Below are positions 1 through 49,243 of a stretch of DNA of 49,243 nt, one piece after another (the stretch's first letter is position 1; each line of letters begins with the position of its first letter). The notes below the pieces were generated by a model, which saw only the letters and a list, made by a program, of their open reading frames with translations, did no database searches and was not told the DNA's origin. The stretch covers positions 1-49,243 of the forward strand of contig JAIBBJ010000157.1 of the NCBI GenBank assembly GCA_019694735.1. Reading direction: 5' to 3'. Both the position numbers and the translations under genes were made by a program. The DNA is from Gemmatimonadaceae bacterium. Its GTDB lineage: Bacteria; Gemmatimonadota; Gemmatimonadetes; Gemmatimonadales; Gemmatimonadaceae.

Positions 1-269
1 ACGACGTGGGACCGCAGTACCGCTCGGCGGTGTTCTTCCATTCGCCGGAACAGGAGACGGTGGCCCGCGAGGCGCTGGCCGCGGCACAGGCGCACTGGCC
101 AGCGCCGATCGTGACCGAGGTGCGGCCACTCGACCGCTTCTGGCCGGCGGAGACGTACCACGACAACTACTTCGCGCGGAATCCGCAGAATCCCTACTGC
201 GCAGTGGTCGTGGCGCCGAAGGTCGCGAAGGCGCGCAAGGCGTTCCTCGACAAGCTCGCCCGACGGTGA
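1..269 (+). CDS. msrA: Peptide methionine sulfoxide reductase MsrA, C-terminal part (5' cut by window)
   Basis: MsrA reduces methionine-S-sulfoxide in oxidised proteins and free methionine. Only about the last 89 residues are present, because the reading frame enters from the left edge (first full codon at base 3). The visible part carries the family signature D-V-G-P-Q-Y-R-S-A-V-F-F, where the aromatic/Asp-Val-Gly-x-Gln-Tyr-Arg-Ser segment lines the substrate pocket, and a typical tail ending in a basic helix. The N-terminal catalytic GCFWC region lies outside the window. The GTG at base 6 is an internal Val codon, not a start. The family usually has about 170-220 residues, so roughly half is missing here. 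The stop is TGA at 267-269. Confidence 0.9.
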   Translation, partial: DVGPQYRSAVFFHSPEQETVAREALAAAQAHWPAPIVTEVRPLDRFWPAETYHDNYFARNPQNPYCAVVVAPKVAKARKAFLDKLARR

Positions 270-311
270 GGCGGGACACGCGGCGCGCGGCACTTCACGG
301 CGCGGCCGGCG

Positions 312-317
312 TACATT
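312..317 (+). promoter_or_regulatory. Putative -10 element TACATT for a leaderless start
   Basis: TACATT lies 7 bases before the ATG at 325. That spacing would put the transcription start on, or within a base or two of, the start codon. No Shine-Dalgarno sequence can fit and no clear -35 element is visible. The same arrangement recurs at five other genes in this window. Confidence 0.55.
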
Positions 318-324
318 CCTAGCG

Positions 325-1194
325 ATGCAACGGCTCCGGTCCTTCCTGACGCAGTGCGCACGCCGCAGTGCCGTGCGCACCGTACGTACCGCGCGCGCCA
401 TCCCCCGGGCCGCCGCGCCCGCAGTTGCCGTTGCGGTCGCGGTCGCGGCCCTGCTCGCCCTCGGCGCGGCGCCGGCCCGCGCGCAGGCGGGCGTGCTGCG
501 CGGCACCGTCACCGACTCCGCCGGCCGGCCGCTCGCCGGCGTGCAGGTCATCTCGATCAACTCCAAGCGCGAGACGCGCACCGACCGCGAGGGGCGCTTC
601 ACGCTGGCGAAGCTCCCGTTCGGCCAGCAGCTGATCATGGCGCGCTTCCCCGGCTACCAGCCGGCGGACCGCGCGGTGAACATGCTCGACAGCACGATGG
701 CCGAGGTGTCGTTCCGGCTGCGCCGCGTGGTGCAGGCGCTCGACACGCTGCGGATCGTCTCGCACGACGGCTGTGCGGCGTACGACTGGGCGGGCTTCGA
801 CTGCCGCCGGCGCGCGGGCATCGGGCAGTTCCGCGGCCCCGAGGAGCTCGGGGCGCTCCGCTCCTACTACTGGGCGGACATGTTCGAGGGGATGCCCGGG
901 CTCCGCCGCGAGGCGATCCGTGACCCGATCATCGGCCAGGACTGGGACGTGGCGAGCACGACGGGGTGGCGCTGCCTGATGGCGGGCTGGAACGGCCGCG
1001 AGAAGACGTCGGACCTCGAGAACGTGCGCCCCGACCAGATCGTCGCGATCGAGCACTACGACACCTACGAGAAGGTCCCGGCCGCGTACAAGCGCCTCGC
1101 GTGGCCCAACGGCCAGGACAAGCCGTGCGCGCTCGTCATCTACTGGACGCGCGGCTACTTCGAGAAGCTCGGACAGCAGCCGCCGAGGCGCTGA
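325..1194 (+). CDS. Exported carboxypeptidase-regulatory-like domain protein
   Basis: 289 residues. There is a long positively charged N-region, a hydrophobic stretch (about 31-49) and a signal peptide ending A-R-A before Gln54. Residues about 57-130 form a carboxypeptidase-regulatory-like (transthyretin-like) beta-sandwich, with a GxVxDxxGxPLxGVxV start and a T-D-x-x-G-R-F motif. The remaining ~150 residues contain several Cys and aromatic residues (for example D-G-C-A-A-Y-D-W) and match nothing I recognise. The ATG at 325 is favoured because it directly follows the TACATT element. The family commonly appears as secreted or receptor-associated proteins in Gemmatimonadota and Bacteroidota; no enzymatic role can be read from the sequence. 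The M28 peptidase gene follows after 44 bases. Confidence 0.8.
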   Translation: MQRLRSFLTQCARRSAVRTVRTARAIPRAAAPAVAVAVAVAALLALGAAPARAQAGVLRGTVTDSAGRPLAGVQVISINSKRETRTDREGRFTLAKLPFGQQLIMARFPGYQPADRAVNMLDSTMAEVSFRLRRVVQALDTLRIVSHDGCAAYDWAGFDCRRRAGIGQFRGPEELGALRSYYWADMFEGMPGLRREAIRDPIIGQDWDVASTTGWRCLMAGWNGREKTSDLENVRPDQIVAIEHYDTYEKVPAAYKRLAWPNGQDKPCALVIYWTRGYFEKLGQQPPRR

Positions 1195-1238
1195 CCGCTT
1201 GGCGCACCCCGTGCGCCGTCCCCCCAACCACCGGCCCG

Positions 1239-2891
1239 ATGTCCGTGTCCTCCCTCCTCCGCCGCGCACTTCTCGTCGGCGGGCTCGCGCTGCCCGTCGC
1301 GGCGCTCGCCCCGGCCGCGTCGGACGCGCCGCTCGCCGCGCAGTCGGCCCGCGAGGCGTCCGGCACCGCGTCCGGCGACGCGACTGCCTCCACCGCGACG
1401 GACCGTCCGGATCCCGTGATCAACGCCCGCATCCGCGAGGAGGGCACCCGGCGCTCGCAGGTGCTCGCGACCGCGCGGATGCTCTCGGACGGCTTCGGCC
1501 CGCGGCTCTCCGGCTCGCCGGGCTACACCGCAGCGGCGCAGTGGGCGGTGGGCGAGCTCACGCGCATCGGCGCGGCGCGCGCGTGGCTCGAGCCGTGGGG
1601 CACGCGCGGGCCGGCCTGGTCGCTCGAGCGGCACTCGGCGGAGCTGACGGCGCCATTCTACCTGCGGCTGAACGCACTGCCCAAGGCGTGGAGCCGCTCG
1701 ATCGCGGGCACGCTCCGCGGGACGCCGGTGCAGGTGCCGTCGCTCGCGACGGCGCTCGACCGCACGCGCTGGGCGGGCCGCCTGCGCGGGCGCATCGTGA
1801 TGCTCGGCCGCGTGAACGAGCTCGTGGACACGGCGGCGCGCCTCGCCCCCGCGGCCGAACGCTGGACGGCCGGGCAGCTCGACTCGATGTCGCGCCTCAC
1901 CGAGCCGGGGTCGCCGCGGACGTACTGGGAGGACTACGACGAGTGGGAGGAGATGCTGCAGGCGCGCCGCACGATGCTCACTTGGATGCGCGACGAGGGC
2001 GTCGCCGCGGTGGTGGAGCCGAGCGGGCATGAGCTGACGCTCCTCTCGACGCAGTACAACAGCGCCGTCACGCCGCGCGACGCGAACCTGCCGGCGTTCA
2101 CGGTCGCGCGGGAGCAGTACCGCCGGCTGCAGTACCTCCTCGACCGCGGCGCGCCGGTGACGCTCGAGCTCGCGCTCGCGATCCGCGAGGACCTCACGGA
2201 CACGGTGGGCGTGAACGTGATCGCGGAGCTCGCGGGCCGCGATCCGCGGGTCGCCGGCGAGGTGGTGATGATGGGCGGCCACTTCGACTCGTGGCACGCC
2301 GGCTCGGGTGCGACGGACAACGCCGCGGGCTCGGCGGTCGCGATCGAGGCGATGCGCATCCTCGTCGCGATCGGCGCGGCACCGCGGCGCACGATCCGCC
2401 TCGCGCTCTGGGATGGCGAGGAGCAGGAGGACTACCTGGGTTCGGCCGGCTACGTGCGGCGGCACTTCGGCGACCACGCGACGATGCGGCTGCTCCCGGA
2501 GCACCCGACGTTCTCGGCGTACTTCAACGTGGACCACGGCACCGGCCGCATCCGCGGCTGGTACCTGCAGGGCAACGCCGCGGCGCGGCCGATCCTCGCC
2601 GCCTACCAGGCGCCGTGGGCGGACCTCGGCGCGACGATGCTCAGCATCCGCAACCGCGGCAGCACGGACCATCTCGCCTTCACGGGGGTGGGGCTGCCGG
2701 GCTTCAACGCGATCCAGGACGAGCTCGACTACGAGACGCGGACGCACCACACGGCGCTCGATGGCCCGGGGTTCCTCATCGAGGACGACCTCAAGGCCTC
2801 GGCGATGGTGCTCGCGAGCCTCGTGTACCACGTCGCGAACCGCGAGGGGCTGATGCCGCGTACGCCGCTGCCGGCGCCCCGAGCCAAGTGA
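1239..2891 (+). CDS. Exported M28-family zinc metallopeptidase
   Basis: 550 residues, probably an aminopeptidase or carboxypeptidase acting outside the inner membrane. The signal peptide ends L-A-A before Gln35. The middle contains a PA-like insertion, and the C-terminal half holds the di-zinc site: G-G-H348-F-D350-S-W, then A-T-D-N-A-A-G, W-D-G-E-E (about 394-395), F-N-V-D432-H and T-H503-H504. All M28 ligands therefore seem present and the enzyme should be active. The frame is open further upstream, but the ATG at 1239 is the start that gives a clean signal peptide. The stop codon overlaps a GTG (2888) of the next gene, consistent with co-transcription. Confidence 0.88.
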   Translation: MSVSSLLRRALLVGGLALPVAALAPAASDAPLAAQSAREASGTASGDATASTATDRPDPVINARIREEGTRRSQVLATARMLSDGFGPRLSGSPGYTAAAQWAVGELTRIGAARAWLEPWGTRGPAWSLERHSAELTAPFYLRLNALPKAWSRSIAGTLRGTPVQVPSLATALDRTRWAGRLRGRIVMLGRVNELVDTAARLAPAAERWTAGQLDSMSRLTEPGSPRTYWEDYDEWEEMLQARRTMLTWMRDEGVAAVVEPSGHELTLLSTQYNSAVTPRDANLPAFTVAREQYRRLQYLLDRGAPVTLELALAIREDLTDTVGVNVIAELAGRDPRVAGEVVMMGGHFDSWHAGSGATDNAAGSAVAIEAMRILVAIGAAPRRTIRLALWDGEEQEDYLGSAGYVRRHFGDHATMRLLPEHPTFSAYFNVDHGTGRIRGWYLQGNAAARPILAAYQAPWADLGATMLSIRNRGSTDHLAFTGVGLPGFNAIQDELDYETRTHHTALDGPGFLIEDDLKASAMVLASLVYHVANREGLMPRTPLPAPRAK

Positions 2892-2905
2892 GGCGCGCCG
2901 GCGCG

Positions 2906-4045
2906 ATGGGCCATGCGGCGGCCGGCGGCCGGGGCAGGGTCGGGCTCGCCCGTGCGCTCCTGCTCGCCCTCGTCCTGGCCGCCGGGCGCGCGTTGCCGGC
3001 GCGCGCGCAGGAAGCTGCCCCCATCCGCGTGCTGGTCCGCGTGCTCACCGCGGGCGAGCGGATGCCGCTCGGCTACAGCGTGGTCGAGGTCCCCGCGCTC
3101 GGGATCGAGCGGTTGACCGGCGCCGGCGGCACGACGTCGCTCGCGTTCGCGGCCGCCGGCCCGCAGCGCTTCCGCGTGAAGCGGCTCGGCTACCTGCCCA
3201 AGGACACCACGGTGACGCTCACCGACGCGCCGTCGCAGGTGCTGGAGGTGGTGCTCGCGCGCGCGTCGTTCCGTCTCGACGCGGTGCGCGTGGTCGGGTG
3301 GCCGCCGTGCAGGCGGCCCGGCCTCCGCGAGGCCGACGCGCAGGTGCGCGGCGTGGTGGAGCAGCTCCGGCAGAACGCCGAGCGCTACCGCCTGCTGACG
3401 CGCGCGTACCCGTTCTTCTACACGATGGAGCGCGAGTTCGGCGCCCGCGCCACGGACGGCTCGTACATCGCGGACTCGCGGTCGGTGACCGCGGTGAGCG
3501 GCACGCCCGACTGGACCTACCGGCCGGGCACGCTCATCGCACGCACGGGCGGTGCGGGGATGCCGGCCGAGTGGGTGATGCGGATCCCGTCCATCCGCGA
3601 CCTCGCCGAGGACGCGTTCATCGACAACCACTGCTTCCATGTCGCGGGGCTCGAGGAGCACGAGGGGGCGCGCCTGCTCCGCGTGGACATCATCGCGGCC
3701 GAGCGGCTGCGGGGCGTGGACGTGAACGTCGTGGCGTGGCTCGACCCGCGTGACTTCCAGCTGCGGCACGCGACGTTCACGCTCACGAAGCCGCCGCCGC
3801 AGGTGCGGGGGCTCCTGTACTCGACCACGAAGGCGACGTACCGCGAGGTGCTGCCGTTCGTGCCGGTGCTGCAGGAGCTGCTGGCCGAGAACACGGTCCA
3901 GCAGGGGCGGGCGCGGACGGAGACGCGGGTGCTGATCGAGCGGCAGCGGATCCAGGCGCTCCGCTACACCGGCGCGCGGCCGGACTCCCTGCTCGCCGAC
4001 ACGTTGCGACGCGACTCGCTCCCGCCCCCCGCCCGGCCCCGGTAG
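2906..4045 (+). CDS. Exported regulatory-like (CarboxypepD_reg-type) protein of unknown function
   Basis: 379 residues from ATG 2906. A GTG at 2888 overlapping the upstream stop (GTGA) is an alternative start that adds six residues. The signal peptide ends A-R-A before Gln35. Residues about 38-105 look like a regulatory beta-sandwich (E-R-M-P-L-G-Y-S-V-V-E, then R-V-K-R-L-G-Y-L-P). The rest is a soluble domain with the pattern Y-P-F-F-Y-T-M-E-R-E and an N-H-C-F-H segment, seen in many uncharacterised Gemmatimonadota exported proteins. I recognise no catalytic motif. It lies between the M28 peptidase and the spermidine-synthase-like gene. Its TAG stop (4043-4045) is also the first half of the next gene's putative -10 hexamer. 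Confidence 0.75.
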   Translation: MGHAAAGGRGRVGLARALLLALVLAAGRALPARAQEAAPIRVLVRVLTAGERMPLGYSVVEVPALGIERLTGAGGTTSLAFAAAGPQRFRVKRLGYLPKDTTVTLTDAPSQVLEVVLARASFRLDAVRVVGWPPCRRPGLREADAQVRGVVEQLRQNAERYRLLTRAYPFFYTMEREFGARATDGSYIADSRSVTAVSGTPDWTYRPGTLIARTGGAGMPAEWVMRIPSIRDLAEDAFIDNHCFHVAGLEEHEGARLLRVDIIAAERLRGVDVNVVAWLDPRDFQLRHATFTLTKPPPQVRGLLYSTTKATYREVLPFVPVLQELLAENTVQQGRARTETRVLIERQRIQALRYTGARPDSLLADTLRRDSLPPPARPR

Positions 4046-4048
4046 ATT
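4043..4048 (+). promoter_or_regulatory. Putative -10 element TAGATT overlapping a stop codon
   Basis: TAGATT begins with the TAG stop of the preceding gene and ends 8 bases before the GTG start at 4057. It fits the TANNNT/leaderless arrangement seen elsewhere in the window. No -35 element is obvious. Confidence 0.45.
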
Positions 4049-4056
4049 CGCCCAGC

Positions 4057-7000
4057 GTGATCCTCCTCCTCACGCTGGTCTTCGTCCTGTCCGGGGCGGC
4101 CGGGCTCATCTACGAGAGCATCTGGAGCCGCTACCTCGGGCTCCTGGTCGGCCACAGCGCGTACGCCCAGGTCATCGTGCTGGTGATCTTCCTCGGCGGG
4201 ATGTCGGCCGGGGCGGCGTTCGCGGCGCGGCGTTCGGCGCGGACGCGCGAGCCGCTGGTCTGGTACGCGCTCGTGGAGCTGGTGGTCGGGCTCATCGGGC
4301 TCGCCTTCCATCCGCTCTTCGGCGCGACGAGCGCCTTCGCCTACGACACGCTCTTCCCCGCCCTCGCCGGCGGCTGGCTCCTCGCGCCGACCAAGTGGGC
4401 GGTCGCCGCGCTCCTGATCCTGCCGCAGTCGCTGCTGCTCGGCGCGACCTTCCCGTTGATGAGCGCCGGGCTGATCCGCCGCCTGGGTGGGGACGGCGCC
4501 GCAGGGACGGGGCGCGTGCTCGGGATCCTCTACTTCGCGAACTCGATCGGCGCGGCGATCGGCGTGCTGGTCGCCGGCTTCTGGCTGGTGGAGGCGGTGG
4601 GGTTGCCGGGGACGCTGACCACGGCCGCCGTGCTCAACATCCTCGTCGCGGTGGTGACGTACGTGGTGCTGCGCGCCGACGCGGATCCCGACCCGCTGGA
4701 GGCGGCCTTCGACCGTGCGGTGCTCGGGGACCCCGCGGCGCGTGAGCCCGCATCGGCGGTGGCGCTCCCCGCCGACGGGTACGCGGCCGCGGAAGCCGCG
4801 CGGGCGGACGCCGCGCTCGCGCGCCTGCTGCTCTGGACCGCGTTCGGCACCGCAGTGGCGAGCTTCATCTACGAGATCGCGTGGATCCGGATGCTCGCGC
4901 TCGTGCTCGGCAGCGCGACGCACGCGTTCGAGCTGATGCTCTCGGCGTTCATCCTCGGGCTCGCGATCGGGGCGTTCGTGATCCGCACGCGCGCCGACCG
5001 CGCGCCGGACCGGCTCCGGCTGCTGGGGATCGTGCAGCTCGCCATGGGGACGCTCGCGGTCGGCACGCTCTTCCTCTACACGGACGCGTTCCACTGGATG
5101 GCGGCGCTGATCGAGGCGGTGGACGAGACGGATGCCGGCTACCACCTGTACAACCTCGCGCGCTACGGGATCGCGCTGGCGGTGATGCTGCCGGCGACGA
5201 TCTGCGCCGGGATGACGCTGCCGCTCATCACGCGGACGCTGCTCGGCGCCAGCTACGGCGAGCGCGCGATCGGCACGGTGTACGCGTGGAACACGCTCGG
5301 CTCGATCCTCGGCGCGGCCCTGGCATCGCTCTGGCTGCTGCCGCTGGTGGGGTTGCGGCTGCTGCTGATCCTCGGCGGCGCGGTGGACCTCGCGTTCGGG
5401 GCGTGGGTGCTGTGGCACCGCGCGCAGCGGGCGCCCGAGACGCACGGCACCGCGGTGGCCGCCACCGTGGCCGGCGCGGCGGTCGTGGCGATCGCGCTGC
5501 TCGGCCGGCCGTTCGACCCGGGCATCCTCTCGAGCGGCGTCTTCCGCTATGGCAGCGTGCCGGAGCGCGGGCAGCGCGAGGTCGCGTTCTACGCCGACGG
5601 GCGCACCGCGAGCGTGAGCGTGCGGATGGGGAGCGACAGCGCCTACTCGCTGGCGACGAACGGCAAGCCCGACGCCTCGATCTCGAAGGTGTGGTTCGAC
5701 CCGCCGGCGCCGGTGGACTCGCTCAAGCCGGCGCTCGGCGGCGACGAGTCCACGCAGGTGCTGCTGCCGCTGGTGACGCTCGCCTATGCGCCCGAGGCGC
5801 GGACGGCGGCGGTGATCGGCTTCGGCTCCGGGATCACCTCCCACATGCTGCTCGGCTCCGAGCGGCTCGAGTCGCTGGTGACGATCGACATCGAGCCGCA
5901 GATGATCGAGGCCTCGACGCTGTTCAAGCCGGCCAACCTCCGGGCGTACGACGACCCGCGCTCGGTGTTCGTGCACGACGACGCCAAGAGCTACTTCGCC
6001 TCGAACGCGCGCCGCTACGACCTCATCCTCTCCGAGCCGTCGAACCCGTGGGTGAGCGGCGTGTCGGGGCTCTTCACCGACGAGTTCTACGCGCGCGTCA
6101 GCGGCTACCTCACCGAGGACGGCGTCTTCGGGCAGTGGCTGCACCTGTACGAGATCGATGACGACCTGGTGCTCTCGGTGCTCGCGGCGCTGCACCGGCA
6201 CTTCAGGTCGTACGCGGTGCACCTCACCAACGACGTCGACATCCTGGTGGTCGCGTCGAACCGCGACCGGCTCCCGCAGCCGGACTGGTCGGTGGCGCAC
6301 CTCCCCGACATCGCGACCGACCTCCAGCGCTTCCGGCCGCTCACGCCGGCGGCGCTCGACGCGACGCTGCTGCTCACGCGCGCCGAGCTCGCGCCGCTGC
6401 TCGACGGCTTCCCGCGGGTGAACTCCGACTTCCACCCGCGGCTCGACCTCGGCGCCGAGCGGACGCGCTTCGAGCGGCACTCGGCGTACGGGTTCCTCGG
6501 CCTCTCGACCGCGCGCTACGACGTGGCGGCGGCGCTCGGGCAGCGGATCGTGCGGCTCGCGCCGGAGACGCGCTTCGCGGTGGACCTGCCGCGGCTGGAG
6601 GCGCAGGCGCGCACGGCGCGCGTGCGCGGCGGCGAGCGGCTCGCCTCGGACGACACGCTGGTCGCCAACCGGGCCTTCCAGCACGCCCGCATCCACGACG
6701 CGCAGCTCGCGATGTGGATGGCCTCGGGGCGCGCCCCGACCGACTGGTTCAGCTGGTTCGCCGACATGATGACCGGCGAGCTCGAGCACCACGCGGGCAC
6801 GATGGGCGCGGTGGACTCGGCCTGGTACGGCGCGGTCGAGCGGTACATGCTCGCGCAGCGCGCGCCCGCCGAAGGGGTGTCGGCGCTGCGCTTCCTGCGC
6901 GCGGCGCTCACGTACGACTGGCCGACGGCGGCGCGCGAGGCCGAGGTACAACAGGCGGCGCGGGCGAACGGGCGCCAGTGGCTGACGGCGGAGACCTACT

Positions 7001-7173
7001 ACGACGCGGCGACGATCGCGCGGCTCCGCATGGGCGACGTGACCGGCGCGCGCGTGCTGGTGGACCGGATGGTCTCGGCGACGGACCGCGATGCGAAGGA
7101 CCTGCGCGTGCAGCTGCTCGATGCGCACGTGCGGACGGCGGAGCGCGCACTCGGGGTGACGCGACCCGAGTGA
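4057..7173 (+). CDS. Multi-spanning membrane protein fused to a spermidine-synthase-like domain
   Basis: 1038 residues starting at GTG. The first ~500 residues are transporter-like, with two blocks of hydrophobic helices (about 1-210 and 265-495), each opening with a related motif (S-G-A-A-G-L-I-Y-E and A-S-F-I-Y-E-I-A-W). This indicates an internal duplication. Residues about 560-800 form a Rossmann methyltransferase/polyamine-synthase fold with G-F-G-S-G near 588-592, followed by T-I-D-I-E and L-S-E-P-S-N-P-W. The last ~230 residues look helical and TPR-like. Homologues are annotated 'fused MFS/spermidine synthase', but the true substrate is generally unknown, and polyamine synthesis should not be assumed. 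The S9 peptidase gene begins about 100 bases downstream. Confidence 0.82.
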   Translation: MILLLTLVFVLSGAAGLIYESIWSRYLGLLVGHSAYAQVIVLVIFLGGMSAGAAFAARRSARTREPLVWYALVELVVGLIGLAFHPLFGATSAFAYDTLFPALAGGWLLAPTKWAVAALLILPQSLLLGATFPLMSAGLIRRLGGDGAAGTGRVLGILYFANSIGAAIGVLVAGFWLVEAVGLPGTLTTAAVLNILVAVVTYVVLRADADPDPLEAAFDRAVLGDPAAREPASAVALPADGYAAAEAARADAALARLLLWTAFGTAVASFIYEIAWIRMLALVLGSATHAFELMLSAFILGLAIGAFVIRTRADRAPDRLRLLGIVQLAMGTLAVGTLFLYTDAFHWMAALIEAVDETDAGYHLYNLARYGIALAVMLPATICAGMTLPLITRTLLGASYGERAIGTVYAWNTLGSILGAALASLWLLPLVGLRLLLILGGAVDLAFGAWVLWHRAQRAPETHGTAVAATVAGAAVVAIALLGRPFDPGILSSGVFRYGSVPERGQREVAFYADGRTASVSVRMGSDSAYSLATNGKPDASISKVWFDPPAPVDSLKPALGGDESTQVLLPLVTLAYAPEARTAAVIGFGSGITSHMLLGSERLESLVTIDIEPQMIEASTLFKPANLRAYDDPRSVFVHDDAKSYFASNARRYDLILSEPSNPWVSGVSGLFTDEFYARVSGYLTEDGVFGQWLHLYEIDDDLVLSVLAALHRHFRSYAVHLTNDVDILVVASNRDRLPQPDWSVAHLPDIATDLQRFRPLTPAALDATLLLTRAELAPLLDGFPRVNSDFHPRLDLGAERTRFERHSAYGFLGLSTARYDVAAALGQRIVRLAPETRFAVDLPRLEAQARTARVRGGERLASDDTLVANRAFQHARIHDAQLAMWMASGRAPTDWFSWFADMMTGELEHHAGTMGAVDSAWYGAVERYMLAQRAPAEGVSALRFLRAALTYDWPTAAREAEVQQAARANGRQWLTAETYYDAATIARLRMGDVTGARVLVDRMVSATDRDAKDLRVQLLDAHVRTAERALGVTRPE

Positions 7174-7232
7174 GCGGCGGCGCAGGCCACCGGCGGCCGC
7201 GGGGCACCCCAGCGGACGGCGCGCGCATCGCG

Positions 7233-7238
7233 TAGCGT
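7233..7238 (+). promoter_or_regulatory. Possible -10 element TAGCGT upstream of the S9 peptidase
   Basis: TAGCGT matches TANNNT and would give a leader of about 30 bases before the ATG at 7275. That leader holds a GGAG about 11 bases ahead of the start. The assignment is weak because no -35 element is visible. Confidence 0.3.
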
Positions 7239-7274
7239 TCCGGAGTCCCCACCGCTCACCGGAGCCGCTCCCCG

Positions 7275-9767
7275 ATGACCGTTCCCCTCTGTCCGACGGC
7301 CCGTCCCGCCCGTCCCGCCCGCCGCCCCGCCCGCCGGGCCGGCGCGGCGCTGGTCGCGTCCCTCCTCGCGCTGGGCACCCCGCTCGGCACGCCGCTCGCC
7401 GCGCAGGCCGCGTACCAGCAGCCGCCCGACGCGATCCGCCGGATCCTCGATGCGCCGGCGACGCCGACGACCGTGCTCACGCCGGACCGCTCGGCGATCC
7501 TGCTGCTCGAGCGGCCGGGACTGCCGCCGATCAGCGAGATCGCGGCGCCGGAGTACCGCGTGGCCGGAATCCGCCTCGACCCGCGCACGAGCGGGCCGTC
7601 GCGGCAGAACCCGGCGCGCGGGATCGCGGTGATGCCGGTGGCCGGTGGCGCGCCGGTGCCGTTCACCATGGCGCTCCCGGCCGGTGGCGGCGTGGGGATG
7701 CCGTTGTGGTCGCCGGACGGCCAGCGCTTCGCGTTCACGGTCACCACCGACGATGCGATCACGCTCTGGGTGGGCGAGCTCGCCTCGCGCAGCGCGAAGC
7801 AGGTCTCGGCGCGCCGGCTCAACGCCGTGCTCGGCGCCCCGTGCGACTGGGCGGGCAATACGGCGCTGGTCTGCACCGTCGTGCCGGAGGACCGTGGCGC
7901 CGAGCCGGCCGCCCCGGCGACGCCGGTGGGGCCGATCGTCCAGCAGACGCTCACGGGGAGCCAGGACCGCGCCGCGACGTACCAGGACCTGCTCAAGAGT
8001 CCGCACGACGAGGCGATCTTCGCGCACTACGCGACGAGCCAGCTCGCGCGGGTGACGCTCGGCGGCCAGGTGACGCCGCTCGGCGCGCCGGCGATCATCA
8101 GCGGCGCCTCGGTGAGCCCGGACGGCCAGTGGCTGCTCGTGACGACGCTCTCGCGGCCCTTCTCGTACTCGGTGCCGCTCAACTTCTTCCCCACGCGCAT
8201 CGAGGTGTGGGGGATGGACGGGAAGGTCGCGCGGACGGTCGCGACGCGGCCGCTGATCGAGCGCGTGGCGTGGGGTGGCGACGGCGCGCAGGTGGGACCA
8301 CGCAACCCCGGCTGGCGCGCCGACGTCGAGGCCACGCTCGTCTGGACCGAAGCGCTGGACGCCGGCGACCCGTCGAAGCAGGTGCCGAAGCGGGACCGCG
8401 TGCTCACGCTCGCCGCGCCGTTCGCCGGCGAGCCGGCGACGCTGTTCGAGACCGAGTGGCGGGCGCGCGGCATCACCTGGGGCGGCCCGACGCTCGCGCT
8501 CGCGACCGAGTCGCACGCGCGACAGCGCAAGACGCGCACGTGGGTGATCGATCCGAGCGGCGCGGCGGCACCGCGGCTGCTCTGGGAGCGCTCGACCGAG
8601 GACCGGTACGGCGACCCCGGCAGCTTCGTGACGCGCCGCGACGCGCGCGGCCAGCAGGTGCTGCACCGCACGGCCGACGGGCGGTCGCTGTTCCTGCGCG
8701 GCGCCGGCGCGAGCCCCGAGGGCGACCGGCCCTTCGTGGACCGCTACGAGCTCGCGACCGGCCGCACGACGCGGCTCTTCCAGTCGCAGGCCCCGTACTA
8801 CGAGACCGTCGTGGAACTGCTCGATGACGCCGGGACGCGGCTGCTCACGCGGCGCGAGTCGGTGGACGAGCCGCCCAACCTCTGGCAGCGCGACCTCGTG
8901 CGCCGCATCGCGCCGCGGCAGGTGACGCAGTTCGCGGACCCGGCGCCGGCGTTCGCCGGCGTGCGCAAGGAGCAGGTGAGCTACCAGCGCGCCGACGGCG
9001 TGACGCTGCACGCGACCGTGTACCTCCCGCCCGGCTACGACAAGCAGCGCGACGGCGCACTGCCGTTCCTGCTCTGGGCGTACCCGCTCGAGTTCGGGTC
9101 GGCCGACGCGGCCTCGCAGGTGACCGGCTCGCCGTACCGCTTCACGCGGCCGAGCGGCTCCTCGCACCTGTTCGCGCTGCTGCAGGGGTACGGCGTGATG
9201 GACGACCCGACGATGCCGATCATCGGCTTCGACGGGAAGGAGCCCAACGACACCTATGTGGAGCAGCTCACCGCGAGTGCGAAGGCGGCGATCGACCAGA
9301 TCGTCGGCATGGGCGTCGCCGACCGCGACCGGATCGCGGTGGGCGGGCACTCCTACGGTGCGTTCATGACCGCCAACCTGCTGGCGCACACCACCCTGTT
9401 CCGCGCCGGCATCGCGCGGTCCGGGGCGTACAACCGCACGCTGACGCCGTTCGGGTTCCAGGGCGAGGAGCGCAGCTACTGGCAGGCGCCCGACCTCTAC
9501 GAGCGGATGTCGCCGTTCACCTACGCCGACCGGATCAAGACGCCGATCCTGCTCATCCACGGGATGGCGGACAACAACACCGGCACCTTCCCGATCCAGT
9601 CGGAGCGGATGTACGCGGCGCTGAAGGGGAACGGCGCGACGGTGCGCTATGTGCAGCTGCCGGCCGAGTCGCACGGGTACCAGGCCCGGGAGAGCGTGGG
9701 GCACACGCTGGCCGAGATGATGACCTGGCTGGACCAGTGGGTGAAGCCGCCGAAACCGCGGATGTAG
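7275..9767 (+). CDS. Exported S9-family serine peptidase (glutamyl-endopeptidase-like)
   Basis: 830 residues, a prolyl-oligopeptidase-clan enzyme predicted to act in the periplasm or outside the cell. The signal peptide ends L-A-A before Gln44. Residues about 60-560 form the beta-propeller lid (repeats such as W-S-P-D-G-Q-R-F and V-S-P-D-G-Q-W). Residues about 580-830 form the alpha/beta hydrolase domain with the triad Ser693 (G-G-H-S-Y-G-A-F), Asp766 (H-G-M-A-D-N-N-T-G-T-F) and His800 (E-S-H-G-Y). The G-G-H-S-Y-G-A-F box and the D-N-N-T-G-T-F context resemble plant chloroplast glutamyl endopeptidases more than dipeptidyl peptidase IV. The TonB receptor gene follows after 18 bases, suggesting co-expression and a link between peptide cleavage and uptake. 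Confidence 0.9.
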   Translation: MTVPLCPTARPARPARRPARRAGAALVASLLALGTPLGTPLAAQAAYQQPPDAIRRILDAPATPTTVLTPDRSAILLLERPGLPPISEIAAPEYRVAGIRLDPRTSGPSRQNPARGIAVMPVAGGAPVPFTMALPAGGGVGMPLWSPDGQRFAFTVTTDDAITLWVGELASRSAKQVSARRLNAVLGAPCDWAGNTALVCTVVPEDRGAEPAAPATPVGPIVQQTLTGSQDRAATYQDLLKSPHDEAIFAHYATSQLARVTLGGQVTPLGAPAIISGASVSPDGQWLLVTTLSRPFSYSVPLNFFPTRIEVWGMDGKVARTVATRPLIERVAWGGDGAQVGPRNPGWRADVEATLVWTEALDAGDPSKQVPKRDRVLTLAAPFAGEPATLFETEWRARGITWGGPTLALATESHARQRKTRTWVIDPSGAAAPRLLWERSTEDRYGDPGSFVTRRDARGQQVLHRTADGRSLFLRGAGASPEGDRPFVDRYELATGRTTRLFQSQAPYYETVVELLDDAGTRLLTRRESVDEPPNLWQRDLVRRIAPRQVTQFADPAPAFAGVRKEQVSYQRADGVTLHATVYLPPGYDKQRDGALPFLLWAYPLEFGSADAASQVTGSPYRFTRPSGSSHLFALLQGYGVMDDPTMPIIGFDGKEPNDTYVEQLTASAKAAIDQIVGMGVADRDRIAVGGHSYGAFMTANLLAHTTLFRAGIARSGAYNRTLTPFGFQGEERSYWQAPDLYERMSPFTYADRIKTPILLIHGMADNNTGTFPIQSERMYAALKGNGATVRYVQLPAESHGYQARESVGHTLAEMMTWLDQWVKPPKPRM

Positions 9768-9785
9768 CTCCGGCGTTCACCGGGG

Positions 9786-12101
9786 ATGCCGCGTACCGCC
9801 CGCCTCCTCGGACTCCTCCTCGCCGGCCTCCTCGCGCCGGCGCTGCCGGCCGTCGCCCAGGGGGCGGCGGCCGGCCTCGTCTCCGGCACCGTGCTCACCG
9901 CCGGCACCGACCAGCCCATCGCCGGCGCGCAGGTGCAGCTGGTGGGGACCGCCCTCGGCGCGAGCACCGACGCCCGCGGCCGGTTCACGCTCGCGGGCGT
10001 CGCGCCCGGCGTGTGGCGCGTGCAGGTGCGCGCGATCGGCTTCACGCCCGCGGTGGTGCCCGACGTCGTCGTGGGGTCGGCCAAGCCGGCCACCGTCACC
10101 GTGCGCCTCACCCCGCTCCCCGCCGACCTCGGCGCAGTGGAGGTGACGGCGTCGTACTTCACGCCCTCGCTCGCCGCGACGACGAGCACGCAGGCATTCA
10201 CGAGCGAGGCGGTGCGGCGCGCGCCGGGCGTGCAGGAGGACGTCGTGCGCGCGATCGCGCTCTTCCCCGGGGTCGCCGTCACCAGCCCGGGGCGCAACGA
10301 CCTCATCGTGCGCGGCGGCGCGCCGTTCGAGAACCTGTTCCTCGTGGACGGGATCGAGGTGCCGAACATCAACCACTTCGGCACGCAGGGCTCCACCGGC
10401 GGGCCGCTCTCGCTCATCAACGTGGACGCGGTGGAGTCGGCGAGCTTCTCCACCGGCGGGCTGTCGCCGCGCTACGGCGACCGCACGGCCTCGGTCACGA
10501 GCATCACGCTGCGCGAAGGGAACCGCGAGCGGCTGGCCGGCGAGTTCACGCTCTCCGCGACCGGCGGCTTCGCGGTGGCCGAGGGGCCGCTCGGGCGCGA
10601 CGGCTCGTTCTACCTCAGCGTGCGCCGCTCGTACCTCGACCTCCTCTTCAAGGCCGCCGGCTTCGGCTTCATCCCGGCGTACGTGGACGGGCAGTTCAAG
10701 GCGGTGCAGCGGTACGGCGACCGGACGACAATCTCGTTCCTCGTGATCGGCGCCGACGGCACGGTGACCTTCACCAACGACGACCCGGAGAAGCGCTACA
10801 CGAACTCGCGCGTCGCCGCGCCGTCGCAGCGCCAGTACTTCTCCGGCCTCACCTGGCGCCGCCTGCTCGACCGCGGCGTGCTCGACGTGACGCTCGGGCG
10901 CACGTGGACGCGATTCCGCACCATCCAGAACGATTCGCTGGAGCCGCCAAGCCCGGTGTTCCGGGCGTTCAGCACCGAGGGTGAGACGTCGCTGCGCGCC
11001 GACCTCACCGTGCAGGCCACGCCGACGGTGGAGCTCTCCGGCGGCGCGGTGACGAAGGTCGCGAGCGCGCTCGACTTCGACGTGCTCGTCCCCGGCTTCG
11101 CGCGGCTCGATGCGGGCGGCGTGCCGCGGCCGCTCGCGGTGGACACGTCGTTCACCGCCGACCGGCAGGCGGTGTACGGGCAGGCCGCGTGGCAGGCGAC
11201 GCCGCGGCTCCGCACGACGACGGGCCTCCGCGTCGACCGCTACGGATTCCTCGCGGGTGCGGTACGCGCGTCACCGCGCCTCGGGCTCCGCTACGCGCTC
11301 ACCCCGCGCACGACGTTCACCGCGAGCCTCGGCCGCACCTGGCAGGCGCCGAGCTACATCTGGCTGATCGGCGACCCGGCGAACCGCACGCTGCCGCCCT
11401 TCCGCGCCGACCAGGGCGTGCTCGGTGTCGAGCACCTCCCCCGCCCCGACGTGAAGCTCCAGCTGGAGGCGTTCACCAAGCGCTACGCCGGGTATCCGCG
11501 GCGCGTCTTCCGACCGCAGGCGGTGCTGGCGCCGAGCGGGTTCGACGACGTGACGAGCGACATCCCGTTCGGGCTCGAGCCGCTGGCCGCGGTCGCGACC
11601 GGCCGCGCGATGGGGCTCGAGGCGCTCGCGCAGAAGCAGCTGAGCGAGATCCCGGTGTTCGGGCTGATCAGCCTCACCGCGAGCCGGACCACGTTCGATG
11701 GAGCGGACGGCCGGCGTCGGCCGGGGAGCTTCGACTCGCGCGTCGTCGGCAACGCGGTGGTGGGGTGGCGGCCGAACGCGAGGTGGGAGCTGAGCGGCAA
11801 GTTCCGGATCTCGACCGGGCTCCCGACGACCCCGTTCGTCACGGGCGGGCCGCTCGCGGGGACGCAGGATTTCACGCGGTGGAACGAGGGCGAGCGGCTG
11901 CCGCCGATCCACGCGCTCGACCTGCGGGTGGACCGGCGCTGGAGCCTCCGCGCGCTGCAGCTCGTGGGCTACCTCGACATCCAGAACGTCTACGCGCGGA
12001 AGAACGTGAGCGGCCTGCAGTGGGACCAGCGCACGCAGACGGTGGAGCGGAACGAGGCGCTGGGGCTGCTGCCGTCCATCGGGTTCAGCGTGGAGTGGTG
12101 A
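9786..12101 (+). CDS. TonB-dependent receptor with N-terminal regulatory-like domain
   Basis: 771 residues, an outer-membrane beta-barrel for energised uptake. The signal peptide ends A-V-A before Gln25. A carboxypeptidase-regulatory-like domain spans about 28-112 (G-T-V-L-T-A-G-T...G-R-F-T-L). The plug domain spans about 130-240 (I-V-R-G-G-A-P-F-E-N-L-F-L-V-D-G-I-E). The remainder is barrel, ending G-F-S-V-E-W; a C-terminal aromatic residue is expected for BAM-dependent assembly. It is somewhat short for the family and I see no clear TonB box. Substrate is unknown; proximity to the S9 peptidase suggests peptides, which is inference. The start follows the peptidase stop by 18 bases. Confidence 0.88.
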   Translation: MPRTARLLGLLLAGLLAPALPAVAQGAAAGLVSGTVLTAGTDQPIAGAQVQLVGTALGASTDARGRFTLAGVAPGVWRVQVRAIGFTPAVVPDVVVGSAKPATVTVRLTPLPADLGAVEVTASYFTPSLAATTSTQAFTSEAVRRAPGVQEDVVRAIALFPGVAVTSPGRNDLIVRGGAPFENLFLVDGIEVPNINHFGTQGSTGGPLSLINVDAVESASFSTGGLSPRYGDRTASVTSITLREGNRERLAGEFTLSATGGFAVAEGPLGRDGSFYLSVRRSYLDLLFKAAGFGFIPAYVDGQFKAVQRYGDRTTISFLVIGADGTVTFTNDDPEKRYTNSRVAAPSQRQYFSGLTWRRLLDRGVLDVTLGRTWTRFRTIQNDSLEPPSPVFRAFSTEGETSLRADLTVQATPTVELSGGAVTKVASALDFDVLVPGFARLDAGGVPRPLAVDTSFTADRQAVYGQAAWQATPRLRTTTGLRVDRYGFLAGAVRASPRLGLRYALTPRTTFTASLGRTWQAPSYIWLIGDPANRTLPPFRADQGVLGVEHLPRPDVKLQLEAFTKRYAGYPRRVFRPQAVLAPSGFDDVTSDIPFGLEPLAAVATGRAMGLEALAQKQLSEIPVFGLISLTASRTTFDGADGRRRPGSFDSRVVGNAVVGWRPNARWELSGKFRISTGLPTTPFVTGGPLAGTQDFTRWNEGERLPPIHALDLRVDRRWSLRALQLVGYLDIQNVYARKNVSGLQWDQRTQTVERNEALGLLPSIGFSVEW

Positions 12102-12191
12102 ACGCCGCCGAAGCGCCGCTGCACCGTCCTACCGTTCGCCGCCGGATGATCCCGGTGCGATAGTCGGTGCGATCCACCGACAGTTCGCCCG

Positions 12192-12521
12192 ATGGCGGCT
12201 CCGGCGGCGAGCGGCGAGCGCGAAACCCTGGAATCGCCCCCGCAGGGCACTCCGACTCCGGGTCTGGTGTTCAAGTGCGGCGGAATGGAAGCGCGACGGC
12301 GCGCTCCAGGCGAACACGACCATCTTCTCGGGCCTCACCGGGAACTACAACCTGCGACTGCGGGCGCCCCCGTCCACGGCCGTCCAGGCGAGCGAGGGAC
12401 ACGCGGACAACGTCCGGATCATCCGCTCCGGACGGCGATCCCCGAGGTCCGGGATCTCTGCGCGCAGCTGAAGCTCGTGGCGGATCCCCTCGGCATGCCG
12501 GGCCGCGGGGAGAACGCCTAG
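12192..12521 (+). pseudogene. Remnant of an unidentified gene, disrupted by two compensating frameshifts
   Basis: One frame reads plausibly as protein from 12192 to about 12280 (ending G-L-V-F-K-C-G-G). Coding character then moves to the next frame at 12283 (E-W-K-R-D-G-A-L-Q-A-N-T-T-I-F-S-G-L-T-G and onward through N-V-R-I-I-R-S-G, about 12432). It returns to the first frame for P-E-V-R-D-L-C-A-Q-L-K-L-V-A-D-P-L-G before TAG at 12519-12521. Third-position GC is nearly complete in each segment in its own frame, as in the real genes here. This fits an old gene with two small indels, or sequencing errors in an intact small gene. I do not recognise the family. Confidence 0.4.
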
Positions 12522-12826
12522 GGCCGGCGCGGGCCGCGGTGTCCGGGGAATCCCCATTGTGCGCGGCCGGGCCGCGGTGAGTATTGGGCCTGCGTTCACG
12601 CGACGGACCTGCAGCGCGAACGGAGCCTTCCCGCGGGACGCCGTCGGAAGGGATGCGTGGAGGCCGTTCGATCCTCCATGCCGGTCACGGGGTCGCTGGC
12701 CGTGCCCGCTGTCATTCGAACGGATGACACCCGAGGATGGTCCGTCCATCCACGGGAAGGCGCAGGACCCTGGCTGCTCCGGCAGCGACGAACCAGGGGC
12801 CCTTCCGCCGCCAGCGGGACCAACGG

Positions 12827-12865
12827 GACGCCCCCGGGATCAGCGCCAGCGATCCCGGGGGCGTC
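12827..12865 (-). terminator. Strong hairpin downstream of the deacylase
   Basis: There is a perfect 15-bp inverted repeat: left arm 12827-12841 (GACGCCCCCGGGATC), a 9-base loop, and right arm 12851-12865. It lies about 40 bases beyond the stop of the minus-strand deacylase gene, so it probably terminates or protects that transcript. No T-tract follows on either strand, so it is not a textbook intrinsic terminator. Confidence 0.55.
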
Positions 12866-12902
12866 TCACGTCGGGTGGCCATGCGCGCGGCGCGCGCGGC
12901 GC

Positions 12903-14537
12903 TCAGCGATGCGGCCGGCGCAGGGCGCGCCCCGGCCTCGCGGTGGTCATCTCAGAGCGATCGATCACGAGGCGGCCGTTCACGAGCACGTACGGGATGC
13001 CGGTCGCGTACTGGTGCGGCGCCACGAACGTCGCCGGGCTGCCGACGGTTGCCGCGTCGAAGACGGTGACATCGGCGAAGCAGCCCGCGGCGAGGCAGCC
13101 GCGCTGGCCGGTGAGGCCCATCCGGGCCGCGGGCAGGCCGGTCATCTTGTGCACCGCCTGCTCGAGCGTGAGCACGTGCTGCTCGCGCACGTAGGTACCG
13201 AGCACGCGCGGGAAGGTGCCGTACGAGCGCGGATGCGGCACGCCCTGGCCGGGGCGCGTGAGCGCACCGTCGGAGGCGATCATCGTCTGTGGATGCGCCA
13301 TGATGCGGCGCACGTCGCCCTCGTCGATGATGTGGTAGACCATGGACGCGCCGCCGGCGAGCTCCCCCTCGAGCACGAGCTTCGCCGCCGCCTCCAGCGA
13401 GTGGCCCACGCCGCGCCGCTCGGCGAGGTCGTACAGCGTGCGCCCCTCGAGGGAGCGGTCCCATCCGACCGAGGCGAACTGCACACGGCGTGTGTCGCCG
13501 CCGCCGCGGTCGGTGCGGAGCAGCTCGACGATCCCGCGCTCGATGGAGTCGCGCAGCACCGGATCCTCGCTCCGGCGCTTGAGCGCGGCGCGCCCGCCCG
13601 CCTGCGCCCAGTTGGGGACGAGCACCGCGAGGCTGGTCTGGCTCGCCGTGTACGGGTATTGGTCGATCATCACGTCGAGGCCGGCGGCGCGCGCCGAGTC
13701 CACCATCGCGAGGGTGACGACGCTCTTCCCCCACATCATCGGGCCGACGGCCTTGTGGTGGGTGAGGACGACGGGGATGTGCGCGTCGCGCGCGATGGTG
13801 ATCGCCTCGGCGACGCCCTCGAGCAGCCCGAGCCCTTCCTCGCGGAGGTGCGACGTGTAGAAGCCGCCCGAGTCGGCCGCCGCCCGCGAGAGCGTGACCA
13901 CCTCGTCGGTCTTCGCGTAGAAACCGGGTACGTAGCGGAGCCCGGTGCTGATGCCGAAGGCGCCATCGCCCATGCCGCGGCGCACCATCGCGACCATCCG
14001 CGCGAGCTCGTCGGGCGTCGGGGCGCGGTCCTCGGTGCCCATCACGGCCTGGCGGATGCTGTTGTGGCCGATGAGGTACGCGACGTTGAGGCCGAGCGGC
14101 GCCGAGTCGGCGCGGGCGAGGTACGGGCCGAGCGGGTTCGGGCCGCCGCCGTCGGGGCCGCCGAGGGCGAGGGTGACGCCCTGCGTGACGGCGCTCTTCG
14201 CGTCCGGCATGGAGAGCAACGACTCGATGTGCGCGTGCAGGTCGATGAAGCCCGGCGCGACGACGAGGCCGCGCGCCTCGACCACGCGGTCGGCTTTCGC
14301 GGGGTCGAGCGGCGTGCGCGAGACCGCGACGATGCGGTCGCCGCGGATGGCGACGTCCGCCGTGTAGCCCGCAGCGCCGGTGCCGTCCACGACGGTGCCG
14401 CCGCGGATGAGCACCGACCATTCGCGTCCCTGCGCCGCGGCCGTGGCCGGCCGCAGCGCGACCAGTACGAGGAGCACCGCCGCGACGGCGCCCGTGAGGA
14501 GCCCTGCCCGGATCATCGTCCGCTGCGTGCGCATCAT
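12903..14537 (-). CDS. Exported N-acyl-D-amino-acid deacylase (D-aminoacylase-type amidohydrolase)
   Basis: 544 residues. The family removes N-acyl groups from D-amino acids using a metal centre in a TIM-barrel amidohydrolase. The signal peptide ends A-A-A before Gln36. The metal motif is G-F-I-D-L-H101-A-H103-I-E. Other conserved elements are G-I-S-T-G-L-R-Y-V-P-G, V-V-L-T-H-H-K-A-V-G, I-A-S-D-G-A-L and the tail G-C-L-A-A-G-C-F-A-D-V-T-V-F-D. The start at 14537 gives M-M-R-T and is preceded by GGGAG about 5 bases away, a good ribosome site. The open frame runs upstream into the neighbouring gene and that part is spurious. It lies 44 bases downstream of the PepSY/hydrolase gene on the same strand, probably one operon. 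Confidence 0.88.
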   Translation of the reverse strand: MMRTQRTMIRAGLLTGAVAAVLLVLVALRPATAAAQGREWSVLIRGGTVVDGTGAAGYTADVAIRGDRIVAVSRTPLDPAKADRVVEARGLVVAPGFIDLHAHIESLLSMPDAKSAVTQGVTLALGGPDGGGPNPLGPYLARADSAPLGLNVAYLIGHNSIRQAVMGTEDRAPTPDELARMVAMVRRGMGDGAFGISTGLRYVPGFYAKTDEVVTLSRAAADSGGFYTSHLREEGLGLLEGVAEAITIARDAHIPVVLTHHKAVGPMMWGKSVVTLAMVDSARAAGLDVMIDQYPYTASQTSLAVLVPNWAQAGGRAALKRRSEDPVLRDSIERGIVELLRTDRGGGDTRRVQFASVGWDRSLEGRTLYDLAERRGVGHSLEAAAKLVLEGELAGGASMVYHIIDEGDVRRIMAHPQTMIASDGALTRPGQGVPHPRSYGTFPRVLGTYVREQHVLTLEQAVHKMTGLPAARMGLTGQRGCLAAGCFADVTVFDAATVGSPATFVAPHQYATGIPYVLVNGRLVIDRSEMTTARPGRALRRPHR

Positions 14538-14581
14538 CGTGCTCCCATGGGTCGGGGTCGTGCCGCCGTCATCGGGCCTGC

Positions 14582-16312
14582 TCACCGCACCGCCGCCAGC
14601 ACCTTGCCGAGGAACTCGTCGATCGCGCCATTCTCGATCCAGCGCACCACGACGACGAGGTCCTGCTCGGGCGCGACGAAGATGAGGTTCGTCCCGTTGC
14701 CGACATGCCCGAACGCGCTCGCCGGCGCGCTCGGCATCCACTTCCGGTCGGTGTTGAGGAACCAGTTCATGTAGCCGTAGGTGGGCTGCGGCGCGGTGGG
14801 CGTGAGCGAGAGCCGCACCCACTCCTCGGAGAGGATGCGCCGGTCGCCCCACAGGCCGCGGCGCTGCGTGAGGAGGCCGAAGCGCGCCATGTCCCACGCG
14901 TTGATGAACATCCCGCCGCCCCAGTGCCCGCCGCCGCTCACGACCTGCACCGGCCGGCCGTCGAGCGTGATCCACGCGTTGTCGTAGCCGTACCAGCGCC
15001 AGGTGCGCGAGGCGCCGATGGGCCCGAGCACGTGCTCCTGCAGCACCTCGGGCAGCGGGCGGCGCCAGAGGTTCGTCGCCGCGAGCGCGAGGACGTTCAC
15101 GCGCACGTCGTTGTACTCGTAGCTCGTGCCGGGCGCCTTGCGCGCGCGCGTCGTCCACTCGGCGGCGTTCGCCGACGGGCGGTCGGCCCACTCGGGCTTG
15201 CCCCAGAGCGTGCCCTCCCAGTCGCTCGTCTGCCGCAGGAGGTCATCCCACGTGATGGTGCGGTTGTGCGGCGTGGCCCACGGGTCGATGAGCATCGGCT
15301 CGCCGTAGGTCGTGCCGGGCTCGGACGGCGCGGTGGTGCGCAGCCGGTAGGTCGGCGCCTGCGACCGCCACACGGTGTCGCGGACGCTGCGCAGCAGCCC
15401 GCGGTCGAACGCGGCGCCGACCACGGCGGAGAGGAGGCTCTTGGTGACCGAGTGCGTCATGTCCACCCGGTCGGGCTCGCCCCAGCTCGCGATGACGTAG
15501 CCGCCACGCAGCACGACGCCGGTGGGCTCGCCGCGGGGCTTGAAGGGCCCGATGCCCTGGCCGAAGGGCTCACGGCCGAAGGTGCGGTAGTGGTTCTCCT
15601 CCATGTCGCGCGGGGCGCGGGCCTCGCTGCGGATGGCGAACGCGATCGCCTGGGCGAGCGCCGCCGAGTCCACCTGCATGGCGGCCGGCGACCGGTGCTC
15701 CCAGGTGGCGCCGGGGACGTAGGGCGCGGGGGCGGGCCGGGGGCGCGGCTGTGCGACGAGCGCGCCGGGGAGCAGCGCGAGGAGCGTGATCGCGGTGGGC
15801 CGCGCAAGGCGCGCGCGCTTCCGCTTCGTGAGGTACGGCAGCAGCCAGAGGTAGAGACCGGTGAGCCAGAGCCCGAACATCACGAGGCCCGATGGCAGGA
15901 AGAGCCAGAGCTTGGCGGCGTCGCCGAAGAACGAGCCGTCGTGGAACTGCTCGATCAGGTCCGAGCGCCGGTACGCGACCTGCAGCACGGCACCATCGGC
16001 CAGCGCGAGCTGCGCCTCCCACCGCGAGTGGGTGATGACCTTCATGATGCCCTTCCCCGGCCGGACGTCCACGCGCTCGATGTCCTCCCAGCCGGTGACG
16101 CCCGCCTCGGGCATCGCCTGCGCGGCGGCGAGGATCACGTCCCAGTCCGCCTGCGGCGTGGCGACCGCCGTCCGCTGCTCCTTGGGCTGGACCCATGGGA
16201 GTTGCTTCTTCACCTGCAGCAGGATGCCGGAGGCGGCGACGCACAGGAACGGGAGCGCGACGAGGACGACGCCCCATCGGTGCAGTCGCCGGGAGAGGAA
16301 CGCGAGGCTCAT
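14582..16312 (-). CDS. Fusion: PepSY-type membrane region plus beta-lactamase-type (class C / S12) serine hydrolase
   Basis: 576 residues. TM1 (about 11-33) and a PepSY-like periplasmic region (about 55-125) are followed by TM2 (about 137-160), a basic loop (K-R-K-R-A-R-L-A-R) and a third hydrophobic segment (about 172-186) that looks like an ordinary signal peptide ending L-V-A before Gln188. Then comes a full serine-hydrolase domain: nucleophile box S288-V-T-K291, Y-N-D near 400-402 at the YxN position, and H-V-G-N-G-T-N near the C-terminus at the KTG/HxG position. Topology fits a periplasmic catalytic domain. There is no ATG or GTG at the junction, so this is a genuine single frame. Cleavage at the internal A-Q site could release a soluble hydrolase. 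The start is taken at M-S-L-A-F-L (16312); the frame is open to 16366. Substrate is unknown: D-peptides, esters or beta-lactams are all possible. Confidence 0.82.
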   Translation of the reverse strand: MSLAFLSRRLHRWGVVLVALPFLCVAASGILLQVKKQLPWVQPKEQRTAVATPQADWDVILAAAQAMPEAGVTGWEDIERVDVRPGKGIMKVITHSRWEAQLALADGAVLQVAYRRSDLIEQFHDGSFFGDAAKLWLFLPSGLVMFGLWLTGLYLWLLPYLTKRKRARLARPTAITLLALLPGALVAQPRPRPAPAPYVPGATWEHRSPAAMQVDSAALAQAIAFAIRSEARAPRDMEENHYRTFGREPFGQGIGPFKPRGEPTGVVLRGGYVIASWGEPDRVDMTHSVTKSLLSAVVGAAFDRGLLRSVRDTVWRSQAPTYRLRTTAPSEPGTTYGEPMLIDPWATPHNRTITWDDLLRQTSDWEGTLWGKPEWADRPSANAAEWTTRARKAPGTSYEYNDVRVNVLALAATNLWRRPLPEVLQEHVLGPIGASRTWRWYGYDNAWITLDGRPVQVVSGGGHWGGGMFINAWDMARFGLLTQRRGLWGDRRILSEEWVRLSLTPTAPQPTYGYMNWFLNTDRKWMPSAPASAFGHVGNGTNLIFVAPEQDLVVVVRWIENGAIDEFLGKVLAAVR

Positions 16313-16412
16313 GGGCGGACGGGCGGGGATCGGGGGAGGCAGCGCGGGCAGGCCGGTGGCGGGCACACGGACCCGGGGCTACGTCGCGCAGTCCCGGCCC
16401 GTTGCGCCATGG

Positions 16413-16437
16413 TGGGGAATCTGCTCCCTTTTCCCCA
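16413..16437. promoter_or_regulatory. Dyad in the divergent intergenic region
   Basis: TGGGGAA (16413-16419) and TTCCCCA (16431-16437) form a perfect 7-bp inverted repeat separated by 11 bases. It extends to GGT/AACC with one bulge. It sits inside the 180-base gap between the divergent fusion gene and the M20 gene, a natural place for a shared operator. No regulator gene is adjacent. Confidence 0.35.
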
Positions 16438-16492
16438 ACCCCGGAACGGCGCCGCGCGTATCCGGGACGCACCCCACCCGAGGATCCGCTCG

Positions 16493-18145
16493 ATGACCAG
16501 TCGTCGCCGCTGGGCACGGACCGCGCTCGTTGCGCTCGCCGTCGCCCTCTCGTTGCCTGCCACGCTCCCGGCGCAGGCGCTCCCCGACTCCGCGAAGCTG
16601 GAGGCGCTGAAGGTCGAGGCGCTCCGGCGCGTCGAGGGACGCGCCAAGCAGGTGCAGGAGATCGTGGACATGCTGTTCTCGTTCTCCGAGCTCGGCATGC
16701 AGGAGTTCGAGACGCAGCGCTACATCACCGACCTGCTGCAGCGCGAGGGGTTCCAGATCACCAAGGGCTACGCCGGCATGCCGTCGGCGTGGGTCGCGCG
16801 GTGGGTGAGCCCGGCCGGCGCGAAGCCGGTGGTGACGCTGGGGTCGGACGTGGACGGGATCCCGCAGGCGAGCAACAAGCCGGCGTTCGCGTTCCACGAG
16901 GCGCAGGTCGAGGGGGCGCCGGGCCACGGCGAGGGGCACAATTCCGGGCAGGCGGTGAACATCGTGGCCGCGCTGGTCGCCAAGGAGCTCATGATCCGCG
17001 AGCGGATCCCGGGCACGCTGGTGCTGTGGCCGGGCATCGCCGAGGAGCAGATGGCGGGCAAGGCGTTCCTCGTGCGCGAGGGCCTCTTCCGCGACGCCGA
17101 CGTCGCGCTGTTCACGCACGTCGGCTCCGACCTCGGCGTGCAGTGGGGCCAGAGCGGCTCGACGGCGCTCGTCTCGGCGATCTTCAAGTTCAAGGGCACG
17201 TCGGCGCACGCGGCCGGCGCGCCGTGGCGCGGGCGGTCGGCGCTCGACGCGGCGATGCTGATGGGCCAGGGCTGGGAGTACCAGCGCGAGCACCTCGAGA
17301 TCAACCAGCGCTCGCACTACGTGATCCGCGACGGCGGCGACCAGCCGAACGTGGTGCCGAGCACGGCGAGCATCTGGTTCTACTTCCGCGAGCGCGACTA
17401 CCCGCGCACGATGGCGCTCCTGGAGCAGGGCAAGCGGATCGCCCGCGGCGCCGCGATGATGGCGAACGTCGAGCTCGACACGGTGATGATCGTCGGCTCC
17501 GGCTGGAGCGCGCACTTCAACAAGACGATCGCCGAGGTGACGCACGCGAACATCGAGCGCGTCGGCATGCCGCAGTGGGACGAGAACGACCAGGCGATGG
17601 CGCGCGCGGTGCAGCGCGAGCTCGGCGTGCGCGAGACGGGGCTGCAGCAGCGCGGCGTGTTCAACATCGGGCTGCCGACGCCGGAGAGCCAGCGCACCGG
17701 CGGCGGCTCGGACGACATCGGCGACGTGTCGTGGAACGTGCCCACGGTGACGCTGCGCTACCCGTCGAACATCCCGGGCCCCCCGGGGCACAACTGGGCC
17801 AACGCGATCGTGATGGCGACGCCGATCGCCCACAAGGGCGCGCTCGCCGGCGCGAAGGTGCAGGCGCTGACGATCCTCGACATCGTCTCGCGACCGCAGG
17901 TCGTCGCCGACGCGTGGAAGTACTTCCGGGAGGTGCAGACGAAGGAGGTGCAGTACACGCCGTTCATCGCCCCGACCGACCAGCCGCCGATCTGGCTGAA
18001 CCAGGAGATCATGGCGCGCTACAAGCCGCAGCTGCAGCAGTTCTACTACGACCCGAAGAAGTACAAGTCGTACCTCGAGCAGCTGGGCATCGCCTACCCG
18101 ACGACGCGCGAGACGGTGCGGACGCGGATGGACGAGCAGCGGTAG
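16493..18145 (+). CDS. Exported M20-type amidohydrolase (AbgB-like)
   Basis: 550 residues. It is related to AbgB, a subunit of p-aminobenzoyl-glutamate hydrolase, and to other M20 amidohydrolases. The signal peptide ends L-P-A before Gln28. Metal-site elements are visible in order: G-S-D-V-D-G-I-P, then A-P-G-H-G-E-G-H-N-S-G, G-I-A-E-E-Q-M-A-G-K and F-K-G-T-S-A-H-A-A-G-A-P-W-R-G-R in the dimerisation region, with a late G-P-P-G-H-N-W-A. The ATG at 16493 has GAGG about 10 bases upstream. Its secretion differs from E. coli AbgB, which is cytoplasmic, so peptide or acyl-amino-acid hydrolysis outside the cytoplasm is more likely than folate breakdown. It is divergent from the deacylase operon. 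Confidence 0.85.
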   Translation: MTSRRRWARTALVALAVALSLPATLPAQALPDSAKLEALKVEALRRVEGRAKQVQEIVDMLFSFSELGMQEFETQRYITDLLQREGFQITKGYAGMPSAWVARWVSPAGAKPVVTLGSDVDGIPQASNKPAFAFHEAQVEGAPGHGEGHNSGQAVNIVAALVAKELMIRERIPGTLVLWPGIAEEQMAGKAFLVREGLFRDADVALFTHVGSDLGVQWGQSGSTALVSAIFKFKGTSAHAAGAPWRGRSALDAAMLMGQGWEYQREHLEINQRSHYVIRDGGDQPNVVPSTASIWFYFRERDYPRTMALLEQGKRIARGAAMMANVELDTVMIVGSGWSAHFNKTIAEVTHANIERVGMPQWDENDQAMARAVQRELGVRETGLQQRGVFNIGLPTPESQRTGGGSDDIGDVSWNVPTVTLRYPSNIPGPPGHNWANAIVMATPIAHKGALAGAKVQALTILDIVSRPQVVADAWKYFREVQTKEVQYTPFIAPTDQPPIWLNQEIMARYKPQLQQFYYDPKKYKSYLEQLGIAYPTTRETVRTRMDEQR

Positions 18146-18146
18146 C

Positions 18147-18590
18147 GTGGGCCGCGTCGAGGCGCTCTGGACGAAGCGCGCCCATCGCGGTGTGATGGAT
18201 CCGCGGCCCGTGGTGCAGTGCACCGCGGGCCGCGGCCTCGTGGGCAACACCGGCCGCTCGAGCACGCGGCAGGTGACCATCATCGCGCAGGAGGCGTGGG
18301 CGGCGATGATGCGCGAGCTCGGCGCCGCCGTGGACCCGGCCGCGCGCCGCGCCAACGTGCTCGTGAGCGGGATCGACCTCGCGCGCTCGCGCGGGCGGGT
18401 GCTGCGGATCGGCGGCGTGCGCCTGCTCGTGAAGGGGGAGACGCGGCCCTGCGAGCGGATGGACGAGGCGCTGCCGGGGCTCCGGGCCGCGATGGACCCC
18501 GACTGGCGCGGCGGTGTGTTCGCGCAGGTGCTGGACGATGGCCCGATCGCCGTCGGGGACGAGGTCGCATGGGAGACGACGGCCGCCTGA
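18147..18590 (+). CDS. MOSC-domain protein
   Basis: 147 residues, starting at GTG just one base after the M20 stop. MOSC domains bind or transfer sulfur via a conserved Cys and occur in molybdenum-cofactor sulfurase-type proteins and stand-alone sulfur carriers. Visible family features are A-G-R-G-L-V-G-N-T, then R-Q-V-T-I-I-A-Q-E-A-W, R-R-A-N-V-L-V-S-G-I-D-L, G-E-T-R-P-C-E-R-M (the conserved Cys) and G-V-F-A-Q-V-L-D-D-G-P-I-A-V-G-D. This fits a short stand-alone MOSC protein of the usual length. There is no signal peptide, so it is cytoplasmic. The very short gap suggests translational linkage to the M20 gene, although no functional tie is obvious. Confidence 0.85.
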   Translation: MGRVEALWTKRAHRGVMDPRPVVQCTAGRGLVGNTGRSSTRQVTIIAQEAWAAMMRELGAAVDPAARRANVLVSGIDLARSRGRVLRIGGVRLLVKGETRPCERMDEALPGLRAAMDPDWRGGVFAQVLDDGPIAVGDEVAWETTAA

Positions 18591-18767
18591 CCACGAGCCT
18601 GGGGCGCACGGCGACGTCGTTCCGCGCCCGGTCGCCGTCCTTCACCTGGTGGGCGCACGGCGGGAACGGCTCCTGAGGAGCGACCGCCCGGACCTCTCGG
18701 GAGGGCCCTGACAGACGCGCCACGGACCGTCCCCCAACTTTCGCCGCGTCCCGAACCCGAGTCCTTC

Positions 18768-19232
18768 ATGCGACACCCCGCCGCCCGTCTCCTCCCGGCG
18801 ATCATCCTCTCGATGGCCGCGACGAGCCTCCCCTGCGAGGCACAGACCGTTCGCGCACCTTCGCAGCCGGTGGGCGCGAGGGCGACAGCTGGACGCGCGG
18901 TCCCGGCCGCGCCGGACCTCGCCGCCGGCGAGGCCACGTTCAAGGCGATCTGCAGCGTCTGCCACACACCTCTCCCACCCCCGAAGCTCGCGCCCCCGAT
19001 GGTCATGATCGGCCGACATTACCGCGAGGCCTTCGCGACGGAGGCCGAGGGCCGCGCCGCGCTCGTGCGCTTCATCAGCGCGCCCGACACCGGCCGCATG
19101 ACGCTGCCGCGGCACGCATACGATCGCTTCGGCGCCATGCCGCGCCTCGCGCTCTCCGAGAAGCAGGTGCGGGACGTCGCCGCCTACGTGTGGTCGCTCG
19201 GCGCCCCCGCGGACTCGGGGCGCGCGCGGTAG
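18768..19232 (+). CDS. Exported c-type cytochrome
   Basis: 154 residues. The signal peptide ends C-E-A before Gln26. A single haem-binding motif C62-S-V-C65-H66 lies in an A-G-E-A-T-F-K-A-I-C-S-V-C-H context. The likely axial Met is M125 in G-A-M-P-R-L-A-L, followed by the C-terminal helix R-D-V-A-A-Y-V-W-S-L typical of class I cytochromes. It probably carries electrons in the periplasm; partners are not visible nearby. Its TAG stop (19230-19232) overlaps the putative -10 element of the next gene. About 180 bases without a gene precede it and contain only small hairpins. Confidence 0.88.
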   Translation: MRHPAARLLPAIILSMAATSLPCEAQTVRAPSQPVGARATAGRAVPAAPDLAAGEATFKAICSVCHTPLPPPKLAPPMVMIGRHYREAFATEAEGRAALVRFISAPDTGRMTLPRHAYDRFGAMPRLALSEKQVRDVAAYVWSLGAPADSGRAR

Positions 19233-19235
19233 CTT
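19230..19235 (+). promoter_or_regulatory. Putative -10 element TAGCTT overlapping a stop codon
   Basis: TAGCTT starts with the stop codon of the cytochrome gene and ends 6 bases before the ATG at 19242. This matches the leaderless TANNNT arrangement of this window. Confidence 0.5.
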
Positions 19236-19241
19236 CCCCGC

Positions 19242-19643
19242 ATGTCCGTCGAGCACCACGCCCCCACTGCCCGCCCTTCGCGCCGCATCGGCCCCATCAT
19301 CTGCGCGCTCGTCTTCCTGCTCGCCGGACTCAATGCGCTCGTGCAGGTCCCGGGCGAGCTGCCGGGCCTGAGCGACGAGCCCACGATCCTGTGGGCGTGG
19401 CAGTCCGTGATCGGCGTCTGCGGCGTGCTCGCCGCGTACGCAGGGTCCACCGGCCGACCGTGGGCGTGGAAGCCCGCACTCGGATACGCGATCCTCGCGA
19501 GCGCGATGATCCTCTCGCTCGGCCCGATCCTCGACCTGGACGCCGACGCCCGCGAGTCGCTGCCGCTCGGCGCCGGCGCGGTGCTCGTGGTCACCGGTGC
19601 TCTCGCGTGGTACCTCCGCCGCGCGCTCACGCCTCGGCGCTGA
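19242..19643 (+). CDS. Small four-helix membrane protein, unknown function
   Basis: 133 residues. I do not recognise a family. Four hydrophobic segments are visible (about 17-35, 50-67, 78-96 and 105-125), with basic residues at both ends (R-R after residue 13; Y-L-R-R-A-L-T-P-R-R at the end), consistent with an inner-membrane protein having both termini inside. The start is fixed by the TAGCTT element 6 bases ahead and no ribosome site is present. It follows the cytochrome gene by nine bases but may have its own promoter. Confidence 0.7.
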   Translation: MSVEHHAPTARPSRRIGPIICALVFLLAGLNALVQVPGELPGLSDEPTILWAWQSVIGVCGVLAAYAGSTGRPWAWKPALGYAILASAMILSLGPILDLDADARESLPLGAGAVLVVTGALAWYLRRALTPRR

Positions 19644-19729
19644 GTCCCGTGCCGCGTGAGGGAACGGGCCCGCCGCGACGGGCGTTCCTCCCGGGCTCCA
19701 CCCGACGCCGCCCCCGACGCGCCCCACCC

Positions 19730-20527
19730 GTGATCCCCCACCCCCTTCGCACCCGCCGCGCGCCGCACCACATCGTCGCGACGCTCGTCGCCGCGGCGAC
19801 GCTCGCGGGGACCGCACCCCTCGGGGCCCAGCCCGCGCTGCTCGACTCGCTCCGGCCGCAGGTCGAGTCCGCGGTGGTGCGGAGCGACTGGCCCGCCCTC
19901 ACGCCGATCATCGCCCGGCTCCGCACGGCGGCCCGCGGCCCCGGCGCGCGCGACCCGTGGACGCACTACGACCTCGCCTACGTGCTGCACCGGCATGCGA
20001 GCGCGATGCTCATCGCCGGCAGCATCGAGTCGGCGAAGCCGCTGCTGGAGGAGGCCGAGCGCGAGGCGGCGACCGCAGCGGAGCTCGGCGGCGGCGCGCA
20101 GGCGCTCGGACTCCGCGGGGCGCTCACTGGCCAGCTCGCCGGCGCGAGCGGCATGCTCGCCGCGATGCGGATGGGACCGCGCTCGTTCAAGCAGCTCGAC
20201 GAGGCGCTCAAGGGCGCGCCGAACGACCCGCGCGTCGCGCTGCTCAACGGCATGACGCGGCTCAACGCGCCCGCTGCCTTCGGCGGCGGGCCGGCGAAAG
20301 CGGAGCCCGAACTGCGCCGCGCCATCGCACTCTTCGCGCAGGACCGTCCCGCCGGCGGCCAGCCGCGCTGGGGGCGCGCCGACGCGCACATCTGGCTCGC
20401 CATCGCCCTGCAGAAGCAGGGGAAGATCCCCGAGGCCCGCACTGAGCTCGACCGCGCGCTGGCCGTGTCACCGGGACACGTCTGGGTGACGCGCGAACTG
20501 CTGCCGAAGCTCGGCACCGCTCGCTAG
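19730..20527 (+). CDS. Exported TPR-like repeat protein
   Basis: 265 residues from GTG 19730, chosen because it gives a compact signal peptide ending L-G-A before Gln34. A GTG at 19649 is also in frame. The mature protein is alpha-helical with TPR-type pairs, the clearest being W-L-A-I-A-L-Q-K-Q-G-K-I-P-E-A-R-T-E-L near the C-terminus. There is also a segment M-R-M-G-P-R-S-F-K-Q-L-D-E-A-L. TPR proteins scaffold protein interactions; no specific partner can be named. The neighbouring small membrane protein ends 86 bases upstream on the same strand. Confidence 0.75.
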   Translation: MIPHPLRTRRAPHHIVATLVAAATLAGTAPLGAQPALLDSLRPQVESAVVRSDWPALTPIIARLRTAARGPGARDPWTHYDLAYVLHRHASAMLIAGSIESAKPLLEEAEREAATAAELGGGAQALGLRGALTGQLAGASGMLAAMRMGPRSFKQLDEALKGAPNDPRVALLNGMTRLNAPAAFGGGPAKAEPELRRAIALFAQDRPAGGQPRWGRADAHIWLAIALQKQGKIPEARTELDRALAVSPGHVWVTRELLPKLGTAR

Positions 20528-20615
20528 GGCCCGGCGCAGGGCCGGCGGAGCCGCCCGACTGACACCTCCGCGCGCCCGGCGCGTAGTGCCGGCAGACCCC
20601 TCCGGGAGCCGTCCG

Positions 20616-20999
20616 ATGTGGAGCATCCTCAAGGAACTGATCGTCCGTGGCATCCTCGCGAAGACCATCCTCCGCTCGTTCGGATGGCTGACGTGGCTGC
20701 TCCCGCTCGGCTTCCTCCTCAAGCTCATCGGCTGGCCGCTGCTGGCGGTGCTCGGCACACTCGCCGTGCCGGTGCTGCTGCTGCTCCTGCTGGTCGGCCT
20801 GCCGATCTTCGTGGTGCTGCTGGTGGGTGGCGCCCTGCTCGCCCTCGTGGGCACGGTGCTGAGCGTGGGGCTCGCGCTGGCGAAGGTGATCCTCCCCGTC
20901 GCGCTCATCGTCTGGCTGCTCGGCCGCCTGTGGCGGCGCGATGCCGCCGCGACGCCGGACGCCCCGGCGGCGGCCGCCGAGGGGCCGGCGTCGGCCTGA
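20616..20999 (+). CDS. Small hydrophobic membrane protein, unknown function
   Basis: 127 residues, dominated by hydrophobic segments at about 22-42, 44-70 and 72-100, rich in Leu and Val, followed by W-R-R and an Ala/Pro-rich tail. ATG 20616 is preceded by GGGAG at about 8 bases, a good ribosome site, and starts M-W-S-I-L-K-E-L. The frame is open 30 bases further upstream, but that start has no ribosome site. I recognise no family. The gene converges on the phosphatase gene with a three-base gap. Confidence 0.65.
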   Translation: MWSILKELIVRGILAKTILRSFGWLTWLLPLGFLLKLIGWPLLAVLGTLAVPVLLLLLLVGLPIFVVLLVGGALLALVGTVLSVGLALAKVILPVALIVWLLGRLWRRDAAATPDAPAAAAEGPASA

Positions 21000-21002
21000 A
21001 CC

Positions 21003-21851
21003 TCAGGGATCCCGGCGGGTGGAGCGGCCGACGATGATGGTGATGTTGTCGGTGCCGCCGCCGTCGAGCGCCTCCTGGAGCAGCTGTTCGGCGGCCTGAC
21101 GCGAGGAGGTCATCCCGCCGAGCACCTCGGCGATGCGCGCATCGCTCACGTGCTTGGTCAGGCCGTCGGTGCACAGCAGGTGCACGAGGCCCCAGTCGGA
21201 GTGGAGGCGCGTGACGACCGGCGCCGCCTCATCGGCGCCGATCGCGCTCGAGAGCACGTCGGCGAAGCGCGAGCGCTCGGCGACCGAGCGCGAGAGGATG
21301 CCCTGGTCGATGAGGTGCTGCGCGATGGTCTGGTCGCGCGAGACCTGCGTCAGCTGTCCCTCGCGGAACAGGTAGTACCGCGAGTCGCCCACCTGCAGGA
21401 TGTAGTAGTCCGGCCAGACGCCCATCCAGAGGGTGAGCGTGGTCGCCATCGTGCGGCCGGGCGCCTCGGCCTCGGCGCGCGCCCGCACCGCCGCGTGCGA
21501 GCGCAGCGCGGCGTCCTGCAGCGTCTCGATGAACCGCGCCTCGCTGGCGTCGAAGTAGAGGAAGCAGGCGCTGCTGGAGGTGACGTACTCGGTGACGGTG
21601 GCGAGCGCCGTCGCGCTCGCGCGTTCGCCGCCCGCGCCGCCGCCCACGCCGTCGGCGACCATCGCGAGCATCGCGACGCGCTCGCTCGCGGAGTGGAGCG
21701 TACCCGATGGGAGCGAGCTCTGCAGCACGGTGAACTGCTTGTGCAGCGACGCGAGCAGGAACTGGTCCTGGTTGTCCTTGCGCACCTTGCCCTGGTGCGT
21801 GAGGCCGAAGACATCGATCTCGTCGTCGCGCGGCTTGCGGTTGTCGGGCAT
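21003..21851 (-). CDS. PP2C-type serine/threonine protein phosphatase
   Basis: 282 residues, cytoplasmic. PP2C (PPM) phosphatases dephosphorylate Ser/Thr using two metal ions. Visible motifs in order: K-D-N-Q-D-Q-F (first acidic ligand), V-A-D-G-V-G-G-G-A-G-G-E-R-A-S, L-Q-V-G-D-S-R-Y-Y-L, L-L-C-T-D-G-L-T-K-H-V and G-G-T-D-N-I-T-I-I-V at the end. All metal-binding Asp residues seem present. The start at 21851 (M-P-D-N-R-K) has GGAG upstream; the longer open frame beyond it is spurious. No kinase gene lies in the window. Confidence 0.92.
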   Translation of the reverse strand: MPDNRKPRDDEIDVFGLTHQGKVRKDNQDQFLLASLHKQFTVLQSSLPSGTLHSASERVAMLAMVADGVGGGAGGERASATALATVTEYVTSSSACFLYFDASEARFIETLQDAALRSHAAVRARAEAEAPGRTMATTLTLWMGVWPDYYILQVGDSRYYLFREGQLTQVSRDQTIAQHLIDQGILSRSVAERSRFADVLSSAIGADEAAPVVTRLHSDWGLVHLLCTDGLTKHVSDARIAEVLGGMTSSRQAAEQLLQEALDGGGTDNITIIVGRSTRRDP

Positions 21852-21997
21852 CGCGGGCTCCGGGGGCGGACCTGCGGCTACGTTGTGGCGCGGGACCGGC
21901 GCGGCGCAATGGCGCGGGGTCGTGGCGCCGGGCGATGCGGACGGGACGGGGCCGGGAGCGGCCGGGCGGGTGCCGTGCGAAAACCCGCCGCGCAGGG

Positions 21998-22003
21998 TAC
22001 TAT
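21998..22003 (+). promoter_or_regulatory. Putative -10 element TACTAT
   Basis: TACTAT lies about 31 bases before the ATG at 22035. The leader between them carries a strong GGGAGGGG ribosome site, so this would be an ordinary leadered promoter. No convincing -35 element is visible. Confidence 0.4.
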
Positions 22004-22034
22004 CCTGCAGACCGCCACCCCCGGGAGGGGACCG

Positions 22035-22211
22035 ATGTCGGGCCTCGACGACAAGTCGATCCAGAACCTGGTCAAGAAGATCCAGAAGCAGGCCAAGCCC
22101 CGGAACCTCGAGGCGAAGACCTACGACAAGACCGCGCCCCAGCGCGTGACGGACGAGCAGGACCAGGAGCGCGAGCGGATGTTCAAGGAGATGAAGCGCC
22201 GCGAGTTCTGA
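22035..22211 (+). CDS. Small charged protein (58 aa), unknown function
   Basis: 58 residues, highly charged and probably all helical: M-S-G-L-D-D-K-S-I-Q-N-L-V-K-K-I-Q-K-Q-A at the start and E-R-M-F-K-E-M-K-R-R-E-F at the end. Coding is supported by a strong ribosome site (GGGAGGGG, about 5 bases from ATG), consistent GC-rich third positions and a preceding TACTAT element. There is no signal peptide or membrane segment. It ends 13 bases before the ECF42 sigma factor gene, so both may be on one transcript. No family recognised. Confidence 0.7.
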   Translation: MSGLDDKSIQNLVKKIQKQAKPRNLEAKTYDKTAPQRVTDEQDQERERMFKEMKRREF

Positions 22212-22224
22212 CCACCGCGGCGCC

Positions 22225-23550
22225 GTGACGCAGCTACCGGCGCTGGTGGACCGCCTCTTCCGCGAGGAATCGGGGCGCCTGACCGCGATGCTCGCGCGCC
22301 GCCTCGGGCCGGCGCGGCTCGCGCTCGCCGAGGACGTGGTGCAGGAGGCCTTCGTGACCGCGCTCAAGGCGTGGTCGGTGGGGCCGGTGCCGGCCAATCC
22401 CTCGGGCTGGCTGCTGCAGGTGGCGCGCCGGAAGGCGCTCGATGCGCTGCGCCGCGAGCGCGCGCTCGAGGACCGCCTCGGGGCCGTGGCGGCCGAGTTC
22501 GAGGCGGCACTCGAGGACGGAGCCGACGGCGGATGCGCCGGGAGCGCGGACGGGCCTCCACCCGATGGCGCCTTCGCCGACGACCGGCTGCGGATGATCC
22601 TCCTCTGCTGCCATCCCGCCGTCTCCGAGGATTCGCGCGTGGCGCTCACGTTGCGGCTCGCGGGCGGCTTCTCGGTCGAGGAGATCGCGCGGGCGCTGCT
22701 CGCCGACCCGCGCGCGGTGGCGCAGCGGCTCGTGCGCGCCAAGCAGGCACTGCGCGACGCCGGAGCGACCTTCGAACTCCCCGCCGCCGCGGCGCTGCGC
22801 GAGCGGCTCGACGCGGTGCACGATGTCCTCCACCTGATGTTCAACGAGGCGCACACCGCGCACGCGGGGGATGCGCTGCTCCGGCGCGACCTCGCGGACG
22901 AGTCGCTGCGCCTCGTCGAGCGGCTGCTCGCCGACGCGCGCACCGCGACACCGGCGGGCGCGGCGCTCGCGGCGCTCATCTGCTTCCACGCCGCGCGCTT
23001 CCCCGTGCGCGAGGGCACCGACGGGATCCCCGTGCGGCTCGCCGAACAGGACCGCACGCGGTGGGACCGGGCGCTGCTCGCGCGCGGCTTCGCGCACCTC
23101 GAACGCGCCGCGGCCGGCGAGACGCTCTCGCGATTCCACGTCGAGGCCGAGCTCGCATCGCTGCACGCGGCGGCGCCGACCTGGGCGGCCACCGACTGGC
23201 CGCGCATCGTCGCGGCGTACGACCGGCTGCTCGCGCTGGCGCCATCGCCGGTCGCGGCACTCAACCGCGTGGTCGCGGTGCGGCATGCGCACGGGGCCGA
23301 GCGCGCGTGGCGCGACCTGCAGCGCGTGGCGCGGGACGCGCGGGTCGCGGCCTATCCGCTCACGCCCGCGGTGCGCGGCTGGCTCCTCACGGCGCTCGAC
23401 CGGCCGGCGGAGGCGAGCGCCGCCTGGTCCGAGGCGCGCGCCCGCGCGACCTCGATGCCGATGCAACGGCACGCCGCACAACGACTTGCGGAGTTGGACG
23501 AACGGCTCGGCCCGGCCGATGTCGATTCCGCGACCCTCCATCCGTCATAG
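22225..23550 (+). CDS. ECF42-type RNA polymerase sigma factor with C-terminal TPR-like extension
   Basis: 441 residues from GTG. The N-terminal ~85 residues contain sigma region 2 (A-L-A-E-D-V-V-Q-E-A-F-V-T-A-L, then W-L-L-Q-V-A-R-R-K-A-L-D). Region 4 lies at about 130-180 (L-T-L-R-L-A-G-G-F-S-V-E-E-I-A-R-A-L). The ~250-residue extension includes H-L-M-F-N-E-A-H and A-L-N-R-V-V-A-V, typical of this group (also annotated DUF6596). ECF42 sigma factors have no anti-sigma; the extension is thought to control activity, and they are encoded next to DGPF/YCII proteins, exactly as here. The TAG stop is followed by that partner after 51 bases. Confidence 0.9.
   Translation: MTQLPALVDRLFREESGRLTAMLARRLGPARLALAEDVVQEAFVTALKAWSVGPVPANPSGWLLQVARRKALDALRRERALEDRLGAVAAEFEAALEDGADGGCAGSADGPPPDGAFADDRLRMILLCCHPAVSEDSRVALTLRLAGGFSVEEIARALLADPRAVAQRLVRAKQALRDAGATFELPAAAALRERLDAVHDVLHLMFNEAHTAHAGDALLRRDLADESLRLVERLLADARTATPAGAALAALICFHAARFPVREGTDGIPVRLAEQDRTRWDRALLARGFAHLERAAAGETLSRFHVEAELASLHAAAPTWAATDWPRIVAAYDRLLALAPSPVAALNRVVAVRHAHGAERAWRDLQRVARDARVAAYPLTPAVRGWLLTALDRPAEASAAWSEARARATSMPMQRHAAQRLAELDERLGPADVDSATLHPS
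23520..23546 (+). promoter_or_regulatory. Candidate ECF42-dependent promoter for the DGPF gene
   Basis: TGTCGA (23520-23525), a 17-base spacer and CGTC (23543-23546) lie in the last codons of the sigma gene, ahead of the DGPF start at 23602. As I recall, TGTCGA in the -35 region with CGA/TC at -10 is the motif reported for ECF42 targets. The match was found by reading, not by a scored scan. Confidence 0.55.
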
Positions 23551-23601
23551 GGCATCGCCGGCCGACCGGCGGCCGCGACCCACTCTTGCCCGGAGCTCCC
23601 G

Positions 23602-23955
23602 ATGCCCCAGTACATGCTGATCCTGCACGACGACCTCGCCGCGCTGCAGGCGATCTCCCCCGCCGAGATGCAGCGCGTGATCGAACGCTACCAGGCGTGG
23701 AGCGAGACCATGGCCGCCAAGGGCCACATGCGCGGCGGCGAGAAGCTGCGCGACGCCAGCGGCCGTCACCTGACGAAGCCCGGCGGCACGCTCGTGGTGC
23801 GCGACGCGCCGTACGCCGAGGCGAAGGAGGTCGTCGGTGGCTACTTCCTCATCGAGGCGCAGGACTACGACGAGGCGGTCGCGCTCTCGTCCGACTGCCC
23901 GCACCTCGCGCTCGGCGGGCGCATCGAGTTGCGCGAGATCGAGCCGCTGGGATGA
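23602..23955 (+). CDS. YCII-related (DGPF-type) protein, likely ECF42 target
   Basis: 117 residues, a small ferredoxin-like-fold protein of the YCII/DGPF family. Typical features are the start M-P-Q-Y-M-L-I-L-H-D-D, then E-R-Y-Q-A-W-S-E-T-M-A-A-K-G, G-G-E-K-L-R-D, the segment T-L-V-V-R-D-A-P-Y-A-E-A-K-E (where the DGPF motif falls in relatives) and G-G-Y-F-L-I-E-A. Biochemical function is unknown in the family. Association with ECF42 sigma genes is strong and the proteins are the proven targets in Streptomyces. The start has GGAG about 6 bases upstream. Confidence 0.88.
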   Translation: MPQYMLILHDDLAALQAISPAEMQRVIERYQAWSETMAAKGHMRGGEKLRDASGRHLTKPGGTLVVRDAPYAEAKEVVGGYFLIEAQDYDEAVALSSDCPHLALGGRIELREIEPLG

Positions 23956-24011
23956 GGCCCGCGGGCCGGGCCGGTGACCGCCTCGCGGCCATCGGCCCCG
24001 TCCGGCGTGGG

Positions 24012-25244
24012 TCAGCGCAGGACGCGCCGCACGGAGTCGAGCGAGCCGTCGCTCGGTGCCGCGCGGAGGCCGAGCAGGTGCGCGAGGAGCGGATAGACGT
24101 GCACGTTGCGGAACGGCGGCACGACGCGCCCGCGCGCGATGCCGGGGCCGGCGGCGACGAAGACCGCGCCCATGGACGGCAGGTCCGCGTCGTAGCCGTG
24201 CTGGCCGCCGTCGAACGTCGCGGCGCCGCGGCGCTGCAGGAAGGCGCGGTCGGTGATGGACCACCCCTCGTCCGCGATGCCGATGACCGGCGTGATGCGC
24301 GGATGGCCGTCGAAGCGATAGCGCGCGGGCACCTCGCCCTTGCGGTACACCTGCAGGTGCGGATGCCGTCCGGTGAGCGCGCGCAGCACGCGGGCGGTGT
24401 CGCCGTCGCGCGGGGCGATCGCCGCGACCGGTGTCCAGTCGACGACGTCCACGGTGGAGACGTCGAGCAGGTCGTCGAGCACGATGAGCCGCTCGCTGCT
24501 GCTCGGCGCCATGCCGTGGTCGGCGACGACGAGGACGTTCACGACGTCGGCGAGCCCCAGCCGCGCGATGCCGTCCACCACCGCGCCGACGGCCGAATCG
24601 ACGCGCGCGATCGCCGAGTCGGTCTGCGGCGCCATCGGGCCGTAGCGGTGGCCGGCGTCGTCGGTATCGCTGAAGTAGAGCGTGATGATCGCCGGCGCGG
24701 AGTCGGGCGGCATGGCGAGCCAGGCGAGGACCTGTGCGACGCGCTGCGCGTTGGGACGCGTGTGCTCGTACGGGAACCACCACGTGGGACGCACACCCTG
24801 GATCGCCGCCTCCGACCCCGGCCAGAAGTACGACGCCGCGCGGCGGCCCTGCGTCTCGGCGGTGACCCAGATCGGCTCGCCGCCCCACCAGCGCGGCTCG
24901 CGGATCGCGGTGGTGTCGTTGATGCGGAAGGTGCCGAGCGCGGCATCCTGCATCACGTTGGCGACGATGCCATGGTGCGCCGGTGTGAGGCCGGTGACGA
25001 GCGTGTAGTGGTTGGGGAAGGTCTTCGACGGGAACGAGGGGAGCATCCGCTCCGCGCGCACGCCGCGCGCGGCGAGCGCGCGCAGGTTCACCGCCGCCGG
25101 GCGGTCCACGTAGTCCCAGCGGAAGCCGTCGAGCGAGATCAGCACCACGCGCGGGCGCTGCGCGGGCGCGGCCGGCGACGGCGCGGCCGGGCGGCACGCG
25201 ACCGCGAGGACCAGCAGCAGGAGGCGTGCGTGCCACCGCCTCAT
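24012..25244 (-). CDS. NPP-type nucleotide pyrophosphatase/phosphodiesterase lipoprotein
   Basis: 410 residues. It belongs to the alkaline-phosphatase superfamily, ectonucleotide pyrophosphatase/phosphodiesterase branch, which hydrolyses phosphodiester bonds in nucleotides or lipids. Metal and nucleophile motifs are all present: I-S-L-D-G-F-R-W, F-P-S-K-T-F-P-N-H-Y-T-L (Thr nucleophile), Y-F-S-D-T-D-D-A-G-H, V-V-A-D-H-G-M-A and G-G-Q-H-G-Y-D. The N-terminus is a lipoprotein signal with Cys17 (V-L-A-V-A-C), placing it on the periplasmic face. The ATG overlaps the stop of the acyl-CoA ligase gene (ATGA), so translation is coupled. This pairing is unusual. Confidence 0.87.
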   Translation of the reverse strand: MRRWHARLLLLVLAVACRPAAPSPAAPAQRPRVVLISLDGFRWDYVDRPAAVNLRALAARGVRAERMLPSFPSKTFPNHYTLVTGLTPAHHGIVANVMQDAALGTFRINDTTAIREPRWWGGEPIWVTAETQGRRAASYFWPGSEAAIQGVRPTWWFPYEHTRPNAQRVAQVLAWLAMPPDSAPAIITLYFSDTDDAGHRYGPMAPQTDSAIARVDSAVGAVVDGIARLGLADVVNVLVVADHGMAPSSSERLIVLDDLLDVSTVDVVDWTPVAAIAPRDGDTARVLRALTGRHPHLQVYRKGEVPARYRFDGHPRITPVIGIADEGWSITDRAFLQRRGAATFDGGQHGYDADLPSMGAVFVAAGPGIARGRVVPPFRNVHVYPLLAHLLGLRAAPSDGSLDSVRRVLR

Positions 25245-26944
25245 GCGGGCCTCGGCGTGTCCTCGACGAGGAGGCGCCGCAGCACCTTCCCGATCATGGA
25301 CTTGGGGAGCTCCGTCTTGAACGCGATGCGCGCCGGCACCTTGAACGGCGCGAGGTGCTCCTTGCACCAGGCGCGCAGCTCCTCGGGCGTCGGCAGCTTG
25401 CCGGGCCGCGGCACCACGAACGCCACCGCGACCTCGCCGCGCGCCGGATCGGGGAAGCCGCGCACGCCGACCTCCGCGACGGCCGGGTGCTTGGCCAGCG
25501 CCTCCTCGATCTCGCGCGGCCAGACCTGCATGCCGCTCATCTTGATGAGGTCCTTCTTGCGGTCCACGATGAACAGGTAGCCGTCCGCATCGAGGTAGCC
25601 GAGGTCGGCGGTGTGCAGCCAGACGCTGCCGTCCGCGTGGACGACGCGCATCGGGTCGGTGCCCTCGGGGGCGTTGAAGTAGCCGCGCATCACCTGCGGC
25701 CCGGTGAGGAGGATCTCGCCGACCTCGCCGGTGGGCAGCTCGCGCGACGGGTCGTCGGCATCCACGATGCGCACGCGGCAGTCGGGCAGCGGGACGCCGA
25801 CCGACCCGATCTTCGCGGTGCCGCGCAGCGGCCAGATCGTCGCGGCGAGCAACGACTCGGTGAGCGCGTATCCCTCGATCACCCGCGCCCCGGTCACGGC
25901 GGTGAATCGCGTGTGCGTCTCCTCGAGCAGCGGCGCCGCGCCGGAGACGCAGGCCTTCATGGAGCGGAAGTCCACCTTCCGCGCGACGACGCGCGGATGG
26001 TTGAGCAGCGCATTGTAGAGCGTGGGCACGCCGCAGAACACGGCGGGGCGCTCACGCTCGATCGTCCGCACGACGTCGCCGAGGTCGCGCGGGTTGGGGA
26101 TGAGCGCGATGGGGTTGTGGCCGAGGAAGCAGGCCGACTGCACGCCGCAGGCGCCGTACGAATGGAACATCGGGAGCGGCAGGCAGTAGACGCCGTCCCA
26201 CTCGGGGAGGGAATCCTGCAGCCAGGCGCGCACCTGGAGCCCGGTGCGGATGAGCCCGCCGTGATGGATGCGCACGGCCTTCGGCGTGCCGGTGGTGCCG
26301 CCGCTCATCAGGAAGAGCGCGTCGTCGTCCGGCGTGGCGCGCGCGGCCGCCGGGGGCCGGTGCCCCCGGTGCGCCGCCAGCAGCGCCGGCAGCCAGCGGT
26401 CGCCGTCCCGCGCCTCGGCGCGGTGGCCGCCCTTCTTCTCCAGCGCGACCGTGAACACGAGGCGCAGGAGCGCGGGGAGGTGCTCCTTCACGCTCGTGAG
26501 GACGACGTGCGGGAACCCCACCTCGCGCTGCGCCCCCTTCACCGCCGCGTAGAAGGTCGAGAGCGTGACGACGAGCTTCGCGCCGGTGGTGCGGAGCGGC
26601 CCGCTGAGCTCCTCAGCCGTGTAGATCGGGTTCAGCGGGACGAGGATCGCGCCGACCTTCCAGCAGGCGAGCTCGACGACGAAGAACTGCGGGACGTTGG
26701 GCAGCACGACCGCGACGCGATCGCCGCGGCCGATGCCCATCGCCGCGAGCGCGCCGGCGAAGGCGTCGGAGTCCTCGGCGAGGCGCCGCCAGCTGATGCG
26801 CGCACCCTTGAACAGGAGCGCCGGCGCGGACGGCCGCGCGGCGACGCCGTCCTGGAAATAGTCGAGCAACGTGCGATCCGGGTACGGCTCGAGCGAGGCC
26901 GGGACACCGGGATCGTACTGGGAGAGCCAGGGCAGGGCGGTCAT
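25241..26944 (-). CDS. AMP-forming long-chain fatty acid-CoA ligase-like protein
   Basis: 567 residues, cytoplasmic. Adenylate-forming enzymes activate a carboxylate with ATP and transfer it to CoA. Motifs: phosphate loop L-M-S-G-G-T-T-G-T-P-K, then G-Y-A-L-T-E-S, W-L-H-T-A-D-L-G-Y-L-D-A-D-G, D-R-K-K-D-L-I-K-M-S-G and catalytic Lys in L-P-K-S-M-I-G-K-V-L-R-R. The chain-length preference cannot be read. The start is ATG 26944 (M-T-A-L-P-W); an upstream ATG at 26962 adds six residues. Only 25 bases separate it from the divergent M20 gene. It is coupled to the phosphodiesterase by ATGA. Confidence 0.88.
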   Translation of the reverse strand: MTALPWLSQYDPGVPASLEPYPDRTLLDYFQDGVAARPSAPALLFKGARISWRRLAEDSDAFAGALAAMGIGRGDRVAVVLPNVPQFFVVELACWKVGAILVPLNPIYTAEELSGPLRTTGAKLVVTLSTFYAAVKGAQREVGFPHVVLTSVKEHLPALLRLVFTVALEKKGGHRAEARDGDRWLPALLAAHRGHRPPAAARATPDDDALFLMSGGTTGTPKAVRIHHGGLIRTGLQVRAWLQDSLPEWDGVYCLPLPMFHSYGACGVQSACFLGHNPIALIPNPRDLGDVVRTIERERPAVFCGVPTLYNALLNHPRVVARKVDFRSMKACVSGAAPLLEETHTRFTAVTGARVIEGYALTESLLAATIWPLRGTAKIGSVGVPLPDCRVRIVDADDPSRELPTGEVGEILLTGPQVMRGYFNAPEGTDPMRVVHADGSVWLHTADLGYLDADGYLFIVDRKKDLIKMSGMQVWPREIEEALAKHPAVAEVGVRGFPDPARGEVAVAFVVPRPGKLPTPEELRAWCKEHLAPFKVPARIAFKTELPKSMIGKVLRRLLVEDTPRPA

Positions 26945-26957
26945 GGGAGGTCCGGGG

Positions 26958-26963
26958 TACATT
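26958..26963 (+). promoter_or_regulatory. Putative -10 element TACATT in a 25-base divergent gap
   Basis: TACATT ends 6 bases before the M20 start ATG at 26970. The surrounding 19 bases, GTACATTCCGAATATGCAC, are an imperfect dyad, so the reverse strand may carry a weaker element for the acyl-CoA ligase. Confidence 0.5.
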
Positions 26964-26969
26964 CCGAAT

Positions 26970-28256
26970 ATGCACACGACCCCGAGACCGCACACCCCGG
27001 CGCCGCGCACCCTCCTGACGACCGCCGGACTGCTCGCGCTCGGCGCGCGCGCCCTGGCGGCGCAGGCGCTGCCGATCCCCTATGACGATCCCGCGATCCA
27101 GCGCGCGATGGCGGCGATGCAGCCGCTGCAGGCGTGGACGCTCGACCAGCAGGTCTCGATCTGCGAGATCCCGGCCCCGCCGTTCAAGGAGCAGGCGCGC
27201 GCGGAGGAGTTCCGCCGCCGCCTCGTCGCGCTGGGCTACGCGAACGCGCGCATCGACGCCGAGGGGAACGTGATCGCCGAGCTCGGCAACGGGCAGGGCC
27301 GGACGGTGATGATCGCCGGGCATCTCGATACGGTGTTCCCCGAGGGCACCGACGTGCGCACGACGCGCACCGGCGAGAAGGTCGCGGGCCCGGGGATCGG
27401 CGACGACTGCCGCGGCCTGGCCACGGTGCTCACGCTGGCGCGCGTGCTCCGGGAGCAGCGGATCACGCCGCAGGGCCGCCTGCTGCTGGTCGGCAACGTG
27501 GGCGAGGAGGGGCCGGGCAACCTGCGCGGGGTGCGGCACCTGTTCACGAAGGAGTTCGCGGGCCGGATCGACTACTTCGTCTCGGTGGACGGCGCGGGCG
27601 GCGGCGCGATCACCTCGCGCGCGGTCGGCAGCCATCGCTACACGGTGTCGTTCGAGGGCCCCGGTGGCCACAGCTATGGCGCCTTCGGGATGGCGAACCC
27701 GATGCACGCGATGGGACGCGCGATCGCCAACATCGCCGAGCTGCAGGTGCCGGTGCGGCCCAAGACGACCTTCAACGTCGGCATCGTGCGCGGCGGCACC
27801 AGCGTGAACACCATCACGCCGCTCGCGCAGATGGAGGTGGACATGCGCTCGGAGTCGGCGGAGGAGCTGGCGCGGCTCGACGCGGCGATCCGCGGGGCGA
27901 TCGAGCGCGGCGTGGCGGCGGAGCGCGCGCGGTGGCCGGGCTCGCGGGCGGGCATCACCGTGAAGTACGACACCATCGGCATCCGCCCGACCGGCGGGCA
28001 GAGCGACGACGCACCGATCGTGCAGACCGCGTGGAAGGCGGTCGAGCTCGTGGGGTGGATCCCGGCGACGGTGGCGTCGAGCACCGACGCCAACCTGCCG
28101 ATCGCGATGGGCATCCCGGCGATCACGATCAACGGCGGCGGGCGGTCCACCGGCGCGCACGGGACCGAGGAGTCGTACACCGAGCTGCCGGACAGCTACA
28201 AGGGGCCGCAACTGGCACTCCTGATCGTCGCGGCGCTGGCGGGCATCGCGCGCTAG
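26970..28256 (+). CDS. Exported M20-family metallopeptidase (peptidase T / carboxypeptidase G2-like)
   Basis: 428 residues. The signal peptide ends L-A-A before Gln32. All M20 ligands are visible: A-G-H-L-D-T-V-F-P (His, Asp), G-I-G-D-D-C-R-G (bridging Asp), G-N-V-G-E-E-G-P-G-N-L (general base Glu and ligand), V-S-V-D-G-A-G-G and a late G-A-H-G-T-E-E. The dimerisation domain has F-E-G-P-G-G-H-S-Y-G-A-F. The ATG at 26970 directly follows the TACATT element; the frame is open earlier but has no start signal. It is divergent from the acyl-CoA ligase. Confidence 0.9.
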   Translation: MHTTPRPHTPAPRTLLTTAGLLALGARALAAQALPIPYDDPAIQRAMAAMQPLQAWTLDQQVSICEIPAPPFKEQARAEEFRRRLVALGYANARIDAEGNVIAELGNGQGRTVMIAGHLDTVFPEGTDVRTTRTGEKVAGPGIGDDCRGLATVLTLARVLREQRITPQGRLLLVGNVGEEGPGNLRGVRHLFTKEFAGRIDYFVSVDGAGGGAITSRAVGSHRYTVSFEGPGGHSYGAFGMANPMHAMGRAIANIAELQVPVRPKTTFNVGIVRGGTSVNTITPLAQMEVDMRSESAEELARLDAAIRGAIERGVAAERARWPGSRAGITVKYDTIGIRPTGGQSDDAPIVQTAWKAVELVGWIPATVASSTDANLPIAMGIPAITINGGGRSTGAHGTEESYTELPDSYKGPQLALLIVAALAGIAR

Positions 28257-28307
28257 GCCGCGGGCGGACGCGCGGGGCCGCGCGCCGGACGGCGGCGGGG
28301 GCGATGG

Positions 28308-28358
28308 CCCGGGCGCCCGAACGCCCCGGGGGGACGCCGCGTAAGCGGGGCGCCCCCC
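28308..28358 (+). terminator. Two overlapping GC-rich hairpins between the M20 and M28 genes
   Basis: Hairpin 1 pairs 28308-28315 with 28322-28330. Hairpin 2 pairs GGGGGG at 28328-28333 with CCCCCC at 28353-28358 and extends inward by about six more pairs with one bulge and one G-G mismatch. They share bases 28328-28330, so they cannot both form fully. There is no T-run. They may be a terminator for the M20 gene or a leader structure for the M28 gene. Confidence 0.3.
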
Positions 28359-28378
28359 TCACCACCCCAGAGGCCGCG

Positions 28379-30502
28379 ATGATCCGCCGCGCACGTCCGC
28401 TCCACGCCGTCCCCGCCCTGCTCGCCCTGGCCGCGCTGGTCCCGGCCGCGCTCCGCGCGCAGGAGCGCGAGGACCGCACCCTGCTCTCCCAGACCCAGAT
28501 GACCGCGATCATCAACGAGGTCTCGGGCGACCGGGCGATGAACCACCTGCTCGAGCTGGTCCCGTACCAGCGCGTGCGTCCGCCGTCGGAGTACGACGGG
28601 CACTTCCAGGAGAGCATCCGCGTCGCCGAGATGGCCAGGGCGTACGGGTACTCGAACGTGACGATCGAGAGCTACCAGACCGGCGGCACCGCGTGGCAGC
28701 CGACGCAGGGCGAGCTCTGGATGACGACGCCGAAGAGCGTGAAGCTCTTCGACATCCACGACATCCCGCTGGCCCTGCCGGCGCTCAACGCCAACGGCGA
28801 CCTCGCCGGCGACCTGGTCGACGTCGGCCCGGGCCGCTCGGCGGACTTCGAGGGGAAGGACGTGCGCGGCAAGTTCGTGCTCACCTCCGGCGCGACCGGC
28901 ACGGTGTACGCCGCCGCGGTCCAGCGCGGTGCGCTCGGCGTCCTCGGCATCAGCGCGATCGGGCCGCAGCGCGCGGTGGACTACCCGACGCAGATCGTGA
29001 ACAGCACCGTGAACGCGCAGCCCGGCACCGTCGCCTGGTCGGTGACGCCGGCGGTGCGCGCGCAGCTCGCGGCGCTGCTCCTCCGCGGCGAGAAGGTGAC
29101 CATCCGCTCGGTCGTGAAGAGCACGCAGGTCCCGATGCACTCGGAGTACGTGCACGCCGAGATCCCGGGCGACGGCTCGACGACGCAGGAGGTCGCGATC
29201 TCCGGCCACCTCTACGAGGGCGTGATCAAGCAGGGCGCCAACGACGACAACTCGGGCGTCGCGCTCACGCTCGAGATCGGGCGGGCCTACCTCAAGCTCA
29301 TCAACGAGGGGAAGCTCCCGCGCCCGAAGCGCACGATCAACTTCCAGTGGGTCCCCGAGATCGCCGGCACCAACGCCTACTTCGCGGCGCACCCGGAGAA
29401 GGAGCGGACGATCATCGGGACGCTGAACTTCGACATGGAGGGGATCCGCGTCTCGATGAGCCGGTCGTACTGGATCCTCCAGCGCACGCCGGACACGTTC
29501 CCGTCGTACCTGAACGACATCGCGCAGTCCATGATGGAGTACATCGCCGACGTGTCGCGCGAGCGGGTGCGGTTCCGCCGCTCGATCAACGGCTATGCGC
29601 CGTCACAGCCGGTCGAGTCCATCCACGGCAGCCAGGACGCGTTCTACATCAAGATCGACAAGCACTACGGCTCGTCCGACCACGTGACGTACATGCAGCA
29701 CGGGATCCCGGCCGTGATGTTCATCACCTGGCCCGACATGTGGTACCACTCGTCGGAGGACACGCCGAACAAGCAGGACCCGACGCAGTACAAGCGCGCC
29801 GCCGCGGTCGGCCTCGGCTCGCTCGCCGTGATCGCCGACGGCACCGACGGGATGGCGGCCCGCATCCTCAACGAGAACCTCGGCCGCGGCCTCTCGCGGA
29901 TGGGCGAGTCGCACACGAAGGGCCTCGGCTACATGGCTGACGCCACCGACGGACCCGCGCTCACCACGGCGTACGCCGAGGCGCGCAACGCCATCCTGCA
30001 TCAGGCGCGTATCGAGACCGCGGTGGTGAGCTCGGCGAGCGTCCTCTGGACGAACGTCGAGGAGGGACGGAAGCGCACGGCCGCATTCGCGCCGTTGATC
30101 CAGTCGCGCGCGAACGCGCTGCTCGCCGAGACGCGCGCGGCGTACCAGCTGCAGGCCGCCCAGCGCGGCGTGGCGGCGGCGGAACCGACGATGTCGGCCG
30201 CAGACCGCGCGACCGCGGACCTCATGGTCGAGCTGGTGGCCGGCGCGAGCGCCGCCGCCCCCGGTCCGCGCGGCGCGCAGGCCGGCGGCGCGGCAGGCCC
30301 GCAGCTGCCGGACGAGTTCAACGCCGAGTTCGGGCTGCTGCTGCGGAAGGGCGGCCTGACCGTCGGCGAGATCCGCGACTTCCTCTCCGGCGAGTTCACG
30401 CCGCTGCCGCTGGCCGACGTGCTCGCGGTGCTGCGCGCCCGCGAGGCACAGGGCGGCATCAAGCTCGTGCCCAAGCCTGCCCCGGCGCGCAGCCGGCGTT
30501 AG
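28379..30502 (+). CDS. Exported M28-family metallopeptidase with PA-like domain
   Basis: 707 residues. The signal peptide ends L-R-A before Gln28. Residues about 100-240 form a PA-like domain (V-R-G-K-F-V-L-T-S-G-A-T-G-T). The peptidase core follows with A-I-S-G-H-L-Y-E-G (His), G-A-N-D-D-N-S-G (Asp), W-V-P-E-I-A-G-T-N (Glu), L-N-F-D-M-E-G (Asp) and M-W-Y-H-S-S-E-D-T-P (His). The layout resembles DUF4910-type M28 aminopeptidases rather than the M28 enzyme at 1239. The C-terminal ~170 residues are a helical extension. ATG 28379 was chosen for the signal peptide. Its TAG stop overlaps the TAGCTT element of the next gene. Confidence 0.88.
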   Translation: MIRRARPLHAVPALLALAALVPAALRAQEREDRTLLSQTQMTAIINEVSGDRAMNHLLELVPYQRVRPPSEYDGHFQESIRVAEMARAYGYSNVTIESYQTGGTAWQPTQGELWMTTPKSVKLFDIHDIPLALPALNANGDLAGDLVDVGPGRSADFEGKDVRGKFVLTSGATGTVYAAAVQRGALGVLGISAIGPQRAVDYPTQIVNSTVNAQPGTVAWSVTPAVRAQLAALLLRGEKVTIRSVVKSTQVPMHSEYVHAEIPGDGSTTQEVAISGHLYEGVIKQGANDDNSGVALTLEIGRAYLKLINEGKLPRPKRTINFQWVPEIAGTNAYFAAHPEKERTIIGTLNFDMEGIRVSMSRSYWILQRTPDTFPSYLNDIAQSMMEYIADVSRERVRFRRSINGYAPSQPVESIHGSQDAFYIKIDKHYGSSDHVTYMQHGIPAVMFITWPDMWYHSSEDTPNKQDPTQYKRAAAVGLGSLAVIADGTDGMAARILNENLGRGLSRMGESHTKGLGYMADATDGPALTTAYAEARNAILHQARIETAVVSSASVLWTNVEEGRKRTAAFAPLIQSRANALLAETRAAYQLQAAQRGVAAAEPTMSAADRATADLMVELVAGASAAAPGPRGAQAGGAAGPQLPDEFNAEFGLLLRKGGLTVGEIRDFLSGEFTPLPLADVLAVLRAREAQGGIKLVPKPAPARSRR

Positions 30503-30505
30503 CTT
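30500..30505 (+). promoter_or_regulatory. Possible -10 element TAGCTT overlapping a stop codon
   Basis: TAGCTT reuses the TAG stop of the M28 gene. Here the start (ATG 30534) is farther away, and a GGAGG at 30525-30529 provides ribosome binding, so the transcript would have a short leader rather than be leaderless. Confidence 0.4.
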
Positions 30506-30533
30506 CCGGGGCAGGACGCATCCCGGAGGATGG

Positions 30534-31001
30534 ATGGATCGCAGGGACTTCGTGAAGGCCCTCGGACTCGGCGTCGCCCTCGGCGCCGGGTCCCGGGCAC
30601 TCGCGGCGCAGCAGGCGCCGCTGCCCACGCTCACGGTCTACAAGGACCCGGGCTGCGGCTGCTGCGAGGCGTGGATCGACCACGTGAAGGCGAACGGCTT
30701 CAAGGTCACGGCGATGAACACCCAGCAGCTGCCTGCCGTGAAGGCGCAGCTCGGGGTGCCAGCGGGACTCGAGAGCTGCCACACGGTCGTGGCCGGCAGC
30801 TACCTCATCGAGGGGCACGTGCCGGCCGACGACGTGAAGCGGATGCTCCGCGAGAAGCCGGCGATCCGCGGCATCGCGGTGCCCGGGATGCCGATCGGCT
30901 CGCCGGGCATGGAGCAGGGGCCGCCGTCGGGCTACCAGAAGTACCAGGTGATCGCCTTCACGGCGAACGGCACCCGCAGCGTGTTCGCACGGCACGGCTG
31001 A
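30534..31001 (+). CDS. DUF411 family protein, Tat-exported, probable metal-binding
   Basis: 155 residues. The N-terminus R-R-D-F-V-K-A-L-G-L-G is a Tat signal, and the signal peptide ends L-A-A before Gln26. The DUF411 domain carries Y-K-D-P-G-C-G-C-C (three clustered Cys), a later L-E-S-C-H-T and the end segment Q-K-Y-Q-V-I-A-F. Family members are often found near copper resistance genes and are thought to bind copper, but no copper gene is visible here. A GGAGG ribosome site favours ATG 30534 over the overlapping ATG 30530, which is out of frame. Confidence 0.88.
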   Translation: MDRRDFVKALGLGVALGAGSRALAAQQAPLPTLTVYKDPGCGCCEAWIDHVKANGFKVTAMNTQQLPAVKAQLGVPAGLESCHTVVAGSYLIEGHVPADDVKRMLREKPAIRGIAVPGMPIGSPGMEQGPPSGYQKYQVIAFTANGTRSVFARHG

Positions 31002-31019
31002 GCGGGGCACCCGCGCGGC

Positions 31020-32198
31020 TCAGGGCCGCGCGAGTCCCGCCAGCGCCTCGCGGACGTCGGCGCCGTCGAACCGCTCGAGCGCCGAGATCGCACGCCGTCG
31101 CGTGACCGGCGCCTCGGTGGACTTCGCGATCGCCACGAGCTTCTCGCGCGCCGCGCGCGACCCGTCACGGGCGAGCACGCCGATCATGCTCCCGCGCGTC
31201 TCGGTGTCCGGCGCAGCGTCGTACAGCGCGACGAGCTCGGCCCCGCTCGCACCGGCCCGCTCGCCGAGCAGGGTGGCGCGGCGGCGCACCGTCAGTGGCT
31301 GCGCCTCATCGCGCGCCAGGGTGAGCAGCCACGCGCGCGTCTCCCGGCCGCCGACCGATGCCGCCGCGGCGAGGATCGAGTCGCGCGCGCCGACACCCTC
31401 AAGGCCGGGAAGCGCCGCCCGCAGCGCCCGCGCATCGTCACCCGACGCCAGGTCGTTCCCGAGCGCCACCGCCGCACTCGCGCGCGCGGACTCCGGACGC
31501 CGGCGATCGGCGAGGATCGCGCGCAGCTCGCGCCGGGCGCGCGGGTCGCTGCTGCGGCCGAGCGCTCGGATCGCCTCGTGCGCCAGCCACCCATCGTCGC
31601 CGATCGCGCCCAGCGCGATCAGCGCCGCGATGCCCTCCCCGCCCTCGAGCCGGGCGAGCGCGGCGACCGCCGCGCGCCGGGTGTCCCGCGCGCGGTCCTC
31701 GTCGCGCGCCACGGCGGCGAGCTCGGCGCCAGGCACGGGCGCCGGGAGAAGCGCGACTCCGGCGATGGCCTCGCGCGCGGTGCGACCCGTGGCGCCGCGG
31801 GCGAGGCGCAGCAGCCACTCGGCGACCTCCGGGCCCGCGACGCGCCCGAGATCGATCGCGGTGCTGTCGCGCTGCAGCGGACCCACGAACGCCTCCGCGC
31901 GGAGCACCTCGCCGGCCAGCACCGTCACGCGGAGCCGCAGCGGGCCGACTGCGCACGCGATCGCACTGCCGTCCGTCGTCCATCCGTCGCCGGCCCGTGC
32001 CGCCCACGTGTCGCCACCGATCCGGTACCAGGTGCGTCCATCGCCGCAGGCGTCGGCGCGCGCGGCCGTGCTGAACTCCGCGCGGCCATCGCCGATCGCC
32101 GCGAGCCGCCGCTCGAGGGTGGCGCCCTGTGCGCGCACCACCCCCGCGGCGACCATCCCCAGCGCGACCGCGCCGAGGCCGATCGCCGCGCGCCTCAC
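31020..32198 (-). CDS. Exported HEAT-repeat protein, second of a pair
   Basis: 392 residues. The signal peptide ends V-R-A before Gln24. The first ~130 mature residues form a non-repeat domain with Cys residues (A-D-A-C-G-D-G-R-T-W-Y). The rest is HEAT-type helical repeats of about 30-35 residues, for example R-R-A-A-V-A-A-L-A-R-L-E-G-G, then H-E-A-I-R-A-L-G-R-S-S-D-P-R-A and R-R-R-A-I-S-A-L-E-R-F. The GTG start overlaps the stop of the first HEAT gene (GTGA), so they are translationally coupled. It is the last gene of the sigma/anti-sigma operon. Function is unknown; a periplasmic scaffold is likely. Confidence 0.82.
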   Translation of the reverse strand: MRRAAIGLGAVALGMVAAGVVRAQGATLERRLAAIGDGRAEFSTAARADACGDGRTWYRIGGDTWAARAGDGWTTDGSAIACAVGPLRLRVTVLAGEVLRAEAFVGPLQRDSTAIDLGRVAGPEVAEWLLRLARGATGRTAREAIAGVALLPAPVPGAELAAVARDEDRARDTRRAAVAALARLEGGEGIAALIALGAIGDDGWLAHEAIRALGRSSDPRARRELRAILADRRRPESARASAAVALGNDLASGDDARALRAALPGLEGVGARDSILAAAASVGGRETRAWLLTLARDEAQPLTVRRRATLLGERAGASGAELVALYDAAPDTETRGSMIGVLARDGSRAAREKLVAIAKSTEAPVTRRRAISALERFDGADVREALAGLARP

Positions 32199-34042
32199 CG
32201 GTCGATGAGCTCGAGGAGCAGCTGTGTCGTGCGCGGGTCCTTCTTGCGCTGCAGCGCACCGATCGCGGCGCGGCGCAGCTGCGGGTCGGTGCCGCTGCGC
32301 ACGACCTCGATGAGCTTGTCGGTGGCCTCCGGCTCGGCGCGGACCCCGAGGAGCTCGACGATCTCCATCCGCGCGGAGCGCGACGTGGCGCCGTCGTAGA
32401 GGCGGCCGAGCTGCGCGATCGGGAGCTCGCGGCCGAGGCGGCCGAGGATGGCATCGCGCACCTCGCTCGGCTCGTCCTCCCGCTGCATCAGTGCGGTGAC
32501 CCAGGTGCGCGAGGGCTCATCGGTCGCGCGGGCGAGGACGTTCGCCGCCGCGACCTTGAGCCGGGTGGTCTCGAGGCGCGCGTAGGCGCCGCGGAGCCAC
32601 GCCGCGTCCTCGGGCGAGATGCGCTCGTCCTCGACCGTGGCGTAGCGACCGGCGGCCCGGCGTGCGGCGCTGGCCGCGGAGTCGTAGGCCATCGCCTGCG
32701 CCGGGCTGAGGGCGCGCGGCGTGCTGCGCGCCTCGGCGGCCGCGCGCACCTCCTCGGCGGCGAACACCGTCGCCTGGCCGGAGACGGTGGGCGCCATCGG
32801 GGGCTCCGGCGCCGCGGCCGGCCGCGGGAGGGTCATCACCCGCGGCGTGGTGGAGGCCACGGACTGCCCGCCCGCGACGGCGAAGCTCGGCTCGCAGTCG
32901 CCGCACGAGAAGGAGTACGCGAAGCCGTTGGTGCGCGCCGCGATCCGGTCGAAGCTGGCGATGGCATCGAGCCGCAGGCGTTCCGGCGCGGCGCTGCGCT
33001 CGACGAGCGCCCGGATGGCCGCGCGCGCCTTGGGCGCCCGCATCCGGCCGAGCGACTGCACGGCCGCGCGCTGCACGCCGACGTTCGCGTCGGTGCGCAC
33101 GATCTCCTCGAGCGTCGCCGCGGCTTCGTCGGTGTCGACGCGGCCGAGGTAGCCGACCGCGTCATCGCGCACGTTCGGGCTCGGGTCCTCCTTGGCGACG
33201 CGGGCGAGGCGCGTGCGCGCGGTCGCGTCCTCGCTCCGCTGCCCGAGCATCATCACGGCGCTCGTCCGCAGCGGGATCGAGCACTCGTCCTTGCGGTCGA
33301 GCACCCGGCCGAGGATCGGCATCGCGGCGTCGGGGTCGTTGCGGAGCAACGCGCTGAGGGCGGAGGCGCGGACCGACAGCTCCTCCTGGTCGCAGGCGGC
33401 GCCCGCCGACGCGCCGGCGGCGGAGGCGCTCGCCGAGGCACTCGCGGCGGCGCGCGCCCGGCCGGCCGCGGCCGCGTCACCGCGGCTCGCGAGCGCGGAG
33501 TTGATGCGCGCCGCGAGCGACTCGGCCTCATCGCCGTTCCCGGCGCGCGGGAAGCGCGCCTTGCGGGCGTCGAGCGCCGCGATCGCCTCGCGCAGCTCGG
33601 CGGTGCCGCCGATGCGGTAGAGCGAGAACGCCTGCCAGTAGAGCGCGTCGGGCGCGTACGCGGAGGCCGGCGTGCGCGCCGCCACCTGGGCGAACAGCGC
33701 CGCCGACCGCTTCCACTCGCCGCGGTTCAGCAGGTTGCGCGCCTCGCGGTAGAGCGAGTCGGCGCCGTCCTGCGGAAAGCGGGTCTGCGGGATGAGGAAC
33801 GCGCGGTCGTCGTCGCTCCACGTGGCCGCGAGGCCGCCGGCCCAGGCCGACCCGCCCGCCGAGGCGAGCGGCGACAGCGCGACCGGCGCGCGCACGGGCG
33901 CCGCAGGGGCGACGGGCGCCACGGGTGCCACGGGTGCCACGGGCGCGGCGGGCGTGGGCCAGCCCGCGGACGCGCCTTGCTGCGCCGCGACGGGAGCCAG
34001 CGGGAGCGACACGAGGGTCGCGAGGAGGAACGGACGGAGCAT
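32195..34042 (-). CDS. Exported HEAT/TPR-repeat protein, first of a pair
   Basis: 615 residues. The signal peptide ends V-A-A before Gln21, then comes a Pro-Ala-Val tandem repeat segment (about 29-47). A TPR-like region follows (L-Y-R-E-A-R-N-L-L-N-R-G-E-W-K-R-S-A-A-L). Then come many HEAT repeats (N-V-R-D-D-A-V-G-Y-L-G-R-V, and G-V-Q-R-A-A-V-Q-S-L-G-R-M) flanking a F-S-C-G-D-C motif near the middle. ATG 34042 has GAGG about 8 bases upstream; a longer frame exists but has no signal peptide. It starts 10 bases after the putative anti-sigma gene and overlaps the next HEAT gene by GTGA. Confidence 0.82.
   Translation of the reverse strand: MLRPFLLATLVSLPLAPVAAQQGASAGWPTPAAPVAPVAPVAPVAPAAPVRAPVALSPLASAGGSAWAGGLAATWSDDDRAFLIPQTRFPQDGADSLYREARNLLNRGEWKRSAALFAQVAARTPASAYAPDALYWQAFSLYRIGGTAELREAIAALDARKARFPRAGNGDEAESLAARINSALASRGDAAAAGRARAAASASASASAAGASAGAACDQEELSVRASALSALLRNDPDAAMPILGRVLDRKDECSIPLRTSAVMMLGQRSEDATARTRLARVAKEDPSPNVRDDAVGYLGRVDTDEAAATLEEIVRTDANVGVQRAAVQSLGRMRAPKARAAIRALVERSAAPERLRLDAIASFDRIAARTNGFAYSFSCGDCEPSFAVAGGQSVASTTPRVMTLPRPAAAPEPPMAPTVSGQATVFAAEEVRAAAEARSTPRALSPAQAMAYDSAASAARRAAGRYATVEDERISPEDAAWLRGAYARLETTRLKVAAANVLARATDEPSRTWVTALMQREDEPSEVRDAILGRLGRELPIAQLGRLYDGATSRSARMEIVELLGVRAEPEATDKLIEVVRSGTDPQLRRAAIGALQRKKDPRTTQLLLELIDR
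33902..33955 (-). repeat. Tandem 9-bp repeat encoding Pro-Val-Ala units
   Basis: About six imperfect copies of a 9-base unit (for example CACGGGTGC at 33920-33928 and again at 33929-33937) encode the A-P-V-A-P-V segment just after the signal peptide of the first HEAT protein. The copies are nearly identical, so copy number may vary by slippage without shifting the frame. Confidence 0.75.
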
Positions 34043-34052
34043 CGGGAAGTCC

Positions 34053-34772
34053 TCAGTAGCCGCCGGTGTACGACGCGGCGACGGTGCGCAGGCGCGGCAC
34101 CACGTCGCGTTCGGACACCGCATCGGCGATGAACGTGAGTTCGTCGGCGCGGGGCGCCGTGCGGAGACGCGCGACCTGCGCGAGCACCAGCTCGAGGTCC
34201 TCGAGCAGCGCGCGCATCCGCGGGTCGGAGGCGGCGGGGGAGTCCATCAGGAGCCGCGTCGTCACGAGCAGCTGCGCGGCGTCGGCGACGAAGCGCTCGT
34301 CGCCGCGCAGTGAAGCGGCGCGCGCCGAGGTGGGGAGCGAGTCGAGCAGGGCGGCGGTGCGCGCGACGTACTCGTAGGTGGCACGCTGGACCGGATCGAC
34401 CACGACGACCGCCGGCAGGGGCGTGAGCGTCCGGCTCGCCGGGTCCGTGGCCGGCCGTTCGGCGACCGGACCGACCGTCGGGCCCGACGGGGCCGTGACG
34501 CGGCCGATGCCGATCCCCACGAGGAGCGTCGCGGCGACGCCCGCGGCCGGTGCCCACCACGCGCGGCGCGTCCCCCGCACCGCGGGGGCCACCGGTGGGC
34601 GCCCGGCCCCGGCGCGCACGAGCGGTGCATCGAATGCCTCCGCCTCCACGCGGCCCCAGAGCGCGTCGAAGTCGGGCGGCGCGGACGGCACGCGGTACGT
34701 CGCGCGCGCCTCCTGCAGCACCGCATCCAGCCGTTCGTCGTCCATCGGTCCACCTGCGTCGGAATGGGTCAT
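34053..34772 (-). CDS. Putative anti-sigma factor (single-pass membrane protein)
   Basis: 239 residues. An N-terminal cytoplasmic part (about 1-75: M-D-D-E-R-L-D-A-V-L-Q-E-A-R, then F-D-A-L-W-G-R-V-E-A-E-A-F) precedes one membrane helix (about 85-105, W-A-P-A-A-G-V-A-A-T-L-L-V-G-I) and a periplasmic helical domain. There is no zinc-binding HxxxCxxC, so it is not a classical ZAS anti-sigma. The assignment rests on position and architecture. Its ATG overlaps the sigma gene stop (ATGA), a hallmark of sigma/anti-sigma pairs. The two HEAT genes follow. Confidence 0.72.
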   Translation of the reverse strand: MTHSDAGGPMDDERLDAVLQEARATYRVPSAPPDFDALWGRVEAEAFDAPLVRAGAGRPPVAPAVRGTRRAWWAPAAGVAATLLVGIGIGRVTAPSGPTVGPVAERPATDPASRTLTPLPAVVVVDPVQRATYEYVARTAALLDSLPTSARAASLRGDERFVADAAQLLVTTRLLMDSPAASDPRMRALLEDLELVLAQVARLRTAPRADELTFIADAVSERDVVPRLRTVAASYTGGY

Positions 34773-35338
34773 GCGAAGTCCCTCAGTGCGTCGCGCAGCC
34801 GGCCACGCGCCTCGAAGAGCCGGGCCTTGCTGGTGCCTTCCGCGACGCCGAGCATCTGCCCGATCTCGGCGTGCGTGTAGCCCTCCAGGTCGTGCAGCAG
34901 CACCGTCATCCGGAGGCCCTCCGGCAGCGCGTCGATCGCCGCGTGCAGGCGGACCTTGAGGTCGGGGTCCACGTCGCGGCTGGGTGCCGCGAACGCGTCG
35001 CCGTCCTCCAGCCCCTCCTCGCGTTCCCGGATCCGCTTCACGCGCCGCATCTCGTTGAGCGCGGTGGTGACGGCGATCCGGTGCAGCCAGGTCGTGAAGG
35101 CCGAGTCGCCGCGGAAGCCCGCGAGCTGCCGGAAGGCCTTCACGAAGACGTCCTGCACGAGGTCGCGCGCCAGCTCCTCGTCCCCGCAGATGCGGTGGAC
35201 GAGCCGGTGCACGCGCTTCGCGTGCCGGTCGTACAGCGTCCGGGCGGCGATCCGGTCTCCGGCAACGGTGCGCGAGACCAGCGTCGGTTCGTCCGGCCCC
35301 GGGTCCGGGGTCTGGAGGGCGATGGCAGGGTGCGTCAT
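34769..35338 (-). CDS. ECF-family RNA polymerase sigma factor
   Basis: 189 residues. Region 2 spans about 25-95: A-A-R-T-L-Y-D-R-H-A-K-R-V, D-E-E-L-A-R-D-L-V-Q-D-V-F-V-K-A-F and T-W-L-H-R-I-A-V-T-T-A-L-N. Region 4 spans about 125-180: A-I-D-A-L-P-E-G-L-R-M-T-V-L-L-H, then Y-T-H-A-E-I-G-Q-M-L-G-V-A-E-G-T-S-K-A-R-L. Length fits an ordinary ECF sigma factor without extensions. ATG 35338 is chosen; GTG 35359 would add seven residues. It heads the operon with the anti-sigma and two HEAT proteins. I could not identify an autoregulated promoter upstream. Confidence 0.9.
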   Translation of the reverse strand: MTHPAIALQTPDPGPDEPTLVSRTVAGDRIAARTLYDRHAKRVHRLVHRICGDEELARDLVQDVFVKAFRQLAGFRGDSAFTTWLHRIAVTTALNEMRRVKRIREREEGLEDGDAFAAPSRDVDPDLKVRLHAAIDALPEGLRMTVLLHDLEGYTHAEIGQMLGVAEGTSKARLFEARGRLRDALRDFA

Positions 35339-35427
35339 CAGGTTCGCGCGGTTGGACACCGACCCGGCCGGAAGCGTTGGGGGCCGCCGGGAGAGACCTT
35401 CCGCCCCGGGGATCGTCCATGGATGCA

Positions 35428-35456
35428 GGCCCGCGCCCGGGACCTCCGGGCGGGCC
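35428..35456. repeat. Inverted repeat upstream of the lipoprotein gene
   Basis: GGCCCG-(CG)-CCCGG (35428-35440) pairs with CCGGGCGGGCC (35446-35456), giving an 11-bp stem with a two-base bulge and a five-base loop. It lies 28 bases before the lipoprotein ATG in the divergent gap with the sigma gene. It could be a leader hairpin, and significance is uncertain at this GC content. Confidence 0.3.
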
Positions 35457-35484
35457 TCCCTGACCCTACGCCCGGTCCCCTCCG

Positions 35485-36054
35485 ATGGCCACCCGCCCGC
35501 TCTCGCGCCTCCGGCTGCACCTGCTGCGCCTCCGCCTCCAGCACCGCCTGCGCGCGCGGCCGCTCGCGGCGCACCGCGCGCGTGTGCTGCTCACCAGCCT
35601 GCTCCTGACGGCCTGCACCAAGCCGGCGGACGAGGCGCCCGCCGCGCCCGCGAGCCACATCTTCTCGAGCGAGGCCGCGGGCTTCGCGCTCCAGCTCCCC
35701 GCGAGCTGGGCCGGCCGCTACCGCGCGACCGACTCCATCACGGCACCGGTGGACGGGCTCCAGCGCGAGATCGCGCTGCGGTTCGTGAAGGCCGACTCGA
35801 GCGTCGCCGGCGAGGCGATGATCACGCTGCGGCTCTTCACCAACGCCGGCTGGGACGCGGTGCCGGCGGACACCGCCGGCGCGCGCTGGGGCACGGTCAT
35901 CGCGCGCGACGCCGTGCACACGCTGGCGGTGAAGCCGACCGGCGCGAACCCGCTCGCCGCCGGCACGGCCGACGCGCTCGGCTACGACTCGCTGATGATC
36001 GCGATGCTCCAGCGGCAGCTCACCGCCTCGCTGCGGCCGCCCGGCACGCGCTGA
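35485..36054 (+). CDS. Small lipoprotein, unknown function
   Basis: 189 residues. A long Arg/Leu-rich N-region is followed by a hydrophobic stretch and lipobox L-L-L-T-A-C44, so the protein is predicted to be lipidated. The mature part (about 145 residues) looks like a compact beta-rich domain: S-E-A-A-G-F-A-L-Q-L-P-A-S-W-A-G-R-Y, then E-I-A-L-R-F-V-K-A-D, E-A-M-I-T-L-R-L-F and R-W-G-T-V-I-A-R-D. I recognise no specific family. The gene is divergent from the ECF sigma gene and converges on the helicase gene with 16 bases between them. Confidence 0.75.
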   Translation: MATRPLSRLRLHLLRLRLQHRLRARPLAAHRARVLLTSLLLTACTKPADEAPAAPASHIFSSEAAGFALQLPASWAGRYRATDSITAPVDGLQREIALRFVKADSSVAGEAMITLRLFTNAGWDAVPADTAGARWGTVIARDAVHTLAVKPTGANPLAAGTADALGYDSLMIAMLQRQLTASLRPPGTR

Positions 36055-36070
36055 GGCACCGCCAGGACGC

Positions 36071-37816
36071 TCAGGCGCGGTCGCGCCGCACGAGCAGCTT
36101 CTTCCCCTTGATCTTCGCGGACGACAGCGTGGCGATGATGTCGTCCGCCATCGCCTCGGGCACCTCGACGATCGAGTGGCGGTCCCAGACCTGGATCGCG
36201 CCGATGACGCCGGCGTCGATCCCCATCTCGTTCGCGATCGCGCCGACGAGGTCGCCCGGGCGGATCTTGAGCTTCCGGCCGCCGCCGACGTAGAGCTTGG
36301 CGGGCGCGTCGTCGCCACGGCCCCGCGGGGGGCGCGCCCCGCGCGCGGGACGGGCCCCACCCGCGCCGCCGTCCGGCGCCTTCGCCGCGCGCTCGGCGCG
36401 CCGCTCCTGCCGCATCGCCTCGCGCTCGCGCGCCGGATGCCGCTCCTTGGGCGCGGCGGGGATCTCCGCCTCCTCGACCTCCGGCTCGCCCGCGCCCTGC
36501 TTCAGCGCGGCCGCGGCGATGTCCATCAGGTCGAACTCCTCGGCGAGCGCCGCGACCACCGGATGCCAGCGCTCCAGCCCGCCGCCGAGGATCACCTCGC
36601 GCAGGGCGGCCTGCGCCAGCTCGAGCCGGCGCGCCTTGAGGTCGGCGACCGTCGGCACCTGCGCGACCTCGATCGCGACCTTCGTCACGCGCTCGATGTT
36701 GCGGAGCATGCGGTGCTCGCGCGGCTCGGCGAGCGTGATCGCGACGCCGGTGCGCCCGGCGCGGCCCGTGCGCCCGATGCGGTGCACGTAGCTCTCCGCG
36801 GCGGCCGGCACGTCGTAGTTCACCACGTGCGTCACGTGGCTCACGTCGAGGCCGCGTGCGGCGACATCGGTGGCGATGAGCAGTTCGCTCGTGTGCGCGC
36901 GGAAGCGCTTCATGACGCGGTCGCGCTGTTCCTGCGAGAGCCCGCCGTGCAGCGCCTCGGCGTGGTAGCCGCGGCCGTTCAGCGTCTCGGTGAGCTCGTC
37001 CACCTCGGTGCGCGTGCGGCAGAACACGATCGCGCTCCCCGGCTGCTCGACGTCGAGGATCCGCGCCAGCGCGGCCATCTTGTGCGCGCGCGGCACGATG
37101 TACGCCACCTGCCGCACCTTGGCGACGTTCCCCGCCTTCACGGCGGCGGCGTCGATCCGCAGCACCTCGGGGTCGCGGAGGTGCGTGCGCGCGATCTCGG
37201 CGATCCGCGGCGCGAGGGTCGCCGAGAGCAGCGCGACCTGCTTCTCCGCCGGCGTCGCGGCGAGGATCGCCTCGAGGTCCTCGGCGAAGCCCATGTCGAG
37301 CATCTCGTCCGCCTCGTCGAGCACGACCGTGCGGAGCCGCCCGAGGAAGACCGTCTTGCGGCGGATGTGGTCGAGCGCACGTCCCGGCGTGGCGATCACG
37401 ACGTCGGCGCCGCGCTTGAGCGAGCGGATCTGGCCCTCCATCGAGGCGCCGCCGTAGATCGGCACCGCGACCGCGCCGAGCGCCTTGCCGTACCGGTGCA
37501 CCGCCTCGGCGACCTGCATCGCAAGCTCGCGCGTGGGGACCAGCACGAGCGCGGTGGTCCGCTCGCGCGGCGGGGCGTCGGGCGTGAGGTGGTGGAGCAG
37601 CGGCAGCGCGAAGGCCGCGGTCTTCCCGGTGCCCGTCGCGGCCTGCGCGAGCACGTCGCGGCCGGCGAGGAGCGGCGGGATCGCCGCCCGCTGGATCGGC
37701 GTGGGCTCCTCGTAGCCGAGCGCACTGAGCGCCTCGAGGACCCGGGGATCGAGGCCGAGCGCGACGAAGCCCGCGGGGACCGCGGGCTCCTGGGGTGTCT
37801 CCGGACGAGAGGGCAT
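36071..37816 (-). CDS. DEAD-box RNA helicase with DbpA-like C-terminal RNA-binding domain
   Basis: 581 residues. ATP-dependent RNA helicase of the DeaD/CsdA type, acting on ribosomal or messenger RNA structure. All motifs are present: Q motif P-T-P-I-Q, A-T-G-T-G-K-T, P-T-R-E-L-A, T-P-G-R, D-E-A-D, S-A-T, the R-I-G-R-T-G-R-A-G finger and V-A-A-R-G-L-D. After the core (about 20-380) there is a dimerisation-like segment, an Arg/Ala-rich low-complexity linker (about 455-505) and a DbpA-type RNA-binding domain (about 507-580: K-L-Y-V-G-G-G-R-K-L, ending K-K-L-L-V-R-R-D). The start ATG 37816 lies 5 bases after a TAGCTT element, a probable leaderless start. Confidence 0.93.
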   Translation of the reverse strand: MPSRPETPQEPAVPAGFVALGLDPRVLEALSALGYEEPTPIQRAAIPPLLAGRDVLAQAATGTGKTAAFALPLLHHLTPDAPPRERTTALVLVPTRELAMQVAEAVHRYGKALGAVAVPIYGGASMEGQIRSLKRGADVVIATPGRALDHIRRKTVFLGRLRTVVLDEADEMLDMGFAEDLEAILAATPAEKQVALLSATLAPRIAEIARTHLRDPEVLRIDAAAVKAGNVAKVRQVAYIVPRAHKMAALARILDVEQPGSAIVFCRTRTEVDELTETLNGRGYHAEALHGGLSQEQRDRVMKRFRAHTSELLIATDVAARGLDVSHVTHVVNYDVPAAAESYVHRIGRTGRAGRTGVAITLAEPREHRMLRNIERVTKVAIEVAQVPTVADLKARRLELAQAALREVILGGGLERWHPVVAALAEEFDLMDIAAAALKQGAGEPEVEEAEIPAAPKERHPAREREAMRQERRAERAAKAPDGGAGGARPARGARPPRGRGDDAPAKLYVGGGRKLKIRPGDLVGAIANEMGIDAGVIGAIQVWDRHSIVEVPEAMADDIIATLSSAKIKGKKLLVRRDRA

Positions 37817-37821
37817 GCGGA

Positions 37822-37827
37822 AAGCTA
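37822..37827 (-). promoter_or_regulatory. Putative -10 element TAGCTT for a leaderless start
   Basis: On the minus strand TAGCTT is followed by TCCGC and then the ATG of the DEAD-box helicase. The 5-base spacing leaves no room for a ribosome site. Confidence 0.55.
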
Positions 37828-37884
37828 GCGCAGTCGCCGGGCCGCAGGGGTCCCGGCCGGCCGGCGGGCGCGCCGCACCGCGAC

Positions 37885-38952
37885 TCAGCGCGCCTGTGCC
37901 ATCCCGCGCCGCATCATCTCGCGGTACTCGCGGAAGCCGATCATCCGCCGGTTCGCCTCGTCCCACAGCGTGAGCCGCAGCGACTTCCACGCGGTGCGCA
38001 GCGTGAGCACCGGCGCGGCCTCGAAGATCGGGTTCTCCTCGTGCGCCTTCTGCAGCCGGTAGTTCGGGATCTTCGGGCCGAGGTGGTGGACGTGGTGCAG
38101 CCCGATGTGCCCGGTGAACCAGTTGAGGATCGCCGGCATCCGGAGGTAGCTGCTGCCGGTCACCGCGGCGGTCGCGTAGTCCCACTCCTGGTGGCGCTGC
38201 CAGTACGCGTCCTCGAACTGGTGCTGGACGTAGAAGAGCCAGATGCCGCCGGCCGCGGTCACGTAGTACGCCGGGAGGTAGATGAGCAGCACCGACTGCC
38301 AGCCCGCCGCGAGCACGAAGATCGCCGCGGTGCCGAGCAGCGCGACGTTGGTGAACCAGATGTTCCACTGCTGCTTCGGGCCGGTGGCGAGCCCGTTGAG
38401 CCGGAAGCGCTGCAGCACCATCAGGTGCAGCGGGCCGACGCCGAAGAGCACCACCGGATGCCGGTACAGCCAGTACTTCAGCTTGCCGAACCGCGAGAGC
38501 GCCTGGTACTCGGCCACCGTCAGCGTGGTGATGTCGCCGACCCCGCGGCGGTCGAGGTCGCCCGAGCTCGCGTGGTGGAGCGCGTGCTCCCGCCGCCACT
38601 GCGAGAACGGCGTGAACGTCAGCACGCCGGTGATGAAGCCGATCGCGTCGTTGGCCTTCGCCCACGGGAGGAAGCTCCCGTGCGCGCAGTCGTGCATGAT
38701 GATGAAGGTGCGGACCAGCAGCCCCGAGATCGGCGCGATGAGCAGCACCGACACCCACCAGGCGCGGGGCAGCATGTAGTCCGCGAGCCAGAGGGCGGCG
38801 GCGAGCAGCCCGAGCGTCACGATCACCTGCCGGATCGACCGGAGCACGTCCGGCTCGGCGTAGCGCGCGACGATGGCGCGCCAATCCGCCCCACGGAGGG
38901 GCGGGGTGGGATCGGGAGCAGCGGCGGCGGTGGCGTCTGGACGCGGCGTCAT
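37885..38952 (-). CDS. Membrane fatty acid desaturase (acyl-lipid, DesA-like)
   Basis: 355 residues, inner membrane. It introduces a double bond into acyl chains with a di-iron centre held by three His boxes: H-D-C-A-H-G, H-A-L-H-H and H-V-H-H-L-G-P-K-I-P-N-Y. Hydrophobic segments lie at about 45-65, 70-90, 160-180, 200-245. The H-H-L-G-P-K-I-P-N-Y-R-L context is typical of plant-type omega-6/omega-3 and cyanobacterial DesA relatives. It likely modulates membrane fluidity. The start is ATG 38952 (M-T-P-R-P-D); a TAAGTT element lies 31 bases upstream. The helicase follows downstream with its own promoter. Confidence 0.9.
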   Translation of the reverse strand: MTPRPDATAAAAPDPTPPLRGADWRAIVARYAEPDVLRSIRQVIVTLGLLAAALWLADYMLPRAWWVSVLLIAPISGLLVRTFIIMHDCAHGSFLPWAKANDAIGFITGVLTFTPFSQWRREHALHHASSGDLDRRGVGDITTLTVAEYQALSRFGKLKYWLYRHPVVLFGVGPLHLMVLQRFRLNGLATGPKQQWNIWFTNVALLGTAAIFVLAAGWQSVLLIYLPAYYVTAAGGIWLFYVQHQFEDAYWQRHQEWDYATAAVTGSSYLRMPAILNWFTGHIGLHHVHHLGPKIPNYRLQKAHEENPIFEAAPVLTLRTAWKSLRLTLWDEANRRMIGFREYREMMRRGMAQAR

Positions 38953-38983
38953 CGGGGGTCCGGGGGCTGGGGTGGCTGACCGC

Positions 38984-38989
38984 AACTTA
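38984..38989 (-). promoter_or_regulatory. Putative -10 element TAAGTT for the desaturase
   Basis: Minus-strand TAAGTTGCGG lies 31 bases before the desaturase ATG. The OsmC gene has TAACTTGCGG in the same kind of position, so the two elements support each other. Confidence 0.45.
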
Positions 38990-39027
38990 CGCGCACCGGG
39001 CCCCGGACGCTGTCCGGGAAGCACGAA

Positions 39028-39050
39028 GGGCAGGGGGATCTCCCCTGCCC
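39028..39050 (-). terminator. Hairpin terminator after the FKBP gene
   Basis: GGGCAGGGG (39028-39036) and CCCCTGCCC (39042-39050) form a perfect 9-bp stem with a 5-base loop, 44 bases past the FKBP stop. On the minus strand it is followed by TTCGTGCTT, a weak T-rich tail. It separates FKBP from the desaturase promoter. A second hairpin (CCCGGAC/GTCCGGG, 39002-39018) sits just beyond. Confidence 0.6.
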
Positions 39051-39093
39051 CGTTTCACGTGTCCCCGGATCGCGGTGCCGGGCGCCCGGCCGG

Positions 39094-39579
39094 TCAGAAG
39101 ACGTTCGTGACGCGCACGTTGAAGATGAGGATCGAGTTGCCGGGGATGCTCCCCGAGCCCGAGCTCCCGTAGCCGAGCGACGGCGGGATGATCAGCTGCC
39201 GCACGCCGCCGACGCGCATGCCGCGCACGCCCTCGTCGTACCCGTCGATCACGGCCCCCGTCCCCGTCACGAAGCTGAAGCTCCCCGAATCGAAGGCGAC
39301 ACCGCTGCGCAGGAAGCCCTGGTACTGCGTCGCGACGGTCTTCGACGTCGCGTCCGGCACCAGCGTGCCGGCACCGACGGTGATGTCGCGGTAGTAGAGC
39401 CCGCTCGCGGTGCGCACGGAGTTCGCGATGTCCACGCCCAGCGAGGGGGCGTAGTTCGCGGTGGCGACGTTCGGTGCGAATGGCGTGCTGTCGGAGCAGG
39501 CCACCGCGACCGAGGCGGTGACGACGGCGAGGGCGAGGAGGAGGCGGCGCATGGCGAGCGGATGAGGGCGGACGGGCAT
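39094..39579 (-). CDS. FKBP-type peptidyl-prolyl cis-trans isomerase lipoprotein
   Basis: 161 residues. A proline isomerase assisting folding of envelope proteins. Lipoprotein signal with Cys28 (T-A-S-V-A-V-A-C), then the FKBP domain: G-L-Y-Y-R-D-I-T-V-G-A-G, A-F-D-S-G-S, V-I-D-G-Y-D-E-G-V-R-G-M-R-V-G-G, R-Q-L-I-I-P-P-S-L-G-Y-G and I-L-I-F-N-V-R-V at the end. Start at ATG 39579 is favoured because TACTCT lies 5 bases upstream; an internal ATG at 39552 is an alternative and would also leave a lipobox. Confidence 0.88.
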   Translation of the reverse strand: MPVRPHPLAMRRLLLALAVVTASVAVACSDSTPFAPNVATANYAPSLGVDIANSVRTASGLYYRDITVGAGTLVPDATSKTVATQYQGFLRSGVAFDSGSFSFVTGTGAVIDGYDEGVRGMRVGGVRQLIIPPSLGYGSSGSGSIPGNSILIFNVRVTNVF

Positions 39580-39584
39580 CGTGA

Positions 39585-39590
39585 AGAGTA
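39585..39590 (-). promoter_or_regulatory. Putative -10 element TACTCT for a leaderless start
   Basis: Minus-strand TACTCT is followed by TCACG and then ATG 39579 of the FKBP gene. It matches TANNNT with a 5-base spacing. Confidence 0.45.
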
Positions 39591-39635
39591 CCCCGGACCC
39601 CCGGTCGAGGTGCAGGGGCCGTGCGGCGCCCGCCG

Positions 39636-41885
39636 TCAATGCGGGCCGGCCGAGCCCGTTGACCGCGGCGCACCCGGCACGAGCTCGACCCGGAGCTCCG
39701 CCCAGCCGCCGAGCTGGTAGTACGCGACCCGGACCTCGTGGCGGCCGGGCGCGAGCGGCGCGTACATCACCTCGCTCCCGCCCGGCTCCCGGCGCGCGAC
39801 GACCTCCCGACCGTCCACCCACACGGTCGCGGCGTCGTCGCTGATCACGCGGATGGTATGCACGCCGTCGGGGACGTCCACGGTCGCGGTCGCATCGAGC
39901 GCCCACCGTTGCGGCGGCAGGCCGAGGCGCGGCCGATACCATTGCACGTCGAGCCGCGGCTCGCGCCGCTCGAGCAGCGCACGGCCCGCGAGGATGCGCT
40001 CGAGGTTCCCCGCCGCGCGCGCCGGGTCGAGCAGCGTGTCGGTCCAGGCGACGTAGCGCACGCGCCAGTCCGTGCGCACGGTGCGCGTGCCGTACGTGAA
40101 GCGCACCGGTGCGCCGGCCGGCGCGCGGACGCCGCGGGGCGAGACCGTGGCCGCACCGACGTACTCGAGCGTGAGCCTCCACTCGTGCTCGCGCGCCGGG
40201 TCCACTCGCACGAGAAGCGTGTCGCCGATGCGGCCCGTGCGCGTCGAGACCCCGCGCACCCCGTCCATCGCCACCACCCGCCAGCGTCCGGCGGGGCCGA
40301 GCGTGCGCAGCCTGACGGCGTCCGTCATCGTGTCCACGGGCCACAGCTTCGGCGACCGCCAGTCGTACGGCCCCCACTCATCGACGACGATCGCGGCGCG
40401 TTCGCGGCGCGACCACGGCGCCGCGGGGATGGCGCGCGGGCCGGCGCCCGCGACCGCGTCGAGCCGACGTGCGAGGGGCGCATCCATGCCGTCGAGCGAT
40501 GCGGTCGGGACGCACACGCTCCCGGCGAGCGTGTCCCCGGGTGCGGCGGACCCGTCGGCCGCGGGACCGATGCCGGCCGCGTACGCCGCATCGCTCGCGC
40601 GCACGCGGTTCGCGGTCGTGTCGAAGGCCTCGGTCTGCGTCACACGCCAGGTCGTCCGGTGCCCGGCGAACGCATTGTCGGCGACCGTGTAGTTCCGGCT
40701 CCGCGTGTCCCGGTGCTTCGGATAGCCCCAGTCGGAGGGCTCGATGGGATCGGCCCAGAGGTACAGGGCCGTCGTGTCGCCGCGGAAGCCGTTGCGCCGG
40801 ATCACGTTGTCCTGCCCGTGCTCGATCGCGATCGCGATGCGGTTCCGCGCGAAGCAATTGCCCGCCACCACGGACTCGTAGCTGTAGCCACCCCAGAGGC
40901 CGTGGTCATTGCCCTCGACGCGGTTGCCGAGGAAGCGGTTGCGGCTGAAGGTCGCCTCGATGCCGTTCGTCGGTGCGAAGGAGAAGTCGTTGCCGACGAA
41001 GGCGTTGTCGTTCGCTCCGCCCTGTCCGCTGTCCATCGTCTGCTGCCCAGCCCAGAGGAAGAGGCCGTCCCCCGAATGCGTGACCGAGTTCCACGCGACG
41101 AGGTTCCGCTGGCACTGCTCGAACATCAGGAGCCCCGCCGAGTCCTGCCCGCGCCGGTACCAGCCGTGCGAGTAGCCGCGGACATCGTAGTCGAGCCGGT
41201 TGCGGAGGATCACGTTGTCGCTCGACCGGTACAGGCCGATGCCGAGCCCGGAGTTGAACGCGAAGACATTGTCGCGCACGACCACGGAGTCGGTGCGCGT
41301 CATCAGCAGGCCGTTCATCCCCTGCTCGGCGCGGTTGTCGCGGATGGTCCCGCCGCGGACATCCTCGAGGTAGAGGGCCGCGCCGAAGCGCATCCACTCG
41401 CGCTGCTCGTTCTGGTGGAACGAGAGCCAATCCACGAGGCTCTCGTGCCCCACGAGGGAGAAGAGCCGTGGCTTCCAGCCGTAGGAGAGGTCGGTCCCGG
41501 CGACCGTGAGCCCGCGGGTGCCGCGCGCGAGCACGCCGAACCGGTAGCCGCGGAGGGTGACGCCGAGGATCGTGACGTCGCGGCCGCCCTCGACGCGGAT
41601 GGCGACGCCCTGCGCCGCATCGGGATCGGCCTCGGGGGCGGTCCCCTCGAGACGGACGCCCGTGAGGTCGAGCACGATCCCCTCACCGCGGACGACGATC
41701 AGCGCCGAATCGAGGCTCGCGTCCGCTGGGAGCCGGTACGTGCCGGGCCGGATGCGCGTGGAGGTCGTGATGACCATGCCACGTTCGAGCGGGCGGGCCT
41801 GCGCCGCCGCATCGCCGGCAGCGAGCGCGAGCCCGAGCAGGAGGGCGGGCGCGAGGCGGACGGGGACCGCGGGCGGGAGGCGCAT
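39636..41885 (-). CDS. Exported right-handed parallel beta-helix protein
   Basis: 749 residues. The signal peptide ends A-A-A before Gln29. Residues about 60-420 carry parallel beta-helix repeats rich in Asn and Gly (D-N-V-F-A-F-N-S-G-L-G-I-G-L-Y, then N-V-I-L-R-N-R-L-D, then N-D-N-A-F-V-G-N-D-F). The fold is used by polysaccharide lyases, epimerases and NosD-type proteins. The C-terminal ~260 residues form beta-sandwich regions, the last (V-H-T-I-R-V-I-S-D-D-A-A-T-V-W-V-D-G) resembling a PA14 carbohydrate-binding domain. Carbohydrate binding or cleavage at the surface is plausible but no catalytic residues can be assigned. The 56 bases upstream show no promoter-like element I trust. Confidence 0.8.
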   Translation of the reverse strand: MRLPPAVPVRLAPALLLGLALAAGDAAAQARPLERGMVITTSTRIRPGTYRLPADASLDSALIVVRGEGIVLDLTGVRLEGTAPEADPDAAQGVAIRVEGGRDVTILGVTLRGYRFGVLARGTRGLTVAGTDLSYGWKPRLFSLVGHESLVDWLSFHQNEQREWMRFGAALYLEDVRGGTIRDNRAEQGMNGLLMTRTDSVVVRDNVFAFNSGLGIGLYRSSDNVILRNRLDYDVRGYSHGWYRRGQDSAGLLMFEQCQRNLVAWNSVTHSGDGLFLWAGQQTMDSGQGGANDNAFVGNDFSFAPTNGIEATFSRNRFLGNRVEGNDHGLWGGYSYESVVAGNCFARNRIAIAIEHGQDNVIRRNGFRGDTTALYLWADPIEPSDWGYPKHRDTRSRNYTVADNAFAGHRTTWRVTQTEAFDTTANRVRASDAAYAAGIGPAADGSAAPGDTLAGSVCVPTASLDGMDAPLARRLDAVAGAGPRAIPAAPWSRRERAAIVVDEWGPYDWRSPKLWPVDTMTDAVRLRTLGPAGRWRVVAMDGVRGVSTRTGRIGDTLLVRVDPAREHEWRLTLEYVGAATVSPRGVRAPAGAPVRFTYGTRTVRTDWRVRYVAWTDTLLDPARAAGNLERILAGRALLERREPRLDVQWYRPRLGLPPQRWALDATATVDVPDGVHTIRVISDDAATVWVDGREVVARREPGGSEVMYAPLAPGRHEVRVAYYQLGGWAELRVELVPGAPRSTGSAGPH

Positions 41886-41942
41886 CCCGGGAAGGAACCG
41901 CGCCGCGGCGGCCGCGGCAACCGGGCCGCGCGCGCGCGCGGA

Positions 41943-43184
41943 TCAGAGATAGCGGCGCGGCGGCACCAGCAGGGCCCCGAACAGCAGCCCCGCGGTGAGC
42001 GCGAGCAGCGCCGAGAGCACGGCAACGAGCGTGTCGAAGCCGACGGTGTAGTCGCGCTCCATCACGAACCCGAGTGCGCGGAACCCCACGCTGCCCGGCA
42101 CGAGGAGCATGATCCCCGGCAGCCGGACGAGCGCGCCGGGGCGCCCCGCGAGGCGTCCGTACAGGTTGGCGAGCGCCGCCATCGTGAGCGAGGCGAGGAA
42201 CACGCCGCCCGCGAAGGTCCCCTGGCCGAACGCCCCCCACGTGCCGGCGACGCGCGTGAGCACATAGCCGAGGATCGCCGAGGCCATCACGAGCGGCACG
42301 TCGCGGCGCGCCGAGCGGAAGAGGATGGCGAAGCTCCCCGCCGCGAGCACCGCGGCGGCGACCTCGACCCAGGCGGGCAGCCCGCGTCCGACCGGTGCGA
42401 CCGCCGTCCACCCGAGCGCGGTGAGCAGCTGCGAGGCGGCCACCGAACCGAACGTGAGCTTGAGCAGCACGGTCATCGCGCCGGCGAAGCGCGTCGTGCC
42501 CGTCACCAGCTGCTGCGTCGCGAGCTCGGTCACCGCGGTCGTCAGCGAGAGTCCCGGCATGAGCACGATGAGCGACGCGACGATGACGGTCTGCAGCGAG
42601 ATCGGCGCGACGAAGTGCGCGAACGCGGTGGCCAGCGCCGTCGCGACCAGCGCCGCGAGCGCCTCGCTCGCCGCCGCGAGGTGGGGCCGCCCGATGCCGA
42701 GGATCATCAGCCCGCCGATGACGAGCCCGAGCACGAGCGCGACCGCGAGGTCGAGCCAGCCGGTGCCGAGCAGGCCCGCGACCGCTGCCGAGGCGAGCCC
42801 GAACGCGGCGACCTCCTGCAGCTTGGCGCGCGTGGTGAATGGGCGATCGAGCGCGCGCATCGTCTCCCACGCCTGCTCCACGCGCTGCCGGCCCGCGAGC
42901 ACGTCGTCGGCGATGCGGTCGAGCTGCACGAGCGCACGCAGGTCGATGTTGCCCGGCTCGAGCCGGAGCACGCGGGTCTGCTGGGTGCCGTGCAGCACGT
43001 CGGCGTCGCTCAGCGAGAGCAGCAGCCCCGTCGGGTTGCTCCACACCTCGGCGTTCACGCCGATCCCGCGCGCGGTGGCCCGGACCGCGCCCTCGAGGCG
43101 CTGCGACGAGACCCCCGCCTCGTGCAGCCGCCGGGCGAGCTCGGTCAGGAAGCGGATGCGGGCGTCGAGATCGCCGTGCGCCAC
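41943..43184 (-). CDS. ThrE-type threonine/serine exporter family protein
   Basis: 413 residues, inner membrane. An N-terminal cytoplasmic part of ~130 residues (L-T-E-L-A-R-R-L-H-E-A-G-V-S-S-Q-R-L, then G-I-G-V-N-A-E-V-W) precedes about ten membrane helices in two halves: the ThrE domain and a smaller ThrE_2-type domain (P-G-I-M-L-L-V-P-G-S-V-G-F-R). P-G-L-S-L-T-T-A-V-T-E-L and P-G-S-V-G-F-R are the typical pair of repeated P-G motifs. ThrE exports threonine and serine in Corynebacterium. This is a single-chain, fused form. It starts at GTG 43184, four bases after the OsmC stop. Confidence 0.88.
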   Translation of the reverse strand: MAHGDLDARIRFLTELARRLHEAGVSSQRLEGAVRATARGIGVNAEVWSNPTGLLLSLSDADVLHGTQQTRVLRLEPGNIDLRALVQLDRIADDVLAGRQRVEQAWETMRALDRPFTTRAKLQEVAAFGLASAAVAGLLGTGWLDLAVALVLGLVIGGLMILGIGRPHLAAASEALAALVATALATAFAHFVAPISLQTVIVASLIVLMPGLSLTTAVTELATQQLVTGTTRFAGAMTVLLKLTFGSVAASQLLTALGWTAVAPVGRGLPAWVEVAAAVLAAGSFAILFRSARRDVPLVMASAILGYVLTRVAGTWGAFGQGTFAGGVFLASLTMAALANLYGRLAGRPGALVRLPGIMLLVPGSVGFRALGFVMERDYTVGFDTLVAVLSALLALTAGLLFGALLVPPRRYL

Positions 43185-43188
43185 GCGG

Positions 43189-43659
43189 TCAGCCCACGTG
43201 CGCGACCGGCTCCAGCACCACCTCGCCCTTGATGGAGTTCGCGATGTAGCAGGACGCGTGCGCCTCGTCGTGCATCCGCATGAACTCCTCGGCGCTCGGC
43301 GCGCGGTCGCGGAAGGTCACCACCGGCCGGAGCGTGACGCGCGTGATCCATTCGCGGCCGTCCGGGCCCTTGGCCATCAGCGCCTCCGGCGTGTCCGCAT
43401 AGGACTCGACGACGTGGCCGTTCCGCGACGCGTCGGAGAGGAAGAACAGCATGTGGCAGGACGCGAGCGCGGCCGCGAGCGCCTCCTCGGGGTCCACGGC
43501 GGCCGTCTCGTGCCAAGGCGCCCGCACGACATGCGGCGACGCCGAGGCACGGATGGAGACGCCCTCGTCGAAGGTCCAGGTGTGCCCGCGCGAATACCTC
43601 TGCCGCAGGAACTCCTGCGTTCCGCGCGTCCAGGTGACCGCTGCGTGATAGGTCGACAT
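43189..43659 (-). CDS. OsmC-family peroxiredoxin-like protein
   Basis: 156 residues, cytoplasmic. OsmC/Ohr proteins reduce organic peroxides with two Cys. The catalytic Cys are at A-S-C-H-M-L-F-F-L (first) and H-A-S-C-Y-I-A-N-S-I-K-G-E-V (second). The YhfA-like layout M-S-T-Y-H-A-A-V-T-W-T-R-G at the start is typical. ATG 43659 is chosen; the open frame to 43698 begins with TTG and lacks a start signal. A TAACTT element lies about 37 bases upstream. It is transcribed with the ThrE gene (four-base gap). Confidence 0.88.
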   Translation of the reverse strand: MSTYHAAVTWTRGTQEFLRQRYSRGHTWTFDEGVSIRASASPHVVRAPWHETAAVDPEEALAAALASCHMLFFLSDASRNGHVVESYADTPEALMAKGPDGREWITRVTLRPVVTFRDRAPSAEEFMRMHDEAHASCYIANSIKGEVVLEPVAHVG

Positions 43660-43696
43660 CGGATCGACTCGGTCTGAAGGGGGAACGTCCACCCGC

Positions 43697-43702
43697 AAGT
43701 TA
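43697..43702 (-). promoter_or_regulatory. Putative -10 element TAACTT for the OsmC-ThrE pair
   Basis: Minus-strand TAACTTGCGG lies 37 bases before the OsmC ATG. It resembles the TAAGTTGCGG upstream of the desaturase. Confidence 0.4.
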
Positions 43703-43709
43703 CACGGGC

Positions 43710-43723
43710 GGCCGCGCGCGGCC
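43710..43723 (-). terminator. GC palindrome between the DUF2892 and OsmC genes
   Basis: GGCCGCGCGCGGCC is a perfect 14-bp palindrome, 38 bases after the DUF2892 stop and just ahead of the OsmC promoter element. It may end the efflux operon transcript. It has no T-run and such palindromes are not rare at this GC content. Confidence 0.3.
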
Positions 43724-43761
43724 CACGGCCCGCCGGCGGCCGGGGCGCGGCGGCACGGCGG

Positions 43762-43980
43762 TCACGCGCCGGTCGGCGGACCGGCGCGCCGGCATCCGAA
43801 CCAGCCGGCGGCACCGAGCATCCGCTCGAGCGGGCAGAATCGGGTCAGCGACGACTGGAACAGGTTCGCCCCCACGAAGGCCGTGAACGCGAGCCACCCC
43901 GGGTGCACGAGCACGCCAAGGGCCACCGACGCCATGATGAACAGCCCGGCGACCCGCCGGATCAGCGCCTCCTCGCACAT
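43762..43980 (-). CDS. DUF2892-type small inner-membrane protein
   Basis: 72 residues: M-C-E-E-A-L-I-R-R-V-A-G-L-F-I-M-A-S-V-A, then V-H-P-G-W-L-A-F-T-A-F-V-G-A-N-L and S-S-L-T-R-F-C-P-L-E. Two hydrophobic helices and the T-R-F-C-P-L-E motif match the membrane part of YgaP-like DUF2892 proteins. A perfect AGGAGGTGG ribosome site lies about 5 bases before the ATG, the strongest in the window. It ends the efflux operon, 11 bases after the PII-like gene. Its role with RND transporters is unknown. Confidence 0.82.
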   Translation of the reverse strand: MCEEALIRRVAGLFIMASVALGVLVHPGWLAFTAFVGANLFQSSLTRFCPLERMLGAAGWFGCRRAGPPTGA

Positions 43981-43991
43981 CGCACCACCTC

Positions 43992-44282
43992 CTAGAAGAA
44001 TCGTTCGATGGGCAGCACCGCGAGGTGCAGCCGTTCGCCGTGCGGCAGCCGCTCGGCCTCCTGCTCCAGCACCGAGGCGAGCGCGTCGGCGTTCGCCTGC
44101 GGCACCACGCTCATCACGAGGGCGGTGGCGCCCGGCCAGGCGCGCGACCCTTCGTGCCGTCCGGTCGCGCCGGCGCCGCGGCCACCTTCGTACGTCGTCC
44201 ACGCATGCACGTCATGCCGTTCGAGGATCTCCTCGACCCGCGTCGGCGTCGGGCCGCTGTACATCAACAGGAACATCTTCAT
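43992..44282 (-). CDS. PII-like transporter-associated protein (PG0541 type)
   Basis: 96 residues: M-K-M-F-L-L-M-Y-S-G-P-T-P-T-R-V, a W-T-T-Y-E-G-G-R-G-A-G-A-T loop, then A-L-V-M-S-V-V-P and H-L-A-V-L-P-I-E-R-F-F. The fold is predicted to be a GlnB/CutA-type ferredoxin-like trimer. Relatives of Porphyromonas PG0541 are encoded beside RND efflux genes, as here, and are thought to regulate the transporter. The classical PII uridylylation Tyr in the T-loop cannot be assigned. ATG overlaps the RND permease stop (ATGA), indicating coupling. Confidence 0.75.
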   Translation of the reverse strand: MKMFLLMYSGPTPTRVEEILERHDVHAWTTYEGGRGAGATGRHEGSRAWPGATALVMSVVPQANADALASVLEQEAERLPHGERLHLAVLPIERFF

Positions 44283-47200
44283 CGTCCGCCCTCCGTCGGC
44301 GTCTGGCGCCGGCGCAGCTCCCAGTAGAGGAGCGGCACCACCACCATCGTGAGCAGGGTCGCGACCACCGCGCCGCTCATCAGCGCGACCGCGAGGCCCT
44401 GGAAGATCGGGTCGAGCACCATCACGAGCCCGCCCACCACGACCGCGGCGGCGGTCAGCGCGATCGGGCGGAACCGCACCGCGCCCGCCTCCACCACCGC
44501 ATCGGCGAGCGGCACCCCGCGCGCCTCGGCGAGCTGCACGAAGTCCACCAGCAAGATCGAGTTGCGGACGATGATGCCCGCCAGCGCGATCATGCCGATC
44601 ATGGACGTCGCGGTGAAGAAGGCGCCGCTCAGCGCATGCCCCGGCAGGATGCCGACGAGCGTCAGCGGGATCGGCGCCATGATGACCAGCGGGATGCTGA
44701 AGCTCTGGAACCAGCCCACGACGAGCACGTAGATCAGCAGCAGCACGATGCCGAACGCGATGCCGAGGTCGCGGAACACCTCGATGGTGACCTGCCATTC
44801 GCCGTCCCACTTGATCGCGACCTCATCGAGGCGCTCGGGCGGCGTGCTGTTGTAGATGCGGATCGGCGCGCCGTCCACGCGGAGCGTGTCGATCGCCGCG
44901 TTCATCGCGAGGATCGCGTAGACCGGCGCCTCCACCTCGCCGGCGACGTCGCCGGTCACGTAGATCGACGGGCGCAGGTCCTTCCGCATCCGTACGCTCT
45001 CGCGCACACCGTCGACCACGCGCACGAAGCGGCCGAGCGGCTGCGGGCCCTGCAGGGTCGCGACCGGCACGCGGAGCAGCGCCTCGACGCTCGAGCGGGC
45101 GTCCACCGGCAGCCGCGGCACGATCGGCGTGGCCTCGCGTGCCGTGGCCGAGGCGACCAGGCCCGCCGGCGCGCCGGAGAGCGCGAGGTACAGCGTCCGC
45201 GTGACCTGCTCGACGCTCGCACCGGCCGCGGCCGCGCGGACCCGGTCCACCGTGAACGTCCGCCGCGTCTGCGCATCCTCGACCGTCCAGTCCACGTCCA
45301 CGACGCCCGGCGTCGCGAGGAACACCGCGCGCACCTTCGCCGCGGCCTCCAGCCGGGCGGAGTCGGTGCCGGCGTAGACCTCCGCCACCAGCGTGGACAG
45401 CACCGGCGGGCCGGGCGGGATCTCGGCGACCTTCGCCGACGCCCCGTACCGCGCGGCGATGCCCACCACGCCCGGCCGCGCCGCGACCGCGATCGCGTGG
45501 GACTGCCGATCGCGCGCCGACTTGCCGGTGAGGTTCACCTGCACGTCGGCCACGTTCGCGCCGCGGCGCAGGAAGTAGTGCCGCACGAGCCCGTTGAAGT
45601 TGAACGGCGCCGAGGTCCCCGCGTACACCTCGGTGCTCCGCACCTCCGGGATCGTCCGCAGGTACGCCGCGATCTCCTCGGCGGCCGCGGTCGTCGTCTC
45701 GAGCGTCGTCCCCTCCGGCAGGTCGAGGACCACCTGGAACTCCGACTTGTTGTCGAAGGGGAGCATCTTCACCTGCACGGCGCGCAGGCCCACCAGCGCG
45801 ACCGAGACGAACAGCAGCCCGACGATCGTCGCGTAGAAGGTCCGGCGGCGCGTCGGCCGGTCCATCAGCCCGCGCATGAGCCGCTCGTAGAGGACCCCGA
45901 ACCGCGTGGTCTCCTCCGCCTCGTGGCCGTGGTGGTGCGCGTCGGCCGCCGCCGCCGAGTGCGCCACGTGCCCCTTGAGGAGCCGGTACGCGAGGTACGG
46001 GGTGACGATGAATGCGACGGCGAGCGAGGCGAGCATCGCCACCGAGGCCCCGATCGGGATCGGGCGCATGTACGGCCCCATCATGCCGCTCACGAACGCC
46101 ATCGGCAGGATCGCCGCGATCACGGTGAAGGTCGCGAGGATCGTCGGGTTGCCGACCTCGTCCACCGCCTCCACGCTCGCGACCTTGGGCGAGCGGTCGC
46201 CCATCTTGAGATGGCGGTAGATGTTCTCCACCACCACGATCGCGTCATCCACCAGGATGCCGATCGAGAAGATCAGCGCGAAGAGCGTGATGCGGTTGAG
46301 CGTGTAGCCGAGCGCGTAGTACACGAAGAGGGTCAGGGCGAGCGTCACCGGCACGGCGACCAGGACGACCACCGCCTCGCGCCAGCCGAGGAAGAGCCAG
46401 ATCAGCAGCGTCACCGAGAGCGTCGCGATGAGGAGGTGGAGGATCAGCTCGTCCGCCTTCTCCCCGGCCGTTTCGCCGTAGTCCCGCGTCACCTCCACCC
46501 GCACGTCCCCCGGCACGAGGCGGTGCTCGGCCTGCTCCACCCGCTCGAGCACCGCCTCGCTCACCGCGGTCGCGTTCGCGCCCGGCCGCTTCGCGACCGC
46601 GATCGTGACGGCGCTGGCGCCGGTCGTCGCCGAGTCCTGATGGCTGACGTACTGCTGCGGCTCGCCGAAGCCCTCGCGCACCGTCGCGACGTCGCGTACG
46701 GCCACCGCGGCGCCGGTGCGGGTGCTGACGATGACCGCGCCCACGTCGGCGGCGGTCGCGAGCGCGGTGCCCACGTCCACGCGCACCACGGTCCCAGCGG
46801 TGCTCACCTCGCCCGCCTGCAGGCGGGCGTTCGCCGCCGTGAGCGCCATCGCCACCTCGGCCGGCGTCACGCCGCGCGCCGTCAACCGTGCCGGGTCGAG
46901 CAGCACCTCCACCTGCCGGACCTGTCCGCCGATCACGCTCGTGCCGGCGACCTCCGGCACCGTCCGGATCTCCTCCTCGAGGTGCGTCGCGACCTGCCGG
47001 AGCATGTTCGCGTCCGTCGTCGTCGAGTGCAGCGTCAGGGCGAGAATCGGCACGTCATCGATCGAGTGCGCCTTCACCATCGGCGGCAGCGCGCCCGCCG
47101 GGGCCTCGTCCATCGCCGCCGCGAGCTTCGCGTGCACCTTGGTGATGCTGCGCTCCTGGTCCTCGCCGACGTCGAACCGCACCGTCACGAGCGCGAAGCC

Positions 47201-47467
47201 ATCGCCGCTCATCGTGTAGACATGGTCCACGCCCGGGATCTCCAGCATCCGGCGCTCGATCGGCCGGGCGATGCGCTGCTCGACCTCGGCCGGGCCGGCC
47301 CCCGGATAGGCGGCCATCACGTCGATCATCGGCACCGAGATCTGCGGTTCCTCCTCGCGCGGCGTCGCCGCGATGCCGATCAGGCCCACCGCCAGCGACG
47401 CGATCGTCACCAGCGGGGTGAGCTTGCTGCGCAGGAACGCCTGCGCGATGCGTCCGCTGATGCCCAT
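44279..47467 (-). CDS. RND-family efflux permease (AcrB-type)
   Basis: 1062 residues. Inner-membrane proton-driven pump; 12 membrane helices in two repeats with large periplasmic loops. It begins G-I-S-G-R-I-A-Q-A-F-L-R-S-K-L-T-P-L. The proton-relay Asp pair is in TM4 (G-I-L-V-D-D-A-I-V-V-V-E-N). A second-repeat counterpart is A-G-I-I-V-R-N-S-I-L-L-V. A His-rich cytoplasmic segment (D-A-H-H-H-G-H-E) lies near 505, which might bind metal. Substrate class cannot be settled; the sequence looks closer to general RND than to CzcA heavy-metal pumps. ATG 47467 overlaps the adaptor stop by one base (TGATG); GTG 47470 is an alternative. Confidence 0.9.
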   Translation of the reverse strand: MGISGRIAQAFLRSKLTPLVTIASLAVGLIGIAATPREEEPQISVPMIDVMAAYPGAGPAEVEQRIARPIERRMLEIPGVDHVYTMSGDGFALVTVRFDVGEDQERSITKVHAKLAAAMDEAPAGALPPMVKAHSIDDVPILALTLHSTTTDANMLRQVATHLEEEIRTVPEVAGTSVIGGQVRQVEVLLDPARLTARGVTPAEVAMALTAANARLQAGEVSTAGTVVRVDVGTALATAADVGAVIVSTRTGAAVAVRDVATVREGFGEPQQYVSHQDSATTGASAVTIAVAKRPGANATAVSEAVLERVEQAEHRLVPGDVRVEVTRDYGETAGEKADELILHLLIATLSVTLLIWLFLGWREAVVVLVAVPVTLALTLFVYYALGYTLNRITLFALIFSIGILVDDAIVVVENIYRHLKMGDRSPKVASVEAVDEVGNPTILATFTVIAAILPMAFVSGMMGPYMRPIPIGASVAMLASLAVAFIVTPYLAYRLLKGHVAHSAAAADAHHHGHEAEETTRFGVLYERLMRGLMDRPTRRRTFYATIVGLLFVSVALVGLRAVQVKMLPFDNKSEFQVVLDLPEGTTLETTTAAAEEIAAYLRTIPEVRSTEVYAGTSAPFNFNGLVRHYFLRRGANVADVQVNLTGKSARDRQSHAIAVAARPGVVGIAARYGASAKVAEIPPGPPVLSTLVAEVYAGTDSARLEAAAKVRAVFLATPGVVDVDWTVEDAQTRRTFTVDRVRAAAAGASVEQVTRTLYLALSGAPAGLVASATAREATPIVPRLPVDARSSVEALLRVPVATLQGPQPLGRFVRVVDGVRESVRMRKDLRPSIYVTGDVAGEVEAPVYAILAMNAAIDTLRVDGAPIRIYNSTPPERLDEVAIKWDGEWQVTIEVFRDLGIAFGIVLLLIYVLVVGWFQSFSIPLVIMAPIPLTLVGILPGHALSGAFFTATSMIGMIALAGIIVRNSILLVDFVQLAEARGVPLADAVVEAGAVRFRPIALTAAAVVVGGLVMVLDPIFQGLAVALMSGAVVATLLTMVVVPLLYWELRRRQTPTEGGR

Positions 47468-48504
47468 CACTCCACCCCGTTCCCGCTGCGGCGCACCACC
47501 TGCTCGCCCGCGCGCAGGCCGCTCGTCACCTCGACCAGGTCGCCGACCTCGGCGCCGAGCCGCACCCAGCGCCGGACATCGCCGGCCGCGGTGCGCACGA
47601 GGACGCCGGTGAGGTCGCCTTCGCGGATCACCGCGTCCGCGGGGATCGCGATCGCGCGATGGGCGCCCGCGGCGAGCTGCAGCGCCGCGGCGCTGCCGGC
47701 GAGGAAGTCACCCCGCGGGTTCGCGACGAGCGCGTTCACCGCATGCAGCGCGCCCATCACCGGCACGATGCCCTCGATGCGCGCGGTGGTCGCGACCCCC
47801 TCGATCGTCACCCCGATCGACTGGCCGGCCCGCAGCGCGCGGGCCCGGTCCGGCGTGACGTGCGCCGTGACGCGGAGCGTCGCCGCATCCTGGACCGTGA
47901 CGATCGGCGCGCCGGGGGCGGCGAAGGCCCCTGGATCCACGAAGCGCTGGGTCACGCGACCCGCGAACGGCGCGCGGATCTCCGCATAGGAGCCCATGGC
48001 CTCCACCTCGGCGCCCGCGGCCCTTGCCGCGCGCACTCCCGCCTCCGCCTGGGCCAGCTGCAGCTCGGCGGCCTCGAGCATCGCCTTCGGCGCCGCAGCG
48101 TCGGCGTAGAGCGCGCGCAGGCGAGCCGCGTGCGCCGCCGCAGTGCGCTGCGCCGCCTCGGCGGCGCCGACGCCCGCCGTCACCTGCTCCGCCTTCGCGG
48201 CGACGTCCCGCGCATCGATCCGCGCGAGCAGCTGGCCGGCGCGTACGCGATCGCCCTCCTGCACGAGCACCTCGAGCACGGTGCCCATCAGCTTGGTCGA
48301 GAGCGTCGCTTCCCGCATCGGGGCGGCGATGCCGTCGGCGGCGAGCACCGTCGGGAGCAGGGTGTCGGCGACGGTCGCGACGGCGACGGGCGCGGCGTCC
48401 GCCGCCGGGGGCGGGGCGTCGGCGGGTTCGCGGGCCTCGCCCACGCCGCAGGCGGCCGAGAGGAGGAACGTGGAGAGCAGCAGGATCCGGTCGGTGGTCG
48501 GCAT
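47467..48504 (-). CDS. RND periplasmic adaptor (membrane fusion) lipoprotein
   Basis: 345 residues. It links the RND pump to the outer-membrane channel. Lipoprotein signal with Cys19 (F-L-L-S-A-A-C). Then comes a barrel-sandwich hybrid (lipoyl-like) domain (T-L-S-T-K-L-M-G-T-V-L-E-V-L-V-Q-E-G-D-R-V), an alpha-hairpin coiled coil (about 115-160), the second lipoyl half (I-R-A-P-F-A-G-R-V), a beta-barrel domain and a membrane-proximal domain (A-I-P-A-D-A-V-I-R-E-G-D). The start is ATG 48504; the frame continues upstream into the TolC gene but lacks a signal. It is 10 bases from the TolC-type stop. Confidence 0.9.
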   Translation of the reverse strand: MPTTDRILLLSTFLLSAACGVGEAREPADAPPPAADAAPVAVATVADTLLPTVLAADGIAAPMREATLSTKLMGTVLEVLVQEGDRVRAGQLLARIDARDVAAKAEQVTAGVGAAEAAQRTAAAHAARLRALYADAAAPKAMLEAAELQLAQAEAGVRAARAAGAEVEAMGSYAEIRAPFAGRVTQRFVDPGAFAAPGAPIVTVQDAATLRVTAHVTPDRARALRAGQSIGVTIEGVATTARIEGIVPVMGALHAVNALVANPRGDFLAGSAAALQLAAGAHRAIAIPADAVIREGDLTGVLVRTAAGDVRRWVRLGAEVGDLVEVTSGLRAGEQVVRRSGNGVE

Positions 48505-48514
48505 GGGAGGGTCC

Positions 48515-49243
48515 TCAGCGCGGGATGAAGTCCGCGCCATCGAGCGCGGCGAGGTAGGTGGGATCGCCGCCCAGCGCCTGACGGCGCTCGGCAGCGGCGG
48601 TGATGAGCGTGTAGCGGGCGAAGGCCTCGCCCAGCCGGGCCTGCGTCTGCAGCGCCTGCGCCTCGAGCAGGTCGGAGATCGTCGCGAGGCCGCCGTCGTA
48701 CTTCCGCGACACGATCCGCAACGCCTCCGCGCTCTGCGCGACGGCGCGCTCGGCGATCGTCAGCGCGGCGAGCGCGACCGTGAGCGCCTCGCGCGTGCGC
48801 GCCTGCTCGAGCGCGGCGTTGGCCGTGGCCGCCTCACGCTGTGCCTCGGCGGCCCGGGCGCGGGCCGAGGCCGCGCGACCCGCCGCGATCTCGCTCGCGC
48901 CCGCGAAGGGCGTCCAGGTCGCCATCACGCCGGCCGTCCAGCTCCGGGAGTTCGCGAAGAGGCCGCTCGGGTCATTCCAGTCGTAGCGCGCGAAGCCGTT
49001 GAGCCGCGGCAGATAGAGCGCGCGGGCGCGCCACGCATCGGCCCGCGCGGCGCGCGCGCCGAGCTCCGCCGCGCGGACGTCCGCGCGGAGTGCCTCGCCG
49101 AGGTCCGCCGTCGTGGTGCCGGGCGCGGCGGTGTCCGCGGCCACGAGCGATCGGATCGCATCGGCGGACGGGAGGGCGGACGGCACGGCGAGCGCGGCCG
49201 TGGGATCGCCGACGAGCATCGCGAGCGCACGGAGCGCATGCGA
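48515..49243 (-). CDS. TolC-type outer-membrane efflux protein, C-terminal part (5' cut by window)
   Basis: At least 243 residues; the frame runs off the right end, so the N-terminus is missing. Visible part: helical segments of the second outer-membrane efflux protein repeat, with D-V-R-A-A-E-L-G-A-R-A-A-R-A-D, A-R-A-L-Y-L-P-R-L-N-G-F-A-R-Y, the W-T-P-F-A-G segment and L-R-I-V-S-R-K-Y-D-G-G-L-A-T-I-S-D-L-L-E-A-Q (a typical TolC second-repeat motif). It is first in the operon TolC, adaptor, RND permease, PII-like, DUF2892. The ATG at 49219 is internal. Confidence 0.88.
   Translation of the reverse strand, partial: SHALRALAMLVGDPTAALAVPSALPSADAIRSLVAADTAAPGTTTADLGEALRADVRAAELGARAARADAWRARALYLPRLNGFARYDWNDPSGLFANSRSWTAGVMATWTPFAGASEIAAGRAASARARAAEAQREAATANAALEQARTREALTVALAALTIAERAVAQSAEALRIVSRKYDGGLATISDLLEAQALQTQARLGEAFARYTLITAAAERRQALGGDPTYLAALDGADFIPR

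Follow-up and report, generated by a model that had tools for sequence, protein, structure and literature searches.

In Escherichia coli the gene for RseA, a single-pass anti-sigma factor without zinc, is followed by the gene for its exported partner RseB, which acts on RseA by controlling a protease step (RseA/RseP-like). The Gemmatimonadota, to which the locus described here belongs, are common inhabitants of soil and water whose genetics has hardly been studied. Among class I anti-sigma factors (ASDI) about 44% lack the zinc motif and many have one transmembrane (TM) helix, and CnrY of Cupriavidus metallidurans is a class II anti-sigma (PMC7406223).

We analysed a stretch of 49,243 nucleotides from a Gemmatimonadaceae bacterium (assembly GCA_019694735.1, contig JAIBBJ010000157.1; hereafter the window), in which an ECF sigma gene is followed by genes for a putative anti-sigma and two exported HEAT-repeat proteins. 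The module is real and conserved, and we give a probability of about 0.5 to its being CnrYXH- or RseA/RseB-like, with HEAT solenoids acting as the periplasmic partners of the anti-sigma. No published description of it was found in the literature on ECF/anti-sigma pairs with HEAT repeats or on Gemmatimonadetes ECF sigmas; HEAT appears in one paper, in a list of Solibacter paralogues.

Organisation of the locus

Sigma, the putative anti-sigma and the HEAT proteins H1 and H2 are encoded by four minus-strand ORFs, in the places where a sequence-only reading of this DNA had put them. The sigma stop and the anti-sigma ATG overlap as ATGA, 10 nt separate the anti-sigma stop from the ATG of H1, and the H1 stop overlaps the GTG of H2 as GTGA, exactly as that reading had described. 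An alternative anti-sigma start is possible at ATG 34745, which has AGGTGG ahead of it, so the ATGA coupling may not mark the real start of this protein. The neighbour upstream of the operon is divergent and the downstream one (DUF411) convergent, which leaves the four genes as an isolated unit. This convergent neighbour, at 30534-31001 (+), is a Tat-exported DUF411 protein. Junctions, isolation on the minus strand and conserved gene order agree with the single coupled operon proposed earlier, and we add to it a promoter of autoregulatory type.

The sigma factor (189 aa; 34769-35338, minus strand) matches Sigma70_r2 (2e-17) and Sigma70_r4_2 (2e-14) in Pfam and, in NCBIfam, TIGR02937 (89 bits, cut-off 42.9). 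It contains sigma regions 2 and 4 only, as is characteristic of ECF factors, and its nearest solved chains are of sigma-E/SigH type. Its start was set at 35338 and not at GTG 35359, because the −10 element of the promoter sits on that GTG.

The second protein (239 aa, or from ATG 34745; 34053-34772, minus strand) is recognised by no family model, and we call it a putative zinc-free membrane anti-sigma from its position and its topology in the AlphaFold model. Two cytosolic helices (aa 12-25 and 35-47), with pLDDT of about 80-90 in the monomer model, are followed by a TM helix (aa 73-93) and a periplasmic helical bundle (aa 127-237; 34062-34394, minus strand; delimited from the alignment, the AlphaFold model and VIA-align), where pLDDT is mostly above 90. 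A strongly conserved stretch of the bundle reads TTRLLLDSPAGxDPRxRxLLEDLELVLAQ in the anti-sigma alignment. The lack of a zinc motif noted earlier extends to the whole family: HxxxCxxC occurs in none of 96 members, cysteine in just three of them and a TM helix in 93, and the window protein has neither the motif nor a single Cys. Searches gave no Pfam match in 19 members, no NCBIfam match for the window protein and no solved chain related to it by sequence. The fold matches of the bundle are common four-helix arrangements with Z up to 11, a value within the chance range for helical bundles; since they are generic, no fold relation is claimed.

Both H1 (615 aa; 32195-34042, minus strand) and H2 (392 aa; 31020-32198, minus strand) start with a signal-peptide-like segment and match HEAT_2 of Pfam (1e-22 and 3e-12, respectively). 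This domain was found in 19 of 19 H1 proteins tested, and an N-terminal TPR/BamD-like stretch occupies about aa 88-184 of H1. H2 consists of an N-terminal β domain (aa 38-119) and a HEAT solenoid (model pLDDT 89.5); the nearest solved folds in Foldseek are HEAT-derived alphaRep proteins (E 2e-6). Family match in H1 and solenoid fold in the model of H2 thus make both of them HEAT-repeat proteins. Alignments revealed two conserved cysteine pairs, C217 and C254 of H1 (both kept in 82 of 96 proteins) and C51 and C82 in the β domain of H2 (both kept in 88 of 96). They probably form disulfides and would fit folded periplasmic domains. A C-G-D-C motif in H1 had been suggested as redox-active or metal-binding. 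It is indeed present (C380/C383), but it lies in a variable linker and no other H1 protein among the 96 has a CxxC, and we rejected it as a conserved redox or metal site.

Conservation of the module

Relatives of H1 were searched for in 121 genomes of the order and found in 84 of them at E 1e-10, while the alignment of the anti-sigma, run against 249 genomes of the phylum, detected this protein in 141. It is absent from members of the same genus with genomes of 1.8-2.3 Mb. In a scan of named genomes, nearly all of the best 80 of 140 loci are titled Gemmatimonadota or Gemmatimonadetes, with one Longimicrobium; two of these 80 bear other titles, 'unidentified' and simply 'bacterium'.

We translated the flanking DNA of 151 loci in six frames and compared it with profiles of all four proteins; 132 of the loci are distinct by the anti-sigma C-terminus, and the two source collections overlap. 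Sigma, anti-sigma, H1 and H2 stand in the same order and on the same strand at 112 of the 151 loci across the Gemmatimonadota, far beyond chance. At a further 17 the other three genes are present and H2 is undetectable, and the remainder are cut by contig ends, except for two distinct loci without detectable sigma. At locus L187, with anti-sigma, H1 and H2, no sigma was detectable upstream though the contig continues, which is either a sequence error or a real loss. Away from contig ends, no anti-sigma without H1 was found among the 151 loci, and six H1 copies that looked orphan either belong to complete operons or sit where a contig ends. H1 and H2 are hence conserved partners of the sigma pair, as the sequence-only reading required.

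Gene calls at ten loci without detectable H2 showed that several of them consist of sigma, anti-sigma and H1 alone, and most of these several belong to other families of the class. These three therefore form the core of the module, and H2 is not essential to its design. The flanks of the operon vary among relatives. Two subtypes were distinguished: A, found in the window, with an H2 of ~390 aa, and B, with an H2 of ~260 aa. The genome of the window has a second, paralogous operon of subtype B, split across contigs C177 and C217. Four operons (L050, L051, L052 and L333) carry an additional H1 or H2, which suggests duplication of HEAT genes inside the operon.

A shared promoter and its possible regulon

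An unbiased count of spaced words, made with no prior model in the regions upstream of the sigma gene at 122 loci, identified AACCC-N15-TGTC at 57 of them versus 1.3 expected. The matrix derived from this word (C-AAC-C/G-C-TTY, 11-12 nt, GTGTC-NN-A) fits 118 of the 122 loci, including the window, and 97% exceed the 99th percentile of shuffled sequence. The consensus ahead of the sigma gene is CAACSCTTY-N11-GTGTCNNA, with the forms AACGCTTT...GTGTCCAAC in subtype A and CGCAACCCT...GTGTC in subtype B. This motif discovery places the operon promoter of the window at 35352-35379 (minus strand); it reads CAACGCTTCC-N10-GTGTCCAA, with the −35 element at 35379-35370 and the −10 element GTGTC at 35359-35355, so that transcription would start ~10 nt ahead of the sigma ATG. 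The genome of the window has no second perfect match to the motif, and no sigma-70 promoter consensus was found inside the operon. In related ECF genes whose anti-sigmas are of zf type, the −35 element is the same but the −10 element differs (GTGAC, GAGTC). A conserved ECF-type promoter, with an AAC-type −35 element, in front of a sigma gene would imply autoregulation, and the CAACSCTTY-N11-GTGTC promoter is probably read by the operon's own sigma.

Genome scans with one mismatch allowed, and with the reversed pattern as a control, yielded 19 matches versus 0 reversed in six genomes of the genus, 29 versus 3 for the subtype A form in the family and 57 versus 7 for the subtype B form in the order. 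Besides the operons themselves, the genes recurring 3' of the motif encode DUF5916/CBM9-like proteins, MacB-type permeases, HlyD/CusB-type membrane fusion proteins, a kind of TonB-plug protein, an M28 peptidase and an uncharacterised exported protein. Some of these sites may be read by other ECF sigmas. The motif precedes DUF5916/CBM9-like exported proteins in several species (L207, L213, L225, L230, L231, L261, L291 and L293), and MacB-type permeases, HlyD/CusB-type fusion proteins and the uncharacterised exported protein at sites among L206-L237 and L250-L308. This last protein (L208, L282) begins FLDCxxFxC.

A similar promoter lies ~27 nt 5' of a conserved hairpin RNA in six species of the genus, which makes the RNA a candidate ECF-driven small RNA. 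The RNA (L312-L322) is ~90 nt long and its core is GTGCRGGYCGGTGCTGGTGGGGGGCCGGCC, with seven pairs showing both-sided changes among five sequences. It occurs as one copy per genome in genomes of three genera and has no credible match in Rfam. The copy in the genome of the window (G000:C224:54435-54557, minus strand) adjoins a DUF5916-like gene. We rejected a strict co-distribution of hairpin RNA and operon, as three genomes have the RNA, there with an altered −10 element, and no detected operon.

Sensing from the periplasm and alternative explanations

The module, its conservation, promoter and topology have been computed, and on them we base the following mechanism, that of a self-amplifying signalling module across the membrane. 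In the cytosol, the two anti-sigma helices would hold the ECF sigma. In the periplasm H1, an exported solenoid, would bind the helical bundle of the anti-sigma, in most cases jointly with H2. The HEAT proteins would then decide, in response to the condition of the envelope, whether sigma is held or released, similar to the action of RseB on RseA or of CnrX on CnrY; the signal and the direction of its effect are inferred. Free sigma would use the CAACSCTTY-N11-GTGTC promoter to transcribe the four genes of its operon, and would probably also act on a small set of envelope genes. As the operon is among its targets, sensor and inhibitor would thereby be restored.

Protein trees of 88-90 loci were compared through partial rank correlations of their distances; values given here are for 88 loci. 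For the periplasmic half of the anti-sigma, the correlation is 0.54 with H1 given sigma and 0.26 with sigma given H1. For the cytosolic half, a short segment, which limits the comparison, the order is the opposite (0.43 with sigma given H1, 0.16 with H1 given sigma). The periplasmic half co-varies more strongly with H1/H2 than with sigma. The pattern holds in subtype B; in subtype A the periplasmic preference persists, whereas the cytosolic half has no preference for sigma (0.12 vs 0.22). This split is what the topology would predict if H1 and H2 bound outside and sigma inside, but rates shared by exported proteins can yield similar numbers.

The alternative that survives best holds that sigma and anti-sigma need no partner for sensing, which would run through the periplasmic bundle, and that the HEAT proteins are its outputs, envelope scaffolds made when sigma is active. 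An autoregulated promoter makes every gene of the operon an output, such operons also carry plain output genes, the further candidate targets sharing this promoter motif are genes of the envelope, and H1 with its BamD/YbgF-like TPR end resembles periplasmic assembly scaffolds. However, a pure output should be swapped now and then, and the anti-sigma never stands without H1 except where a contig ends; the closer fit of its periplasmic half to H1 than to sigma also speaks against this explanation. We regard it as a serious contender, though we lean the other way.

The same anatomy would suit solenoids that shield the anti-sigma from a site-1 protease, or present it to one, so that the signal would be proteolysis as in RseA/RseP and not an allosteric change, but no locus inspected has a protease gene within the module and we consider this quite improbable. 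That two common kinds of gene simply happen to adjoin, ECF and HEAT genes both being abundant in these genomes, is refuted by an order kept at more than 100 loci, in several families and with changing flanks.

Returning to HEAT solenoids as periplasmic partners, a wider claim might be made for a phylum-wide ECF class, in which a new family of anti-sigmas would have exported HEAT/TPR solenoids as its co-regulators in the periplasm, in place of proteases or small metal sensors. The regulon of this class would include efflux pumps, envelope proteins of the DUF5916 kind and a hairpin RNA so far undescribed. As a whole, we find this extension rather doubtful. If the partnership itself is true, HEAT solenoids would for the first time be seen to control a sigma factor from the periplasmic side. 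With its readable promoter, a conserved sensor module of this kind offers a direct handle on the envelope stress response of Gemmatimonadota, and testable predictions follow for the promoter, the target genes, the interaction surface and the cysteine pairs.

Comparison with known systems

The CnrYXH system of Cupriavidus metallidurans likewise combines an ECF sigma, a membrane anti-sigma whose cytosolic part is short, and a periplasmic protein encoded adjacently. CnrY has a two-helix cytosolic domain without a zinc motif, and in class II anti-sigmas such a short domain wraps the sigma; the likeness of the anti-sigma described here to it comes from a monomer model, with no sequence match to any solved chain. 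In contrast to H1 and H2, CnrX is a membrane-anchored metal sensor; CnrYXH includes no HEAT protein, and gene order and partners differ.

With the RseA/RseB/RpoE system of E. coli the locus shares a single-pass, zinc-free anti-sigma gene followed by the gene for an exported partner, and an RpoE-kind sigma is among the nearest solved relatives of the window sigma. RseB, however, is a lipoprotein-like two-domain β protein and not a solenoid, and RseA has the class I anti-sigma domain of Pfam, for which there is no match in 19 members of the present family. Regarding ASDI in general, the zinc motif is missing in ~44% and many have one TM helix, as in the anti-sigma described here (PMC7406223), whereas their three-helix bundle with a fourth helix contrasts with the two modelled cytosolic helices of a protein that lacks a Pfam match.

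The module is an ECF sigma with a membrane anti-sigma and a periplasmic partner, and we file it under neither the ASDI nor the CnrY families. What it adds to these systems is the operon promoter, a zinc-free anti-sigma family without Pfam match, the mirror-tree split between the two halves of the anti-sigma and the conserved cysteine pairs of H1 and H2.
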